From IMG/VR virus record IMGVR_UViG_3300046411_000570, positions 1 to 55,015 of that record: a stretch of DNA of 55,015 bases, one strand, 5' to 3'. This document shows positions 1 to 55,015 of the stretch, piece by piece. The position numbers and the translations under genes were made by a program. This DNA is from a virus. The first letter of the stretch is position 1, and every line of letters starts with the position of its first letter. Under the pieces are notes generated by a model, which saw only the letters and a program-made list of their open reading frames with translations, searched no databases and was not told where the DNA came from.

Positions 1-208
1 TGAGACCTGGTTCTCCGCCTAATAGATTTATTCTACACTTATATTCTTTTAGATAATCTAAAGTATTTCTTAAAAAGTCCATATCTACCGTCAAGTTTCT
101 CATTTCAAGAGTATAACTTGTACAATAGTGGCAATTTTTATTACAAGACATAGACAGAAAGAAATCTATAGCTAAATAATTTTCTTGTATTTCTTTTAAT
201 GTTTTCAT
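1..208 (-). CDS. Radical SAM enzyme, 5' part only (cut by window edge)
   Basis: Only the first 69 codons are in the window; the rest lies beyond base 1. The translated N-terminus has the radical-SAM cluster motif CNKNCHYC (Cys22, Cys26, Cys29; C-x3-C-x2-C), which binds a 4Fe-4S cluster and S-adenosylmethionine. The second family motif, GGEP, is at residues 64-67. Spacing between the two fits the family. The ATG (208-206) overlaps the TGA of the upstream gene by four bases, so the two are probably translationally coupled. The substrate cannot be told from this fragment. Neighbouring aminotransferase, SGNH hydrolase and glycosyltransferase-like genes suggest sugar, glycan or small-molecule modification, which is inference. 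The family call is firm; the function is open. Confidence 0.85.
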   Translation of the reverse strand, partial: MKTLKEIQENYLAIDFFLSMSCNKNCHYCTSYTLEMRNLTVDMDFLRNTLDYLKEYKCRINLLGGEPGL

Positions 209-492
209 TTTATCATTTTGTAAAAGAATTTATTAAACGCAATCTTTAGTTTTGTTTCATCATTAAATTGTACTTGTTCAAGGTACTCTGGTGTTTTATA
301 AATTTTCTCAATTATATAATCGTAAATATCCTCTGTCTTTTTGTTAACTAAAGTTTCATCAAACATATTATCACCAAATAGTTTTTTCATACTCTTAACA
401 AGTTCAATAGGACATTTGTTGGTAATGTTATTCATATTACCATTCTTGTCTATATAACTAAATTGTGTTAAAGATTCATTATGTTCTATCAT
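205..492 (-). CDS. Small unknown protein in the minus-strand operon
   Basis: The 95-residue protein is not recognised. It is charged, rich in Lys, Asn, Asp and Glu, has no membrane segment or signal peptide, and looks mainly helical in its second half. Its start overlaps the stop of the aminotransferase gene by four bases (ATGA). Its own stop overlaps the ATG of the radical-SAM gene in the same way. It is therefore sandwiched in a coupled operon. A small partner or substrate of the radical-SAM enzyme is one possibility suggested only by adjacency; it lacks an obvious Cys-rich or Gly-rich core-peptide tail. Confidence 0.65.
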   Translation of the reverse strand: MIEHNESLTQFSYIDKNGNMNNITNKCPIELVKSMKKLFGDNMFDETLVNKKTEDIYDYIIEKIYKTPEYLEQVQFNDETKLKIAFNKFFYKMIK

Positions 493-1547
493 ACTAATAT
501 TAATATAGTGTTTATAACTTTATCAAGTTCTTCTTTCTTCATATAAGGCGATAATGGCAATGTAAGTATTGTATCACATACCATTTTTGTTATAGTTGTA
601 TCATCTTTTCTATGTTCAATATTATCATACATTTTGTTTTCTGAAATAGGTTTATTATAATGTACTTTTGCATTTAATTTATTTTTAACTAAATCCCTAA
701 CTTCTTTTGTTTTAAACCTTACAACATATTTGTGATAGTTATGATTTACTTTTTCCCATTGTTGCATAGTTTCCGATTGAACAATTACAACATCTTTTAA
801 ATGTTCATCATAATACCTTGCGTTTGCCTGCCTTTTACTAATATATTCATTTAGTTTTTTTAATCTAAAATTAATAATCTCGGCATTGAACAACAACATT
901 TTTGAGTTATAACCAAGAATCTTGTGGTCGCCGTGTTTCCTCAAACGTTTAAATATTTCTGTATCGCCATCTGTCAGTATAGCTCCGCCTCCTGATATGC
1001 CTGATACAACTTTGTTATCGTTAAAGGATAAGGTACTAATATTTCCCTCTGAACCGGCTACAGCACCATTATAACTAGAACCTAAAGATTGGCAAGCGTC
1101 CTCAATAAAGTGTATGTTTTTCTCTTGACAAAATGTTTTGATTTTGCTAATATCAGACATATTACCAAATAAATGAGGATAGATTATTGCTTTTACTTTT
1201 GGAGAGTACATCTTTTGAATACTATCAAAAGACATATGATAAGTTAATAAATCAATATCACAAAATACAGGTTTAGCACCTACCATTGATATTACACTAG
1301 CAGTTGATATCCAAGAAAAGTTGGTTGTTAAAACCTCGTCTCCTTTTCCTATACCTAAACTTATTAATGAAAAATGTAATGCGTCTGTACCACTATTACA
1401 AGCTACTGCTTTTCTACCAACAACTTCTTCTATACTCTTTTCAAGAAACTCTACGTTAGTATCGTTTTCTTTTCTCATTACTCTATCAAAGAGTTTTAGA
1501 TATTGGTCTGTTTCTATTTCTTCGTATTCTCTAATCCAAGTGTTCAT
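489..1547 (-). CDS. DegT/DnrJ/EryC1/StrS-type PLP aminotransferase
   Basis: This is a 352-residue fold-type-I PLP enzyme of the sugar-aminotransferase (DegT) group, which usually transaminates nucleotide keto-sugars. Numbering from an upstream TTG (base 1562), NSGTDAL at 56-62 is the cofactor phosphate loop, the EDACQS segment near 154-159 carries the ring-stacking Asp, and SFNDNK ends in the PLP lysine (Lys184). A GISGGG glycine turn follows. I chose the ATG at 1547 because it has GCGAG just upstream; the TTG would add five residues. The 5' end overlaps the SGNH hydrolase gene and the 3' end overlaps the next small gene. Length is slightly below the usual 370-400. It probably feeds an amino sugar into a surface glycan or nucleotide-sugar pathway (inference). 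Confidence 0.87.
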   Translation of the reverse strand: MNTWIREYEEIETDQYLKLFDRVMRKENDTNVEFLEKSIEEVVGRKAVACNSGTDALHFSLISLGIGKGDEVLTTNFSWISTASVISMVGAKPVFCDIDLLTYHMSFDSIQKMYSPKVKAIIYPHLFGNMSDISKIKTFCQEKNIHFIEDACQSLGSSYNGAVAGSEGNISTLSFNDNKVVSGISGGGAILTDGDTEIFKRLRKHGDHKILGYNSKMLLFNAEIINFRLKKLNEYISKRQANARYYDEHLKDVVIVQSETMQQWEKVNHNYHKYVVRFKTKEVRDLVKNKLNAKVHYNKPISENKMYDNIEHRKDDTTITKMVCDTILTLPLSPYMKKEELDKVINTILILV

Positions 1548-2232
1548 AAAATTTACTCGCAATCAATTGATGACCTTTGGCATTTGGGTGCCTATCTTCA
1601 TCTGAAATATAATCATCATCTGTAAAAAAATCTTGCATATTCCAACCACCTAATGCAGGACAACCAAGATGACCTATGAAATCATCATTAATTAACTTTG
1701 CATAAGGATTTTTATAAATTATCTCATAATGTTTTTCTCTATCTAAAACTTTATCTCTTGCTTCTGGCCATACTTCACTACCTTTATGCCATCTAGCTGT
1801 TTCATATGAATTAATTATTTGTGCTTGTTTCAATGGTATCTTTAGTGATTTACAAATTTGTTGTAAACTATAAACGTATCTTAAATGTCTTTCTATAAAG
1901 TATTTGTTGTCACCATATTTGTCCCATTTTTCATTTCTATTAAGATACATTGTATCGCCGTTGCTAACAGCATAATCACTACGACAAGCTCTTGACCAAC
2001 CAGCTACAACCAATCCTATTTTATTTTTGTGTTCTAAAATTTTATCTAATAGTGATGAGTAAATAAATTCAGAACCAGCACCACTATATCCTAAATTCAT
2101 AGGTTCCATATCTAACTTCTTAGCTAGAAGTTCAGGCCATTTTGGCCAGTTGCAATCTATGTTTGGATGAAATATTGAGAAATATGTAGGGTCGGTATAA
2201 CTACATCCACTTGCTAATAATATCTTTTTCAT
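1531..2232 (-). CDS. SGNH/GDSL-type hydrolase
   Basis: The 233-residue protein begins with a short beta strand leading into ASGCSYTD, equivalent to the block-I nucleophile motif (GDS replaced by GCS). NLGYSGAGSE near residues 47-56 fits the block-II glycine region. DRHPNAKGH near the C-terminus supplies the catalytic Asp/His of block V. These enzymes are esterases or acetyl-xylan/peptidoglycan/LPS O-deacylases; the substrate is not evident here. There is no signal peptide, so it acts inside the infected cell or on a nascent glycan. A minus-strand TATAAATA (2268-2261) lies 28 bases before its ATG, so it has its own late promoter inside the preceding gene. Its 3' end overlaps the aminotransferase gene. 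Confidence 0.72.
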   Translation of the reverse strand: MKKILLASGCSYTDPTYFSIFHPNIDCNWPKWPELLAKKLDMEPMNLGYSGAGSEFIYSSLLDKILEHKNKIGLVVAGWSRACRSDYAVSNGDTMYLNRNEKWDKYGDNKYFIERHLRYVYSLQQICKSLKIPLKQAQIINSYETARWHKGSEVWPEARDKVLDREKHYEIIYKNPYAKLINDDFIGHLGCPALGGWNMQDFFTDDDYISDEDRHPNAKGHQLIASKFYEHLD

Positions 2233-3131
2233 TCTATACTTTCTATAAGTTTAACAAGTATATTTATATTGTCAAAATACATCTGAGCCGTAGGTACAGG
2301 TCTTTTAATATACACAGGACCGCCGTCTTTTATGTTTTTGTCTCTTAAATATAATACTTTTTTATCTAACCATTTACACTCTTGTATCAATCTAGGTGCT
2401 GGGTCAAAATAGTTTTTTGTGTAAGCATACTTGTCAAAAAGACCAAGTAAATTTTTAACTGGTGCATAGATGTGATTCATCTTATCATCTAAATATTTTT
2501 CACCATAATATGTTAATATACGATAAGAGCTTTGATAATCATTATCTCTGGAAGATAATATTCTTTTTTTTGCTTCTTTGTAATAAACTTCGTTTGTTCC
2601 TAAAAATAGATATTCAAACTTTTCATTACCTTGTATAACATCTTTGTAAATACCAAAGTTAATCATTTTTTCAAATTGTGTACCCACGCCTTTTGGGTAA
2701 ACATCATAATCGCATAAATCAAAAGTCTCTTTTGTGTGGAAGTATTCAAGAGCTTTTGGATATTCTTCAGGATGATTTTCTGAATATACAGATATCAATT
2801 TACCACCAAACAATAGGTGTAAAGAAAGTAATTGTTCTTTATCGTATCTATGTTTGTCAAGATATGGTAAGGTTATCATACTTCTACCCATAATCAAACT
2901 TATATCATTTGAATGAGGTATATAATTATCAAACCACACATTACCATAATCTTTACGGTCATTGTGATATTTTTCAACTAAAGAATTTATATAATCTTGT
3001 TGTGAAAAGTTAGGGTGAGTTATAATTACCAAATTAGTCTTAATACCTAGTAGATTTAAGCACCTTTGGTGTTCATAACTATACATAAGCAAACCATCGC
3101 CTGGTTTGGAGGAACATACAATATTAATCAT
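2229..3131 (-). CDS. Possible glycosyltransferase-like protein
   Basis: This 300-residue protein has no textbook motif that I can name with certainty. The start (MINIVCSSKPGDGLL) resembles the first beta strand and glycine-rich turn of GT-B glycosyltransferases. The C-terminal part holds DPAPRLIQECKWL followed by YLRDKNIKDGG, a Pro-Arg/Glu arrangement similar to the nucleotide-sugar end of such enzymes. No signal peptide or membrane segment is visible. It is first in the minus-strand operon with the SGNH hydrolase and DegT aminotransferase, which fits a glycan-modifying set. The ATG lies five bases after a minus-strand late box, predicting an mRNA with essentially no leader. Function is tentative; that the gene is real is secure. 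Confidence 0.5.
   Translation of the reverse strand: MINIVCSSKPGDGLLMYSYEHQRCLNLLGIKTNLVIITHPNFSQQDYINSLVEKYHNDRKDYGNVWFDNYIPHSNDISLIMGRSMITLPYLDKHRYDKEQLLSLHLLFGGKLISVYSENHPEEYPKALEYFHTKETFDLCDYDVYPKGVGTQFEKMINFGIYKDVIQGNEKFEYLFLGTNEVYYKEAKKRILSSRDNDYQSSYRILTYYGEKYLDDKMNHIYAPVKNLLGLFDKYAYTKNYFDPAPRLIQECKWLDKKVLYLRDKNIKDGGPVYIKRPVPTAQMYFDNINILVKLIESIE
2261..2268 (-). promoter_or_regulatory. T4-type late promoter box before the SGNH hydrolase gene
   Basis: Exact TATAAATA on the minus strand with 28 bases between the box and the ATG at 2232. It lies inside the 3' end of the preceding gene. The same spacing occurs before several plus-strand virion genes. Confidence 0.6.
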
Positions 3132-3144
3132 ATAAATATTTATA
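3131..3144. promoter_or_regulatory. Palindromic bidirectional T4-type late promoter
   Basis: TATAAATATTTATA is a perfect 14-base palindrome containing TATAAATA on both strands (plus 3131-3138, minus 3144-3137). Exactly five bases separate each box from the ATG of the divergent genes (plus ATG 3144, minus ATG 3131). With late-type initiation about six bases after the box, both mRNAs would begin at or next to the A of the ATG. No Shine-Dalgarno sequence can fit for either gene unless transcription starts further upstream. Confidence 0.65.
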
Positions 3145-3761
3145 TGAGTTATAATAGTATATTATCCTACGGTGACTTGATACCCTTGAATATAGAGTGT
3201 GAAGTTGGTAAGTTATTTAGCGAAATAGAAGGATTTAAATTCGCAAAATATAATCCTAGAAAAGACATACCTAGATATGGTCTTAGCATAACTAGTTTAG
3301 ATGGTTCTCTGAACGGAGTAGATTTAGATTCAATAAAAGAATATAATAAAGAGAACAATACAAACTATGATGAGTTATCTTTTTCCACATTTACAGACGT
3401 TTATCATTCTAGTCCAGAAATTAGAAAAATTGTAGAGCCCTTTAAAAATCACATAGGCAGGTCACATATATTAAATCTACCAGCAGGTGGTTATTTTCCA
3501 CCTCATAGAGATTTGCCGGTCTATACAGAGGAACAAAATAGTTTAAGAATATTAGTGCCTCTTAAAAAATGTAATCCACCTCATATGTATTTTATGTATG
3601 AAAATAAACCATTACATTTTGACCACGGAAGAGCATACTTTTTAAATACAAATAAATCGCATAATCTTTTTTCATTTAAAGATAGTTATATGATAGTGTT
3701 AAATGTAAAAACAGGCGAAGACGTTTACAAGATTATAGGAAATCATTTTCAGGCTTCATAA
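3144..3761 (+). CDS. Aspartyl/asparaginyl hydroxylase-like 2OG-Fe(II) cupin protein
   Basis: The 205-residue protein has a double-stranded beta-helix signature in its C-terminal half. It shows GGYFPPHRD (His and Asp of the facial triad), LRILVPL, a hydrophobic strand region and KSHNLFSF supplying the distal His. This resembles Asp/Asn beta-hydroxylase-type 2-oxoglutarate dioxygenases, which hydroxylate side chains or small amino-acid-like molecules. An upstream in-frame start at 3066 would run deep into the divergent gene, so I chose ATG 3144, five bases after the palindromic late box. It is first of ten closely packed accessory genes. The substrate is unknown. Confidence 0.68.
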   Translation: MSYNSILSYGDLIPLNIECEVGKLFSEIEGFKFAKYNPRKDIPRYGLSITSLDGSLNGVDLDSIKEYNKENNTNYDELSFSTFTDVYHSSPEIRKIVEPFKNHIGRSHILNLPAGGYFPPHRDLPVYTEEQNSLRILVPLKKCNPPHMYFMYENKPLHFDHGRAYFLNTNKSHNLFSFKDSYMIVLNVKTGEDVYKIIGNHFQAS

Positions 3762-3769
3762 ATAGGACT

Positions 3770-4426
3770 ATGGAATTAACAATAGCAATATTATTAGGTA
3801 TAGTGTGGTCTCAAATTATTTCACATTTGGGTGCCAGCATTTTATTACACAGGCATTATTGTCATAAACAATTTAAAGTGCCTGCTTGGTTTGAGGTAAT
3901 GGGTTTGAGTATGTTGATGATAGCTTGCATAAGAACACCGATAGGGTGGATTGCAAGTCACCGGATGCACCACACACATTCAGACGGACCCGAAGACCCT
4001 CACGCTTCAAAATACGTAGGTTTTTGGAAAGTATTATTTACGACTTGGGATATAAAAAAGATACCTACAAAATATGCAAAAGATTTATTTAAAAATCCTA
4101 GATTAGTATTTTGTCATAGACATTGGTTAAAAATATTAATAGCAGTATGGGTAATTAGTTTTCTAATTAGTCCTTACTTCTTTATAGGATTTGCATTAGT
4201 ACCTTTTATATTCGCAAAAATAGGATTTGGATTACTGAATACCATAGGACATAGAACACCAGGTGGTGCCAATGTTGCTTGGTTAAATTTGTTTATTGCA
4301 GGTGAAGGCTATCATAAAAATCATCACGAAAATTTTAAAAGAATTAGATTACATAAGTTTGACACAGGTGGTTGGCTAGCAGAGAGATTATTTAAAGATT
4401 ATGAACCAAAAAGAAAGACTACTTAA
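3770..4426 (+). CDS. Membrane fatty-acid desaturase (delta-9/acyl-lipid type)
   Basis: The 218-residue protein has the three histidine boxes of membrane di-iron desaturases: HRHYCH (27-32), HRMHH (64-68) and HKNHH (182-186), with a further NTIGH (His161). Hydrophobic segments near 1-25, 43-60 and 122-155 would anchor it in the inner membrane. Such enzymes put a cis double bond into acyl chains using oxygen and electrons from ferredoxin or cytochrome b5. It is shorter than bacterial stearoyl-CoA desaturases (about 300 residues) but retains all boxes. Its 3' end overlaps the aminotransferase gene by 26 bases. Desaturases are known accessory genes of marine T4-like phages. Remodelling host membrane lipid is the likely role (inference). 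Confidence 0.9.
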   Translation: MELTIAILLGIVWSQIISHLGASILLHRHYCHKQFKVPAWFEVMGLSMLMIACIRTPIGWIASHRMHHTHSDGPEDPHASKYVGFWKVLFTTWDIKKIPTKYAKDLFKNPRLVFCHRHWLKILIAVWVISFLISPYFFIGFALVPFIFAKIGFGLLNTIGHRTPGGANVAWLNLFIAGEGYHKNHHENFKRIRLHKFDTGGWLAERLFKDYEPKRKTT

Positions 4427-5189
4427 ACAATCATTAGCTATTAGAACATTCCCTATTGCAAAAATAAAAGCAATATGTGATAAGTTCAAATTAGATAATC
4501 ATACAGAGGTAAAGCCGTTCTCTTCAAATATAACAGAGTGGCTAGAACCTGTAATTAATCTATCAGATTTTCCTTACTTATATCCAGCAAACGGTGTAAC
4601 CGAAGGCCTTAATTATTGGTATATGCAAGAAAACAGAAAAGTTTTTAGACATAAAGATGATTATGTATGGTTGCCAGAAAGTCATTCAGGTGATATAATA
4701 TATTTAAGTTGTCCTTCATCTATTGATGGTAACATTGTAGATATACCAACAACAATGCCAGTAGCTTTAGATATTGCATATGTTGGTTCTCTTTCAGAGA
4801 AAATAAAAATAGAAGTACCATACAATGTTGAAAAGGTATTTTTCTCATTAAGTAAATGTTTTGGACTACGAAATTATAGAATAGGATATTACTGGTCAAG
4901 AACGCCAGATAAACAACTTGAAAGATTAATAGGTTCGGCAAAATATTATAATTATCATTCAATGCAATTAGGTGAAAAAATAATAAAAGAAGTTAGCCCT
5001 TATGCAGTACATAATACTTTAAAAAAATATCAAGATAAGATATGCAGAGATTTAAACTTTAGTGCTTCAGATAGTGTGTGGTTAGCAACAACAGAAAACG
5101 AAGAATATAATAAATTTAAAAAGGGTAATGCAAACCGAATAAGTTTGTGTGATTTAATACAAGATGAATATAACAGGCGTATCATTTAG
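4401..5189 (+). CDS. Short class-I/II PLP aminotransferase-like protein
   Basis: The C-terminal half contains FFSLSKCFGLRNYRIGYYW, the classic fold-type-I signature with the PLP lysine at Lys152 and the phosphate-binding Arg at 160. NGVTEGLNYWY near 64-74 corresponds to the cofactor phosphate loop. At 262 residues it is much shorter than normal aspartate/histidinol-phosphate-type aminotransferases (350-400): most of the C-terminal small domain is missing. The reading frame is intact and overlaps both neighbours by 26 bases, so it is an evolved compact form and not a decayed gene. Amino donor and acceptor cannot be read. Placement beside the FMN reductase and oxygenases suggests one pathway (inference). 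Confidence 0.75.
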   Translation: MNQKERLLKQSLAIRTFPIAKIKAICDKFKLDNHTEVKPFSSNITEWLEPVINLSDFPYLYPANGVTEGLNYWYMQENRKVFRHKDDYVWLPESHSGDIIYLSCPSSIDGNIVDIPTTMPVALDIAYVGSLSEKIKIEVPYNVEKVFFSLSKCFGLRNYRIGYYWSRTPDKQLERLIGSAKYYNYHSMQLGEKIIKEVSPYAVHNTLKKYQDKICRDLNFSASDSVWLATTENEEYNKFKKGNANRISLCDLIQDEYNRRII

Positions 5190-5742
5190 TTATAGTAATG
5201 ATTCAATGAACCATAGAGGTTTATTATTAATGAATCGTTATTTAAACTTTAAACATATTATTAAAATGAATCTACCTATTTGTAATTCAAATAAACCTGA
5301 CGGTAATATACCTATTTCAGTAGAAGATTTGGATAAAAAATTAAAAGATAGTGATGTTTTAGTATTTGCAATACCAGAATATACAGGTCATTATTCAGTA
5401 GGATTTAAAAATCTTATGGACTGGTTGGTTGTTAAAGCTTATTATAATGCAGACCTAGGTCAAAAGTATTCTATATCAAATAAACCTGTATATGTAATAA
5501 CGTTTACACCTGCCAAGAAAGGTGTAGGTGATAGACACTTTGATATGACAAAAGATATATTGACAAAACTAGGTAGTCAAGTAAAAGATATGTGGGCAAA
5601 AAACGATTGTTGGGAAAATTTAACTCCTGAAAACTATAAGTTTGTAGAAAAAGAATGTAAAAAAATATTAAAAAAAGATATGATAGATGAAGTAAGTGGT
5701 TGGCAACAAAAGTATGATGATTGGAATGATAAATGGAAGTAA
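5164..5742 (+). CDS. NADPH-dependent FMN reductase-like flavoprotein
   Basis: The 192-residue protein matches the flavodoxin-like NAD(P)H:FMN reductase/quinone reductase family. The segment VLVFAIPEYTGHYSVGFKN followed by LMDW is the hallmark flavin-contact region (family form: PEYNGS...LKNAIDW). An N-terminal beta strand with Ser residues (VSFSYSNDS) would hold the FMN phosphate. It could supply reduced flavin or act as an oxidoreductase. No ferredoxin gene is nearby. It starts within the 3' end of the aminotransferase gene and overlaps the peroxiredoxin gene by 10 bases. Substrate and partner are unknown. Confidence 0.8.
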   Translation: MNITGVSFSYSNDSMNHRGLLLMNRYLNFKHIIKMNLPICNSNKPDGNIPISVEDLDKKLKDSDVLVFAIPEYTGHYSVGFKNLMDWLVVKAYYNADLGQKYSISNKPVYVITFTPAKKGVGDRHFDMTKDILTKLGSQVKDMWAKNDCWENLTPENYKFVEKECKKILKKDMIDEVSGWQQKYDDWNDKWK

Positions 5743-6155
5743 AAGGATTATATTGGTTAAAAGATAATTATATTAAACCTTATGATATAGATGAGGGTAA
5801 AAGAATTATTATGTGTGGTGTTCCAGGTGCTTTTACAGAAAATTGTACTTATGAACATCTACCAGGTTTTGTTAGTAAACTAGATAAACTAAAAGAGTTA
5901 GGTATAGATAAGGTCGTATTTGTTTCAGTAAATGACGCTTATGTTATGTGGACTTGGAACAAAATGCACGGTCATAAAGATATTGATAGTGTATCAGACC
6001 CGATAGCAGAATTTGCTAAATCAAAAAAGAAAGACCTTGATTGGGGAAAAACTTTTGGCGTTAGAAGTTCAAGATATGCCTATCTATGGGAAAATGGCAA
6101 GATTGTAAAAGAATTTAAAGACCCTTATATTGATGGAGTGATAAAAGAATTATGA
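5733..6155 (+). CDS. Peroxiredoxin (Prx5/AhpE-like redoxin)
   Basis: The 140-residue thiol peroxidase carries GVPGAFTENC with the peroxidatic cysteine at Cys38 in the family motif P-x3-T-x2-C, followed by LPGF. FVSVNDAYVMWTW is the conserved Prx5 segment and RSSRYAY carries the active-site arginine. It reduces hydrogen peroxide or organic peroxides. A resolving cysteine is not obvious, so recycling may use host glutathione or thioredoxin. It is somewhat shorter than bacterial Prx5 (about 160). Ends overlap both neighbours (10 and 4 bases). With several oxygenases in the operon, peroxide control is a sensible role (inference). Confidence 0.88.
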   Translation: MEVKGLYWLKDNYIKPYDIDEGKRIIMCGVPGAFTENCTYEHLPGFVSKLDKLKELGIDKVVFVSVNDAYVMWTWNKMHGHKDIDSVSDPIAEFAKSKKKDLDWGKTFGVRSSRYAYLWENGKIVKEFKDPYIDGVIKEL

Positions 6156-6808
6156 TACCAGGAATAGCAGAGTACGTAAATATAAAACCAGACTATGATA
6201 CTTTAAATAGATTGTATGTAGAAGTAAAGGCTACATCATCAAATACATTTGGTAAAACACCATTTAAAAGTTATTCATTAGAGGATAATAGAACAGGTGT
6301 GCCTACTGGTTACGAACAATTATTTGATTCTATATTATCAAAACATAAAGAAGTACATCCACATTATCAATTTCGTTCAACAGGTTTTAACACAGCAGAT
6401 AGTACAGAAAAGGATGTATTTGCTCATACAGATATTGATTTAGATACTGAACACCCGAATGGTTATAATGTTGTCATACCTATATTTGGAAACTCAAAAA
6501 TAATTTACTATGAAACTAAAGATGATGAAGTTTATTTACCTGAAAAGAATGCTCACGGTTATGCATATTATCACGAATTTAAAGCACAAAAAGAAATGGG
6601 TCAATATACACCAGAGTTTGAAAAGTTTTTAAGTGAAAGAGAGATTGGTCATATTGTAGTTGATAAACCAATACTAATACAAACTACTACAATGCATAGA
6701 GTAGTGGTGACAGAGGCACCTAGGTGTGCTTGGGTGACAAGATGGAATAATATTCCTAAAGATATAAGTTTTAGTCAATTCAAACAAAAGGTAGAAAATA
6801 TATTATGA
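6152..6808 (+). CDS. 2OG-Fe(II) oxygenase-like jelly-roll protein
   Basis: The 218-residue protein has a plausible double-stranded beta-helix core. VFAHTDID supplies His-x-Asp, NVVIPIFGNSKIIYYE forms the next strands, and TTTMHRVVVTEAPRCAWVTRW supplies the distal His and an arginine at the 2-oxoglutarate position. The order and spacing fit a 2OG dioxygenase. Identity to a named subfamily cannot be judged by eye. It is coupled by four-base overlaps at both ends (ATGA) to the peroxiredoxin and the TauD-like gene. Substrate unknown. Confidence 0.6.
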   Translation: MIPGIAEYVNIKPDYDTLNRLYVEVKATSSNTFGKTPFKSYSLEDNRTGVPTGYEQLFDSILSKHKEVHPHYQFRSTGFNTADSTEKDVFAHTDIDLDTEHPNGYNVVIPIFGNSKIIYYETKDDEVYLPEKNAHGYAYYHEFKAQKEMGQYTPEFEKFLSEREIGHIVVDKPILIQTTTMHRVVVTEAPRCAWVTRWNNIPKDISFSQFKQKVENIL

Positions 6809-7617
6809 TAAATCCAGAGAAGATAGATGTACAAATAAAAGAGCTATCAAAAGAACAATTAATAGATATATCAAAAGGTATACACAAACAAGGTGTAGCA
6901 GTATTTTACAATCAAAAACTAGATGAATCTGAATACATAAACACATTAAAAAAATTTGGTGAATGTGAATCACCAGATTTGTTTATGAATCCTAAAGAAC
7001 ATCCGGAAATATTTTTAGTCACGGGCAAGAGAGACAAAGACGGTAAAAAACTTGGTATGTTTGGCGATACAGAATTAGGCTGGCACTCAAATGGTAATTC
7101 ACGACACTTAATAGATAAAATATTAATTAGTTTATATTGTGTAAAAGAAGATATTAATACAACGTTAAGTGTTTGCAATACTCAAATGCCTTTCTATGAT
7201 ATGTCAGATGATGAAAAAGAATATTGGCGTTCAATTACAATTAGACTTAAATTTAAAAACAATACAATATATGATTTAGAAGAAGGCGACCCCGAGTTAG
7301 AGTTTATGAGTAAGAACAAAGGTAGTATTCGTAAACTAGTTGGTCAACATCCACATACTGGTTTAGAATACTTTTATTTTCCTTATCACTTTATCACGAA
7401 AGCTTGGGAAGGTAAGAAACAAATTGACGCTGAAGAAATGATTAAAAAATTAATGCCTAAAATATTTAAATCTCAATATCAATATCATCATATATTTAAA
7501 GAGGGTGATTTATTATTAATGGACCAATTTACAAGTTTACACCGTAGAACACCTGTAATGGATAATAATCGTTTACTATGGAGAATAGCTGCAGATTTTA
7601 ATAATGTCTATAAGTAA
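6805..7617 (+). CDS. TauD/TfdA-like dioxygenase with His-x-Asn in place of His-x-Asp
   Basis: The 270-residue length and overall pattern match TauD/TfdA 2-oxoglutarate dioxygenases. ELGWHSNGNSR (His94, Ser95, Asn96) aligns with the WHTD metal motif. MDQFTSLHRRTPV supplies the distal His246, and RLLWR (Arg256, Arg260) supplies the 2OG-binding arginine. The usual metal-ligand Asp is Asn here, which may weaken or alter iron binding. TauD enzymes hydroxylate sulfonates or other small acids, and relatives act in natural-product pathways. It starts four bases inside the previous gene, and its end overlaps the methyltransferase start by 14 bases. The family call is good; catalytic competence is uncertain. 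Confidence 0.72.
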   Translation: MINPEKIDVQIKELSKEQLIDISKGIHKQGVAVFYNQKLDESEYINTLKKFGECESPDLFMNPKEHPEIFLVTGKRDKDGKKLGMFGDTELGWHSNGNSRHLIDKILISLYCVKEDINTTLSVCNTQMPFYDMSDDEKEYWRSITIRLKFKNNTIYDLEEGDPELEFMSKNKGSIRKLVGQHPHTGLEYFYFPYHFITKAWEGKKQIDAEEMIKKLMPKIFKSQYQYHHIFKEGDLLLMDQFTSLHRRTPVMDNNRLLWRIAADFNNVYK

Positions 7618-8221
7618 AAGAATACCTTGGCCTAAAATAACAACAAAGACAGGTAACGTGCCTTTGATGAAAGAGTATGCTATGCAAGATATGTGGTATC
7701 TTGATACACCAGAGGCTAAACCTATTTTTGAAAAACAAGCTGATATAATAATTGAAAATGAATATAAAGGTATAGTAGATGTTGGTTGCAGACACGGTCC
7801 GGTAAATGAAATCTTATATGAAAAAAATTATAAAGATTATCAGTATTATGGTTTTGACACTTCATTAGAACCTATTAATATAGCACAATACGAATGGGTT
7901 GGCAACCTTAATATTGAATATGCAGTAGGTGATTGGTCAAATTTAAAACCTGTTAGTTATAAAGTAGATTGTATTATTTTTAGTGGAGTTTTATTATATG
8001 AAAAAGAACATTATAATATGTTTACAGATATTATGAAATTCTATAATTGTAATAATGCTATAATACAAGAGCCTTATCATACTCAAAAACATTATGATGA
8101 AAGATTAAATTTAAAAACTATTACAAGAGATATGCAACAATATGATTTTTGGGAAGAACATATTATTGACGCAGAAATATTTTGTGGTAGAAGATTAGTA
8201 GCACACGCAAAATTATTATGA
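7604..8221 (+). CDS. Class-I SAM-dependent methyltransferase-like protein
   Basis: The 205-residue protein contains IVDVGCRHGPVNEIL, the glycine-rich SAM-binding motif I. YYGFDTSLEPINIA follows with the acidic residue (Asp) that binds the ribose hydroxyls, then VGDWSNL and CIIFSGVLLY as later Rossmann strands. These features fit a class-I methyltransferase acting on a small molecule or protein. The specific target is not evident. The gene overlaps its neighbours by 14 and 4 bases within the accessory operon. Confidence 0.7.
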   Translation: MSISKRIPWPKITTKTGNVPLMKEYAMQDMWYLDTPEAKPIFEKQADIIIENEYKGIVDVGCRHGPVNEILYEKNYKDYQYYGFDTSLEPINIAQYEWVGNLNIEYAVGDWSNLKPVSYKVDCIIFSGVLLYEKEHYNMFTDIMKFYNCNNAIIQEPYHTQKHYDERLNLKTITRDMQQYDFWEEHIIDAEIFCGRRLVAHAKLL

Positions 8222-8802
8222 TTGTAAAAAGATATTCTGAAGACCCTAACAAATATTGGCCATTGATAGAAAAGTTTAGATTACAAACTTTTGATGAAGG
8301 TAATGATAGTTTAACTCGTAAAAAATATAATCCAGATAATGAAGATATTGAAACTTGGATGTGTTTTAAAGATGATAAGTTAATATCAATATCGGCAGCT
8401 GAAAAATCACATTACACAAATGACCCCGATATTGCAGTTAGAGTATGTCGTTATCACATTTTAAAAGAACATAGATTTACTCATTGTGGTTTAATTATGG
8501 CAGAGTATCAAATTAAATGGGCAAAAGAAAATAATTTTAAAATACTCTATATTACCCACGACATTAAAAATAAAGCGATAAATAATCTATATCAAAGAAA
8601 ACGAAAAATGACCGATAAGGCATTTAAAGATTATATAAAAGGAGAATGGTACACAAAATTACAATTAGAAAATAAGTTTTTATTTAAAACTGGTAAAATG
8701 TTGCAGTATGTTTATAGCATTAGATTACAAGATGACAATTTTAAATGGCAACCAAAATCTGATTACATTATAGAAAGAGAACATAATGGACAAATTAACT
8801 AA
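8218..8802 (+). CDS. GNAT-like acetyltransferase (tentative)
   Basis: The 194-residue protein has a layout like GNAT N-acyltransferases: an N-terminal helix-strand region, WMCFKDDKLISISAAEKS as the central hairpin, RVCRYHILKEHRFTHCGLI where the acetyl-CoA loop would sit, and FKILYITHDIKNKAINNLYQ as a late strand and helix. The Q/R-x-x-G-x-G/A pyrophosphate loop is not canonical, so the call is uncertain. It begins in the stop region of the methyltransferase gene (four-base overlap) and overlaps the next gene by 17 bases. No signal peptide. Confidence 0.4.
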   Translation: MIVKRYSEDPNKYWPLIEKFRLQTFDEGNDSLTRKKYNPDNEDIETWMCFKDDKLISISAAEKSHYTNDPDIAVRVCRYHILKEHRFTHCGLIMAEYQIKWAKENNFKILYITHDIKNKAINNLYQRKRKMTDKAFKDYIKGEWYTKLQLENKFLFKTGKMLQYVYSIRLQDDNFKWQPKSDYIIEREHNGQIN

Positions 8803-9406
8803 ACATAAACTACCTAGTGTAGCAGACCTAAAACTTGATATAGATTTAGAAAAATTAAGAAATGCTACAAATACATTAGCAAATGATTTTAAAGATGTAA
8901 AATCAGCAAACCCTATGTTATGTGATAATCATATGGATTTAGTAAAAAGTGTATATGATAACTTTGAACAAATTAACTTAACAACACCTAGTGAAATATT
9001 ACCACACACTTTAAGTATTAAAGAACGATTAAAAAGAAAAGAAGAACACTTATATAATGTACCAACACCAGAATATACAGGTAGTTATTTTGAACATATT
9101 GTAAAACAATGTAAAGCACCAGCCAGTAGAATTAGAATTACAAAATTAGCACCAGGTAAGATGATACCTTTTCACGTAGATTATGATGTAAATTATGGTG
9201 TTAGATGTATTGTTCCTATATTTGGTGGTGAGAACGTAGTAAACTTATTTAAAAGAGATAAAGTTGAGGCTTATACTTTAAAAGACGGTACTGCTAATTT
9301 TTTAAATATTGGCTTTAAACACGCAGTAATTAATATGAGTAATAGACCAAGAATCGCCTTGATGTTTACTCTAAATGGTACAAAAGATATAGAAAAACTA
9401 TTATAA
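8786..9406 (+). CDS. Aspartyl hydroxylase-like 2OG-Fe(II) oxygenase
   Basis: The 206-residue protein has a clear cupin-type 2OG oxygenase core in its C-terminal half. LAPGKMIPFHVDYDV gives His-x-Asp, VRCIVPIFGG the following strand, and GFKHAVINMSNRPRIALMF the distal His and the 2OG-binding Arg. This order is typical of Asp/Asn beta-hydroxylase-like enzymes. It is the last gene of the ten-gene accessory operon. Its final codons sit within the late promoter (9402-9409) of the next transcription unit. Substrate unknown; it may act on a side chain or on a product of the upstream enzymes. Confidence 0.7.
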   Translation: MDKLTKHKLPSVADLKLDIDLEKLRNATNTLANDFKDVKSANPMLCDNHMDLVKSVYDNFEQINLTTPSEILPHTLSIKERLKRKEEHLYNVPTPEYTGSYFEHIVKQCKAPASRIRITKLAPGKMIPFHVDYDVNYGVRCIVPIFGGENVVNLFKRDKVEAYTLKDGTANFLNIGFKHAVINMSNRPRIALMFTLNGTKDIEKLL

Positions 9407-9409
9407 ATA
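9402..9409 (+). promoter_or_regulatory. T4-type late promoter box
   Basis: Exact TATAAATA overlapping the stop of the preceding oxygenase gene. It is followed by a good Shine-Dalgarno (AAAGGAG) and the ATG at 9431, 21 bases after the box. A two-codon ATG-TGA sits at 9424 between them. Confidence 0.7.
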
Positions 9410-9430
9410 GTATAAAGGAGAAAATGTGAT

Positions 9431-9640
9431 ATGATTACAATTGATGGAAAAGAATATGATGAGACAAAATTTAGTCCTGAATTACAAAATTACCTAGTAG
9501 TAAGACAAGAAATTCAGGTCAATGCGACTAGACATAAACTAGAGCTTGAAAAAATTGATGTTTTGACAAATCATTATAATGCCAAGATAGTAGAATTAAT
9601 AAAAAAAGAGACCCCAGCAGAGACTAAAGAGAAGAAATAG
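9431..9640 (+). CDS. Small conserved-type phage protein (DUF6447-like)
   Basis: The 69-residue protein starts MITIDGKEYD, a short beta hairpin, followed by a helical, highly charged region with a Lys/Glu-rich tail. Similar small proteins beginning with this motif occur before tail-fibre genes of marine T4-like phages. I associate it with DUF6447 but not firmly. A chaperone, assembly or connector role is only a guess from position. It has a strong AAAGGAG ribosome site and its stop abuts the next ATG. Confidence 0.55.
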   Translation: MITIDGKEYDETKFSPELQNYLVVRQEIQVNATRHKLELEKIDVLTNHYNAKIVELIKKETPAETKEKK

Positions 9641-9976
9641 ATGGCCGCAATAGCTAACTTAACAATAGACCAAGGCGCAACTTTTACCTCGGATGTGACG
9701 GTAAAAGACGCCAATGGCAATGCATTTAACTTGACAGGTTATACGGCAAGAGCGAAGTTAGCAAAAGGATATCAATCCACGCAAACTAGACAAGATTTCA
9801 CAACTACAATTGCTTCAGACGCAGCTACAGGTACGGTGACATTATCACTTACAGCTGCTCAAACAACAGCCCTAGAAGACACTAGATACGTATATGACCT
9901 AGAGATTCAGACAGGAGATGTTGTAACCAGAGTAATTGAAGGAATTATCTCGGTACGTCCACAGGTTTCAACTTAA
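9641..9976 (+). CDS. Small beta-sandwich virion protein (BppU N-terminal-like)
   Basis: The 111-residue protein has alternating strands: LTIDQGATFTSDVTV, NLTGYTARAKLAK, GTVTLSLTAAQTTAL and YVYDLEIQTGDVVTRVIEG. This pattern is typical of the BppU/Ig-like baseplate and fibre N-terminal domain seen in many phage structural genes. It starts immediately after the previous stop. Together with the following genes it forms the fibre/decoration block. A virion attachment or decoration role is likely; the exact position on the particle is unknown. Confidence 0.6.
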   Translation: MAAIANLTIDQGATFTSDVTVKDANGNAFNLTGYTARAKLAKGYQSTQTRQDFTTTIASDAATGTVTLSLTAAQTTALEDTRYVYDLEIQTGDVVTRVIEGIISVRPQVST

Positions 9977-9993
9977 TTCTAACTCGTTTTCGT

Positions 9994-10001
9994 TATAAAT
10001 A
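9994..10001 (+). promoter_or_regulatory. T4-type late promoter box
   Basis: Exact TATAAATA in the 45-base gap before the gene at 10022, 20 bases from the ATG, with GAGGGAG as ribosome-binding site. Confidence 0.72.
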
Positions 10002-10021
10002 TAGAAAAGAGAGGGAGATTT

Positions 10022-10270
10022 ATGCCTGATATTACAGCAAAAATCAACGTAAATACAAGTGCCGGTCCACAAAAAGTAGCAGTAACCTTGCCCTCAGCTC
10101 AGGCTGCCGGGAACAGCACTTTACAATTAAAATTATTAGGCGATGTTGACACTACTGATTTAAATGATGGTTCATTATTACAATACAGAGCTTCAGACGG
10201 TAAGTTTGTAACCAGAACGGAGATAGTAACCACAACCGGAACGCTCTTGTTTAATTGTGGTAACTTTTAA
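10022..10270 (+). CDS. Small structural protein of the fibre region
   Basis: The 82-residue protein is predicted mostly beta. It contains LLGDVDTTDLNDGSLLQYR followed by a GKFVTR segment, a motif I recognise from small virion proteins and fibre N-termini of T4-like marine phages, where the data-like repeat precedes a fibre gene. No catalytic motif, no signal peptide. It lies directly before the 572-residue fibre gene and shares its late promoter. Likely a fibre-connector or decoration protein (inference). Confidence 0.55.
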   Translation: MPDITAKINVNTSAGPQKVAVTLPSAQAAGNSTLQLKLLGDVDTTDLNDGSLLQYRASDGKFVTRTEIVTTTGTLLFNCGNF

Positions 10271-10279
10271 GGATAAAAA

Positions 10280-11998
10280 ATGGCAACTATAATTCAGATA
10301 AAAAGAAGTAATGCAGCTTCAGCTCCAAGTACACTAAAACAAGGAGAAATGGGTCTTACGTTCGGTACAGGTACTCAAGCAAATTTAGGTGATAGACTTT
10401 TCATAGGAACAGGTTCAGTAGATTCAAATGGTGACGCAACTAGTATTGACGTTATCGGCGGTAAATATTTTGCAGATTTAAATGACCACGCTCACGGTAC
10501 ATTAACTGCTAACTCAACAATAATCGTTGACTCAAACAAAGCAATAGATGAGTTAATCGTAGGTAATTCAGCTACTAACGGTGGTCAAATTAAGATAAAT
10601 GAAGGAACAAATAATGGTTCTAATTTCGTTGCTTTAAAATCTGCCAATAATTTAGGTGCAACAACAATATTCACATTGCCTGTCGGAGACGGTACAGCAG
10701 GACAATTTTTAAAAACAGATGGTTCGGGACAATTAGGTTTTGAAACAATCTTTTCAAATATAGATTTAGCGGGTGATACTGGTACAGACATTTACAATAC
10801 TAATGAGACTTTGACATTTACAGGTGGTACTGGTTTAGATTCAGCAATCACAAATAACAATGTTACCTTTAATATTACTGCTTCAGGTGTGGACACTACT
10901 CAAATAGCTGATAACGCAGTAACCAATGCTAAGTTATCAACAAATGGTCAAACTACTTTAGGTTCATCTACATTAACTTTAGGTTCTACAACAACAGATA
11001 TTGCTGGTTTACAATCTTTAGTAGTTGATGATATTACAATTAATGGCCAAACACTTTCAACAGGAAGTGCAAACAAAGATATTAATATAAATCCACACGG
11101 CACAGGTACGGTAAAAGTTCCTAGTGGTTATGAAGATAGAAGTGGTTTTGATAATCAATCATTAGCAAACAAAGCTTACGTTGACCAAGTTGCTCAAGGT
11201 TTAGATACTAAACCATCTTGTAGAGCAGCTACAACAGCAAACTTATCAGCAACATATAATAACGGAAGTTCAGGTGTTGGTGCAACTTTGACAGCAAGTT
11301 CAAATGGTGCAATTGTTATTGATGGTGTATCTGCTAGTGTAAACGATAGAATTTTAGTTAAAAATCAAACAGCAGGTGCTCAAAACGGTATCTATGTTGT
11401 TTCAACGCAAGGTGATGGTTCAACTGCTTTTGTATTAACAAGAGCAACTCCTGAAGACCAACCTGCTGAATTATCTGGTGGTGCTTTCGTATTCGTAGAA
11501 GAAGGTACGGTAGGTGCTAACAACGGTTATGTATTTACACACACAGGTGCTCCAACTTTCGGAACAACTTCTTTAGATGTTGTACAATTTTCAGGTGCAG
11601 GTTCAGTAATTGCAGGTGCAGCTTTAACTAAATCAGGCAATACTTTAGATGTTGCAGTAGATGATAGTTCAGTAGAAGTTGCTACAGACGCATTAAGAGT
11701 TAAGGCTTTAGGTATTACTAACTCAATGTTAGCAGGTAGTATTGCAACAAGTAAATTAAATAATCCTACTATTTTCTTTACAGATGAAACTTCAACTCAA
11801 GGTCAAGTATCTTTAGAAGGTACTTTAGAATTTTTAGCAGGTGAAGGATTAAATACCGTTGCAAACGGAAATAAACTAACTATTTCGGGAGAATTAGCTA
11901 GCAGCTCAAATATTGGTGTTGCTAAATTTAATGCAAATAATTTTGACGTGACTTCAGGTGATGTTGAGATTAGCACTATTGATGGAGGGTCTTTCTAG
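10280..11998 (+). CDS. Tail fibre-like virion protein
   Basis: The 572-residue protein opens with IIQIKRSNAASAPSTLKQGE, the N-terminal module found in many marine phage fibres that reads out an attachment strand. It continues with Gly/Thr/Ser/Asn-rich beta repeats. SLANKAYVDQ near residue 294 is a common tail-fibre segment that precedes a beta domain including NDRILVKNQTAGAQNG and ATPEDQPAELSGG. No enzymatic motif was seen. The composition and repeats indicate a trimeric beta-structured fibre. Its receptor is unknown. The stop codon shares one base with the GTG start of the next gene. Confidence 0.75.
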   Translation: MATIIQIKRSNAASAPSTLKQGEMGLTFGTGTQANLGDRLFIGTGSVDSNGDATSIDVIGGKYFADLNDHAHGTLTANSTIIVDSNKAIDELIVGNSATNGGQIKINEGTNNGSNFVALKSANNLGATTIFTLPVGDGTAGQFLKTDGSGQLGFETIFSNIDLAGDTGTDIYNTNETLTFTGGTGLDSAITNNNVTFNITASGVDTTQIADNAVTNAKLSTNGQTTLGSSTLTLGSTTTDIAGLQSLVVDDITINGQTLSTGSANKDININPHGTGTVKVPSGYEDRSGFDNQSLANKAYVDQVAQGLDTKPSCRAATTANLSATYNNGSSGVGATLTASSNGAIVIDGVSASVNDRILVKNQTAGAQNGIYVVSTQGDGSTAFVLTRATPEDQPAELSGGAFVFVEEGTVGANNGYVFTHTGAPTFGTTSLDVVQFSGAGSVIAGAALTKSGNTLDVAVDDSSVEVATDALRVKALGITNSMLAGSIATSKLNNPTIFFTDETSTQGQVSLEGTLEFLAGEGLNTVANGNKLTISGELASSSNIGVAKFNANNFDVTSGDVEISTIDGGSF

Positions 11999-12234
11999 TG
12001 TTCAGTATATTACAAAAGTGGTTTGATAGTGTTTTAAAATCTTATGATAAAAAAACAATAAATTACTTATCAGGTAAAAAGAAACCAGCTGTAAGAGTTG
12101 GTGATTTACAACATAAAACAAAAAAAGAATTAGAAGATATCGGTAGAAAAATCGGTATTGAGTTAGATAGAAGACTAACAAAAGATAAACTAATAAACAA
12201 AATTAAATATAACGTAAAGAATAGAAAAAGATAA
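11998..12234 (+). CDS. Small basic protein with SAP/Rho-N-like helix-extension-helix
   Basis: The 78-residue protein begins with GTG at 11998, overlapping the TAG of the fibre gene by one base. The central segment, LQHKTKKELEDIGRKIGIEL and following residues, resembles the helix-extended-loop-helix of SAP or Rho N-terminal domains, which bind nucleic acids. The rest is strongly basic. This is unexpected inside a fibre gene block. It could be a DNA- or RNA-binding accessory or a small assembly factor. The domain call is by pattern only. Confidence 0.5.
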   Translation: MFSILQKWFDSVLKSYDKKTINYLSGKKKPAVRVGDLQHKTKKELEDIGRKIGIELDRRLTKDKLINKIKYNVKNRKR

Positions 12235-12236
12235 TT

Positions 12237-12668
12237 ATGTCAACCGTAATTAAACCAAAACGTTCATTCACACCACTCGCAATACCGGCTTCTAATGTAA
12301 TGGAAATCGGCGAATTGGCTATGAATGCCTCTGATGGTAAGTTTTATACTAAATTACAAAACGGTACGGTTAAAGAATTAGGTGGTGCAGGTTCGGTTAT
12401 TTTGCAAGACGTTACCACTAACGGTAATATTTCTACAAATGACATTATTCTTAACGGTTCAAATCTAGTATTTGAAGGACTTTTAGAAAACGCTTTTGAA
12501 ACTACTTTAAAGGTAGTTGAGCCAACTGGTGATAGAATTGTAAGATTGCCTAACGTATCAGGTGATGTAATAACAACTGGTAATTTAACTAAAGACGGTA
12601 CTGCTACTGGTGACCCATTAGCTGCCGAGGGTGACGCAGTTGCTTTTGCTATTGCTTTAGGAGGTTAA
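12237..12668 (+). CDS. Small fibre-module virion protein
   Basis: The 143-residue protein opens with IKPKRSFTPLAIPASNVMEI then GELAMNASDGKFYTKL, the same Lys-Arg-Ser/Gly-Glu-Leu module that begins the larger fibre at 10280. It then has beta-rich Asn/Gly/Thr strands (SGDVITTGNLTKDGTATGD). It appears to be a short paralogue or a stand-alone N-terminal fibre module. No catalytic residues. Likely a virion structural component; location unknown. Confidence 0.6.
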   Translation: MSTVIKPKRSFTPLAIPASNVMEIGELAMNASDGKFYTKLQNGTVKELGGAGSVILQDVTTNGNISTNDIILNGSNLVFEGLLENAFETTLKVVEPTGDRIVRLPNVSGDVITTGNLTKDGTATGDPLAAEGDAVAFAIALGG

Positions 12669-12674
12669 TAGATT

Positions 12675-13004
12675 ATGGCTAGTTCGTTTATAAATGCAGG
12701 TGCTCAATTAACTATAACAGACGCTTCAGGTGCTAATATATACACTTGCCCAGCAAGTACAAAAGCAGTTATTCACGCTTGTATGGTATCAAACTTAAAT
12801 AGTTCTGGTACTTCTAAAGGCACAATTAAGATTACGGTTGACGGTGGTTCTACGTTTAGAACGGTATTAAAAGACGCAGAGATACCACCTAATGACACTT
12901 TACAGATGGATAAACCTCTGAATCTAGAGGCTGGTGACATTATTAGAATATATGGTACGAGTACAAATATGGAATGTTTTTTATCAATTTTGGAATTAAC
13001 GTAA
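12675..13004 (+). CDS. Small beta-structured virion protein
   Basis: The 109-residue protein is made of short strands (QLTITDASGANIYTCPASTK, AVIHACMVSNLNSSG, GTIKITVDGGSTF, GDIIRIYGTS). Similar proteins are regularly found beside fibre genes in marine T4-like phages and are detected as virion proteins. It has no enzyme motif or membrane segment. It ends before a late promoter at 13013. Function beyond structure is not known. Confidence 0.55.
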   Translation: MASSFINAGAQLTITDASGANIYTCPASTKAVIHACMVSNLNSSGTSKGTIKITVDGGSTFRTVLKDAEIPPNDTLQMDKPLNLEAGDIIRIYGTSTNMECFLSILELT

Positions 13005-13012
13005 TAAAGTTT

Positions 13013-13020
13013 TATAAATA
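13013..13020 (+). promoter_or_regulatory. T4-type late promoter box
   Basis: Exact TATAAATA, 28 bases before ATG 13049, with AGGAG as ribosome-binding site in between. Confidence 0.72.
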
Positions 13021-13048
13021 TAGATAGAATTTAAGTTAGGAGATATTA

Positions 13049-13495
13049 ATGGCACTAGTAGTAAATAAAGTTTACAACGCTAAAGACGCAAATGGTAAAA
13101 CGATTACTAGTGAATATAGTTTCCACGGATTAAGTCGTGATGGAGATGGTCTCTTAACATATACTAAAACTAATTGGTATAGTGGTGATTCAATTAATAT
13201 GGACAATGGTGAAGGAACAGCTTACAATTCAGTAGGTGAGTTTCAAAAAAATGAGTTAACGTATGCTAGCGGTTCTTATTCAGTAGGACATAATATTAAT
13301 GATATACCTATTGATTATAGTTCAACAACTGACCCTAGACAAGCGAATACTATAAACAGAAAATATGAGCAACACGTATTTGATGAAAACAAAGCGACTT
13401 ACTTTATTAATGCTGACGGTTATTTGGTATTGAGAATTGGAAATGAATATACATACGGTGCTAAAGATGGTGCAACAGGTAACTGGACCACTTAA
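13049..13495 (+). CDS. Unknown virion-region protein
   Basis: The 148-residue protein is not recognised. It is rich in Asn, Gly, Tyr and Thr with predicted beta strands (VVNKVYNAKDANGKTITSEY; GYLVLRIGNEYTYGAKDG), typical of phage structural proteins. It is preceded by a late promoter and a strong ribosome site and followed closely by the first giant fibre. A structural or fibre-associated role is inferred from composition and place only. Confidence 0.55.
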   Translation: MALVVNKVYNAKDANGKTITSEYSFHGLSRDGDGLLTYTKTNWYSGDSINMDNGEGTAYNSVGEFQKNELTYASGSYSVGHNINDIPIDYSSTTDPRQANTINRKYEQHVFDENKATYFINADGYLVLRIGNEYTYGAKDGATGNWTT

Positions 13496-13517
13496 TAAGG
13501 AAATATAGGAAAAAACA

Positions 13518-16500
13518 ATGGCAGATTTTGTACTAGGTAGATTAAAGTTTCACTTCAAGGGTGCTTGGACTACTGGCACGGCTTATATCAAAGATGATGT
13601 ACTTACCTATGGTGGTAATGCTTTCGTCTGTAAAGTCAATCACACAGCAAACGCAGATTTTTATGTAGATTTAAACCACGCAACTGCTAAATGGGCTAAA
13701 ATGGCCGGCGGTTTTGAGTATAAAGGAAATTGGGCGGCAACAACTCTTTACAAAGTTGACGATATCGTAACCTACGGTGGTTCAACATACAGATGTGTCA
13801 CAGGACATACATCACAAGCAGATTTATATGACGATACTTCAAAATGGCAAACATTTGCCGCTGGTTTGGCTTGGAGAGGTTCTTGGGCAACATCAACAGC
13901 TTACAGAAATGATGACATTGTAAAATACGGTGCAAACACATATCTATGTACAACTCAACACACATCTTCAGGTACAACATTAGACGAAAGTAAATTTACT
14001 TTATTTGTATCAGGACTAGAATTTGAAAATTCTTGGTCATCTTCAACTTTATACCAATTAGGCGATATTGTTACCTACGGTGGTTATAACTACGTTGCTG
14101 AAAGAGCAAACAATAACGTTATACCTTACAACAATGCTTCAGATTGGAAATTATTTACAACAGGATTTACTAACACAGGTACTTGGTCAAACTCAACAGC
14201 ATATAAAACTGGTGATACCGTAAACCACGGTGGTCATTATTATGTGGCTAAAATTGATGGAACAAACCAAGAGCCAACAGGTACAACTAACTCATATTGG
14301 GATTTAGTTGTAGAAGGATTATATTGGAGAAACAATTGGGCAACATCTACTGCTTACAAAATTGGTGACGCAGTTGGTTATGGTGCTTCTTCTTATAGAG
14401 CAAAAACAAATCACACTTCATCAGCTTCTAATAGACCAGATGTTTCAGGTCAAACATCTTGGGATTTACTTGCAGAAGGAGATTCAAACGCAACTCTAAC
14501 TACAAGAGGTGATATATTAACTAGAGACGCAACTCAAAGAATTAGATTGCCAATCGGCGCAGCTGGTACTTTCTTAAAATCAGATGGTACAGATATAGTT
14601 TGGTCATTACCAAATGTAGCAAACAAAGTTTATTACGTATCTACTTCAGGTACAGATAATACAGATACAGGTAGAGGTACTTCTCCTGAATTACCTTGGA
14701 GAACATTAAAATATGCTTGTACTCAATTAGCTTCAGACGCAACAAATTTTAAAACAATTAAAGTTTCAACAGGAACATATACTGAACAATTACCAATTAC
14801 GGTTCCAAGAAAAACTGCTATTATAGGTGACAACTTACGAAGTGTTACCGTTTCACCAGATACTACAACTAACAATGGTGCTGGTGCAGGTATTTCAAGT
14901 GACGGTTCAACACCAAATAACAGACAGACAATGTGGAGATTAAATGACTCTTGCACATTATCTGGTATGACATTTAGTGGAATGACAGGTCAATTATCTG
15001 GTTCAGCAAGTGCTGACGGTTTAACAAGACCTACAACTGGTACAGGTGCAACAGCAACAGGTGTTGTTTGTGCTCTTGACCCAGGTTCGGGTCCTACTGA
15101 TACTTCAGTTCACATTGTTGCAAGGTCACCTTTTGTACAAAACTGCTCATCTATTGGTACTAGAGCAATCGGTATTAAAATTGATGGTTCTTTACATAAT
15201 GCAGGTAATAAATCAATACTTGCAAATGACTTTACACAGGTACTTGATAATGGTATAGGTGTTTGGATATTAAATGGTGCAAAATCAGAATTAGTATCTG
15301 TATTTACTTATTACTGCCACGTTGGTTATCTTGCTGACTCAGGCGGTGTAATGCGTTCACTAAACTCTAACAACTCTTATGGTGAAAGAGGTTCAGTTGC
15401 TTCAGGCGTTGACCCTAATGAAACACCGGTTACAGCAACGGTAACTAATAGAGACAATGAGGCAATCATTGGTAGAGCATTAGTATCAAACGCTGGTGTT
15501 TACAGATTAGAACAAGAATACGCAGGTGAAACTTATTCGTCTGCTACAGAAACAATAACAGGTTCAGGCGCAAATGCTAACTTTACAGCTGACTTTGCTG
15601 ATGGTGCTGTTAAACATATTGATACAACAACAAATGGTGCAGGTCACTTTACAACAATTGGTGTTGCTCAAGGTGGTTCAACAACAACTATCAGATTGGC
15701 AGCTGCTGATACACAAGCAGATGACTTCTATAACGGTATGAGAATTACGGTTACAACTGGTACTGCTTCAGGTCAAACTGCTTATATTGGTGATTACACT
15801 TCAGCAACAAAAACTGCTACCGTTTTCAAAGAAGATGGTTCAGCTGGTTGGGAAGTTTTTGGTCCTACAAGTGTTGCAGTTGCTCCTAATGCCACAACAA
15901 ATTATGAAATTGAACCAAGAGTCACAATAACAGGTGGTGGTTCTCCTACAAGAAACGCATTAGCGAGAGTTGTAATTGAAAACCAAATTATTAAAAAATT
16001 CTTAATACTTGATGGTGGTGCAGGTTATTCATCAGCTCCTTCAATTTCGGTAACTGACCCTAACGCAACAACGGTAGGAACAGGTACTGCTACAATTGGC
16101 GACGGAGTAATTTCAAGATGGACTTATGTAGCTGCAGGTTCAGGTTATAAACAAGAAAACACAGCAGGTACCGTAAGTGGTAATGGTTATGCAGAAATTT
16201 TACCAGTTGGTGCAACGGTAAAAACTACTGGTTTAGCTGCTTCACCAAAACCTGGTTCAAATATTGTATTCTCAAATGCTTCAAGTGTAAGTTATATTGT
16301 AGTAACCGTTTTATCACACTCAAATGGTGGTATAACAAGTATGGAAATATCGCCAAATATTTCAAAAACAAATGCTCCGTCACACGGAACAACTGCTACA
16401 ATTAGACAAAATTATTCAAATATAAGATTAACAGGTCACGACTTCCTAGATATTGGTACAGGTGGTATATCAACTACAAACTATCCTGACTTAAATGGTT

Positions 16501-17219
16501 ATACACAATCACCAGACCAATCAGATGAAGTTTACGATTTAGATAGAGGTAGAGTATTCTATACTTCAACTGACCAAGATGGTAACTTTAGAGTTGGTGA
16601 ATTGTTTAGAGTAGAACAATCAACAGGTAAGGCAACATTGAACGCAGAAGCTTTTGACCTTTCTGGATTAAGACAATTATCTCTAGGTTCAGTTGCATTA
16701 GGAAATTTTGGTGCAACAATTTCAGAATTTAGTACAGATGGTACTTTAGGCGATAATTCTGATACTGCTCTCGTAACCGAGAAAGCAATTAGAACATTCG
16801 TTGAAAACCAATTAGGTGGTGGTCAAAACAACTTGACCGTTAACTCTGCCGTAATTGGTGACATTACAATATCAGGTTCAAATATTTCTGCTTCAAGTGG
16901 AAATACAACAACATTTACAACAATACCACAAACTTCGGTTTCACCTACAAGTTCTAATCACTTAGCTAATAAAGCATATGTTGATGAAAATGTGACACCT
17001 ACTTTACAAACTTTATCTTTTGATAAAGATACAGGTCAATTGAATAGACAAGTGGTTACAAATTTTAACACGGTGACACAAAACGTAGATACTTTGACAA
17101 ATGCTGCTGAAGAAAATTTAGGTTTTAATGTAATTAATGGTTCAATGCAAATTGAATTAGATAAAGGTGGAAATTTAGTTTATAGAACAACAGCTGATGT
17201 TTCAAAAGCTGAGGCGTAA
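13518..17219 (+). CDS. Giant tail fibre with carbohydrate-binding-like repeats and beta-helix
   Basis: The 1233-residue fibre has three parts. Residues 13-321 are six imperfect ~50-residue repeats of the form W-x-x-x-T-x-Y-x-x-x-D-x-V-x-Y-G-x-x-x-Y (for example NWAATTLYKVDDIVTYGG), resembling the CBM5/12 chitin-binding fold. From about 385 comes a right-handed beta-helix start (PWRTLKYACTQLA, TIKVSTGTYTEQLPI) like pectate-lyase-type fibres. A long Gly/Thr/Ser/Asn-rich region follows. HLANKAYVDENV near 1150 is a fibre C-terminal segment. No catalytic acids are obvious. It likely binds host surface glycan. The N-terminus is shared with three other fibres downstream. Confidence 0.85.
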   Translation: MADFVLGRLKFHFKGAWTTGTAYIKDDVLTYGGNAFVCKVNHTANADFYVDLNHATAKWAKMAGGFEYKGNWAATTLYKVDDIVTYGGSTYRCVTGHTSQADLYDDTSKWQTFAAGLAWRGSWATSTAYRNDDIVKYGANTYLCTTQHTSSGTTLDESKFTLFVSGLEFENSWSSSTLYQLGDIVTYGGYNYVAERANNNVIPYNNASDWKLFTTGFTNTGTWSNSTAYKTGDTVNHGGHYYVAKIDGTNQEPTGTTNSYWDLVVEGLYWRNNWATSTAYKIGDAVGYGASSYRAKTNHTSSASNRPDVSGQTSWDLLAEGDSNATLTTRGDILTRDATQRIRLPIGAAGTFLKSDGTDIVWSLPNVANKVYYVSTSGTDNTDTGRGTSPELPWRTLKYACTQLASDATNFKTIKVSTGTYTEQLPITVPRKTAIIGDNLRSVTVSPDTTTNNGAGAGISSDGSTPNNRQTMWRLNDSCTLSGMTFSGMTGQLSGSASADGLTRPTTGTGATATGVVCALDPGSGPTDTSVHIVARSPFVQNCSSIGTRAIGIKIDGSLHNAGNKSILANDFTQVLDNGIGVWILNGAKSELVSVFTYYCHVGYLADSGGVMRSLNSNNSYGERGSVASGVDPNETPVTATVTNRDNEAIIGRALVSNAGVYRLEQEYAGETYSSATETITGSGANANFTADFADGAVKHIDTTTNGAGHFTTIGVAQGGSTTTIRLAAADTQADDFYNGMRITVTTGTASGQTAYIGDYTSATKTATVFKEDGSAGWEVFGPTSVAVAPNATTNYEIEPRVTITGGGSPTRNALARVVIENQIIKKFLILDGGAGYSSAPSISVTDPNATTVGTGTATIGDGVISRWTYVAAGSGYKQENTAGTVSGNGYAEILPVGATVKTTGLAASPKPGSNIVFSNASSVSYIVVTVLSHSNGGITSMEISPNISKTNAPSHGTTATIRQNYSNIRLTGHDFLDIGTGGISTTNYPDLNGYTQSPDQSDEVYDLDRGRVFYTSTDQDGNFRVGELFRVEQSTGKATLNAEAFDLSGLRQLSLGSVALGNFGATISEFSTDGTLGDNSDTALVTEKAIRTFVENQLGGGQNNLTVNSAVIGDITISGSNISASSGNTTTFTTIPQTSVSPTSSNHLANKAYVDENVTPTLQTLSFDKDTGQLNRQVVTNFNTVTQNVDTLTNAAEENLGFNVINGSMQIELDKGGNLVYRTTADVSKAEA
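13554..14481 (+). repeat. Six tandem CBM5/12-like repeats within the fibre gene
   Basis: Six coding repeats of about 150 bases each. Every unit has a Trp, a Thr-x-Tyr, an Asp-x-Val and a Tyr-Gly pair. Units start at FKGAW, YKGNW, WRGSW, FENSW, NTGTW and WRNNW. The repeats have diverged at the nucleotide level, indicating an old duplication and not recent slippage. Confidence 0.8.
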
Positions 17220-17222
17220 AGG

Positions 17223-17230
17223 TATAAATA
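17223..17230 (+). promoter_or_regulatory. T4-type late promoter box, very close to the start codon
   Basis: Exact TATAAATA with only nine bases to ATG 17240. The predicted mRNA leader is about four bases, which would leave the GGATAG ribosome-site candidate upstream of the transcript start. Confidence 0.6.
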
Positions 17231-17239
17231 GGATAGAAA

Positions 17240-20200
17240 ATGGCAATTACTAGAACAAATATCGGAAATTTATGGTTCAACTATCGTGGTGATTACGATA
17301 ATTCAACTAGTTATAAAAAAGATGACGTTGTAATCTGGAATAATACAGATTATTTGAATGTCAGAGAATCAACTACAACAGGAAAAAGACCTGAACAAAA
17401 TACTCAATATTATTACAATGTTGAAGTTGCAAACGACCCATTAGATTCAACAAACAAATTTAAAATTGACGCAGACGTAACCTCTACAATAGAATATGCG
17501 CCTACTCTTTATGTAAGAAAAGGTGATAAGATTGTTTTCTATCAAAACAATAATAATAATGACGATAATCCTCTTGCAATGTCAACTTCAGCTACGTCTC
17601 AATCTTCAAACTATTTAACTGAAGGTGTTTCATATTATCATAATGAAGAGCCAGTTTCAAGAACAGATTATATCAATACTTCAAAATTTAATACAAAGAC
17701 AGCTAGAAAAGTAGTTGTAGAATTTACAAAAGATACACCAAGTGAAGTTTATTATTTCTCAACAGGTAACGCAAGTTATGGCGCTAAAATAGTTGTTGCA
17801 GAATGGGACACTTGGAGACCTTTAAGAAACTCATTTAAATGGAGAGGTTTACACGTAAACACTTCAGGACAAATTTATTACGAAAATGATGTTGTACAAA
17901 TTAGAGTTGGTATTAACAATGACAGAGGTACAGATTATGAGCCTTATCAAGTTAAAGAAACATTAACAACTTACATATGTTTAAGACAACATACAACAGA
18001 TGGAACAGACAGATTTTTACCTTATAACAGAAATGTAGATACTAATGCTAATATGTATTGGTTAAAAATGGGTACAGAATATGAAGCAGACGACCAACAA
18101 TGGGAAGACAATGGTGTTATTTCAAGTGTAAATAATATTTCAGCTGCTGATGCAAACAGATTACACGGTACTTATAGATTTGTAAGTGCTAAATCATCTT
18201 CAAGAAGTGGTGCATATCCAGGTATGTTCAGAATTGATATACAAGGTAACGGAAATATTCTTGCAGTTGATAACTTTGCGGCTGCAAATTCTTCAAGAAC
18301 AGCAGGAACATATACAAATTTATCTCAAAGTGCAACAACAGGTGTTGGTACAGGTGCAACTTTTAATATTACAATTGATAGTACAGGTGCAGCTTCAAAA
18401 GTAGAAATTATAAAACAAAGAAATAAAACATCTACTCCAACAGGTGGTTCAGGTTATGTTAATAACGAAACGGTAACAATTGCTGATGGTTCATTAGGTG
18501 GCGGTGGTGCTCCTGACTTTACTATTCAAGTAAATGGTGTTGGTGTTGCAGGTGCGGCTACGGTAACCGTAGAAGATACAAGATACGATTCAAGAAGAGA
18601 GAGAAGATATTTTAACGACACAGGTCAATTAGCAGGTGGTGAAGATAACCAAGTTGGTGATACAATTACAATTGATGGTGATGTATTCATTAAATCTGGT
18701 GGCACAGCTGCAGGTGATTTAACTTTCCAAGTTGCTACCGTTGAAAAACAATTAAGAGGTAGTTCAGATTTATTTACAGGTAACCCACACGAATGTATAT
18801 CATTATCAAACAGAGGTCCTGTATTTACAGATAATAGATATGAAAGATTAGGACCTGAAAGAACATTTAGAAATTCAGTTAACACACCAGGATTTATTGG
18901 TGGTACAGGTAACGCTTGGTTATGGGGCTCAAATTCAGATGGTAGTAATGCATTTAACCACGACTTAATGACAGGAAGACAATTAACTTTTTCTCACTAT
19001 GATTGGTGGAGAAGTACAGATAATGGTGGTACAGGTGTTCACACAACTCCTGACGGAGAAATTCCTAAAATAATTCAATTAGAATTAGGTTATGCTTGTG
19101 GTATGGCGCTTATGAATTCTGGTGAATTATATCATTGGGGTTATGGTGGTCACGGTCAAAATGGTGACGCTGGTACTTCAAACAGAGACCACCCGGTAAG
19201 AGTTGGTGGTTCTAACCAAAACGTTTACTTGGCAGCTAATAGTTCAACGCACATATTTAAAGATGTAAGAATTAAAAGATGTTGGATTTCAAATGTTATG
19301 GACGGACAAAATACAAATACACACTCTTGTTATGCTTTAGATGAAAACGGAAATTTATATTCTTGGGGTTATAACGGATATGGTCAACTAGGTACTAACA
19401 ATACAACTAACTATAGCACACCTCAATTAATTGCAAAAGCAACTTACTTTAACGGTAATGAAATTGAGCATATGTGGTGTTCAGGTGGTAACTATGTGAT
19501 GGTTCACGCAGTTGACACAGCAGGAAATTTATATGCTTGGGGTAGAAACAATGATGGCCAATTAGGTGTAGGTAATACAACTGACCAAAATACACCTCAA
19601 CAAATTTCTTCACCGGCATTTACAGACGCAGGTGTTGGTAGAATTAAAAGATTACTACAAGATACAGATTCAGACGACCAAAGAGCTGCAATCTTGACAG
19701 AAAGAGGAAACATTTACGTAACCGGTTATAACGGTTCAGGTTGGATGGGAAATGGTAACACAACTGCTTTAAATACATTTACAATTTGTTCAAATGGTTG
19801 TGGTAATGCGGCTAATTCAGACGCTCACAATATGTGGTTTACAGGTTGTGCTAACTATCCTAATTTCTGGATTGAAGATAGTATGGGTAATATTCAATGT
19901 GCTGGTTACAATAACTATTACAATTTAGGTATTGGTAATAACACAACACAAAATAGTTTCCAAACACCAAAAGTACAAATTGGTTCTAATACACAAAAAG
20001 ATATTCACAACGTAAAACAAATTTCAAGTTATTCACATTATAACGATACGTCTGTAAGAATATTAACTTGGGACGGAATAATGTATTCAGCAGGTAGAAA
20101 TAGTTATGGTATGGCTGCTGTAGGTTTTAGTTCAGGTAATTGTAATACAGATAGAGACGCAGAGAATGGTAAAGACCACTTTAATGATGGTTACTTTATA

Positions 20201-20407
20201 CAAAATAAATTACCACCATCTATGATTGCAAACGTTGAAGATGTAAACGGTTGTGGTTATGGTGATAACTCTGACACAAACTATGGTTTCTTTGAATATA
20301 AAACATTTGATAACAGATATTACTTAAACGGATACGGTGGAAGTTATATGCAAGGACAATGGGATGGACAATATCATTGTATTCCTCATCCACCTATTTT
20401 AGGATAA
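17240..20407 (+). CDS. Giant fibre with C-terminal RCC1-like propeller repeats
   Basis: In this 1055-residue fibre, residues 10-45 (YRGDYDNSTSYKKDDVVIW) are the shared N-terminal carbohydrate-binding-like module. A degenerate cupredoxin-like sandwich follows (LYVRKGDKIVFYQNN) without copper ligands. From about residue 555 there are at least six repeats of RCC1 type, such as GNLYSWGYNGYGQLG and GNLYAWGRNNDGQLG, each followed by a Thr/Pro strand. RCC1 repeats fold into a seven-bladed beta-propeller in eukaryotic and bacterial proteins. In phages such propellers are plausible receptor-binding heads. No enzyme motif was seen. One of three adjacent RCC1-type fibres. Confidence 0.85.
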   Translation: MAITRTNIGNLWFNYRGDYDNSTSYKKDDVVIWNNTDYLNVRESTTTGKRPEQNTQYYYNVEVANDPLDSTNKFKIDADVTSTIEYAPTLYVRKGDKIVFYQNNNNNDDNPLAMSTSATSQSSNYLTEGVSYYHNEEPVSRTDYINTSKFNTKTARKVVVEFTKDTPSEVYYFSTGNASYGAKIVVAEWDTWRPLRNSFKWRGLHVNTSGQIYYENDVVQIRVGINNDRGTDYEPYQVKETLTTYICLRQHTTDGTDRFLPYNRNVDTNANMYWLKMGTEYEADDQQWEDNGVISSVNNISAADANRLHGTYRFVSAKSSSRSGAYPGMFRIDIQGNGNILAVDNFAAANSSRTAGTYTNLSQSATTGVGTGATFNITIDSTGAASKVEIIKQRNKTSTPTGGSGYVNNETVTIADGSLGGGGAPDFTIQVNGVGVAGAATVTVEDTRYDSRRERRYFNDTGQLAGGEDNQVGDTITIDGDVFIKSGGTAAGDLTFQVATVEKQLRGSSDLFTGNPHECISLSNRGPVFTDNRYERLGPERTFRNSVNTPGFIGGTGNAWLWGSNSDGSNAFNHDLMTGRQLTFSHYDWWRSTDNGGTGVHTTPDGEIPKIIQLELGYACGMALMNSGELYHWGYGGHGQNGDAGTSNRDHPVRVGGSNQNVYLAANSSTHIFKDVRIKRCWISNVMDGQNTNTHSCYALDENGNLYSWGYNGYGQLGTNNTTNYSTPQLIAKATYFNGNEIEHMWCSGGNYVMVHAVDTAGNLYAWGRNNDGQLGVGNTTDQNTPQQISSPAFTDAGVGRIKRLLQDTDSDDQRAAILTERGNIYVTGYNGSGWMGNGNTTALNTFTICSNGCGNAANSDAHNMWFTGCANYPNFWIEDSMGNIQCAGYNNYYNLGIGNNTTQNSFQTPKVQIGSNTQKDIHNVKQISSYSHYNDTSVRILTWDGIMYSAGRNSYGMAAVGFSSGNCNTDRDAENGKDHFNDGYFIQNKLPPSMIANVEDVNGCGYGDNSDTNYGFFEYKTFDNRYYLNGYGGSYMQGQWDGQYHCIPHPPILG

Positions 20408-20410
20408 ATA
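20403..20410 (+). promoter_or_regulatory. Probable late promoter box (one mismatch)
   Basis: GATAAATA overlaps the TAA stop of the previous fibre gene, 15 bases before ATG 20426. It differs from the consensus in the first base only. AGAGAG serves as ribosome site. Confidence 0.45.
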
Positions 20411-20425
20411 TAAAGAGAGATAAAA

Positions 20426-23400
20426 ATGGCAAAAGTAAATTTAGGACGTATAAAATTCAGTTTCCAAGGCGATTGGAATAAAAATACAAACTATACTAAA
20501 GATGATGTAGTTTGGTTTGCAAACTCCTTATGGATTTGTAAAAATCCTTATCTCTCAACTGGTTATGAAGAATGTGCTCCTGGTGATAAACAATCAGGTT
20601 ATAAATGGACTAGAACATTATCTAATGACCCCGATTTTAGAAGTGGTTATCATACCGTTAGAGACTACGACCAAAGAAATGACGCTACAGGTAGAAGAAT
20701 TGTAAACACATCAAGATATGGTAGTGATGAAAATACACAAAATTCTACAAGAATGCCTTTTGAACAATCTAATTATAGTAATATTTCAAATGGTATGTTC
20801 TTGGATTATCAATATCATTTACTACACGAAAAAGAAGATTACGCTCAAGGTGATAGAAGTAATTTCTATGGATATGGTGAATTAAATACAGAAAAAAATG
20901 CTTTCTATCAATCTTACACACCAGTTCATAATAACTTTTATGTGGAAGCGGTAACTTCTCCTTCAAATCAATTTAAATTTGATAATAGATTACCAAGTAT
21001 AGATTTAGGCCAAGAACAAGATGGCGACAGAAACTTTACTCACTTTAGAGAAGGTGAAAAATATAGATTTCATCAAAGAGACGAATCAAATAAAACTTTT
21101 CCATTAGCGTTTTCAACAACCGTTGATGGTACTCACGGTTCAGGTACTTCACTTGCGGCTGACAATGATGGTCCTTACTATGTTGTAGGTACTAATTCAA
21201 ATGGTCAATCAGGTGTATTCTATCCATTATATCTATCAAGCACAGGTGCAAATACTGAAGATACAAGAATGGGTGGTGCAGGTGCTTCAACTAGTTTTAC
21301 ATTTTCAGAAATTATAAGAGGTCCAAATAACGAAACGGTATCAAATGATAGTACAACTTTTCATTTACCAAATATGATAGACCCAACTGCTGTTGACGAA
21401 AGAATTTTTGAAGTTGCAGTAGTTTCAGGTAACCCTAGTGACCACCCTTATTACAATACAGGTTCTACAAACAAATATTCAATAGACGGTGTAACCGCTA
21501 CGGCTAATGTTGCATTAAATTTAACAGAGGGTAAAACTTATAGATTTGACCAATCAGATAGTTCAAATACAGGTCATCCTTTAAAATTATCAACAACTGC
21601 TAATGGAACACACGCTTCAGGTTCAGCATACACAACTGGCGTAACCGTTGTTGGTACACCAGGTAAAAAAGGTGCATATACAGAAATTAAAGTAAGAGCA
21701 AGTACACCAACACTTTACTACTATTGTACATCACATTCAGGTATGGGTTGGTCAGCAGAGACAAATGCTCCACAAACAAGAGCAAGGTCTTATGTTCCAA
21801 CAAATATTCCAATGTGGAGAGGTGCAGGTAAAAATGGTTACGTAAGATACTTCTTAAATAACAGACAGGTTACAGAAGCACAATACATCAATTCATTAAA
21901 TAATACTTTTGCAAATAGTGGTGGTAATTATACTGGTGATATGCCGTCATACACTACTGAAGATGGTTCTACAAGAGGTGGTAGTGAATTATCTTTTGAA
22001 AAAAACCAAGATAGAGTTGTAGAAATTTATATACCTATCGGTTACAGAAATTCATATACAAAAATATATCCTTATTGTTCAGCTTCAGGCAAAACTGCTA
22101 TGTATGGTAATAACGCAAGCATAGGTTTTGACATAGAACAATCTTGGAGAGGACATAAACATTGGGACAGACTACAAACAGGAATTAAATTTAGAGGTGA
22201 ATATAATCCTTATACTCACTATTCTTATAATGATGTTGTAATTTACAGACCACAAAAAAGAAGAAGTGATGGTGAAATAATTTACAAAGGTCCTACAGGT
22301 ATGTACAGAGCTTTAAGAGATACGCAAGGTAGATATCCTCATTTTGGTCCTCAAGAAAGAACAAGGTCTCCTTTGATGGCAAAATCTACAACAACAAGTG
22401 GTAGATTAATTAAAGAAGATTACGAAGATTATCCAGCACACGTACAATCATATTTCAATGATTGGCAATCTTTTGGTAGAATGGTTAACCAAGAAGAAAA
22501 TGCTGCTATGTTCTTTGGTCCAGAACCAATGCATTGGCCTTACAAACACCACAATAACGTAGCTATGAGTATTGATAATGCTAATAGATACATTGATAAA
22601 AACGGTGTTCTATGGGGTATGGGATATCCTAGAACAGGATTCCAAGATTCACAATCTCATTACTCATCATACTTTGGTGAAATGAATATGAGATTTTGGG
22701 AATACAGACGTTCAGAGGATATGAACGCAGGTGGTTACCAAGAAATGAGAGGTCATCACACAAATCCTAGAAGACAAGAATTTACGACACCAAGAATTAT
22801 ACAATTACACGAAGAAAGAGATAGTTGTATGCTTCTTATGGAAAATGGAGAATTATACAGAAACGGTGAACAATCAAATGGTGAAATGGGACACGGTAAT
22901 ACTCAATCAGACAGAAATGGTTTTTACAGAGTTCACGGTTTAGAAGATACAAGAGTTATTAAAGCCACAACTTATCCTTGGAACAACACTAAACATATTA
23001 TGTGTTTAGATGAATTAGGTTATGTTTGGACTTGGGGTTATAATAACGAGGGTCAATTAGGTGATGGTAGAACACAAAACAAAACAGCACCTTACAGAAT
23101 ACCTAGTAAGTATTTTGACAACGAAAAAATTATTGATATCGCTACAACAGGTGATAGTTCATATGCTAGAACAGCAAGTGACCAAATATATGCTTGGGGT
23201 AATAACGGTATCGGACAATTAGGTGATGGTACAACAACTGACAAATACAGACCTATAAAAATGACAGGTTGGGATCCAGTTGCTAATAATGGTATCGCTG
23301 TGTTTATGTGTGAAGGAAATGAAGAAGATACTTGGGTTGTAATCCTAGATGGTAATGGTTACACACACTGGTGTGGTGAAAACAACTATGGTAACTTTGG

Positions 23401-24007
23401 TAATGGTACTACAACTAATACAACAACATTTACTAAAAACGAAACTACACCTAACGGAGATATTGTTGACATTTGGATACAATATTACAATGGTTACAAA
23501 TCAGGTTACTTTAGAACAAAAGATGGTACAACTTACGGATATGGCCACGCAGGTACATATTACGCATTAGGAACAGGTAATACAGGTAACGTTACCACTC
23601 CAGCAGTTGTACAAAAGGTTACAAATTTAAAAGAAGTTAAAACTTCTTGCAACTATTCAGACCAAGCTAGAACATTCTGGTTAACTGATAGTGGCGAATC
23701 ATTCTGTTATGGTTATGACTCAAGAAATTCTATGTTGCACCCACAGGCAGGTACAAACTGGACTGGTGAAGATGGTAACTATCATCCTTTCCACTGGTAT
23801 TTACCTAACGCAAAACCGGTTACAATGAGAATTACAACAGATGACCAAGGCTCTGCTGAATATGCAGGTACTTACCACTTTATTGATGAGTACGGAAAAA
23901 TATATTATTGGGGTCGTTCAAACTGGTTGTCTTCAACACATAACTGGTGGGGACATAGTTGGACATCACCAAATGGCCAACCAACATCAACAGGTCAAGG
24001 AAGATAA
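20426..24007 (+). CDS. Giant fibre with cupredoxin-like domain and RCC1-like propeller
   Basis: The 1193-residue fibre has the shared N-terminal module at residues 8-40 (FSFQGDWNKNTNYTKDDVVW). A degenerate cupredoxin-like copy lies near 183-265. A second copy near 352-445 keeps a full type-1 copper ligand set: His384 (TGHPLKL), Cys434, His437 and Met440 in YYYCTSHSGMGW. The C-x2-H-x2-M loop matches amicyanin spacing. RCC1-type repeats occupy about 725-1170 (GYVWTWGYNNEGQLGDG, IYAWGNNGIGQLGDG, GKIYYWGRSN). There is no signal peptide. The copper site may be structural or may bind metal on the virion; electron transfer is unproven. Confidence 0.85.
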   Translation: MAKVNLGRIKFSFQGDWNKNTNYTKDDVVWFANSLWICKNPYLSTGYEECAPGDKQSGYKWTRTLSNDPDFRSGYHTVRDYDQRNDATGRRIVNTSRYGSDENTQNSTRMPFEQSNYSNISNGMFLDYQYHLLHEKEDYAQGDRSNFYGYGELNTEKNAFYQSYTPVHNNFYVEAVTSPSNQFKFDNRLPSIDLGQEQDGDRNFTHFREGEKYRFHQRDESNKTFPLAFSTTVDGTHGSGTSLAADNDGPYYVVGTNSNGQSGVFYPLYLSSTGANTEDTRMGGAGASTSFTFSEIIRGPNNETVSNDSTTFHLPNMIDPTAVDERIFEVAVVSGNPSDHPYYNTGSTNKYSIDGVTATANVALNLTEGKTYRFDQSDSSNTGHPLKLSTTANGTHASGSAYTTGVTVVGTPGKKGAYTEIKVRASTPTLYYYCTSHSGMGWSAETNAPQTRARSYVPTNIPMWRGAGKNGYVRYFLNNRQVTEAQYINSLNNTFANSGGNYTGDMPSYTTEDGSTRGGSELSFEKNQDRVVEIYIPIGYRNSYTKIYPYCSASGKTAMYGNNASIGFDIEQSWRGHKHWDRLQTGIKFRGEYNPYTHYSYNDVVIYRPQKRRSDGEIIYKGPTGMYRALRDTQGRYPHFGPQERTRSPLMAKSTTTSGRLIKEDYEDYPAHVQSYFNDWQSFGRMVNQEENAAMFFGPEPMHWPYKHHNNVAMSIDNANRYIDKNGVLWGMGYPRTGFQDSQSHYSSYFGEMNMRFWEYRRSEDMNAGGYQEMRGHHTNPRRQEFTTPRIIQLHEERDSCMLLMENGELYRNGEQSNGEMGHGNTQSDRNGFYRVHGLEDTRVIKATTYPWNNTKHIMCLDELGYVWTWGYNNEGQLGDGRTQNKTAPYRIPSKYFDNEKIIDIATTGDSSYARTASDQIYAWGNNGIGQLGDGTTTDKYRPIKMTGWDPVANNGIAVFMCEGNEEDTWVVILDGNGYTHWCGENNYGNFGNGTTTNTTTFTKNETTPNGDIVDIWIQYYNGYKSGYFRTKDGTTYGYGHAGTYYALGTGNTGNVTTPAVVQKVTNLKEVKTSCNYSDQARTFWLTDSGESFCYGYDSRNSMLHPQAGTNWTGEDGNYHPFHWYLPNAKPVTMRITTDDQGSAEYAGTYHFIDEYGKIYYWGRSNWLSSTHNWWGHSWTSPNGQPTSTGQGR

Positions 24008-24016
24008 AAAAATTAT

Positions 24017-24024
24017 TATAAATA
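24017..24024 (+). promoter_or_regulatory. T4-type late promoter box
   Basis: Exact TATAAATA about 27 bases before ATG 24052, with TAAAGGAG as ribosome-binding site. The box position may be off by one base. Confidence 0.7.
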
Positions 24025-24051
24025 GTAATAATACTAAAGGAGAAAACTAAA

Positions 24052-24468
24052 ATGGCACAGAAAATTTATGGTATAAATGATATTGCTCAAGAAGATGATT
24101 TTGTCGCTCCTGTGGTAACTGATGACGCAACACCAAATTACATTGATAACATTGACGGAAAAGCTTACTTTTCTTATGATGACTCAAAGGTAACGGTTGA
24201 CGCTTCAGGTACAAATGCTTCAAAATACGGTGTTGCTGTATTAGACGCTTCAGACGCAGACGACTTGGTAATATTAAATAAACTTAAAACTACAAACAAA
24301 ATACAGGTTGCAGTTGCAGAAATTCAATCTACTTTTGATGTAGCAAATCCTAGGCATTTACAACTTGAAGGTCTTGTAGCTAATGAATCAGGTTTAGCAA
24401 CTAAAATTGCAACTTTAAAATCTGACATTAACGCAATATATTCAGGTTACGGTCTGCCAACAGATTAA
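24052..24468 (+). CDS. Unknown virion-region protein
   Basis: The 138-residue acidic protein (MAQKIYGINDIAQEDDF) has Asp/Ala-rich strands (AVLDASDADDLVILNKLKTT) and a C-terminal helix (LATKIATLKSDINAIYSGYG). No recognised family. It has its own late promoter and strong ribosome site and lies between two RCC1-type fibre genes. It could be a fibre chaperone, connector or small decoration protein; position is the only evidence. Confidence 0.5.
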   Translation: MAQKIYGINDIAQEDDFVAPVVTDDATPNYIDNIDGKAYFSYDDSKVTVDASGTNASKYGVAVLDASDADDLVILNKLKTTNKIQVAVAEIQSTFDVANPRHLQLEGLVANESGLATKIATLKSDINAIYSGYGLPTD

Positions 24469-24492
24469 TAGGAATTAATAAGGAAAAATAAT

Positions 24493-26730
24493 ATGTCTTT
24501 TGATTTAAAAGATTTTAAACTAAAGTGGCAAGGACCTTGGAAAGATAGGACTGCTTATTCTAAAAACGATATCGTTTCTTGGAAAGGTAAGTCTTATAGA
24601 TGTATTCAAGATTGTCCTATTGCATATTCAATATCAATAGATGGTTTAGTTAACACTAACAACTATTCTTTTGACCCACCTAGATTGGTTCAAAAATCTT
24701 TTAGACCAGATAATGCAAAATATTGGCAATTATTTTTACGTTCAACAGACGATATTGGCGAATGGGAAATGTGGAGACAATACGAGCCAGGTGAAATGAC
24801 TACGGTTGGTAGAAGAATTTACCAATGTATAAAAAGAACAAGAAAATATAATACTTGGGTTGTAGAACACGACGGAAGAGATTCAGAATATTGGGTGATG
24901 ATTTATGAATCACCTTTTGCATATCCAGATAGAAACAAAGTTGTATCATACACTAACAGAGCTCCTTTAGGGTGGAAATACAATATGGGTAGAAACTCAT
25001 ACGAAAGACAAGCCAACTATACAATGGGTGTAATTGAATCAAATGGTGATTTCGTAGGTCAAGGTGGTAATAACTCTACTGGACAAATGGGATTTGGTGA
25101 CGGTCAAGAAGGAAATTCAAGAATGGGTAGAAGTCGTTATACTGGATTTACTATGGTTGACTGGATGGTTTCTACTGACAATAAAGATTTAACACAAACT
25201 GAACATACAGGTAGAATGGTAACTCCTGATGGTAAGGCACCAAAAGTAATTCAACACGTATCAAGCACAAACTCTAGTTTCTGGCTAATGAATAACGGAG
25301 AAGTTTATTCTGCTGGTGATAACTCAACATACGATTTAGGTCATCACATAGCGGTAACAAATACAACAGATAGATATTATGCAAATAGAGTATCAGCAGA
25401 TGATACGGTAGATTGGTTAGGTGAAACTATACGTTCATTTAACAATACAAAAATTGTAAAAATAGGTTCTTCAGGTCAAGGTCAAAACTCTGAAGGTAAT
25501 CAACAATTTGCATTAGGCGAAGACGGTTCAGTATGGACTTGGGGTAGAAACAATCAAGCACAATTTGGTGGTGGTAACCCAGGAATAAACAACTCAACTG
25601 ACTTTACTGGTGGTTCGCCTTACTCATTTGCTTTCTATTCAGTTAACGTAAAAAGACCTATTAAAATTCCTCAAGAATTTTTTAACAACAAAAGAATCGT
25701 TGATATGTGGGCAGAGGGCTGTACTGAGCCATCATTCCACGCATTAGACGAAGATGGTTGGTTATGGTTCTGGGGTCAATCAGTTCACGGTGGTGCTGGT
25801 GTAGGTTCTAACTCACACACTTCCGAAGGAACATATTACTATTATATTCCTAGAAGAGTTGAAGTAGATTGGAACAAATACGGTGGTATGAAAATGCTAC
25901 AACATTGGGGTTATTCAACTCAATCACACGTAGGTACTTGGGTACTTGATGGCGAAGGCTACTTATGGTACACAGGTTACTATACAAGTGGACAGGCACC
26001 AGGTTTTTATGGATTAGGTGATAACTCAACTAGATATCAGTCTATGTTTAAAAGAGCAGACTTTCATTTAAACGGAGATGTAGATGAATTCTGGTTAGGT
26101 GGTGATGAACATAAATGGATGTACATAAGACAAAAATCAACAGGTATGTTATGGATTTCTGATGGTAACTATGGTACTTATGGTACAAGAGGTTCACGTT
26201 CACAACAAGGTTACTGGTACAACTCTGGTGGTATTCACGGAATGTTCTCTCACGTAAGAGGACCAGCATATACTAAATGGGTTACAGGTCAAAACGAAGG
26301 AAGAGGTGATGGTTCATACATTTATGACTCACCAATTATATTAGATGAAGACGGTAGTTTCTGGTACGGTAATGCTTATGACTATGCATTTACGGCTTCA
26401 GGTCATTCTGATTCACCTAATAACGGTTCTGATGGATATTGGCATATGCCTTCTCAAGGTTTTGAAGATAACTCTACAAACAGACATAGAAAAAGAAGAG
26501 GTGTACAACCAATGAATAGTAGATTAACAGATTTACACTGCTATGGTTACCCTACAGCTCAAAACTATGCATACAGAAATTGGGACGGTAAAATATTCCT
26601 ATCAGGTTATCAACCAAATAACCAAACACACCTATACGAAGGTATGTCTTATAGATATCAGTCAGCAACTGGTTCATCTTGGGGTAGTAATAACTATCGT
26701 GCTCATATGAAATCTCCTCCAGGAGATTAA
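24493..26730 (+). CDS. Fibre with RCC1-like propeller repeats
   Basis: The 745-residue fibre has the shared N-terminal module at residues 9-40 (LKWQGPWKDRTAYSKNDIVS, then WKGKSYRC). RCC1-type repeats run from about 180 to the end: GDFVGQGGNNSTGQMGFG, GEVYSAGDNSTYDLG, GSVWTWGRNNQAQFGGG, GWLWFWGQSVHGGAGVG and YLWYTGYYTSGQ. It lacks the long central region of its two larger relatives, so it is nearly a bare attachment module plus propeller. Likely a receptor-binding or auxiliary fibre. It is the last fibre gene before the bilin cassette. Confidence 0.82.
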   Translation: MSFDLKDFKLKWQGPWKDRTAYSKNDIVSWKGKSYRCIQDCPIAYSISIDGLVNTNNYSFDPPRLVQKSFRPDNAKYWQLFLRSTDDIGEWEMWRQYEPGEMTTVGRRIYQCIKRTRKYNTWVVEHDGRDSEYWVMIYESPFAYPDRNKVVSYTNRAPLGWKYNMGRNSYERQANYTMGVIESNGDFVGQGGNNSTGQMGFGDGQEGNSRMGRSRYTGFTMVDWMVSTDNKDLTQTEHTGRMVTPDGKAPKVIQHVSSTNSSFWLMNNGEVYSAGDNSTYDLGHHIAVTNTTDRYYANRVSADDTVDWLGETIRSFNNTKIVKIGSSGQGQNSEGNQQFALGEDGSVWTWGRNNQAQFGGGNPGINNSTDFTGGSPYSFAFYSVNVKRPIKIPQEFFNNKRIVDMWAEGCTEPSFHALDEDGWLWFWGQSVHGGAGVGSNSHTSEGTYYYYIPRRVEVDWNKYGGMKMLQHWGYSTQSHVGTWVLDGEGYLWYTGYYTSGQAPGFYGLGDNSTRYQSMFKRADFHLNGDVDEFWLGGDEHKWMYIRQKSTGMLWISDGNYGTYGTRGSRSQQGYWYNSGGIHGMFSHVRGPAYTKWVTGQNEGRGDGSYIYDSPIILDEDGSFWYGNAYDYAFTASGHSDSPNNGSDGYWHMPSQGFEDNSTNRHRKRRGVQPMNSRLTDLHCYGYPTAQNYAYRNWDGKIFLSGYQPNNQTHLYEGMSYRYQSATGSSWGSNNYRAHMKSPPGD

Positions 26731-26772
26731 TAAATACTTTATAGTATATTATTATTAACAAAGTGAGTTGAA

Positions 26773-27429
26773 ATGTATAAAACAAATTTAAATCTAAAAA
26801 ATTTTAAAAAGCATAAAGTCTTTTCTGACTTTTCAGATACTTCAATTTATCCTAAAGAACAACAAGCACAATATTGGTGGAATGTTTGGACTTATATTGA
26901 TAGACTTGAAGGTATGATGACAGAAATTGATTTTGAACATTTAAATCAAGGTCCTGAATTATTTAAAATGTGGAAAGATAAGTGGCCGTTTGATTTAACA
27001 CCCGAAATAGGTGGTGCTCCAGCTCACGCAACTTTACCAACACAATTAGATGGTTTTTCATATGTTGGTGAACAATTTAATTTTTATGGTATTAAACAAC
27101 ATAGAGTAGATATACCAAAAGATTGGTTTGATTTACAAGTTGTTTATATTACAATGTTATCTATGTATTCACAATTGTTAAATGTTGATGAAGATATAAA
27201 AGCATTTACATTACCACTATTTAAATACAATCCTAAAAAATTTAAAAGAGTACAAATAAAAGTTGTTAGTGCAATTGTTAATGTATCTGATTTTGTTATT
27301 GCAACACCAGATGTATTTAAAGAAACTATGGAAATGGGCGAATGGCGATTGAAAGAAGCTGATAAACAGATTGGTGCTTGGCAAGAAGGATATCAAATAA
27401 ACGAAGATGGAACAAGAGAAGAAATATAG
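26773..27429 (+). CDS. Unknown protein, first gene of the ho1-pcyX cassette
   Basis: The 218-residue soluble protein is not recognised. It is rich in Trp, Phe and Tyr (QYWWNVWTYIDR; KMWKDKWPFDL) and appears alpha/beta. It has a His/Pro segment (APAHATLPTQLDG) and QHRVDIPKDWFDLQVVYI, but no cysteine pair, heme motif, ferredoxin motif or signal peptide. Its 3' end overlaps the heme-oxygenase start by 23 bases, so both are translated from one message. The upstream gap has only a weak late-box variant (AATAAATA near 26729) and an AAGTGAG ribosome site. A role in bilin handling or in supplying electrons is conceivable but rests on adjacency only; it could equally be a virion-region protein. Confidence 0.6.
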   Translation: MYKTNLNLKNFKKHKVFSDFSDTSIYPKEQQAQYWWNVWTYIDRLEGMMTEIDFEHLNQGPELFKMWKDKWPFDLTPEIGGAPAHATLPTQLDGFSYVGEQFNFYGIKQHRVDIPKDWFDLQVVYITMLSMYSQLLNVDEDIKAFTLPLFKYNPKKFKRVQIKVVSAIVNVSDFVIATPDVFKETMEMGEWRLKEADKQIGAWQEGYQINEDGTREEI

Positions 27430-28009
27430 AATAAAAGACCTGACTTGGGAGTATCATAAAAATGCTGAAAGGCAACAATTTGTGGGACTTTTATTATCAG
27501 GTAATATTGACGAAAAATTATATGCAACTTATTTGTATAATCAGTTAATTTGTTATGGTAAATTAGAAGAATATTGTTTAGAAAGTTCTTTGTTTATGGA
27601 TACAAAATCTTTACCAAGAGCACCTCATATTTTCTATGATTATAAGGCTTTATGGGGCGATACAGATAATCCTCCTATTGAAACAGAAAGCACAAAAGCA
27701 TACGTTAAACATTTAGATACTATTAGAGGTGAAAACGAAAAACTATATGCTCACGTTTATGTTAGACATTTAGGTGATTTATCTGGTGGTCAAATGATTA
27801 TGAAGAAAACGCCGGGACCTAATAGATATTATATTTTTAAACACGGTGAAATTAAAGAATATAAAAGAATAGTAAAAGAAAGAGTTGAAAGTTATTTAAA
27901 TTTATATGAAGTAAATGTATTGCCTGAAGCAATATATTGTTTTGAAAACGCAACAAAATTATTTAAGGAAATGTATGATTTGGGACAGACTAATCAAGTG
28001 GCAAAATGA
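27407..28009 (+). CDS. ho1: Heme oxygenase (biliverdin-forming)
   Basis: The 200-residue protein is a canonical HO-1-type enzyme. The N-terminal proximal heme ligand is His17 in WEYHKNAER. The distal-helix signature VRHLGDLSGGQMI spans residues 119-131, with GDLSGG at 123-128. Helical spacing and length (200 against 210-240 in cyanobacteria) fit. It opens heme to biliverdin IXalpha, CO and iron using oxygen and reduced ferredoxin. The ATG at 27407 lies inside the upstream gene, and the pcyX start lies 35 bases before the ho1 stop, so the three form a coupled cassette. No ferredoxin gene is in the window, so host reductant is expected. Confidence 0.95.
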   Translation: MEQEKKYRIKDLTWEYHKNAERQQFVGLLLSGNIDEKLYATYLYNQLICYGKLEEYCLESSLFMDTKSLPRAPHIFYDYKALWGDTDNPPIETESTKAYVKHLDTIRGENEKLYAHVYVRHLGDLSGGQMIMKKTPGPNRYYIFKHGEIKEYKRIVKERVESYLNLYEVNVLPEAIYCFENATKLFKEMYDLGQTNQVAK

Positions 28010-28679
28010 GACTATTGAAGTCTTAAATAAAAATCTGGTTGAATATGATGAACCAGGTATGGAAAGATTCAATGATGAAAAGTTAGGCTGGGTTAATAGA
28101 ACCTGGAATAATAGATATATTAGAAGAGCTCATTTAGATGTTGTTGATGTAAGAGAATCTAAAGGTTTATGGATGGCTCATCTATGCCTTTTTCCTATGT
28201 TAACTAATGGTGGACCGATTTATGGTTTTGATATCATTGCAGGTCAAAAAAAGGTAACAGGTGCTTTTCACGATTTTAGTCCATTATTACAAAAAGACCA
28301 CCCATTAACAAAGTGGTTTATAGAAGAAAATAAATGGTACAAACCTAGCAAAGAGAGAGAATTACCAGATTGGGCAAAGGCTATTTTTAGTGGTGGAATG
28401 ATAGCCGCTGGTAATGTAAGAGAAGAAGATGAATTAAATAAAATTTGTAATATGGCTGTTTCTAATTTAAATAATTATATAGATAAAATTAGAAATCACG
28501 AAGGTGAAGCAGAAATGAAAGATGTAATTAAAGCACAAAATTACTATTCTGAACACCAACAAAAGAATCCACATACACCTAGAGTTATGCAATCTCTTGG
28601 TTTACCAGATGAAGATATTAAATTATTCTGTTCCGACAACCTATTCCCGATAGTGTCAGAAAACCAACCCTATCTGTAA
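27975..28679 (+). CDS. pcyX: Ferredoxin-dependent bilin reductase, PcyA/PcyX type
   Basis: The 234-residue protein matches the HY2/FDBR family and is closer to PcyA than to PebS. Manual alignment to PcyA: AHLD gives Asp55 where PcyA has catalytic Glu76; WMAHLCLFP gives His69 (PcyA His88); PIYGFDIIAG gives Asp86 (PcyA Asp105). ELPDWAKAIFSGG and NYYSEHQQKNPHTPRV are further family blocks. PcyX enzymes from uncultured oceanic phages reduce biliverdin to phycoerythrobilin; that product is predicted here, not shown. The first in-frame ATG is 27915, but ATG 27975 follows AAGGAA and begins where family similarity starts, so I chose it. It overlaps ho1 by 35 bases. Confidence 0.88.
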   Translation: MIWDRLIKWQNETIEVLNKNLVEYDEPGMERFNDEKLGWVNRTWNNRYIRRAHLDVVDVRESKGLWMAHLCLFPMLTNGGPIYGFDIIAGQKKVTGAFHDFSPLLQKDHPLTKWFIEENKWYKPSKERELPDWAKAIFSGGMIAAGNVREEDELNKICNMAVSNLNNYIDKIRNHEGEAEMKDVIKAQNYYSEHQQKNPHTPRVMQSLGLPDEDIKLFCSDNLFPIVSENQPYL

Positions 28680-28686
28680 TAACTAT

Positions 28687-28694
28687 TATAAATA
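28687..28694 (+). promoter_or_regulatory. T4-type late promoter box before gp13
   Basis: Exact TATAAATA just after the pcyX stop, 20 bases before the gp13 ATG (28715), with AAAGGT as ribosome site. It separates the bilin cassette from the neck genes. Confidence 0.72.
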
Positions 28695-28714
28695 TACCAG
28701 AAAAGGTATAACAA

Positions 28715-29521
28715 ATGGCAGAACCAGCAACAAGAGAGAATTTAAAACAATATGCTTTAAGAGCATTAGGTAAGCCTGTAATTGAAATAAACGCAGATGA
28801 TGACCAACTTGAAGATAGAATTGATGAGGCATTACAATACTTTGCTCAATACCATTATGATGGTGTAAAAAGAACATATTTAAAATATCAATATACACAA
28901 GCGGATAAAGATAGAATGACAACTGATTCTACTGAATCAGCTACAGCTGACTCTGTGACTACTAGTTGGAAAGAAGGACAAAATTTTCTATCAATACCTA
29001 GTTCTATTATATCTATTATTAATATCTTTCCGTTTTCAAATAAAGGTAATCTAAATCTATTTGATGTTAGATATCAATTAAGATTAAATGATTTGTATGA
29101 TTTTTCATCCACATCAATTGTTAACTATGATGTTGTATTAAGACATTTAGATTTTTTAGACCACATTTTAGTTGGTGAAAAACCTATGAGATTTAATCAA
29201 CACGAAAATAAATTGTATGTTGATATGGATTGGAAAAATGATTTACAAGTAGGTGAATATCTTGTAATTGAAGCATATAGAAAATTAGACCCAGCAACAA
29301 ATACGGATGTGTTTAACGATATATTTTTAAAAAGATATGTGACTGCTTTATTTAAAAAACAATGGGGTGCTAATCTATCAAAATTTGGTGGTGTACAAAT
29401 GATAGGTGGTGTCACATTAAACGGTCAACAAATATATATGGATGCTATTAGTGATATAGAAAAATTAGAGTTAGAGATAAGAAGTTCATTTGAATTAAAT
29501 CCAGCAATGATGATAGGGTAA
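28715..29521 (+). CDS. gp13: Neck protein gp13
   Basis: The 268-residue protein is recognised as the T4-type head-completion/neck protein gp13. It opens with a helical segment ENLKQYALRALGKPVIEINA, followed by DDDQLEDRIDEALQYFAQYH, the signature of this family in marine T4-like phages. T4 gp13 is about 309 residues. It forms the ring under the portal with gp14. It is first in the gp13-gp14-gp15-gp16-gp17 run, behind its own late promoter. The order alone supports the assignment. Confidence 0.88.
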   Translation: MAEPATRENLKQYALRALGKPVIEINADDDQLEDRIDEALQYFAQYHYDGVKRTYLKYQYTQADKDRMTTDSTESATADSVTTSWKEGQNFLSIPSSIISIINIFPFSNKGNLNLFDVRYQLRLNDLYDFSSTSIVNYDVVLRHLDFLDHILVGEKPMRFNQHENKLYVDMDWKNDLQVGEYLVIEAYRKLDPATNTDVFNDIFLKRYVTALFKKQWGANLSKFGGVQMIGGVTLNGQQIYMDAISDIEKLELEIRSSFELNPAMMIG

Positions 29522-29528
29522 GTGACTT

Positions 29529-30350
29529 ATGGCTATCAATCACTATTTTCAAGGCGGCAAAGGGATTGGGAATAATGCCGAAAAAGTATTACACGAAAAC
29601 CTAATCATTGAAGGATTAAAAATATACGGTCAAGACGTATATTACCTACCAAGAACATTAGTCAATAGAGATTTAGTTTTAGGCGAAGACACTACAAGTC
29701 GTTTTGATGACTCGTATATGATTGAAATGTATTTTGAAACAACTGAAGGCTTTGCTGGTGAACAAGAATTAATTAATAAATTTGGTTTAGAAATAAGAGA
29801 AGATACAACATTAGTTGTTTCTAAACGTAGATTTGAGGAACACGTTGCAAGTAAGGCTAATTTAATTGCAGTTGGCAGACCAAATGAAGGTGATATAATC
29901 TATTTACCTTTGATGAATTCATTTTTTGAAATCAAGTTTGTAGAAGACCAAGAGCCATTTTTCCAATTAGGAAATTTACCTGTTTATAAATTAAGAGTAT
30001 CAAGATTTGAATACTCTAACGAAGAAATTAATACAGGACAAGATTTACTTGACCAAGCTGAAGACAAATATACCCTTAACACTTTAAATCATAAACTATC
30101 ATTAGAATCAGGTCAAGTAGCATTAACAGGTGATGGTTCAATTGAATTAGAAGATTACTTTGATTATTCAACTGGTCAGAAATCTTTATTGATGTTAGAG
30201 ACATATTCTGGTACTGATAATATTGCCACACAAAGTCCTTATGCTAGTAATTTAGACTTAAATTCTGAAGCAGGTTATGATACAGCTGGTACAGCTGATG
30301 ATATATTAGACTTTACAGAAAGAAACCCTTTCGGAGAGGTAGATGAATAA
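29529..30350 (+). CDS. gp14: Neck protein gp14
   Basis: The 273-residue protein starts MAINHYFQGGKGIGNNAEK and continues with YGQDVYYLPRTLVNRDLVLG and SRFDDSYMIEMY, typical of gp14 neck proteins of marine T4-like phages (T4 gp14 about 256 residues). It binds gp13 to complete the neck and seal the packaged head before tail joining. It lies seven bases after gp13; its TAA overlaps the ATG of the next small gene by one base. Confidence 0.9.
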   Translation: MAINHYFQGGKGIGNNAEKVLHENLIIEGLKIYGQDVYYLPRTLVNRDLVLGEDTTSRFDDSYMIEMYFETTEGFAGEQELINKFGLEIREDTTLVVSKRRFEEHVASKANLIAVGRPNEGDIIYLPLMNSFFEIKFVEDQEPFFQLGNLPVYKLRVSRFEYSNEEINTGQDLLDQAEDKYTLNTLNHKLSLESGQVALTGDGSIELEDYFDYSTGQKSLLMLETYSGTDNIATQSPYASNLDLNSEAGYDTAGTADDILDFTERNPFGEVDE

Positions 30351-30517
30351 TGGATAGAGATAGAACAAAACAATTAGTAGAACATACTAATAAAATTAAT
30401 TTAAAGAAAAAAGAATTGGAACTATCTAAATCTTTAAGACAAGAAGTAGAGATAGGTGCTACAGGCACACAAAGATATAGAATTAAAAACGGACCTAATA
30501 AAGGTAAAGTATTATAA
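30350..30517 (+). CDS. Small basic protein between gp14 and gp15
   Basis: This 55-codon gene is easily missed. Its ATG shares one base with the gp14 stop and its TAA shares one base with the gp15 start (TAATG). The product (MDRDRTKQLVEHTNKINLKK...) is a charged helix of about 35 residues followed by a short basic beta-like tail (GTQRYRIKNGPNKGKVL). The stop-start fusion on both sides, in the same frame context as the neck genes, argues it is real. Function unknown; a small neck or assembly factor is possible by position. Confidence 0.7.
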   Translation: MDRDRTKQLVEHTNKINLKKKELELSKSLRQEVEIGATGTQRYRIKNGPNKGKVL

Positions 30518-31323
30518 TGTTTGGAACACACTTTTACAATCAAGGTATGAGAAAATTAACAATTGCTTTTGGTCAATTGTTTAATAATATTATAGTACAA
30601 AATACAAGTAGCACAGGTGCTGTCACAAAGAGATATAGAGTACCTTTAGCATATGCACCAAAAGAAAAATTTTTAGTTAGATTAGATGAACAAGCTAATT
30701 TAGAAAGTAGAGAATTTGCACAAAAACTTCCTAGAATGGGATTTGAAATGACTGGTTTGGCTTATGACCCTAGTAGAAAGTTAAATAAAATGCAAAAGTT
30801 TAGACAGGTAAAATCAGGCGAAAATGGTAAAGTTTTAAACTTTAATTACACACCTGTTCCGTACAATGTAAGTTATACCTTAAACATTTTTACAGCAACA
30901 GCAGAAAACGGATTAATTATTGTAGAACAAATTTTACCATTTTTCCAACCTGATTATACGGTAACAATTAATATGGTACCTGAATTAAATATAAAAAGAG
31001 ACGTACCAATAATTTTAAATAATGTTGCTTATGAAGATAGTTATGACGGTAGTTTTACTACAAGAAGAGCCGTAATATATACTTTAAATTTTACAGCAAA
31101 AACTTATTTATTCGGACCAATGACTAATCAAAAAGTTATTAAAGAAGTACAAGATGATTTATATACAGATATTAATAAGCCACCATCAACAAGAGAGGAA
31201 AGGATTATTGTGACACCAAATCCTGCTACTGCTGACGCAGATGATGATTTTGGATTTACTACACAAATTTTAAATTTTAGTGACGGTAAAAATTATAATC
31301 CGGTAACAGATACAGATGAGTAA
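30517..31323 (+). CDS. gp15: Tail sheath stabiliser/completion protein gp15
   Basis: The 268-residue protein is gp15 by sequence and place: MFGTHFYNQGMRKLTIAFGQ at the start, VPLAYAPKEKFLVRLDEQ after it, and a C-terminal acidic tail. T4 gp15 is about 272 residues. It forms the hexameric cap at the top of the contracted-type tail that joins the neck. It is translationally fused by TAATG to the small gene before it and overlaps gp16 by eight bases. Confidence 0.92.
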   Translation: MFGTHFYNQGMRKLTIAFGQLFNNIIVQNTSSTGAVTKRYRVPLAYAPKEKFLVRLDEQANLESREFAQKLPRMGFEMTGLAYDPSRKLNKMQKFRQVKSGENGKVLNFNYTPVPYNVSYTLNIFTATAENGLIIVEQILPFFQPDYTVTINMVPELNIKRDVPIILNNVAYEDSYDGSFTTRRAVIYTLNFTAKTYLFGPMTNQKVIKEVQDDLYTDINKPPSTREERIIVTPNPATADADDDFGFTTQILNFSDGKNYNPVTDTDE

Positions 31324-31783
31324 ACTTGAAGATAACGTAAATGAAATTTTAGGAATTGAAAAGAAAACTGAAGTTGCTATAAAAGACTTTGAGCAACCAG
31401 CTCCTGTTCCTAGAAAAGTAGATGAAAATAAAAATGATATTGATAATGATTATGTAAATAGTAGAGATAATTATTATAATCTAATAGATAAAGGTAATCA
31501 AGCCATTGAAGGTATATTAGATATTGCAAAAGAAGGCCAACACCCTAGAGCATATGAAGTTGCAGGTCAATTGATTGGTCAAGTTGCACAAACGGTAGAT
31601 AAATTACAAGACTTGCAGAAAAAATTAAAAGATTTAAAAGAAGTACCTAACAAAACAAGTGCTAATATTAAAAATGCTTTGTTTGTTGGTTCAACGGCAG
31701 AATTACAAAAGATGTTAAAAAAAGATGAAGTTATTGAAGGCGAAAGCACAACAGCAACCGAAGATAATACTGGAAATAAGTAA
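31316..31783 (+). CDS. gp16: Small terminase subunit gp16
   Basis: The 155-residue protein has the T4 gp16 pattern: a flexible acidic N-terminus with EILGI, then a long helical pair (NLIDKGNQAIEGILDIAKEG and AGQLIGQVAQTVDKLQDLQK) that makes the oligomerisation core, and an acidic tail. T4 gp16 is about 164 residues. It recognises concatemeric DNA and regulates gp17. It lies between gp15 and gp17, as in T4, and overlaps gp15 by eight bases. Confidence 0.9.
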   Translation: MSKLEDNVNEILGIEKKTEVAIKDFEQPAPVPRKVDENKNDIDNDYVNSRDNYYNLIDKGNQAIEGILDIAKEGQHPRAYEVAGQLIGQVAQTVDKLQDLQKKLKDLKEVPNKTSANIKNALFVGSTAELQKMLKKDEVIEGESTTATEDNTGNK

Positions 31784-31802
31784 AATCCATTATATCAAAT
31801 CT

Positions 31803-32012
31803 ATGACACCATTGCCAGAGTTAATGGCTGGTGAGGAGTTGCAGAATCCTATTGAAGTAAGACAACATCACTATTCTTTGACACCTAGAAAAGGTGTTGG
31901 TGGTGTACCTTATGAAGAAAAACATTATAGTGTTTTTAGAGGTAGTCAAAGGGTACAAGCAGCTTTAAAGTTAGGTTATACACATATAGAGGCAGTAGTA
32001 ATAAATGAGTGA
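31803..32012 (+). CDS. Small ParB-like domain protein between gp16 and gp17
   Basis: The product has NPIEVRQHHYSLTPRKG and YSVFRGSQRVQAALKLGYTH, the conserved core of ParB-like (sulfiredoxin-fold) proteins: a short Arg-containing strand, then an R-G-x-x-R-x-x-A-x-x-x-G motif. I used ATG 31803. The frame is open upstream to ATG 31725, and the segment ISKIHYIKS before ATG 31803 looks like a first ParB strand, so a longer or non-ATG start is possible. No Shine-Dalgarno supports either. It overlaps gp17 by eight bases. DNA binding or packaging help is inferred from position only. Confidence 0.6.
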   Translation: MTPLPELMAGEELQNPIEVRQHHYSLTPRKGVGGVPYEEKHYSVFRGSQRVQAALKLGYTHIEAVVINE

Positions 32013-33633
32013 TTCATATCTAGGTAATCCAAATTTAAAAAAAGTAAATACACCTGTTGAATTTACAAAAGACCAAATTGTAGAATTTCAAAAGTGTAAT
32101 AAAGACCCTATTTACTTTATGAAAAAATTTATTCGTATTGTATCTCTTGATGAGGGTCTAGTACCTTTTGAAATGTATCCTTTTCAAGAACATATTGTAA
32201 GAACAATACACGATAATAGATTTACAATATGCAAACTACCAAGACAATCAGGTAAATCAACTACCGTGGTTTCTTATCTATTACATTATGCATTGTTTAA
32301 TCCTAATTCAAACATTGCCATACTTGCTAATAAATCTTCTACTGCTAGAGATATTTTAAGTAGAGTACAATTAGCATATGAAAACTTACCAAAATGGTTA
32401 CAACAAGGTGTTATAAACTGGAACAAAGGTAATATAGAATTAGAAAATAAATCTACCATTGTGGCGGCTGCAACATCTTCAAGTGCAATCCGAGGTGGTT
32501 CTTATAATATTATTTTTCTTGATGAGTACGCTTTCGTACCACCTAATATAGCAGAAATGTTTTTTAGCTCAGTTTATCCAACAATATCATCTGGTTCTAA
32601 AACTAAAATGATTATTGTATCTACACCTTATGGTATGAATCAGTTTTATAAATTATGGACAGACGCAGAAAATAAAAGAAATGATTATGTACCTATTGAA
32701 GTACATTGGTCAGAGGTACCAGGTCGTGATGAGAAGTGGAAAGACGATACTATTAGAAATACCTCACCAGAGCAATTTCAACAAGAGTTTGAATGTGAGT
32801 TTTTAGGTTCTGTAAATACACTTATTAGTCCAGCAAAAATTAAAAATATTACTTTTCATACACCAATAAAATCAAATGCAGGCTTAGATGTTTATGAAGA
32901 CCCTATTAAAGATAAAACATACGTGTGTTGTGTTGATGTCGCTAGAGGTGTATCAAAAGATTATTCAGCATTTACAATTATTGACGCTACACAAATGCCT
33001 TATAAGGTTGTGGCTAAATACAGAAACAATGAAGTAAAACCTATTTTGTTTCCTCACACAATTGAAAGAGTATGTAAAGCATATAATCACGCTCATATAT
33101 TAGTAGAAACAAATGACCTAGGTCAACAAATTGCAGAAGCTTTACAATTTGAATTAGAGTATGATAACTTGTTAATGACTACACAAAGAGGTCGTGCTGG
33201 TCAAATATTAGGCGCAGGTTTTTCAGGTAGAGGTTCTGGTTTTGGTGTTAGAATGACTAAACAGATTAAAAAAATTGGTTGTGCTAATATTAAAACACTA
33301 ATTGAAAGTGATAAGTTAATTATTAATGACTTTAATATCATTGAGGAGATGTCAACATTTATTAAAAAAGGTCAAAGTTGGCAGGCTGAAGAAGGAAATT
33401 CAGACGATTTGATGATGTGTTTAGTTATATTTGGTTGGTTATCTAATCAACCATTCTTTAAAGAAATGACAGATACTAACGCAAGACAACAACTATACGA
33501 AGAACAACAAAACTTAATTGAGCAAGATATGTCACCTTTTGGCTTCGTGGATGATGGTACTCCTGACCACGAAAAGGTAGAAGTTGACGAATACGGTACG
33601 GTTTGGCACCCCGTAGTGAGAAAAGGTCTATAA
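32005..33633 (+). CDS. gp17: Large terminase subunit gp17 (packaging ATPase/nuclease)
   Basis: The 542-residue protein has the Walker A motif LPRQSGKSTT (Lys84) and Walker B NIIFLDEYAF (Asp173, Glu174). The RNase-H-like nuclease follows, starting at CVDVARGVSKDYSAF, with ETNDLG and a late Asp pair (NSDDLMM) as further acidic residues. T4 gp17 is about 610 residues. It pumps DNA into the prohead at the portal and cuts headfuls. There is no intron or intein interruption. It overlaps the ParB-like gene and is followed by a late promoter. Confidence 0.97.
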   Translation: MSDSYLGNPNLKKVNTPVEFTKDQIVEFQKCNKDPIYFMKKFIRIVSLDEGLVPFEMYPFQEHIVRTIHDNRFTICKLPRQSGKSTTVVSYLLHYALFNPNSNIAILANKSSTARDILSRVQLAYENLPKWLQQGVINWNKGNIELENKSTIVAAATSSSAIRGGSYNIIFLDEYAFVPPNIAEMFFSSVYPTISSGSKTKMIIVSTPYGMNQFYKLWTDAENKRNDYVPIEVHWSEVPGRDEKWKDDTIRNTSPEQFQQEFECEFLGSVNTLISPAKIKNITFHTPIKSNAGLDVYEDPIKDKTYVCCVDVARGVSKDYSAFTIIDATQMPYKVVAKYRNNEVKPILFPHTIERVCKAYNHAHILVETNDLGQQIAEALQFELEYDNLLMTTQRGRAGQILGAGFSGRGSGFGVRMTKQIKKIGCANIKTLIESDKLIINDFNIIEEMSTFIKKGQSWQAEEGNSDDLMMCLVIFGWLSNQPFFKEMTDTNARQQLYEEQQNLIEQDMSPFGFVDDGTPDHEKVEVDEYGTVWHPVVRKGL

Positions 33634-33644
33634 ACTACGTATAT

Positions 33645-33652
33645 TATAAATA
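33645..33652 (+). promoter_or_regulatory. T4-type late promoter box before gp18
   Basis: Exact TATAAATA in the 116-base gp17-gp18 gap, 97 bases from the gp18 ATG. The long leader contains a 14-codon ORF (33663-33707) and an AAGGAG ribosome site just before gp18. Confidence 0.72.
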
Positions 33653-33749
33653 TCAGTAGAGTATGAAATTTGACTATGGGCGTATGAACAATACGAGTTT
33701 TGACTAAAATGAGTAATAATAATTTGCAAATTAAGAAGGAGAAACCCTA

Positions 33750-35669
33750 ATGGCATTTCAAGTATCACCAGGTGTTCTCGTACAGGAAAAAGACTTAACA
33801 AGAATTATACCTGCTGTTTCAACTTCAACAGGCGCTTTTGCTGGAAAATTCAGTAAAGGTCCTTTGGACGAAGTAGTAAGTATTTCTAGTGAGCAAGAAC
33901 TTGTAGCAACTTTTGGCAAACCTGATTCTTCAAACTTTGAAGATTTTTTCAGCGCTGCTAACTTTCTACAATATTCTAATGCTTTAAGAGTTGTACGTGT
34001 ACAGAATTCATCTGTATCAAACGCTACCGAATCAGGTTCGGCGTTTGTAATAAAAAATACTACTGATTACACAAATAACTATGCCGCTGGTCAAGCTTCT
34101 GTTGGTTTATGGGCAGGTAGAACTGCTGGCGCATTTGGAAACTCTTTACAGATTTCCTCTTGTCCATCTGCTACTGCTTATGAAGAAGTAAACAAAACTA
34201 CCGTTGCTGACGCCGCTATGGCTGTCGGTGACACGGTTGTGACGGTTACTTCAGCAGCAGGAATTACGGCTGGAGACATTGTTAATTTTGGTGATGAGTA
34301 CGAATATAGAGTAATAAGTGTGGCTACTAATGATTTAAACATTGTTAGAAAAGATGAGCCTGCTTATTTTGGTACGTCTGAATCTTCTGGTCTACATCAA
34401 GCACCTACAAACGGCGCTCAAGTAAGACGAAGATGGAAATATTACGATTTATTTGACAGAGCACCAGGAACATCACCTTATGCACAAGCTAAGAGTGGTG
34501 TAAATGATGAACTTCACATTGTTGTAATAGACGAAGATGGTGAAATTACAGGAACTAAAGGCGATGTTTTAGAAAAATTTGAAGCAGTATCAAAAGCTTC
34601 AGACGCTAAGACAAGTCAAGGTTCTGTAAATTACTATCCAGATGTAATCTATAAAGCTTCAAACTATATCTACTGGATGGACCACAACGCTGGCGGTTCA
34701 AACTGGGGTAGTGCAGCTTCAGGAACAACTTTCACAGACGTGACTGCTGTTTCTAATGTATCACTTCAGGCTGGTTCTGATGGTTCAACAGCGACAATCG
34801 GCCAAAGAAAAACGGCATATGAAAAATTCCAAGACGGTGAAACCGTTGATATCGGATTAATCATTGCTGGTGCCGGTGACGCTACACATATCGGAAACTT
34901 AATCACGATTGCAGAGAACAGAAAAGACGCTGTTGTATTTGCAAGTCCTGAAAGAAGTGACGTTGTAGGTATCGCTGACGCAAATACACAAAAGAGTAAT
35001 GTTGTTGCATTTTTCAATACAATCAACTCATCATCTTACGTAGTATTTGATTCAGGTTACAAATATATGTACGACAGATATAGTGACGTTTATAGATATG
35101 TTCCACTTAACGGAGATATCGCAGGTCTTTCAGCACGAACTGACCTTGTTGCAGACAGCTGGTTCTCACCTGCTGGTTTCAACAGAGGTATAATCAGAGG
35201 CGCTGTTAAACTTGCATTTAATCCAACTAAAGCACAAAGAGACGAATTGTACAGAGCAAGAGTAAATCCTGTTGCAACCTTCCCAGGCCAAGGTACAATA
35301 CTTTTCGGTGATAAAACTGGATTAACTGCTCCAAGTGCTTTTGATAGAATCAACGTAAGAAGATTGTTTATCACTTTAGAGAAGGCGATAGCAACTGCTT
35401 CTAAATTCCAACTCTTTGAATTCAATGATGAGTTTACAAGAGCTAACTTTAGAAACATTGTAGAACCTTTTTTAAGAGAAGTACAAGGTAGAAGAGGTAT
35501 CACAGACTTTTTAGTTGTTTGTGATGAAACTAATAACACAGGCGAAGTAATTGATAGAAATGAATTTATAGCAGAAATCTTTGTGAAACCTGCTAGAAGT
35601 ATCAACTTTATCACATTACAATTTATCGCTACTAGAACCGGCGTCTCTTTTGACGAAGTTGCTGGGTAA
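33750..35669 (+). CDS. gp18: Tail sheath protein gp18
   Basis: The 639-residue protein starts MAFQVSPGVLVQEKDLTRI, with the SPGV strand typical of sheath proteins. The C-terminal domain carries NVRRLFITLEKAIATASKF, then FEFNDEFTRANFRN and the final strand, which are the conserved contractile-sheath core. T4 gp18 is about 659 residues. It polymerises around gp19 and contracts at infection. A strong AAGGAG site precedes the ATG. The central region (about 180-300) is the variable surface domain. Confidence 0.95.
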   Translation: MAFQVSPGVLVQEKDLTRIIPAVSTSTGAFAGKFSKGPLDEVVSISSEQELVATFGKPDSSNFEDFFSAANFLQYSNALRVVRVQNSSVSNATESGSAFVIKNTTDYTNNYAAGQASVGLWAGRTAGAFGNSLQISSCPSATAYEEVNKTTVADAAMAVGDTVVTVTSAAGITAGDIVNFGDEYEYRVISVATNDLNIVRKDEPAYFGTSESSGLHQAPTNGAQVRRRWKYYDLFDRAPGTSPYAQAKSGVNDELHIVVIDEDGEITGTKGDVLEKFEAVSKASDAKTSQGSVNYYPDVIYKASNYIYWMDHNAGGSNWGSAASGTTFTDVTAVSNVSLQAGSDGSTATIGQRKTAYEKFQDGETVDIGLIIAGAGDATHIGNLITIAENRKDAVVFASPERSDVVGIADANTQKSNVVAFFNTINSSSYVVFDSGYKYMYDRYSDVYRYVPLNGDIAGLSARTDLVADSWFSPAGFNRGIIRGAVKLAFNPTKAQRDELYRARVNPVATFPGQGTILFGDKTGLTAPSAFDRINVRRLFITLEKAIATASKFQLFEFNDEFTRANFRNIVEPFLREVQGRRGITDFLVVCDETNNTGEVIDRNEFIAEIFVKPARSINFITLQFIATRTGVSFDEVAG

Positions 35670-35692
35670 GTATAGAATAGGAGAAATAAAAA

Positions 35693-36220
35693 ATGGCAAA
35701 CATTAATGACTTCAAAGCTAAACTTGCAGGCGGCGGCTCAAGAGCCAATCAGTTTAAGGTTACAATGCCTTTTCCTGGTTACGCACAGGTTGGTGGCGAA
35801 ATAGAGGAACTAGCATTCTTATGTAAGGGCACTCAACTTCCGGCAATGACGATACCGTCATTTACGGTTCCGTTCAGAGGCAGACAAATTAAGATTGCTG
35901 GTGATAGAACATACGCTGATTGGACAATCACGGTACTAAATGATACAAACTTCAAATTAAGAAACGCATTTGAAAGATGGTCAAATGGTATTAACAATGC
36001 GACAGATGGTGAAGGATTAACAAATCCTGCTGACTATCAAGTTGACGCATTTGTTGACCAATTAGATAGAAACGGTGCAACTATTAAGTCGTACACTTTA
36101 AGAGGTGCTTTCCCGACTGAAATAGCTGCAATTGACTTGGCATATGACACTAACGATTCGATTGAAGAGTTTGGTGTTACCTTTGCTTATCAATATTTTG
36201 AAAGTAATACTACTACATAA
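35693..36220 (+). CDS. gp19: Tail tube protein gp19
   Basis: The 175-residue protein contains NQFKVTMPFPGYAQVGG then AFLCKGTQLPAMTIPSFTVP and a GDRTYADWTITVLND strand pair, the classic T4 tail-tube fold. T4 gp19 is about 163 residues. It stacks in hexamers inside the sheath. It follows gp18 by 23 bases with GGAG as ribosome site. A related tube-fold protein lies at 43626. Confidence 0.95.
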   Translation: MANINDFKAKLAGGGSRANQFKVTMPFPGYAQVGGEIEELAFLCKGTQLPAMTIPSFTVPFRGRQIKIAGDRTYADWTITVLNDTNFKLRNAFERWSNGINNATDGEGLTNPADYQVDAFVDQLDRNGATIKSYTLRGAFPTEIAAIDLAYDTNDSIEEFGVTFAYQYFESNTTT

Positions 36221-36227
36221 TAAGTAG

Positions 36228-36235
36228 TATAAATA
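36228..36235 (+). promoter_or_regulatory. T4-type late promoter box before gp20
   Basis: Exact TATAAATA, 28 bases before ATG 36264, with TAAGGA as ribosome site. Confidence 0.72.
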
Positions 36236-36263
36236 TTAGTAATATAAAAAGTAAGGATATATA

Positions 36264-37778
36264 ATGGCAGAATTATTTGGATTTTCTATCACTAGGGCAA
36301 AGAAACCCCAGGATCCAAAACAAAGCTTTACTACACCACAAGCGGAAGACGGTACACAAACCGTCGCCGCTGGTGGTTATTTCGGTCAGTACCTTGATAT
36401 GGAAGGTACTGCTAGAAATGAGCAGGAACTAATTAGAAGATATAGAGAGATTGCATTACACCCCGAGTGTGATATGGCAATTGAAGATATCGTTAACGAA
36501 GCTATCGTTGCTAATGAGTTGAAAGACGCAGTAAAACTGGATTTGGGTAATCTTGACTTTGGTTTAGAAATTAAAAAGAAAATAGATAACGAATTTAAAG
36601 AAGTATTAAGGTTGATGAACTTTAATACAAGAGGTCACGACTTATTTAGAAGATGGTACGTTGATGGCAGAATATACTATCATAAAATTATAGATAGAGA
36701 TTCACCAATCAAAGGTATAACTGAATTAAGATATATTGACCCCCGAAAAATCAAAAAGATTAGAGAAATAAGAAAGAAAAGACCTGATGGTCCTACTCCT
36801 TATGGTCTAACGGTTGTTGATGAGTTTGAAGAATACTACATTTACAACGAAAAGGGTGTTTCAAACACTACTTCAGGTGGTATTAAAATTGCTCCTGACG
36901 CAGTTGCTTTTTGTCCGTCTGGTATAGTAGACCAGAATAAGAATATAGTATTATCTTATTTACATAAAGCAATTAAACCTGTAAATCAGTTGCGTATGAT
37001 TGAAGACGCTTCAGTTATTTACAGAATAGCAAGGGCACCTGAAAGAAGAATTTTTAAGATTGATGTAGGTAATTTACCTAAAGCAAAAGCTGAACAATAT
37101 CTACGTGATGTTATGGCAAGATATAGAAACAAACTTGTTTATGACGCAAGCACAGGTGAAATCAAAGACGATAGAAATTATATGTCTATGTTGGAAGATT
37201 TCTGGTTGCCAAGTAGAGAGGGTGGTAGAGGTACACAAATAGATACTTTACCAGGTGGTGCAAATTTAGGTGAGATTGCAGACATTGAATATTTTAGAGC
37301 GAAGTTATATCGTTCTTTAAATGTACCTGTAAGTAGATTAGAGTCTTCTTCAGGATTTAATTTAGGTCGTTCAACTGAAATTACAAGAGACGAATTGAAG
37401 TTTACAAAATTTGTTCAAAGATTAAGAAAGAAATTTACTGAAGTCTTTAATGATATTTTAAGAACACAATTAGTTTTAAAAGGTGTAATTGCTGAAGAAG
37501 AATGGCACTTTATTAGAGATAATATACTATATAATTTCTTGCAAGACGGACATTTTGCAGAATTGAAAGAGTCAGAAATGTTAATGGAAAGATTGAGACT
37601 GGCTGATTCAATGAGAGATTATGTTGGTAAATATTTTTCTGTGGAGTTTGTTAGAAAAAATGTATTAAGACAAACAGACAGAGAGATAGCAGCTATTGAT
37701 AAACAAATTAAGAAAGAAATTGATGACGGTATTATCGCTATGCCAGACGCTGGTGAATATACTAGAGAAATCAAATAG
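36264..37778 (+). CDS. gp20: Portal vertex protein gp20
   Basis: The 504-residue protein is the T4-type portal. ELIRRYREIALHPECDMAIE then DIVNEAIV is the conserved N-terminal block. ELRYIDPRKIKKIREIRKKR and LDNHTE-free mid regions, SRLESSSGFNLGRSTEITRD and FTKFVQRLRKKFTEVFNDIL near the C-terminus are further portal signatures. T4 gp20 is about 524 residues. It forms the dodecameric ring that nucleates the head and takes gp17. It begins the gp20-gp67/68-gp21-gp22-gp23 head block. Confidence 0.95.
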   Translation: MAELFGFSITRAKKPQDPKQSFTTPQAEDGTQTVAAGGYFGQYLDMEGTARNEQELIRRYREIALHPECDMAIEDIVNEAIVANELKDAVKLDLGNLDFGLEIKKKIDNEFKEVLRLMNFNTRGHDLFRRWYVDGRIYYHKIIDRDSPIKGITELRYIDPRKIKKIREIRKKRPDGPTPYGLTVVDEFEEYYIYNEKGVSNTTSGGIKIAPDAVAFCPSGIVDQNKNIVLSYLHKAIKPVNQLRMIEDASVIYRIARAPERRIFKIDVGNLPKAKAEQYLRDVMARYRNKLVYDASTGEIKDDRNYMSMLEDFWLPSREGGRGTQIDTLPGGANLGEIADIEYFRAKLYRSLNVPVSRLESSSGFNLGRSTEITRDELKFTKFVQRLRKKFTEVFNDILRTQLVLKGVIAEEEWHFIRDNILYNFLQDGHFAELKESEMLMERLRLADSMRDYVGKYFSVEFVRKNVLRQTDREIAAIDKQIKKEIDDGIIAMPDAGEYTREIK

Positions 37779-37788
37779 GAGATAAATT

Positions 37789-38109
37789 ATGACGGAAAAA
37801 ATACAAGATTTTGTGGACAAATTGGCCACAGGAGATAATGCTGGCGCAGGCGAAGCATTTAAAGACGCATTAAGAGATAAAGTAGCAACTTCTCTTGACG
37901 CACAAAGGCAAGATATCGCAGGTAAAATATTTAATGGAGTACCTGAACCGGAAGCACACAGCGACCCGAAACCAGCGGTAACAGAACCTTCGCCTAAAAC
38001 TGACCAAATGATGGACACTACTGGACAAGAAATTGAATTTACACCAAATACAGAAACGCCAACGGCAGAGGCACCAGTGAGTAATGATGAAAGTCAGCCA
38101 AGTAATTAA
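37789..38109 (+). CDS. Prohead core protein (gp67/gp68-position)
   Basis: The 106-residue protein has an N-terminal helix IQDFVDKLATGDNAGAGEAF, then KDALRDKVATSLDAQRQDIA, and a Pro/Glu/Thr-rich acidic tail. In T4 the genes between portal and protease (67 and 68) encode small internal core proteins, and marine T4-like relatives carry this pattern in the same place. A scaffold-core role cleaved by gp21 is likely. It starts 10 bases after gp20 and overlaps the next gene by 26 bases. Confidence 0.65.
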   Translation: MTEKIQDFVDKLATGDNAGAGEAFKDALRDKVATSLDAQRQDIAGKIFNGVPEPEAHSDPKPAVTEPSPKTDQMMDTTGQEIEFTPNTETPTAEAPVSNDESQPSN

Positions 38110-38311
38110 ACAAGACGTGGTTGATACTTCAACATTTAAAGAATTGCCACCACTTCATAAAGATTTGGTGACAGACTTTTATAATAATTTAGACTATGAT
38201 AATGATGACATTGTTAAAGAGGTTGAAACAACAATAGATGATGTTTCACTTCAACATAATATAAAAACAGATGTTATCTATGATTACATAGATAAAGAAT
38301 TAGGAGTATAA
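38084..38311 (+). CDS. Small unknown protein in the head operon
   Basis: The 75-residue acidic helical protein begins MMKVSQVIKQDVVDTSTF; the second ATG (38087) could be the true start. It overlaps the core protein gene by 26 bases and ends two bases before the next ATG. It may be a second small core or scaffold component, by position only; I do not recognise a family. Confidence 0.55.
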   Translation: MMKVSQVIKQDVVDTSTFKELPPLHKDLVTDFYNNLDYDNDDIVKEVETTIDDVSLQHNIKTDVIYDYIDKELGV

Positions 38312-38313
38312 AG

Positions 38314-38550
38314 ATGGCGTGGGTCACGGTACCAGGTTCAAATAGTTTGTGGCAATATGAAAATACTGCTACGGTATCTAATACATATCCAGACTCGGCT
38401 GCTGGGGCAAACTCAACGGTTTCTGGTGGTATAAGAACACATACAAGACCAGGAACTAATGCTGTCACAAAAATTTATATGAGAACACGAATGACTGGTG
38501 AAACGGTTGAACGTGGTGAATTATCAAAAACTTATTATGATGGTCAATAA
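38314..38550 (+). CDS. Small virion-type protein
   Basis: The 78-residue protein starts MAWVTVPGSNSLWQYENT and has Ser/Thr/Gly-rich strands (SGGIRTHTRPGTN). I recognise this type as a small protein found between portal and protease genes in marine T4-like phages. Likely a decoration or structural protein. Its final A is the first base of the next start (38550), so it is translationally coupled. Confidence 0.55.
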   Translation: MAWVTVPGSNSLWQYENTATVSNTYPDSAAGANSTVSGGIRTHTRPGTNAVTKIYMRTRMTGETVERGELSKTYYDGQ

Positions 38551-38939
38551 TGACAATACTTTGGTTTGATAATACTGATACTGAATCTAAATCTATTGTA
38601 CACAAATTAGATGATGATTTTAAAGTCATTACAAATATAAAAGGTATACAATCAGATGGTGGTACGGTAGTTGATGTTTCTAAATTAAAGAACGCTACAA
38701 GTCAACCAAAAATTAGTATTGCAAATGTTAATTATGAAATATTTGGAACAGGTAATGTTAAACTAACACTTGGTCAAAAAGAATTGTCTATAAGTGGTAG
38801 AGGTAATTATGGATTAAAACCAACTGAATCAAAGTTGGTTGATGAGGCAGAGCAGAGTGTACAACTATTAGCAGATTCTACGGTGCCAAAATTTAATATA
38901 AGTTTAGAATGTCACAAAGAATCAGGATTTGAGGAATAA
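38550..38939 (+). CDS. Unknown beta-rich protein in the head block
   Basis: The 129-residue protein has strands such as ANVNYEIFGTGNVKLTLGQ and KELSISGRGNYGLKP. No recognised motif. It is coupled to the genes on both sides (one-base overlap upstream, two-base gap downstream). A minor capsid or decoration protein is likely from position; nothing rules out other roles. Confidence 0.5.
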   Translation: MTILWFDNTDTESKSIVHKLDDDFKVITNIKGIQSDGGTVVDVSKLKNATSQPKISIANVNYEIFGTGNVKLTLGQKELSISGRGNYGLKPTESKLVDEAEQSVQLLADSTVPKFNISLECHKESGFEE

Positions 38940-38941
38940 AA

Positions 38942-39334
38942 ATGGCAGATACGGTAACAACACAGATATTAGCGGATACAATAGGCGTAAAGTTTGTTGC
39001 AAAATTAACTAATCTATCAGACGGCACAGGCGAGAATTTAGTTAAAAAAATAGACGCTTCAGAGGTCACATTTATGACTGAAGACGGTAATAGAAAAATT
39101 GCCAAAATTTGGTATTCTATTAATACGTCTGATTCTAAATCAGCAGTTGAATTGATTTGGAACGGAGCAACAAATTCAACAGCAACAATTTTGAGTGGTA
39201 ATGGGTATTGGGATTTGCGTACAGCAGGTAATGAGATAACAAATAATGCGACAACACCTACTGGAGACGTACTATTATCAACTAAAAACTTTGCTGTAAA
39301 TGATAATTATACGATTATTGTTGAATTCAGATAA
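38942..39334 (+). CDS. Unknown beta-rich virion-type protein
   Basis: The 130-residue protein contains VTFMTEDGNRKIAKIWYSIN and SAVELIWNGATNSTATILSG, an alternating beta pattern common to small head-decoration proteins of marine T4-like phages. No membrane segment or enzyme motif. It ends just before the late promoter of the protease gene. Confidence 0.5.
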   Translation: MADTVTTQILADTIGVKFVAKLTNLSDGTGENLVKKIDASEVTFMTEDGNRKIAKIWYSINTSDSKSAVELIWNGATNSTATILSGNGYWDLRTAGNEITNNATTPTGDVLLSTKNFAVNDNYTIIVEFR

Positions 39335-39341
39335 TAATTGT

Positions 39342-39349
39342 TATAAATA
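39342..39349 (+). promoter_or_regulatory. T4-type late promoter box before gp21
   Basis: Exact TATAAATA, 20 bases before ATG 39370, followed by AGAGAGAG-type ribosome site. Confidence 0.72.
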
Positions 39350-39369
39350 TATAACAAGAGAGAGAAAAA

Positions 39370-40014
39370 ATGAAATTAATATCGGAAGAAATTCAACAAG
39401 CAGAGTATATTGTTGAAGATAAAAATGGTAAAAAGGACTACAAAATTCGTGGTGTCTTTTTACAATCAGATATCAAAAACAAAAACGGAAGAATATACGA
39501 GAATGATATTCTTGCGAAAGAAGTTAACCGATATAATAGAGAATTTATCCAAAAAAATCGTGCATTTGGTGAACTAGGCCATCCTGATGGTCCTACGGTA
39601 AATTTAGAGAGAGTATCACATATGGTAACCGCTCTAACACCAGACGGTAAAAATTTTATGGGTGAAGCCAAGATTATGAACACACCTTACGGTAAGATTG
39701 TAAAAAGTCTTATTGATGATGGTGCTCAATTAGGAGTATCTTCAAGAGGTATGGGTTCCTTGGTTCAAAAGAACGGCGCCAACTATGTAGGAAAAGACTT
39801 CTATCTAGCTGCTGCCGCTGACATTGTTGCAGACCCAAGCGCTCCAGACGCTTTCGTAGAAGGTATTATGGAAAATAAAGAGTGGGTATGGGATAATGGT
39901 ATAGTTAAATCAAAAGATATTGAAGAATATAAAGAGTATATACAGAAAGCAAAGTCAATCAAATTAGCAGAAGCTAAGGCGGATGTCTTTAAATCCTTTC
40001 TTAAAAATCTCTAA
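39370..40014 (+). CDS. gp21: Prohead protease gp21
   Basis: The 214-residue protein has the T4 gp21 core: KIRGVFLQSDIKNKNGRIYE, the catalytic His in FGELGHPDGPTVNLERVSH and the catalytic Ser in GAQLGVSSRGMGSL. These belong to the herpesvirus-protease-like fold. T4 gp21 is 212 residues. It cleaves core and capsid proteins after L/I-x-E motifs. It has its own late promoter and is followed by the one for gp22. Confidence 0.93.
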   Translation: MKLISEEIQQAEYIVEDKNGKKDYKIRGVFLQSDIKNKNGRIYENDILAKEVNRYNREFIQKNRAFGELGHPDGPTVNLERVSHMVTALTPDGKNFMGEAKIMNTPYGKIVKSLIDDGAQLGVSSRGMGSLVQKNGANYVGKDFYLAAAADIVADPSAPDAFVEGIMENKEWVWDNGIVKSKDIEEYKEYIQKAKSIKLAEAKADVFKSFLKNL

Positions 40015-40017
40015 TAT

Positions 40018-40025
40018 TATAAATA
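40018..40025 (+). promoter_or_regulatory. T4-type late promoter box before gp22
   Basis: Exact TATAAATA, 51 bases before the gp22 ATG (40077), with AAGGAG as ribosome site. Confidence 0.72.
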
Positions 40026-40076
40026 TCATATAGAAGAGAAAATAAACGTTTATTTTTTAAATAAGGAGATTTCTAA

Positions 40077-41267
40077 ATGGCCGAGACAGAAAACAAAGTA
40101 GAGGCTCTGGAAAAAGAAGCGGTGGCAGAAGCTAGTGCTAACCCACAAGCGGACGCTCCAAAGAAGAACGCTGTAGCGGCTGAACCTTCTCACATTGCTA
40201 GTATGAATAATGCTGAGGATTTGGGTGCAGCTGTAGTTAAACCTACAGATTCTAATCCAGACGCAACTAAAAAAACCAAGCAGGTTTCTGGTGACGCTCA
40301 ACAAAAATCGCAAGGTGCTCCTGAGGCAATGCCAAAATTGTCAGGACACAATACGAAGTTAGAGTCAACAGAAGACGAAGGTTCGGAAGAAATCAAAGAA
40401 GGCGAAATGCCTAAAGCTGCTCTTGACGCTCTTAAAAAGTCGCAAGACAAAGAGAAGAAAGAAGAAGCAGACGCTGAAGACAAAGAGAAGAAAGATGAGA
40501 AATATATGAAGGCTTCTTACAAAAAAGAAGACATAGATGTTTCTGACCACGTTGAAGCTCTTGTTAACGGTGAAACTGATTTATCCGAAGAATTTAAAAA
40601 CAAGGCTGCTACCATATTTGAAACAGCAATTAAGTCAAAAGTGGCTGAGATTGCAGAATCAATGGAAGCAGACTATAACAACAAATTAGAGCAAGAAAGT
40701 GCAAAAGCAAAAGAAGAGTTAACTGAAAAAGTTGATTCTTACTTGTCTTACGTTGTTGAAGAGTGGATGAAAGAAAACGAAATCGCTCTTGAACGAGGAA
40801 TTAAAGGCGAGATTGCTGAAGACTTTATTTCTGGTCTTAAAAAACTTTTCTCTGAACATTATATTGATGTTCCAGATGAGAAGTATGATGTTTTGGAAGC
40901 GCAAGCAACTAAAATTGAAGACCTAGAAAAGAAGTTAAACGAGCAAATTGAAAAGAATGTTGAACTAAACAGCGACAACGCAAGCAAAACTCAAAAAGAA
41001 GTTATGGCTGAAGTTGCTTCTGATTTAGCAGACACTCAAAAAGAAAAATTTGCTAAACTTGCTGAAGAGATTGAATACTCAAATGCAGATGACTTTAAGA
41101 AAAAGTGTGAAACTATTAAAGAATCATACTTTGGACAAAAGGCAAAAGCAGATGAGTCTTTAGATGATGTGGCGGCTGATGATGGAGCTTCTAACGAAGA
41201 CCTATCAAAAGCGATGGCTGCTTATACTGCCGCTATTAGTAAAACAAAAGATATGAAAATATCTTAA
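40077..41267 (+). CDS. gp22: Major prohead scaffold protein gp22
   Basis: The 396-residue protein is highly acidic and helical, with long Glu/Lys coiled-coil stretches (KKSQDKEKKEEADAEDKEKK; KIEDLEKKLNEQIEKNVELN), consistent with the gp22 scaffold. It is longer than T4 gp22 (about 269), with an extended charged N-terminal half. It assembles the core around which gp23 builds and is then cleaved by gp21. It lies between gp21 and gp23 with a late promoter upstream. Confidence 0.9.
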   Translation: MAETENKVEALEKEAVAEASANPQADAPKKNAVAAEPSHIASMNNAEDLGAAVVKPTDSNPDATKKTKQVSGDAQQKSQGAPEAMPKLSGHNTKLESTEDEGSEEIKEGEMPKAALDALKKSQDKEKKEEADAEDKEKKDEKYMKASYKKEDIDVSDHVEALVNGETDLSEEFKNKAATIFETAIKSKVAEIAESMEADYNNKLEQESAKAKEELTEKVDSYLSYVVEEWMKENEIALERGIKGEIAEDFISGLKKLFSEHYIDVPDEKYDVLEAQATKIEDLEKKLNEQIEKNVELNSDNASKTQKEVMAEVASDLADTQKEKFAKLAEEIEYSNADDFKKKCETIKESYFGQKAKADESLDDVAADDGASNEDLSKAMAAYTAAISKTKDMKIS

Positions 41268-41291
41268 TATCAAGGAAAAGGGAGAAAAATA

Positions 41292-42629
41292 ATGTACTTA
41301 TCCGAAACTCACGAAAAAAAATGGCAGCCAGTCCTTGAGCATCCTGATTTACCAAAAATCACGGACTCATACAGACGTGCCGTCACCTCTGTTATCTTGG
41401 AAAACCAAGAAAGAGCTTCTAAAGAAGACAACGCTTTCTTATCAGAGGCTGCACCAACTAACGCAACTGGTTCAGCTATCTCTAACTGGGATCCAATCCT
41501 AATTAGTCTAGTAAGAAGAGCAATGCCTAATTTAATTGCTTACGATATCGCAGGTGTTCAACCAATGACTGGTCCTACTGGTCTTATATTTGCTATGAGA
41601 AGCAGATACACTAATCAAACTGGCGCAGAAGCTATGTTTGACGAAGCTGATACTGATTTCTCTGGTAGAAACGCTGCTGGTTCAAGTGTAGATGGTTATT
41701 CATCTACAGCACATTCAGGTGCTAATCCATCAGTATTAAACGATAGCTCACCAGGTACTTACACAAAAGGTACTGCTATGACTACAGCTGCTGCTGAAGC
41801 ATTAGGTGACGCTAGTGGAAATGCATTTGCTGAAATGGCATTCTCAATTGAGAAGTCAACGGTAACTGCTAAGTCAAGAGCTCTTAAAGCCGAGTACACA
41901 ATGGAACTCGCTCAAGACCTTAAAGCAATCCACGGTTTAGACGCTGAAACTGAACTTGCAAACATCTTATCTGCTGAAATCTTAGCTGAAATCAATAGAG
42001 AAGTAGTAAGAACTATCTACATCAACGCTGAAAAAGGTGCTGCTGTAAATACAACAACTGCTGGTATATTTGATTTAGATACTGACTCAAACGGTAGATG
42101 GTCTGTTGAGAGATTCAAAGGTCTTATGTTCCAATTGGAAAGAGACGCAAACAGAATCGCTCAGAGAACAAGAAGAGGTAAAGGTAATATGATAGTCTGT
42201 TCTTCAGACGTTGCCTCTGCTCTTCAAATGGCAGGTGTATTAGACTATACTCCAGCTCTTAACAACAACCTAAACGTTGATGACACAGGTAATACTTTTG
42301 CTGGTGTTCTTAACGGTAGATACAAAGTATATATTGACCCATACTCTGCTAATAGTGCTGCTAAGCAATACTATGTAGTTGGTTATAAAGGTACTTCACC
42401 TTATGACGCTGGTATGTTCTATTGTCCATATGTACCTCTACAAATGGTAAGAGCAGTTGGTCAAGATACGTTCCAACCAAAAATTGGTTTCAAGACTAGA
42501 TATGGTCTTGTTGCTAACCCATTTGCTGAAACAGGTGCCATTTCTGGTGCTGCTACTCCAGTAAATGACGCTGGTTCTGCTAACTCAAACAGATACTACC
42601 AAAAAGTACAAGTTGCAAACTTAATGTAA
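41292..42629 (+). CDS. gp23: Major capsid protein gp23
   Basis: The 445-residue protein is the T4-type major capsid. It shows AFLSEAAPTNATG, where L-S-E (50-52) is a probable gp21 cleavage site, then PILISLVRRAMPNLIAYDI, GVQPMTGPTGLIFAM and FKTRYGLVANPF, all typical of gp23. It is shorter than T4 gp23 (521). No intron is present. Ribosome site GGGAG. A strong terminator follows. Confidence 0.97.
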   Translation: MYLSETHEKKWQPVLEHPDLPKITDSYRRAVTSVILENQERASKEDNAFLSEAAPTNATGSAISNWDPILISLVRRAMPNLIAYDIAGVQPMTGPTGLIFAMRSRYTNQTGAEAMFDEADTDFSGRNAAGSSVDGYSSTAHSGANPSVLNDSSPGTYTKGTAMTTAAAEALGDASGNAFAEMAFSIEKSTVTAKSRALKAEYTMELAQDLKAIHGLDAETELANILSAEILAEINREVVRTIYINAEKGAAVNTTTAGIFDLDTDSNGRWSVERFKGLMFQLERDANRIAQRTRRGKGNMIVCSSDVASALQMAGVLDYTPALNNNLNVDDTGNTFAGVLNGRYKVYIDPYSANSAAKQYYVVGYKGTSPYDAGMFYCPYVPLQMVRAVGQDTFQPKIGFKTRYGLVANPFAETGAISGAATPVNDAGSANSNRYYQKVQVANLM

Positions 42630-42656
42630 TTTTACTTTGCGAAGTACAAACTTCAG

Positions 42657-42687
42657 AAAAGGGCGGCTTTATGTCGCCCTTTTTTTT
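42657..42687 (+). terminator. Rho-independent terminator after gp23
   Basis: A stem of GGGCGGC paired with GTCGCCC (one G-U pair), flanked by AAAA/TTTT, loop TTTAT, then a run of T. A smaller hairpin (GAAGT-ACAA-ACTTC, 42641-42654) precedes it. This isolates the high-level capsid transcript from the genes after it. Confidence 0.88.
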
Positions 42688-42732
42688 GGCCTAAAAAACG
42701 CCTAAATAATAATACACTATAAAAAAGGACTT

Positions 42733-43047
42733 ATGGAACTAACAAGTATTTTAAAGAAAAATATTGTAATGATACCTGTTGTGGCCTCAATATTGGTTGG
42801 GTCATTTACTGGTGTCAAATACGTCATCAACTTAACAAGTCAAATTAACGACTCAGCATTAGAAATTACAAATCTTAAAAGAGATATTGCATTAGTAGCC
42901 GAGAATAATGCTGACCTAAAAACACGTTTATCCAGAGCGGAGGGTACGTGGGAAATGGCTGAAAACCTATACAGAGAACTTGCTGAAAAGGTTAGAGACC
43001 AAGCCTGGGATATTAAAGACTTAAACAGAGACGTAAACGGATATTAA
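42733..43047 (+). CDS. Membrane-anchored coiled-coil protein
   Basis: The 104-residue protein has one N-terminal membrane segment (about 11-33, IVMIPVVASILVGSFTGVKYV) and then a long coiled coil (about 36-100, DSALEITNLKRDIALVAENN). This arrangement resembles inner-membrane spanins and holin-linked proteins, but it is not diagnostic. A CCTAAATA sequence (42701) could be a weak late box. It is followed two bases later by a secreted-protein gene, so the two probably work as a pair. Confidence 0.6.
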   Translation: MELTSILKKNIVMIPVVASILVGSFTGVKYVINLTSQINDSALEITNLKRDIALVAENNADLKTRLSRAEGTWEMAENLYRELAEKVRDQAWDIKDLNRDVNGY

Positions 43048-43048
43048 T

Positions 43049-43612
43049 ATGAAGTATCTAGCTGCCAAAATATGGTGCTTAGCATTACTGGTACTTCTAA
43101 TCGTATCATTTACAAGTAAAGCAGAAGCAAGAAACGAGTATCTTAACAATGGTTCAAACGATTGTAGATACGGTGATATGGATATTAGTGTAGAAAATTA
43201 TAGAGGTAATACTGATTACATTTATGGCGATAGTGATTATGAATCAGATAACTATAATGTAAGATTAACATTTAGAAAGTATCTAGGAATTAGTAAAAAA
43301 GATTGTGAAGAAAGAAATGAAATTACACTAGAGAATGAAAATTTAAAACAAGAATTGGAAATGCTTAAAGTCTGCCAAAGATATGCAGATAGACCTTTAC
43401 CACCACAATTCTCTACGGTAGAAAAACATTGTAAAGGTTTAAGAGCAACTCCTAAAAGAGTAAAAGAAGAAGAGCCAGCTTGGGACAAATCTAAAAAAGA
43501 ATGGGTAAAAGAAAATCCTGATATAGCTATATACAATACTGAAAAGAAAACGTTGAAAATGCCACCAAAAGATTTCGTATTACCTGAGCCAGGAACACAG
43601 CCTACTAACTAG
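43049..43612 (+). CDS. Secreted protein with signal peptide
   Basis: The 187-residue protein begins with a typical Sec signal (KYLAAKIWCLALLVLLIVSF, cleavage likely after AEA near residue 27). The mature part has a Cys-containing first region, an acidic coiled coil (ERNEITLENENLKQELEML) and a Pro-rich C-terminus. There is no lipobox. It lies two bases after the membrane coiled-coil gene. A periplasmic partner, possibly for lysis, is suggested by architecture. I do not recognise a named family. Confidence 0.6.
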   Translation: MKYLAAKIWCLALLVLLIVSFTSKAEARNEYLNNGSNDCRYGDMDISVENYRGNTDYIYGDSDYESDNYNVRLTFRKYLGISKKDCEERNEITLENENLKQELEMLKVCQRYADRPLPPQFSTVEKHCKGLRATPKRVKEEEPAWDKSKKEWVKENPDIAIYNTEKKTLKMPPKDFVLPEPGTQPTN

Positions 43613-43620
43613 TATAAATA
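43613..43620 (+). promoter_or_regulatory. T4-type late promoter box, five bases from the start codon
   Basis: Exact TATAAATA followed by GTAGT and ATG 43626. Initiation about six bases after the box would place the first mRNA base on the A of the ATG. This is the same five-base spacing as at 3131-3144. Confidence 0.62.
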
Positions 43621-43625
43621 GTAGT

Positions 43626-44249
43626 ATGACAACTACAAATGCATTATCAAGACAACCAACTAAATTAGACTTAGCGTCTCCGGCGCAGTTTAAATTTAGT
43701 ATTATTAAGTTACCTAAAGTAGAATACTTTTGTACATCAGCAAATATACCAGAAGTTTCTATGCCATCAGCAACACAATCAACACCTTTTAGAGACATAC
43801 CTGTACCAGGTGAAAAGATTAGTTTTGGTGATTTAAATATTACATTTTTGATAGACGAAAATTTAGATAACTACCGAGAAATGCACGGCTGGTTGACAGG
43901 TATAGGTTTCCCTAGTGATAGACAACAATATACAAATATGCTTGACGCAAATAAGGATAGATTTCCAGTCATAGGTAAAGAAAGTAAAGCTACTGACCCT
44001 GGAAAAGTAGTCTCTGGTGCTACTCCAATAGGTCCTATTTTTTCAGACGCCACACTTAACATACTATCTAGTAAGAACCGTGGTAATATAGAGGTTAGAT
44101 TTAGTGATGTATTTCCTGTATCATTATCTTCTTTGTCCTTTGACCAACAAGCAACAGATGTTGAGTATCTATCTGCTACAGCGACCTTTCAATATAAGAT
44201 TTATGAGTTTGCACAACAAGGCAAACAAGCTACTGATATCGTATCCTAA
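43626..44249 (+). CDS. Tail-tube-fold protein (gp19 paralogue, tube initiator-like)
   Basis: The 207-residue protein shares the gp19 fold pattern. QFKFSIIKLPKVEYFCTSAN then IPEVSMPS parallels the N-terminal strands of gp19, and GDLNITFLIDENLDNYREMH then GWLTGIG parallels its tube loop-helix. It is longer than gp19, with an insertion around 110-150. T4 uses related folds in gp54, gp48 and gp53 at the tube base, so a tube-initiation or baseplate role is likely. It is preceded by a late box at five bases. Confidence 0.7.
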   Translation: MTTTNALSRQPTKLDLASPAQFKFSIIKLPKVEYFCTSANIPEVSMPSATQSTPFRDIPVPGEKISFGDLNITFLIDENLDNYREMHGWLTGIGFPSDRQQYTNMLDANKDRFPVIGKESKATDPGKVVSGATPIGPIFSDATLNILSSKNRGNIEVRFSDVFPVSLSSLSFDQQATDVEYLSATATFQYKIYEFAQQGKQATDIVS

Positions 44250-44251
44250 AC

Positions 44252-44280
44252 TTTACATTTTCAGTATATTATGATACATT
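44252..44280 (+). promoter_or_regulatory. Possible sigma70-type promoter before uvsY
   Basis: TTTACA-N17-TACATT, with its first base 38 bases before the uvsY ATG. This is the same geometry as the stronger TTGACA promoters at 46703 and 51283. The -10 match is weak, so the call rests mainly on the shared spacing. Confidence 0.35.
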
Positions 44281-44289
44281 GGAGACATT

Positions 44290-44718
44290 ATGGATTTAGA
44301 AAAACTACAAGAGTTGGTTGATAAAGATTTGAAGTTGAATGAAACTGAATTAGATTTAGAGTCTTTAAAAACACCACAATTACACAACAAATATATGAAG
44401 CACTTAACCAACTTTAAGTTGATGTTAAGCAAAGCTGAGTCTGATTTAAATACAATCAAACGTGAAAAATGGGAGTATTATACAGGCAAAGCAGACGCTT
44501 CAGTATATGCAGAGAAACCTTTTAACTTAAAAATTTTAAAACAAGACGTTGACAAGTATCTTGATTCTGATATTGAAATTCAACGTGCAAAACATAAAGT
44601 GGATTACTTACAAACTACAACTGATTTTTTAGATAGAACTATTAGACAAATTTCAAATAGAACCTTTACAATAAAAAATGCAATTGAGTGGCGTAAGTTT
44701 ACTAGTGGCGCTATTTAA
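44290..44718 (+). CDS. uvsY: UvsY recombination mediator
   Basis: The 142-residue protein matches T4 UvsY (137 residues) in length and layout: short N-terminal helix (DLEKLQELVDKDLKLNETEL), a basic helix block (NKYMKHLTNFKLMLSKAESD), KREKWEYYTGKAD, and a C-terminal ISNRTFTIKNAIEWRKF. T4 UvsY helps UvsX load on ssDNA coated with gp32. It is directly followed by uvsW (stop and start overlap), as in T4. Confidence 0.82.
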   Translation: MDLEKLQELVDKDLKLNETELDLESLKTPQLHNKYMKHLTNFKLMLSKAESDLNTIKREKWEYYTGKADASVYAEKPFNLKILKQDVDKYLDSDIEIQRAKHKVDYLQTTTDFLDRTIRQISNRTFTIKNAIEWRKFTSGAI

Positions 44719-46208
44719 TGAACAACATAAGATATCTGGTCATTGAAAAGAAAGATGACGTTTACCTAAAAATTGACGCTGACGAAAGTATCAGGAGAGA
44801 CCTTGGTGAATTTTTTACCTTTGAGGTTCCTGGTTTTAAGTTTATGCCTCAATTTAGAAATCGTGTATGGGACGGAAAGATAAGATTATTTTCTTATCAA
44901 ACAGGTCAAATATATACAGGTTTATATCCTTACATTTTAAAATGGTGTAAAGATAATGATGTTGAAGTTGTTGATGGTACAAAGATTACAGATACAAAAG
45001 TAGATGATACTAAAGTAGATAAGTTTATTGAAGCCTTAAAGATACCTTTCAAAGTTAGAGATTACCAGAGAGAAGCATTTGTATATGCAACAAGAACAAA
45101 TAGGTGCTTGTTATTGTCGCCAACTGCCTCTGGTAAATCTCTTATAACATATCTATTAGTAAGATTTAATTTATTAAGATTAAAAGAAGAAAAGAAAAAA
45201 ATATTAGTTATCGTACCAACCACTTCTTTGGTAGAACAATTATATAAAGATTTTAAAGATTATGGCTGGTCGCCTGAAAAAAATGTACATAGAATATATC
45301 AAGGTCACGCAAAAGAAACAAATAAACCAATTATAATTTCAACTTGGCAATCAATATACAATCAACCTAAAAAATGGTTTACACAATTTGGTATGATTAT
45401 AGGTGATGAAGCACACTTATTCAAGGCAGTTTCACTAACAAAAATTATGACCAAACTGGTAAAATGTCCTTACAGAGTAGGTATGACAGGTACTTTAGAT
45501 GGTTCAAAAACACATAAACTTGTACTAGAAGGACTATTTGGTGCTGTAAATAAGGTAGTATCCACAACGGAACTTATGGAGAAAGGAAAGTTATCTGACC
45601 TCAAAATATTCTGTTTGGTCTTACAACACGGTAAACAGGAAAAAGAATTCGTAAAAGGTAAAACATATCAAGAAGAAATGGATTTTATAGTATCTAACGA
45701 AAAACGGAACAAGTATATTAGAAACTTGGCCGCTGGACTACAAGGCAATACACTATGTTTATTTCAATACGTTGAAAAACACGGCGAAAATTTATATAAA
45801 ATGATAAAGGAAAAAGCAAATGACAAAAAAGTATTTTACGTTCACGGAGGAGTTGACACAGAGGAAAGAGAAACTATTAGAGAGATTACAGAGAATAGCG
45901 ATAGTGCCATTATTGTGGCTTCGTATGGCACCTTCTCAACTGGAATTAATATTAGGAACTTGCATAATATTATCTTTGCTAGTCCTAGCAAGTCTAGGAT
46001 AAGGAACTTGCAAAGCATAGGTCGTGGTCTACGATTAAAAGACAACAATTCACACGCTACTTTATATGATGTCGCAGATGATTTAACTCACAATGAAAAA
46101 GAGAATTACACTCTGGCTCATTTTAGAGAACGGATAAATATATACAGCGGCGAAGACTTTGATTATGAAATTCACAACGTAGAGTTAAACAATGCACCAA
46201 GAAGTTAA
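44718..46208 (+). CDS. uvsW: UvsW-type DNA/RNA helicase
   Basis: The 496-residue SF2 helicase has a Walker A (LLLSPTASGKSLITY), a DEAH box (IIGDEAHLF), a GMTGTL motif III region, and the C-terminal SFGTFSTGINIRNLH-type motif V plus SIGRGLR motif VI. The N-terminal ~90 residues form the small DNA-binding domain. T4 UvsW unwinds branched DNA and R-loops to switch replication and recombination modes. Its last 17 bases overlap the next gene. Confidence 0.93.
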   Translation: MNNIRYLVIEKKDDVYLKIDADESIRRDLGEFFTFEVPGFKFMPQFRNRVWDGKIRLFSYQTGQIYTGLYPYILKWCKDNDVEVVDGTKITDTKVDDTKVDKFIEALKIPFKVRDYQREAFVYATRTNRCLLLSPTASGKSLITYLLVRFNLLRLKEEKKKILVIVPTTSLVEQLYKDFKDYGWSPEKNVHRIYQGHAKETNKPIIISTWQSIYNQPKKWFTQFGMIIGDEAHLFKAVSLTKIMTKLVKCPYRVGMTGTLDGSKTHKLVLEGLFGAVNKVVSTTELMEKGKLSDLKIFCLVLQHGKQEKEFVKGKTYQEEMDFIVSNEKRNKYIRNLAAGLQGNTLCLFQYVEKHGENLYKMIKEKANDKKVFYVHGGVDTEERETIREITENSDSAIIVASYGTFSTGINIRNLHNIIFASPSKSRIRNLQSIGRGLRLKDNNSHATLYDVADDLTHNEKENYTLAHFRERINIYSGEDFDYEIHNVELNNAPRS

Positions 46209-46635
46209 AACAAATATAAAAGTTATTAAGCTGATAAATGGTGACGATATTGTATGCCATTTACCACAAAAAGATAAACAATTACCTGACAACTCACCAT
46301 TGTTGAGGTTAGAGAGACCATTACAAATTAAGTATGTGCCTCAAATAACAGCAACTGGTTTTAGGGATTATATTGCTTTGATTCGTTGGGTAAACTTTTC
46401 ACCAGATAATATAGTCACAATACCTAAAGATAAGATTATGACCATAACAGGGGCAACTAAAGAAATGTCTTCACAATACGTTATGATATCAAAAGAATAT
46501 CACACAATACGGCCTCCTGAAAAAGACCAACAAAGGTATGAAAGAAAAGAGTTTACGGCTGATGAAAGTAAAAAGATAAGAGAAATATTTGAAGAATTTG
46601 ATGATGAAGAGGAAGAGAATAAAACTATACACTAG
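46192..46635 (+). CDS. Sm-like (LSM-fold) phage protein, function unknown
   Basis: The 147-residue protein begins with KVIKLINGDDIVCHL, the typical Sm1 strand pattern, with RLERPLQIKYVP and the second block IVTIPKDKIMTITGATKEMS. The acidic tail (EEFDDEEEENK) is typical. Similar proteins lie downstream of uvsW in marine T4-like phages. RNA binding is possible but unproven. It overlaps uvsW by 17 bases. Confidence 0.6.
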   Translation: MHQEVKTNIKVIKLINGDDIVCHLPQKDKQLPDNSPLLRLERPLQIKYVPQITATGFRDYIALIRWVNFSPDNIVTIPKDKIMTITGATKEMSSQYVMISKEYHTIRPPEKDQQRYERKEFTADESKKIREIFEEFDDEEEENKTIH

Positions 46636-46702
46636 TGTTCTTGAAAACGCTACACCGCTCATTATACAGATAATTTTTCTAATGTCAAGTGTGAAATGAA
46701 CA

Positions 46703-46731
46703 TTGACAAATATAAAAAAATAAGATAGTAT
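46703..46731 (+). promoter_or_regulatory. Sigma70-type early promoter before gp55
   Basis: TTGACA (46703-46708), 17 bases, TAGTAT (46726-46731), then nine bases to ATG 46741. The -35 box is part of an inverted TGTCAA/TTGACA pair (46683-46688 and 46703-46708) that might be an operator. Initiation about seven bases after the -10 box would give a leader of only about three bases. Confidence 0.72.
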
Positions 46732-46740
46732 GAGGATATT

Positions 46741-47259
46741 ATGGCAAGACAAAAATCAAAACCGGAACATTACGTAAACAACAAAGAATTCTTGGCCGCT
46801 ATGGTTGAGTATAGAAAATCTGTTAACAAGGCAAAAAGGAAAAAAGAATCCAAGCCACCTGTGACAGATTATATTGGCAGTTGTTTTCTAAAGATAGCGA
46901 ATCACCTATCGTACAGACCTAATTTTATTAACTATACATACAGAGACGATATGATTTCTGATGGTATAGAAAATTGTTTACAATACCTAGACAATTTTAA
47001 TCCAGAAAAATCTAACAATCCATTTGCATATTTCACACAAATAATTTATTATGCATTTATACGTAGAATTCAAAAAGAAAAGAAACAGACCACAATCAAA
47101 CAAAAGATGATTGCTGAATCTAACTATGATGATATGACCTTACAACCAGGTGAAGACAGAGATTTTAAAAATCAATTCTCGGAGTTTTTAAGACAAAATC
47201 TACCAAAAGAAGAAGACCCTGCTTTATCACCTAAAAAAAAGAAAACTAAAAAGAAGTAA
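46741..47259 (+). CDS. gp55: Late-transcription sigma factor gp55
   Basis: The 172-residue protein matches T4 gp55 (185) in length and key block: FKxRPNFINYTYRDDMISDG-type region (visible as YRPNFINYTYRDDMISDGIE), a NPFAYFTQIIYYAFIRRIQK helix like sigma region 2, and a lysine-rich C-terminus. It confers recognition of TATAAATA late promoters, of which more than a dozen lie in this window. It sits behind an early promoter, in line with expression before late genes. Confidence 0.93.
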   Translation: MARQKSKPEHYVNNKEFLAAMVEYRKSVNKAKRKKESKPPVTDYIGSCFLKIANHLSYRPNFINYTYRDDMISDGIENCLQYLDNFNPEKSNNPFAYFTQIIYYAFIRRIQKEKKQTTIKQKMIAESNYDDMTLQPGEDRDFKNQFSEFLRQNLPKEEDPALSPKKKKTKKK

Positions 47260-48305
47260 TGAAAATAGCTTTGTTGAATGACACTCACTTTGGTGTGAGA
47301 AATGATAGCCCGGCTTTTATTAAATATCAAAATAGATTCTATGATGAACTATTTTTTCCATATTTAAAAGAGCATAACATAAACACTTTAATTCATTTAG
47401 GAGATGTAGTTGATAGACGAAAATTCATTAACCATAATACTGCTCATAATTTTAAGCAAGTATTTTGGAACAGATTAGAAGAAATGGGTATTGATACTCA
47501 TATCATTATTGGTAACCACGACACTTATTATAAGAACACAAACGAAGTAAATGCTTTACAAAACCTAGAGATTAGTAAAGGTGCTAAAGTATATACAAAA
47601 GCAACAGAATTAGAATTTGATAATCTTAAAGTATTATTCATACCTTGGATATGTGATGATAATGAAACAGAGTCAGTAGAAACTATTAAAACTAGTACAT
47701 CACCTATTGCAATGGGTCATTTAGAAATAAAAGGTTTTGAAATGCACAACGGCCATTTTAATGACCACGGTCAAGAAAAAGGTATGTTTAAAAGATTTGA
47801 AAAAGTTTTGTCTGGTCACTTTCATAAAAAGTCAGATGACGGACAAATATATTATCTTGGTACACAATACGAAATGACTTGGTCAGACCATATGTGTCCT
47901 AAAGGATTTCATATTTTTGATACTCAAACAAGAGAGATAACAAGAGTACCTAATCCTATTAGAATGTTCAAGAAGATAGTATATAATGACAAAGAAACTA
48001 ACTATGACAATCTTGATTTACAAGAATATGATGAGTGTTTTGTAAAGTTGTTTATATCAAATAAAACTGATACAGATATGTATGATAGATTAATGGATAG
48101 AATATACAATTTAATTAATGTACACTCTATTGATGTTATAGAAGATATGTCAGATGTAAATGCTACCGTAAGGGAAGACATACTTGAACAAGGTGAAGAT
48201 ACATTAACATTTTTAGGTAACTATATTGAACAAGTCAATACAGACCTAGATAAACAAAAGTTAAAAGCTTTTGCAAAAGAACTATATAGTGAGGCAAGCG
48301 AATGA
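47259..48305 (+). CDS. gp47: Recombination nuclease subunit gp47 (Mre11/SbcD-like)
   Basis: The 348-residue protein has all metallophosphoesterase motifs: LNDTHFGVR, HLGDVVDRR, IIGNHDTYY, AMGHLE and LSGHFHKKS. T4 gp47 is about 339 residues. With gp46 it forms the SbcCD/Rad50-Mre11-like nuclease that processes DNA ends and host DNA. Its start overlaps the gp55 stop by one base and it ends four bases into the next gene. Confidence 0.95.
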   Translation: MKIALLNDTHFGVRNDSPAFIKYQNRFYDELFFPYLKEHNINTLIHLGDVVDRRKFINHNTAHNFKQVFWNRLEEMGIDTHIIIGNHDTYYKNTNEVNALQNLEISKGAKVYTKATELEFDNLKVLFIPWICDDNETESVETIKTSTSPIAMGHLEIKGFEMHNGHFNDHGQEKGMFKRFEKVLSGHFHKKSDDGQIYYLGTQYEMTWSDHMCPKGFHIFDTQTREITRVPNPIRMFKKIVYNDKETNYDNLDLQEYDECFVKLFISNKTDTDMYDRLMDRIYNLINVHSIDVIEDMSDVNATVREDILEQGEDTLTFLGNYIEQVNTDLDKQKLKAFAKELYSEASE

Positions 48306-48994
48306 AACCAGAAATATTAGGAAATATAAAGTTTGGACCATATGTGGCATTGATGAAAGTACATCAACCATTAATTGATGGTCTATTAAAAAGAGCAGAA
48401 AATAAAGAAGAAGGTTCAGGAAATTCTGAACTAGCAAGTTTGATGTCAGACCAAAGAGGCTATAATATGGAAGATAAAGGTTGGTTTGTTAAAGAATTTC
48501 AACCATACATAGACTCTTATGTAGATGGTAATTGTGAATTTTTAGGTACAACTTATAAAGAACCAGAATGGTCTAACAAATTTAATCTAATGAATTTATG
48601 GATTAATTATATGAAAGAAAATGAATATAATCCTACACATACACATAGCGGAATGTTATCTTGGGTTATGTATTTAAAAACACACGACCTAGAAAAAGAA
48701 AGAAAAGAATATACAGGTAGAAGTGCTGGACCAGGCGCAACTATATTTCATTATGGTGAACACTCTTTCCCACAATGGGCAACTCATACACAATCATATT
48801 TACCTGAAGAAGGATATGTATGGATTTTTCCTGCTTTGTTAAGACACGAAGTTATACCTTTTAAAACACCAGGTACTAGAATAAGTGTATCAGGCAATTT
48901 ATACTTTAAACATCCAAGTCAAGAATCAAAAGCAGAACCAGCACCTATGGATCCGGACTTTAAAAGACCACCAGCCGGTACAATGATTAGATAA
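48302..48994 (+). CDS. 2OG-Fe(II) oxygenase-like protein between gp47 and gp46
   Basis: The 230-residue protein has a cupin-type oxygenase pattern: EYNPTHTHSGMLSWVMYL gives the metal-site histidines, FPALLRHEVIPFKTPGTRIS gives the distal His and the 2OG-binding Arg, and VSGNLYFKHPS the final strand. It resembles the phage/bacterial oxygenase family with H-x-H in place of H-x-D. It is nested between the two nuclease subunits with a four-base start overlap (ATGA), so it is co-translated with them. The target is unknown; a DNA-base, protein or metabolic substrate are all possible. Confidence 0.68.
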   Translation: MKPEILGNIKFGPYVALMKVHQPLIDGLLKRAENKEEGSGNSELASLMSDQRGYNMEDKGWFVKEFQPYIDSYVDGNCEFLGTTYKEPEWSNKFNLMNLWINYMKENEYNPTHTHSGMLSWVMYLKTHDLEKERKEYTGRSAGPGATIFHYGEHSFPQWATHTQSYLPEEGYVWIFPALLRHEVIPFKTPGTRISVSGNLYFKHPSQESKAEPAPMDPDFKRPPAGTMIR

Positions 48995-49001
48995 TTACTA
49001 A

Positions 49002-50717
49002 ATGATATTATTTAAAAGACTATCTTATAAAAACTTTTTATCAACTGGTAATCAACCAATAGTGGTTAACCTTGATATGTCACAAACTACATTAATTGTA
49101 GGTACAAATGGTAGTGGTAAATCAACACTACTAGACGCATTATGTTTTGTATTATTTAATAGACCATTTAGAATTATTAAGAAAGAACAAATGGTCAATA
49201 CTATTAATAATGCTGATTGTATTGTAGAGGTTGACTTTGAAGTAGGTACCAAAAAATTTAAAGTAAGAAGAGGTATTAAACCAAATCTATTTGAGATATT
49301 TTGTGATGGCAAAAAATTAAATCAAGACGCCAACAATATTGATTATCAAAAGTACCTAGAACAAAATATTATGAAACTTAATTATAGGTCTTTCATACAG
49401 GTTGTTTTATTAGGTTCTTCCTCATACGAGCCGTTTATGAAGATGAAACCGAGATATAGAAGAGAAGTTGTTGAAGAGATACTTGATATTAGAGTTTTTG
49501 GCCTTATGGACCTAATTTTGCGTTCCCAACAGAGTGATTTACAAAAAAAGTTGACGGAGGTGAGGCACCAAGCGGAGTTAATAAAGACCAAGTACGAAAC
49601 TGAAGCAAAGTATCTAACCACTCTGGAAACCAAAGGTAGCGACAACCAGAAGGTAGCGCTAGATAGACTAGAAGAAAATAACAAAAATAAACAAAATTAT
49701 GAAACAAAACTACAAAAACTAAATGAAGAGATAGCTGTTAGTCAAAATGAACTAAATGGTCAAGATGAAGCTGATAATAAACTTAAACAACTGAATAAAC
49801 TAGAAACAAAAATAGAATCTAATTTAGAAACTCATAAAAAAACATTGTCATTTTTTAAAGAGAATGATAATTGTCCTGTATGCACACAACAAATAGATGA
49901 GGAGTTTAAAGGTAAAAAATGCGAAGAAGAACACGGTACAATTTCCAAGCTAGAGACAGGTCTAGTCCAGCTCGTAGAAGAAATATCAAAACAAGAACAA
50001 AAAGTATCAGCCTTCTCCAAGGTTACAAACAAAATATCAGATATGAAACTGGACTTGGCGAAAATTACCTCGTCATTAGAACAGATAAAGAATCAGAGTG
50101 ACCAGATACAAAGAGATATTAGTAGAGTAAGTGAAAAAGATGTTGATATAGAAAGCATAGAACTTGAACTAGAAAAGATGAGACTTGATTTAAAAGAAGC
50201 TGAATTGCAATTAGATAAAGTAAATGAAGAAAAAGGCTATGTAGATATATTAAGAGAAATACTTAATGACAAAGGTGCTAAAGCACAAATCATACGTAAG
50301 TATGTACCTATTATGAATAGTCTTATTAATAAATATTTACAGGCAATGGACTTCTATATTTCATTTAACCTAGACGAAGAGTTTAATGAAACCGTTAAAT
50401 CAAGATTTAGAGATACCTTTAACTATAATAACTTTAGTGAGGGTGAGAAAATGAGAATAGACCTTGCTTTACTATTTACTTGGCGAGATATTGCAAGAAT
50501 GAAGAATAGTACAAATACCAATCTATTAATACTAGATGAAATATTTGATTCATCATTAGACGGCCAAGGTACAGATGACTTCTTTAAAATCATTAAAACT
50601 TTAGAGAAAGAAAACATCTTTATTATATCACACAAAGGTGACATACTATTTGATAAATTTACAAACATAATAAAGTATGAAAAGGTACAAAACTTTACAC
50701 AACTAGGAACAATATGA
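49002..50717 (+). CDS. gp46: Recombination nuclease subunit gp46 (Rad50/SbcC-like ATPase)
   Basis: The 571-residue SMC-like protein has Walker A GTNGSGKST (34-42), a long coiled coil broken by the zinc hook CPVC (Cys291, Cys294), an ABC signature NFSEGEKMRIDLAL near 474-487, and Walker B LLILDEIFDS. T4 gp46 is about 560 residues. It pairs with gp47. It begins eight bases after the oxygenase stop and overlaps the deformylase start by four bases. Confidence 0.96.
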   Translation: MILFKRLSYKNFLSTGNQPIVVNLDMSQTTLIVGTNGSGKSTLLDALCFVLFNRPFRIIKKEQMVNTINNADCIVEVDFEVGTKKFKVRRGIKPNLFEIFCDGKKLNQDANNIDYQKYLEQNIMKLNYRSFIQVVLLGSSSYEPFMKMKPRYRREVVEEILDIRVFGLMDLILRSQQSDLQKKLTEVRHQAELIKTKYETEAKYLTTLETKGSDNQKVALDRLEENNKNKQNYETKLQKLNEEIAVSQNELNGQDEADNKLKQLNKLETKIESNLETHKKTLSFFKENDNCPVCTQQIDEEFKGKKCEEEHGTISKLETGLVQLVEEISKQEQKVSAFSKVTNKISDMKLDLAKITSSLEQIKNQSDQIQRDISRVSEKDVDIESIELELEKMRLDLKEAELQLDKVNEEKGYVDILREILNDKGAKAQIIRKYVPIMNSLINKYLQAMDFYISFNLDEEFNETVKSRFRDTFNYNNFSEGEKMRIDLALLFTWRDIARMKNSTNTNLLILDEIFDSSLDGQGTDDFFKIIKTLEKENIFIISHKGDILFDKFTNIIKYEKVQNFTQLGTI

Positions 50718-51286
50718 CAGATAAAAAAATAAAAGAACTATCATTGGTGCCTTCAAATGACGCCAGAGTATTATCAGCAATAGCACCATTTACAGACGAT
50801 ATGTTAAAAGAATCAAGTGACGGATTTAAGACAAGAGCTGACGTTTCCAAATCAATGTTTATGTGTATGAAAAAATATGGTGGTATAGGTCTTACTTGTA
50901 ATCAAGCAGGTCTACCATTTAGAATGTTTGTAATGGGTAATCATTTATCATTAAACAATGGTGAAAAATATGCTTGTTGGAATCCTAAAATAAAATCTAC
51001 ATCAAAAGATGAAATATTAATGTCTGAAGGTTGTTTAACTTTTCCTTATTTGTTTTTAAATATATCAAGACCAAAAAAAGTAATAGTAGAATTTGAAGAT
51101 GATGACGGTAAATCGGTTGAAAAAGAATTTGATGGTATGTTCTCACGAATCTATCAACACGAATTTGACCATACATTAGGTCTTACATTTGTAGAAAAAG
51201 TATCAAAACTGAAGTTTGATATGGCCAAGAAGAAGGCTGAAAAGTTATATAAACGTGACCTACAAAGAGCGGAACTTCAGGCTTGA
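50714..51286 (+). CDS. def: Peptide deformylase
   Basis: The 190-residue enzyme has all three motifs: GIGLTCNQAG (motif 1), EGCLTF with Cys107 (motif 2) and QHEFDHTLG with His149, Glu150 and His153 (motif 3). These bind Fe2+/Zn2+ and remove formyl from nascent N-termini. Phage deformylases are known in marine T4-like phages and tend to be compact like this one. It overlaps gp46 by four bases, and the -35 box of the next promoter overlaps its stop. Confidence 0.96.
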   Translation: MTDKKIKELSLVPSNDARVLSAIAPFTDDMLKESSDGFKTRADVSKSMFMCMKKYGGIGLTCNQAGLPFRMFVMGNHLSLNNGEKYACWNPKIKSTSKDEILMSEGCLTFPYLFLNISRPKKVIVEFEDDDGKSVEKEFDGMFSRIYQHEFDHTLGLTFVEKVSKLKFDMAKKKAEKLYKRDLQRAELQA

Positions 51287-51311
51287 CAATCTTAAAAAAC
51301 TAGTATAGGAT
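51283..51311 (+). promoter_or_regulatory. Sigma70-type early promoter
   Basis: TTGACA (51283-51288), 17 bases, TAGGAT (51306-51311), then nine bases to ATG 51321. Its -35 box overlaps the deformylase stop. Confidence 0.72.
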
Positions 51312-51320
51312 GTTTATATT

Positions 51321-52619
51321 ATGGCTTATTCGTGGAAGAAAGGTATGTCTATTGACGACCAATGGCAAAGTTGGCAAGAACACAATCCATTAGACAAAAT
51401 ACCTGATATAGATACAGATACATTAAAAGAAACAATCATTAAAGATTTATCTTATGTATCTCAAATGGATGTAAAAGAATATACTTTATATCAAAAATGG
51501 TGTGAAGTACACGACAAATATCCTACTGAAGAAGTCAATAGTTTCTTTGACGATAAACCAGCATTAAAGAATCCTGACCAAGGTGCATTATTACAAGAGA
51601 TTAAAAACAATTTCTGGTTGCCTGAAGACCAAGAAGAATATTTAAATTTAGAACCTGAACTATTGTGGACAGATGGTGATTCTGTTAAATCTATTACTGG
51701 TGCAAATATGCCTGCCATTTGGAATGGTATGAGAACGTTTTTATCAACTATGAAAAACAATAGTAATATTGGTAGAAACCTAAACTTTTTAATCAGAGAT
51801 AAAGTATCAAAAAAACTATTAGGTGTTACCTGTATGTCCTCTGATTTTTTAGACCTTACACCTAGAGACAATTATATTGGTTGGGAACGTGAGGCCAAGA
51901 CGCAAAGAATGATTAATCATACTTGTATCGGGTCTACAATTGTACCAATTCAGCCTTTAGGGTATAACCTGGTAGGTGGCAAACTACTGGCACTTTTATG
52001 CCTATCTGATACGGTTGAAAAAACCTGGGAATACCAATACAAAGATAAACTAGTAGGGGTAACCACAACAAGTCTATATGGTAAGACAAAAACCATACCA
52101 TTATCACAATACGATAGACTTAAAAACTGGAAGAAAATGGGTTGGACTGCTGGTAGTGTATCATATGAACCACTAAAACCAACTAGAATGATGATACAAA
52201 ACTGGTTAAAGAAACAACATACTTACAAATACTTTGAATGGTATGTTGCAAAGAAAGACACAGGTCAACCACATAAAAGAGACCATAGAAATAGAAGTCA
52301 TACATTTACATATAACAAACTAGGTATAGATAAGAAGTTAATCAAATCTGAACACGCTAGAGGTATATACTTTGGTGAATTATATGAGAATACAAAAGAA
52401 TTTTTAAGAGAAGAGATAAAAGAAGACAAATTGGTCAGAAAATTTGATAATTCAGTAGAAGCATTAACTGATTTATGGAAGAATAAGTATGCTAAGAAAA
52501 GACTGGCTAGTTTAAAAAAACAAGACAGAGTATCTAAAGAGACCCATTTCTATGATGATATTATCTATATGAATTGGGAAGAATGTAAATCCAAATACTT
52601 AAATGACGTAGGGAGATAA
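51321..52619 (+). CDS. DUF4338/DruA-like protein
   Basis: The 432-residue protein has a central block NLNFLIRDKVSKKLLGVTCM, then YIGWEREAKTQRMINHTCIG, IVPIQPLGYNLVGGKLLALL and a DxxE/Tyr-rich strand leading to GWTAGSVSYEP. I recognise the order (a resistance-like lead strand, I-G-W, a basic helix, a small-residue helix) as the DUF4338 fold, which includes DruA of the Druantia defence system. The N-terminal 130 and C-terminal 100 residues are helical and charged. Similar genes are carried by marine T4-like phages. A role in DNA handling or counter-defence is inference. It has its own early promoter. Confidence 0.6.
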   Translation: MAYSWKKGMSIDDQWQSWQEHNPLDKIPDIDTDTLKETIIKDLSYVSQMDVKEYTLYQKWCEVHDKYPTEEVNSFFDDKPALKNPDQGALLQEIKNNFWLPEDQEEYLNLEPELLWTDGDSVKSITGANMPAIWNGMRTFLSTMKNNSNIGRNLNFLIRDKVSKKLLGVTCMSSDFLDLTPRDNYIGWEREAKTQRMINHTCIGSTIVPIQPLGYNLVGGKLLALLCLSDTVEKTWEYQYKDKLVGVTTTSLYGKTKTIPLSQYDRLKNWKKMGWTAGSVSYEPLKPTRMMIQNWLKKQHTYKYFEWYVAKKDTGQPHKRDHRNRSHTFTYNKLGIDKKLIKSEHARGIYFGELYENTKEFLREEIKEDKLVRKFDNSVEALTDLWKNKYAKKRLASLKKQDRVSKETHFYDDIIYMNWEECKSKYLNDVGR

Positions 52620-52622
52620 CCA

Positions 52623-53012
52623 ATGGAAGGTCAATTGGAAAAAGAATTCGGTACTAGAACAAATGAGACACATAAATACAAAAGAGTAAGCGACCTAGAT
52701 ATGTACCAAAAGGTTGCAAAAACAACGGCAATATATCCGAGAGAACAGGCCATTATCTATCCAACATTAGGACTGACCGGTGAAGCAGGAGAAGTAGCTA
52801 ACAAGGTTAAAAAACTAATAAGAGACGGATATGAGAACAATAAGGATTATCGTGAAGCGTTATCCAAAGAGATTGGCGATTGCCTTTGGTATATCAGTAT
52901 ATTGGCTGACGATATTGGCTTTAAGCTTTCCGACATTGCTAACGATAATTTAAACAAATTACTAGACAGAGCGAATCGTGGGAAACTCTCGGGTTCCGGC
53001 GACAACCGGTAG
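52623..53012 (+). CDS. mazG: MazG nucleotide pyrophosphohydrolase
   Basis: The 129-residue all-alpha NTP pyrophosphohydrolase has GLTGEAGEVANKVKK (the E-x-x-E metal site) and EIGDCLWYISILADD (the E-x-x-D site), and ends RGKLSGSGDNR, typical of phage MazG. It hydrolyses NTPs/dNTPs or ppGpp-like nucleotides and is a common marine-phage accessory gene. GGGAG precedes the ATG. A GC-rich inverted repeat starts in its last codons. Confidence 0.93.
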   Translation: MEGQLEKEFGTRTNETHKYKRVSDLDMYQKVAKTTAIYPREQAIIYPTLGLTGEAGEVANKVKKLIRDGYENNKDYREALSKEIGDCLWYISILADDIGFKLSDIANDNLNKLLDRANRGKLSGSGDNR

Positions 53013-53040
53013 CGAGAATCAAGCGGAAAAGAACGGAACC
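52992..53040 (+). repeat. GC-rich inverted repeat straddling the mazG stop
   Basis: GGTTCCG (52992-52998) pairs with CGGAACC (53034-53040). Within it CCGG (52996-52999) can pair with CCGG (53006-53009). The region is noticeably GC-rich for this genome and has no following T-run, so it is not a standard terminator. It could be a processing or stability hairpin. Confidence 0.45.
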
Positions 53041-53089
53041 AGAACAAATGGTAGTCGGCAATCGTTACCTGGTATAGAAAAAATAACGC

Positions 53090-53118
53090 TTGACATTTGT
53101 GGAAAAGGCCTGTAGGAT
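53090..53118 (+). promoter_or_regulatory. Sigma70-type early promoter before the cobT-like gene
   Basis: TTGACA (53090-53095), 17 bases, TAGGAT (53113-53118), identical in boxes and spacing to the promoter at 51283. ATG candidates lie at 53130 and 53151. Confidence 0.7.
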
Positions 53119-53150
53119 GGATCCATAGAATGAAAAAGGACACTAACACT

Positions 53151-55015
53151 ATGATAAATCTTGATGTCAAAGGCAATCTAGCCAAACTAATCGCAACAGA
53201 AAATATTATTGTACAACACAATAAAGTACAGACGGCTTCTTTTGATGTAAAGAATCGTGTGTTAACATTACCTATTTTTAAAGAGCAAAAAGGTGACATA
53301 TATGATATGTTGATTGCTCACGAATGTGCTCACGCCCTTTGGACTCCTTATGAACAATGGGAAGAGATTGCTACAGATAATGAATTAAGAGCATATGTAA
53401 ATGTTCTTGAAGATACTAGAATTGACCACCTTATACAGAAAAAATATCCTGGTGTAGTTAGAAACTATCAAAATGGTTTTGACTTACTAGATAAAAAGAA
53501 TTTCTTTGGTCTTATTGGTAAAGATATCAATAAAGACTTAATGTTAATTGATAAAATTAATATTAGAAGTAAATCTTTAAATAGATTACCATTCATATTT
53601 GCTCCTTTAGAAAAAGAATGGTTGGCTAAAGTTGACGCTTTGAAAACTTTTGATGATGTTGTTGCTTTAGCCAAACAAATGATTGAATGGCAGAAAAAAC
53701 AAATTGAGCAAATGAAAAAGTTGCCTAATTTTGATGACTTATCAATGTCTAAAATTTATGATTTATCAGATGATGAAGATGATTTTAATGATGAATCAGA
53801 TTCTTCAGGTTCAAATGTTGAACAAAATGATGATGACTCTGATGAAAAAAATGATTTCAATAACTTTGGTGACCAAGAAGCTGATGATGAAAAAGATGGT
53901 TCTGGTACTCCTGACAAGTCTGAAAAAACAGATGATAAAAAAGATGATGGTAAAGAAGCTAGTCATTACGGACCTGGTTCAGGCGGTGATTTTGACTCTG
54001 GTAAAATGCTTAAAGCGGTTACACAGGAAGCGTTTGATGATAAAGTCACAGATTTATTAAATGAAAATTCTAAAGGTTACACATATGGTAATATGCCTCA
54101 GCCTAATTTAAAAGACTCTTTAACAACTTACAAACAATTCTTATCAACCTTTGAAAAAATCAAAGCAGAAACTAATTATAGTCCTGCTTATGACCAATGG
54201 TTAGCTGATGAATATAAAAAGTTTCTTAAAGAAAACAAAAAAACGGTTTCATATCTTGTTAAAGAATTTGAAATGAAGAAAGCTGCTACTGCTTATAAAA
54301 GAGCAAGTACAGATAAAACTGGTATTATTGACCCATTAAAATTGCCTTCTTACAAATATTCAGATGATATATTTAAAAGATTGACTATTATACCTGATGG
54401 TAAAAACCACGGTATGATGATGTTGCTTGATTGGTCTGGTTCTATGAGTGATGTATTGAATCAAACTATACACCAATTAATTAACTTGGTAGAGTTTGTA
54501 AGAAGAGTTAATATACCTTTTGAGGTTTACTTCTTTACAAGTGAAAGAAAATATATGAATCAAGATACTGGTTATGATAAATCTTTCATCTATCAAAATG
54601 GTGATTGGAAAATGGAAGACTTTAACCTAGTTAATGTTGCCAGCCATAAGATGACTAAAAAACAATTAGACCAATCTATGATGTATATGTATCATATGGG
54701 TGATTATTATAACGAAAACTATTGTAGAGGTTATAGAGATTATAACTTTAAAAAACCTGATAGTTATTCTATACCTAGAGAATTTAGTCTTGGTAATACA
54801 CCATTAAATGAAGCTTTAATATTTGTAAACAAATTGTTACCAATGTTTAAGAAGAAATATGGTATTGAAAAAATGACCTTGATTACACTTACAGATGGCG
54901 GTGCCAATGGTATGAGAGGTAGAGTACACGGTAGTTTACAAGACTATGATTGGGGTACTACTAAAGTATTTAATATGACCAAGAATAAAAGACTTATGAA
55001 AAAAGACTCTGACCA
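53151..55015 (+). CDS. cobT: CobT-like metalloprotease/VWA protein, 3' part missing
   Basis: At least 621 codons lie in the window and the gene runs off the right edge. His57-Glu58-Cys-Ala-His61 is a zinc-protease HExxH motif, with Glu87 in NVLEDTRID as third ligand. A very acidic Asp/Ser/Lys linker follows (about 200-290). DWSGSMS (Asp427, Ser429, Ser431) is the VWA MIDAS motif, with LTDGGANG downstream. This matches phage genes usually named cobT, partners of CobS-like AAA ATPases; real cobalt chelation is not implied. I chose ATG 53151 (AGGA upstream); an in-frame ATG at 53130 is possible. It lies behind an early promoter. Confidence 0.85.
   Translation, partial: MINLDVKGNLAKLIATENIIVQHNKVQTASFDVKNRVLTLPIFKEQKGDIYDMLIAHECAHALWTPYEQWEEIATDNELRAYVNVLEDTRIDHLIQKKYPGVVRNYQNGFDLLDKKNFFGLIGKDINKDLMLIDKINIRSKSLNRLPFIFAPLEKEWLAKVDALKTFDDVVALAKQMIEWQKKQIEQMKKLPNFDDLSMSKIYDLSDDEDDFNDESDSSGSNVEQNDDDSDEKNDFNNFGDQEADDEKDGSGTPDKSEKTDDKKDDGKEASHYGPGSGGDFDSGKMLKAVTQEAFDDKVTDLLNENSKGYTYGNMPQPNLKDSLTTYKQFLSTFEKIKAETNYSPAYDQWLADEYKKFLKENKKTVSYLVKEFEMKKAATAYKRASTDKTGIIDPLKLPSYKYSDDIFKRLTIIPDGKNHGMMMLLDWSGSMSDVLNQTIHQLINLVEFVRRVNIPFEVYFFTSERKYMNQDTGYDKSFIYQNGDWKMEDFNLVNVASHKMTKKQLDQSMMYMYHMGDYYNENYCRGYRDYNFKKPDSYSIPREFSLGNTPLNEALIFVNKLLPMFKKKYGIEKMTLITLTDGGANGMRGRVHGSLQDYDWGTTKVFNMTKNKRLMKKDSD

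Follow-up and report, generated by a model that had tools for sequence, protein, structure and literature searches.

Described ho-pcyX Loci and Their Distribution

The closest described system belongs to the Pelagibacter phage Mosig EXVC030M (MT647606), cultured on Ca. P. ubique HTCC1062, in which the genes of heme oxygenase (HO), the bilin reductase PcyX and gp13 overlap in this order. In addition, a marine hemO-pcyA/X-alaS cassette was reported in 2024 (PMC11480375). That report gives it a pelagiphage origin via gp13 and acknowledges as an open question what use a pink light-harvesting pigment would be to phages whose host bacterium is non-photosynthetic.

The window, that is, the whole 55 kb virus record analyzed here, is an incomplete genome with no larger genome behind the record and comes from a T4-like phage near the pelagimyophages. 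Its PcyX and gp13 are 82% and 83% identical to those of Mosig, which carries a ferredoxin gene elsewhere in its genome. With the hemO-pcyA/X-alaS cassette of marine myophages, the window shares the genes for the route from heme to bilin and their place next to gp13. The ho-pcyX pair beside gp13 is thus already known from the Mosig genome and from PMC11480375, and the window is a further member. Mosig differs in having other fibre genes and a 2OG-Fe(II) oxygenase preceding HO, in the stead of the family-less gene of the window (hereafter U). The cassette of PMC11480375 differs in its alaS, for which a TIGR01821 search of the window (a fragment) and of Mosig gave no match. On the contrary, alaS is present in a sister clade of nine loci (L252-L260) with the order fibre-U′-HO-PcyX-AlaS-gp13, where it was confirmed by TIGR01821 in four records and where a protein named here U′ holds the place of U.

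The T4-like context proposed in the first-pass annotation is correct. The PcyX cassette that it associated with oceanic phages is indeed present, but this is not a first sighting, since Mosig and PMC11480375 precede it. It had also reported no photosystem or phycobilisome gene and supposed a non-photosynthetic host. In agreement, no photosynthesis or phycobilisome gene was seen among the window ORFs scanned, and the host is probably non-photosynthetic, because the nearest relative in culture is a phage of Ca. Pelagibacter ubique.

The scan of IMG/VR retrieved 71 loci with the cassette, and PcyX is retained with HO in nearly all of them. Most of the best 80 gp13 relatives have HO/PcyX immediately upstream, which is an indication of a stable cassette address; the others have tail-fibre genes in this position. 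In two near-identical contigs (L127:774-1340 and L131:1723-2289) HO abuts gp13 without PcyX. As for PcyA, the sequence of L210 (Nonlabens xiamenensis) groups with cyanophage P-TIM40 and that of L195 (a Bifidobacterium breve MAG) with Synechococcus WH 5701; both are probably due to contamination or misnamed bins.

Gene Organization of the Cassette

Three overlapping ORFs, encoding U, HO and the bilin reductase, occupy positions 26773-28679 between a fibre gene and gp13 (table 1). U and ho overlap by 23 nt, and ho and pcyX by 35 nt. This arrangement, as first annotated, was recovered by ORF, Pfam and PHROG analyses. The order U-HO-PcyX is repeated in more than 30 related IMG/VR contigs and is therefore neither chance nor an accident of assembly.

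Table 1. Features of the Cassette and Its Borders in the Window
Feature	Position	Strand	Evidence or remark
fib745, RCC1-like fibre gene	24493..26730	+	Pfam WD40_RLD 3.7e-14; upstream neighbor of U
AT-rich hairpin followed by T-rich stretch, gap between fibre gene and U	26728..26754	+	Folding and alignment
U, 218 aa, family-less	26773..27429	+	Probable catalytically dead HO-derived protein, judged from sequence
ho, heme oxygenase, 200 aa	27407..28009	+	Pfam Heme_oxygenase (PF01126) 1.2e-18; PDB matches to HO-1 and HO-2; motifs
pcyX, ferredoxin-dependent bilin reductase of PEB synthase type, 234 aa	27975..28679	+	PDB 5owg; Asp55/His69/Asp86; tree
TATAAATA, T4-late-promoter-like word preceding gp13	28687..28694	+	Pattern search
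gp13 neck protein	28715..29521	+	PHROG 211 3.4e-43; fixed downstream neighbor of the cassette

The stem of the hairpin preceding U varies across three clades with its pairing retained (ATACT/AGTAT, ATAGT/ACTAT and AAGACTT/AAGTCTT), and its folding just modestly beats shuffled sequences (z about -0.7 to -1.3). The hairpin overlaps a AATAAATA word (26729-26736) and the stop codon of the fibre gene. The TATAAATA word preceding gp13 showed no enrichment across the whole window in the pattern search and is a hint at most.

Heme Oxygenase and Bilin Reductase

The two enzymes can be named from their sequences with near certainty as a heme oxygenase and a PcyX. HO retains the proximal His17, and its GDLSGG motif starts at residue 123. 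The profile check suggested earlier for the reductase matched Fe_bilin_red (PF05996) at 7.8e-16, exceeding the curated cut-off. Its reading frame is open from 27915, and the ATG at 27975 puts residue 1 level with that of PcyX_EBK42635, a marine metagenome protein of known structure (PDB 5owg). All 234 residues align to this protein with about 94% identity. The active-site residues are identical, and the 13 substitutions (counted by hand in the printed alignment) leave residues 55, 69 and 86 unaffected. Cyanobacterial PcyA structures are the next PDB matches (4e-14).

Asp55 of the window reductase stands at the position of PcyA Glu76, while His69 and Asp86 are retained. Asp is found there in 75/75 distinct phage PcyX proteins (74 by pattern and one by eye, RRAHIDIVD) and Glu in 39/39 PcyA-type proteins (31 genome-derived and eight from cyanophages). 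The PcyX proteins form a single group in a quick tree (SH-aLRT support 100), which separates PcyX from PcyA only, PebA and PebB having been left out and PebS being too long-branched to place. Of the tree proposed in the first-pass annotation, the grouping with PcyX apart from PcyA was obtained, and the assignment of the reductase to the PcyX type rather than PcyA stands on Asp55, the tree group and the identity to 5owg. Published work, including PMC11480375, describes PcyX as a phycoerythrobilin (PEB) synthase acting via 15,16-dihydrobiliverdin (15,16-DHBV). By analogy with the characterized relative, PEB from biliverdin is the predicted product.

It is very improbable that the reductase is a PcyA with phycocyanobilin as its product, or that the host is a cyanobacterium whose phycobilisome is tuned by the phage. 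The Mosig gene is annotated as phycocyanobilin:ferredoxin oxidoreductase, PcyA is present in cyanophages, and a freshwater enzyme, CB_2, turned out to be PcyA according to PMC11480375. However, Asp instead of Glu at residue 55, the PcyX grouping and an identity of 21-25% to cyanophage PcyA, against about 94% to the characterized PcyX, argue against such an enzyme. Similarly, the absence of photosynthesis genes among the scanned window ORFs and the nearest isolate being a SAR11 phage argue against such a host.

Gene U and Its Sister Protein

No family was assigned to U in Pfam, PHROGs and PDB searches, and the search of isolated phages gave no match. Its relatives, from about 35 IMG/VR loci, fall into two deep types, which are 77-100% and 36-42% identical to the window copy, respectively. 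U is under purifying selection, with NG86 dN/dS of 0.23-0.35 within types (0.13 for HO).

The sister protein U′ connects U with HO. Among 1653 sequences searched, the HO profile picked up U′ at E 5e-10. The U profile in turn recovered U′ at E 2e-6 and 24.2 bits, whereas none of 9006 control sequences, shuffled or reversed, scored above 10.6 bits. With hhalign, the U′-HO comparison gave 2.1e-8 and the U-U′ comparison 1.2e-4 (about 67 N-terminal columns), whereas the direct U-HO value of 0.054 was not significant. In U′, the proximal His is gone and SEIM(V/T)NQG stands where HO has GDLSGG. Both the proximal His and GDLSGG are absent from U, which therefore is not classed among the heme oxygenases. 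AlphaFold gave all-helical models for U (pLDDT 75-76). With these models Foldseek returned nothing significant, and the highest TM-scores (0.34-0.40) were to TenA and AetD, which we take to be HO-like folds. U′ occupies the position of U, matches U as well as HO, and is devoid of both the catalytic His and GDLSGG. Hence, U is quite probably a dead protein derived from a heme oxygenase, in which the heme ligand and the distal motif would have been lost. U, as a probable dead relative of HO, may be what is new at this locus.

Two other identities were considered for U and rejected. A 2OG-Fe(II) oxygenase, like the neighbor of HO in Mosig, does not agree with the lack of a match and the all-helical model. 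As a diiron HO-like oxidase, U would be missing the usual ligand set, since a single His is invariant.

A works-like comparison is offered by Plasmodium PfHO, an inactive heme-oxygenase-like protein which is retained (PMC11634067). Both are HO-derived scaffolds without the active-site residues, kept by selection, but PfHO is a eukaryotic organelle protein, and the parallel is no more than an analogy.

The first-pass annotation had counted U as a part of the cassette. The overlap with HO agrees with this, but the divergence of U follows that of the fibre genes and not of HO/PcyX (pairwise distances r 0.93-0.98 with the fibre genes, 0.56 with HO and 0.37 with PcyX), so U is not clearly a member of the bilin cassette and a bilin role for it is unproven. 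It is possible, though on balance doubtful, that U, regardless of its origin, belongs to a tail-fibre module as an adhesin-like partner or fibre chaperone and plays no part in the bilin pathway. Apart from the distances, its position directly 3′ of the fibre gene and its absence from HO-PcyX loci with other fibres point in this direction. On the other hand, in every U locus the gene shares 1-38 nt with HO, U′ in the same place is related to HO, the hairpin sits between the fibre gene and U, and U away from HO was not found in the IMG/VR loci surveyed. Furthermore, the correlation comes largely from the split into two types and may just mark a recombination border. Co-occurrence cannot decide the role of U, because every U or U′ locus with enough upstream sequence has both fib745 and HO. 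As a more speculative and rather unlikely possibility, SAR11-type phages may pair a catalytic HO with a preceding degenerate HO-derived partner (U/U′), which would handle heme or bilin or steer PEB to a target. If true, such a pairing would add to the phage bilin pathway an element that has not yet been described.

Possible Use of the Bilin Pathway

Taken as a whole, the explanation that appears somewhat favored is a known ho-pcyX pair beside gp13, accompanied by an HO-derived U and serving a heme/iron benefit. HO would cleave the heme of the host, yielding biliverdin, Fe(II) and CO. Judging from the characterized relative, PcyX would convert biliverdin to 15,16-DHBV and then to PEB with electrons from a ferredoxin, which would probably be phage-encoded. 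A 2Fe-2S ferredoxin gene is found in the two longest relatives (Mosig and one of 109 kb), and by its cysteine spacing the protein looks adrenodoxin-type. The benefit would lie in heme turnover, with iron freed for iron-dependent enzymes of the phage, and PcyX would clear biliverdin, hence a bilin-binding protein would be unneeded. This benefit is tentatively preferred, at somewhat less than an even chance.

Searches for phycobiliprotein (PF00502) and GAF domains gave none in 15 records (the complete Mosig and 14 related ones), with control genomes positive. Consequently, a phycobilisome use and a GAF photoreceptor were both rejected for the records searched. For the photoreceptor suggested in the first-pass annotation, Mosig, the only complete relative, thus offers neither a GAF nor a phycobiliprotein acceptor. 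Since there is no obvious biliprotein, weight shifts toward the heme/iron use, the other purpose suggested there. The two contigs keeping HO without PcyX and the iron-enzyme genes nearby point the same way. The window encodes TauD, an Asp/Arg hydroxylase, a fatty-acid desaturase, a 2OG oxygenase and a peptide deformylase, families which usually require iron, although such neighbors may just reflect the general abundance of these genes in these phages. Loci without U frequently have a 2OG-Fe(II) oxygenase gene immediately in front of HO (PF13640 in 11/23 and PF13759 in 10/23, overlap uncounted). Against the heme/iron use, iron release alone leaves the retention of PcyX in nearly all loci unexplained. 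It is this retention, by which the bilin product seems to matter, that speaks for PEB as the chromophore of a phage or host bilin-binding protein (a phytochrome-like receptor or a BBAG-type globin) sensing light or redox during infection. Bilin-binding globins adjoin related reductases in heterotrophic bacteria (PMC10151467), and PMC11480375 describes the CB_2 phage product as able to load phytochrome on co-expression. The lack of GAF and PF00502 in the 15 records stands against such a chromophore, even if PF00502 may miss distant BBAGs, and makes it unlikely. For the question of why these phages make the pigment, the locus offers handles in the cultured Mosig/HTCC1062 pair, the phage ferredoxin and the likely dead HO relative.

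Other genes were observed around the cassette. A metabolic island at positions 3770-9406 of the window comprises a fatty-acid desaturase, FMN reductase, redoxin, TauD, methyltransferase and Asp/Arg hydroxylase in an order matching that of Mosig. In one clade (L136:2256-3284, and also L138, L139, L141, L143, L145 and L152), a DUF401 membrane protein (PF04165, 1.6e-6) overlaps HO by 8 nt; if a transporter were linked to the cassette, this would be informative about what the cassette is for. By eye, a 2OG-Fe(II) oxygenase-like gene sits between HO and PcyX in L055:7384-8004 and L157:3644-4282, and flavin-dependent tryptophan halogenase-like proteins of about 520 aa are encoded a few genes ahead of HO in L040:4085-5638 and L055:4132-5706.
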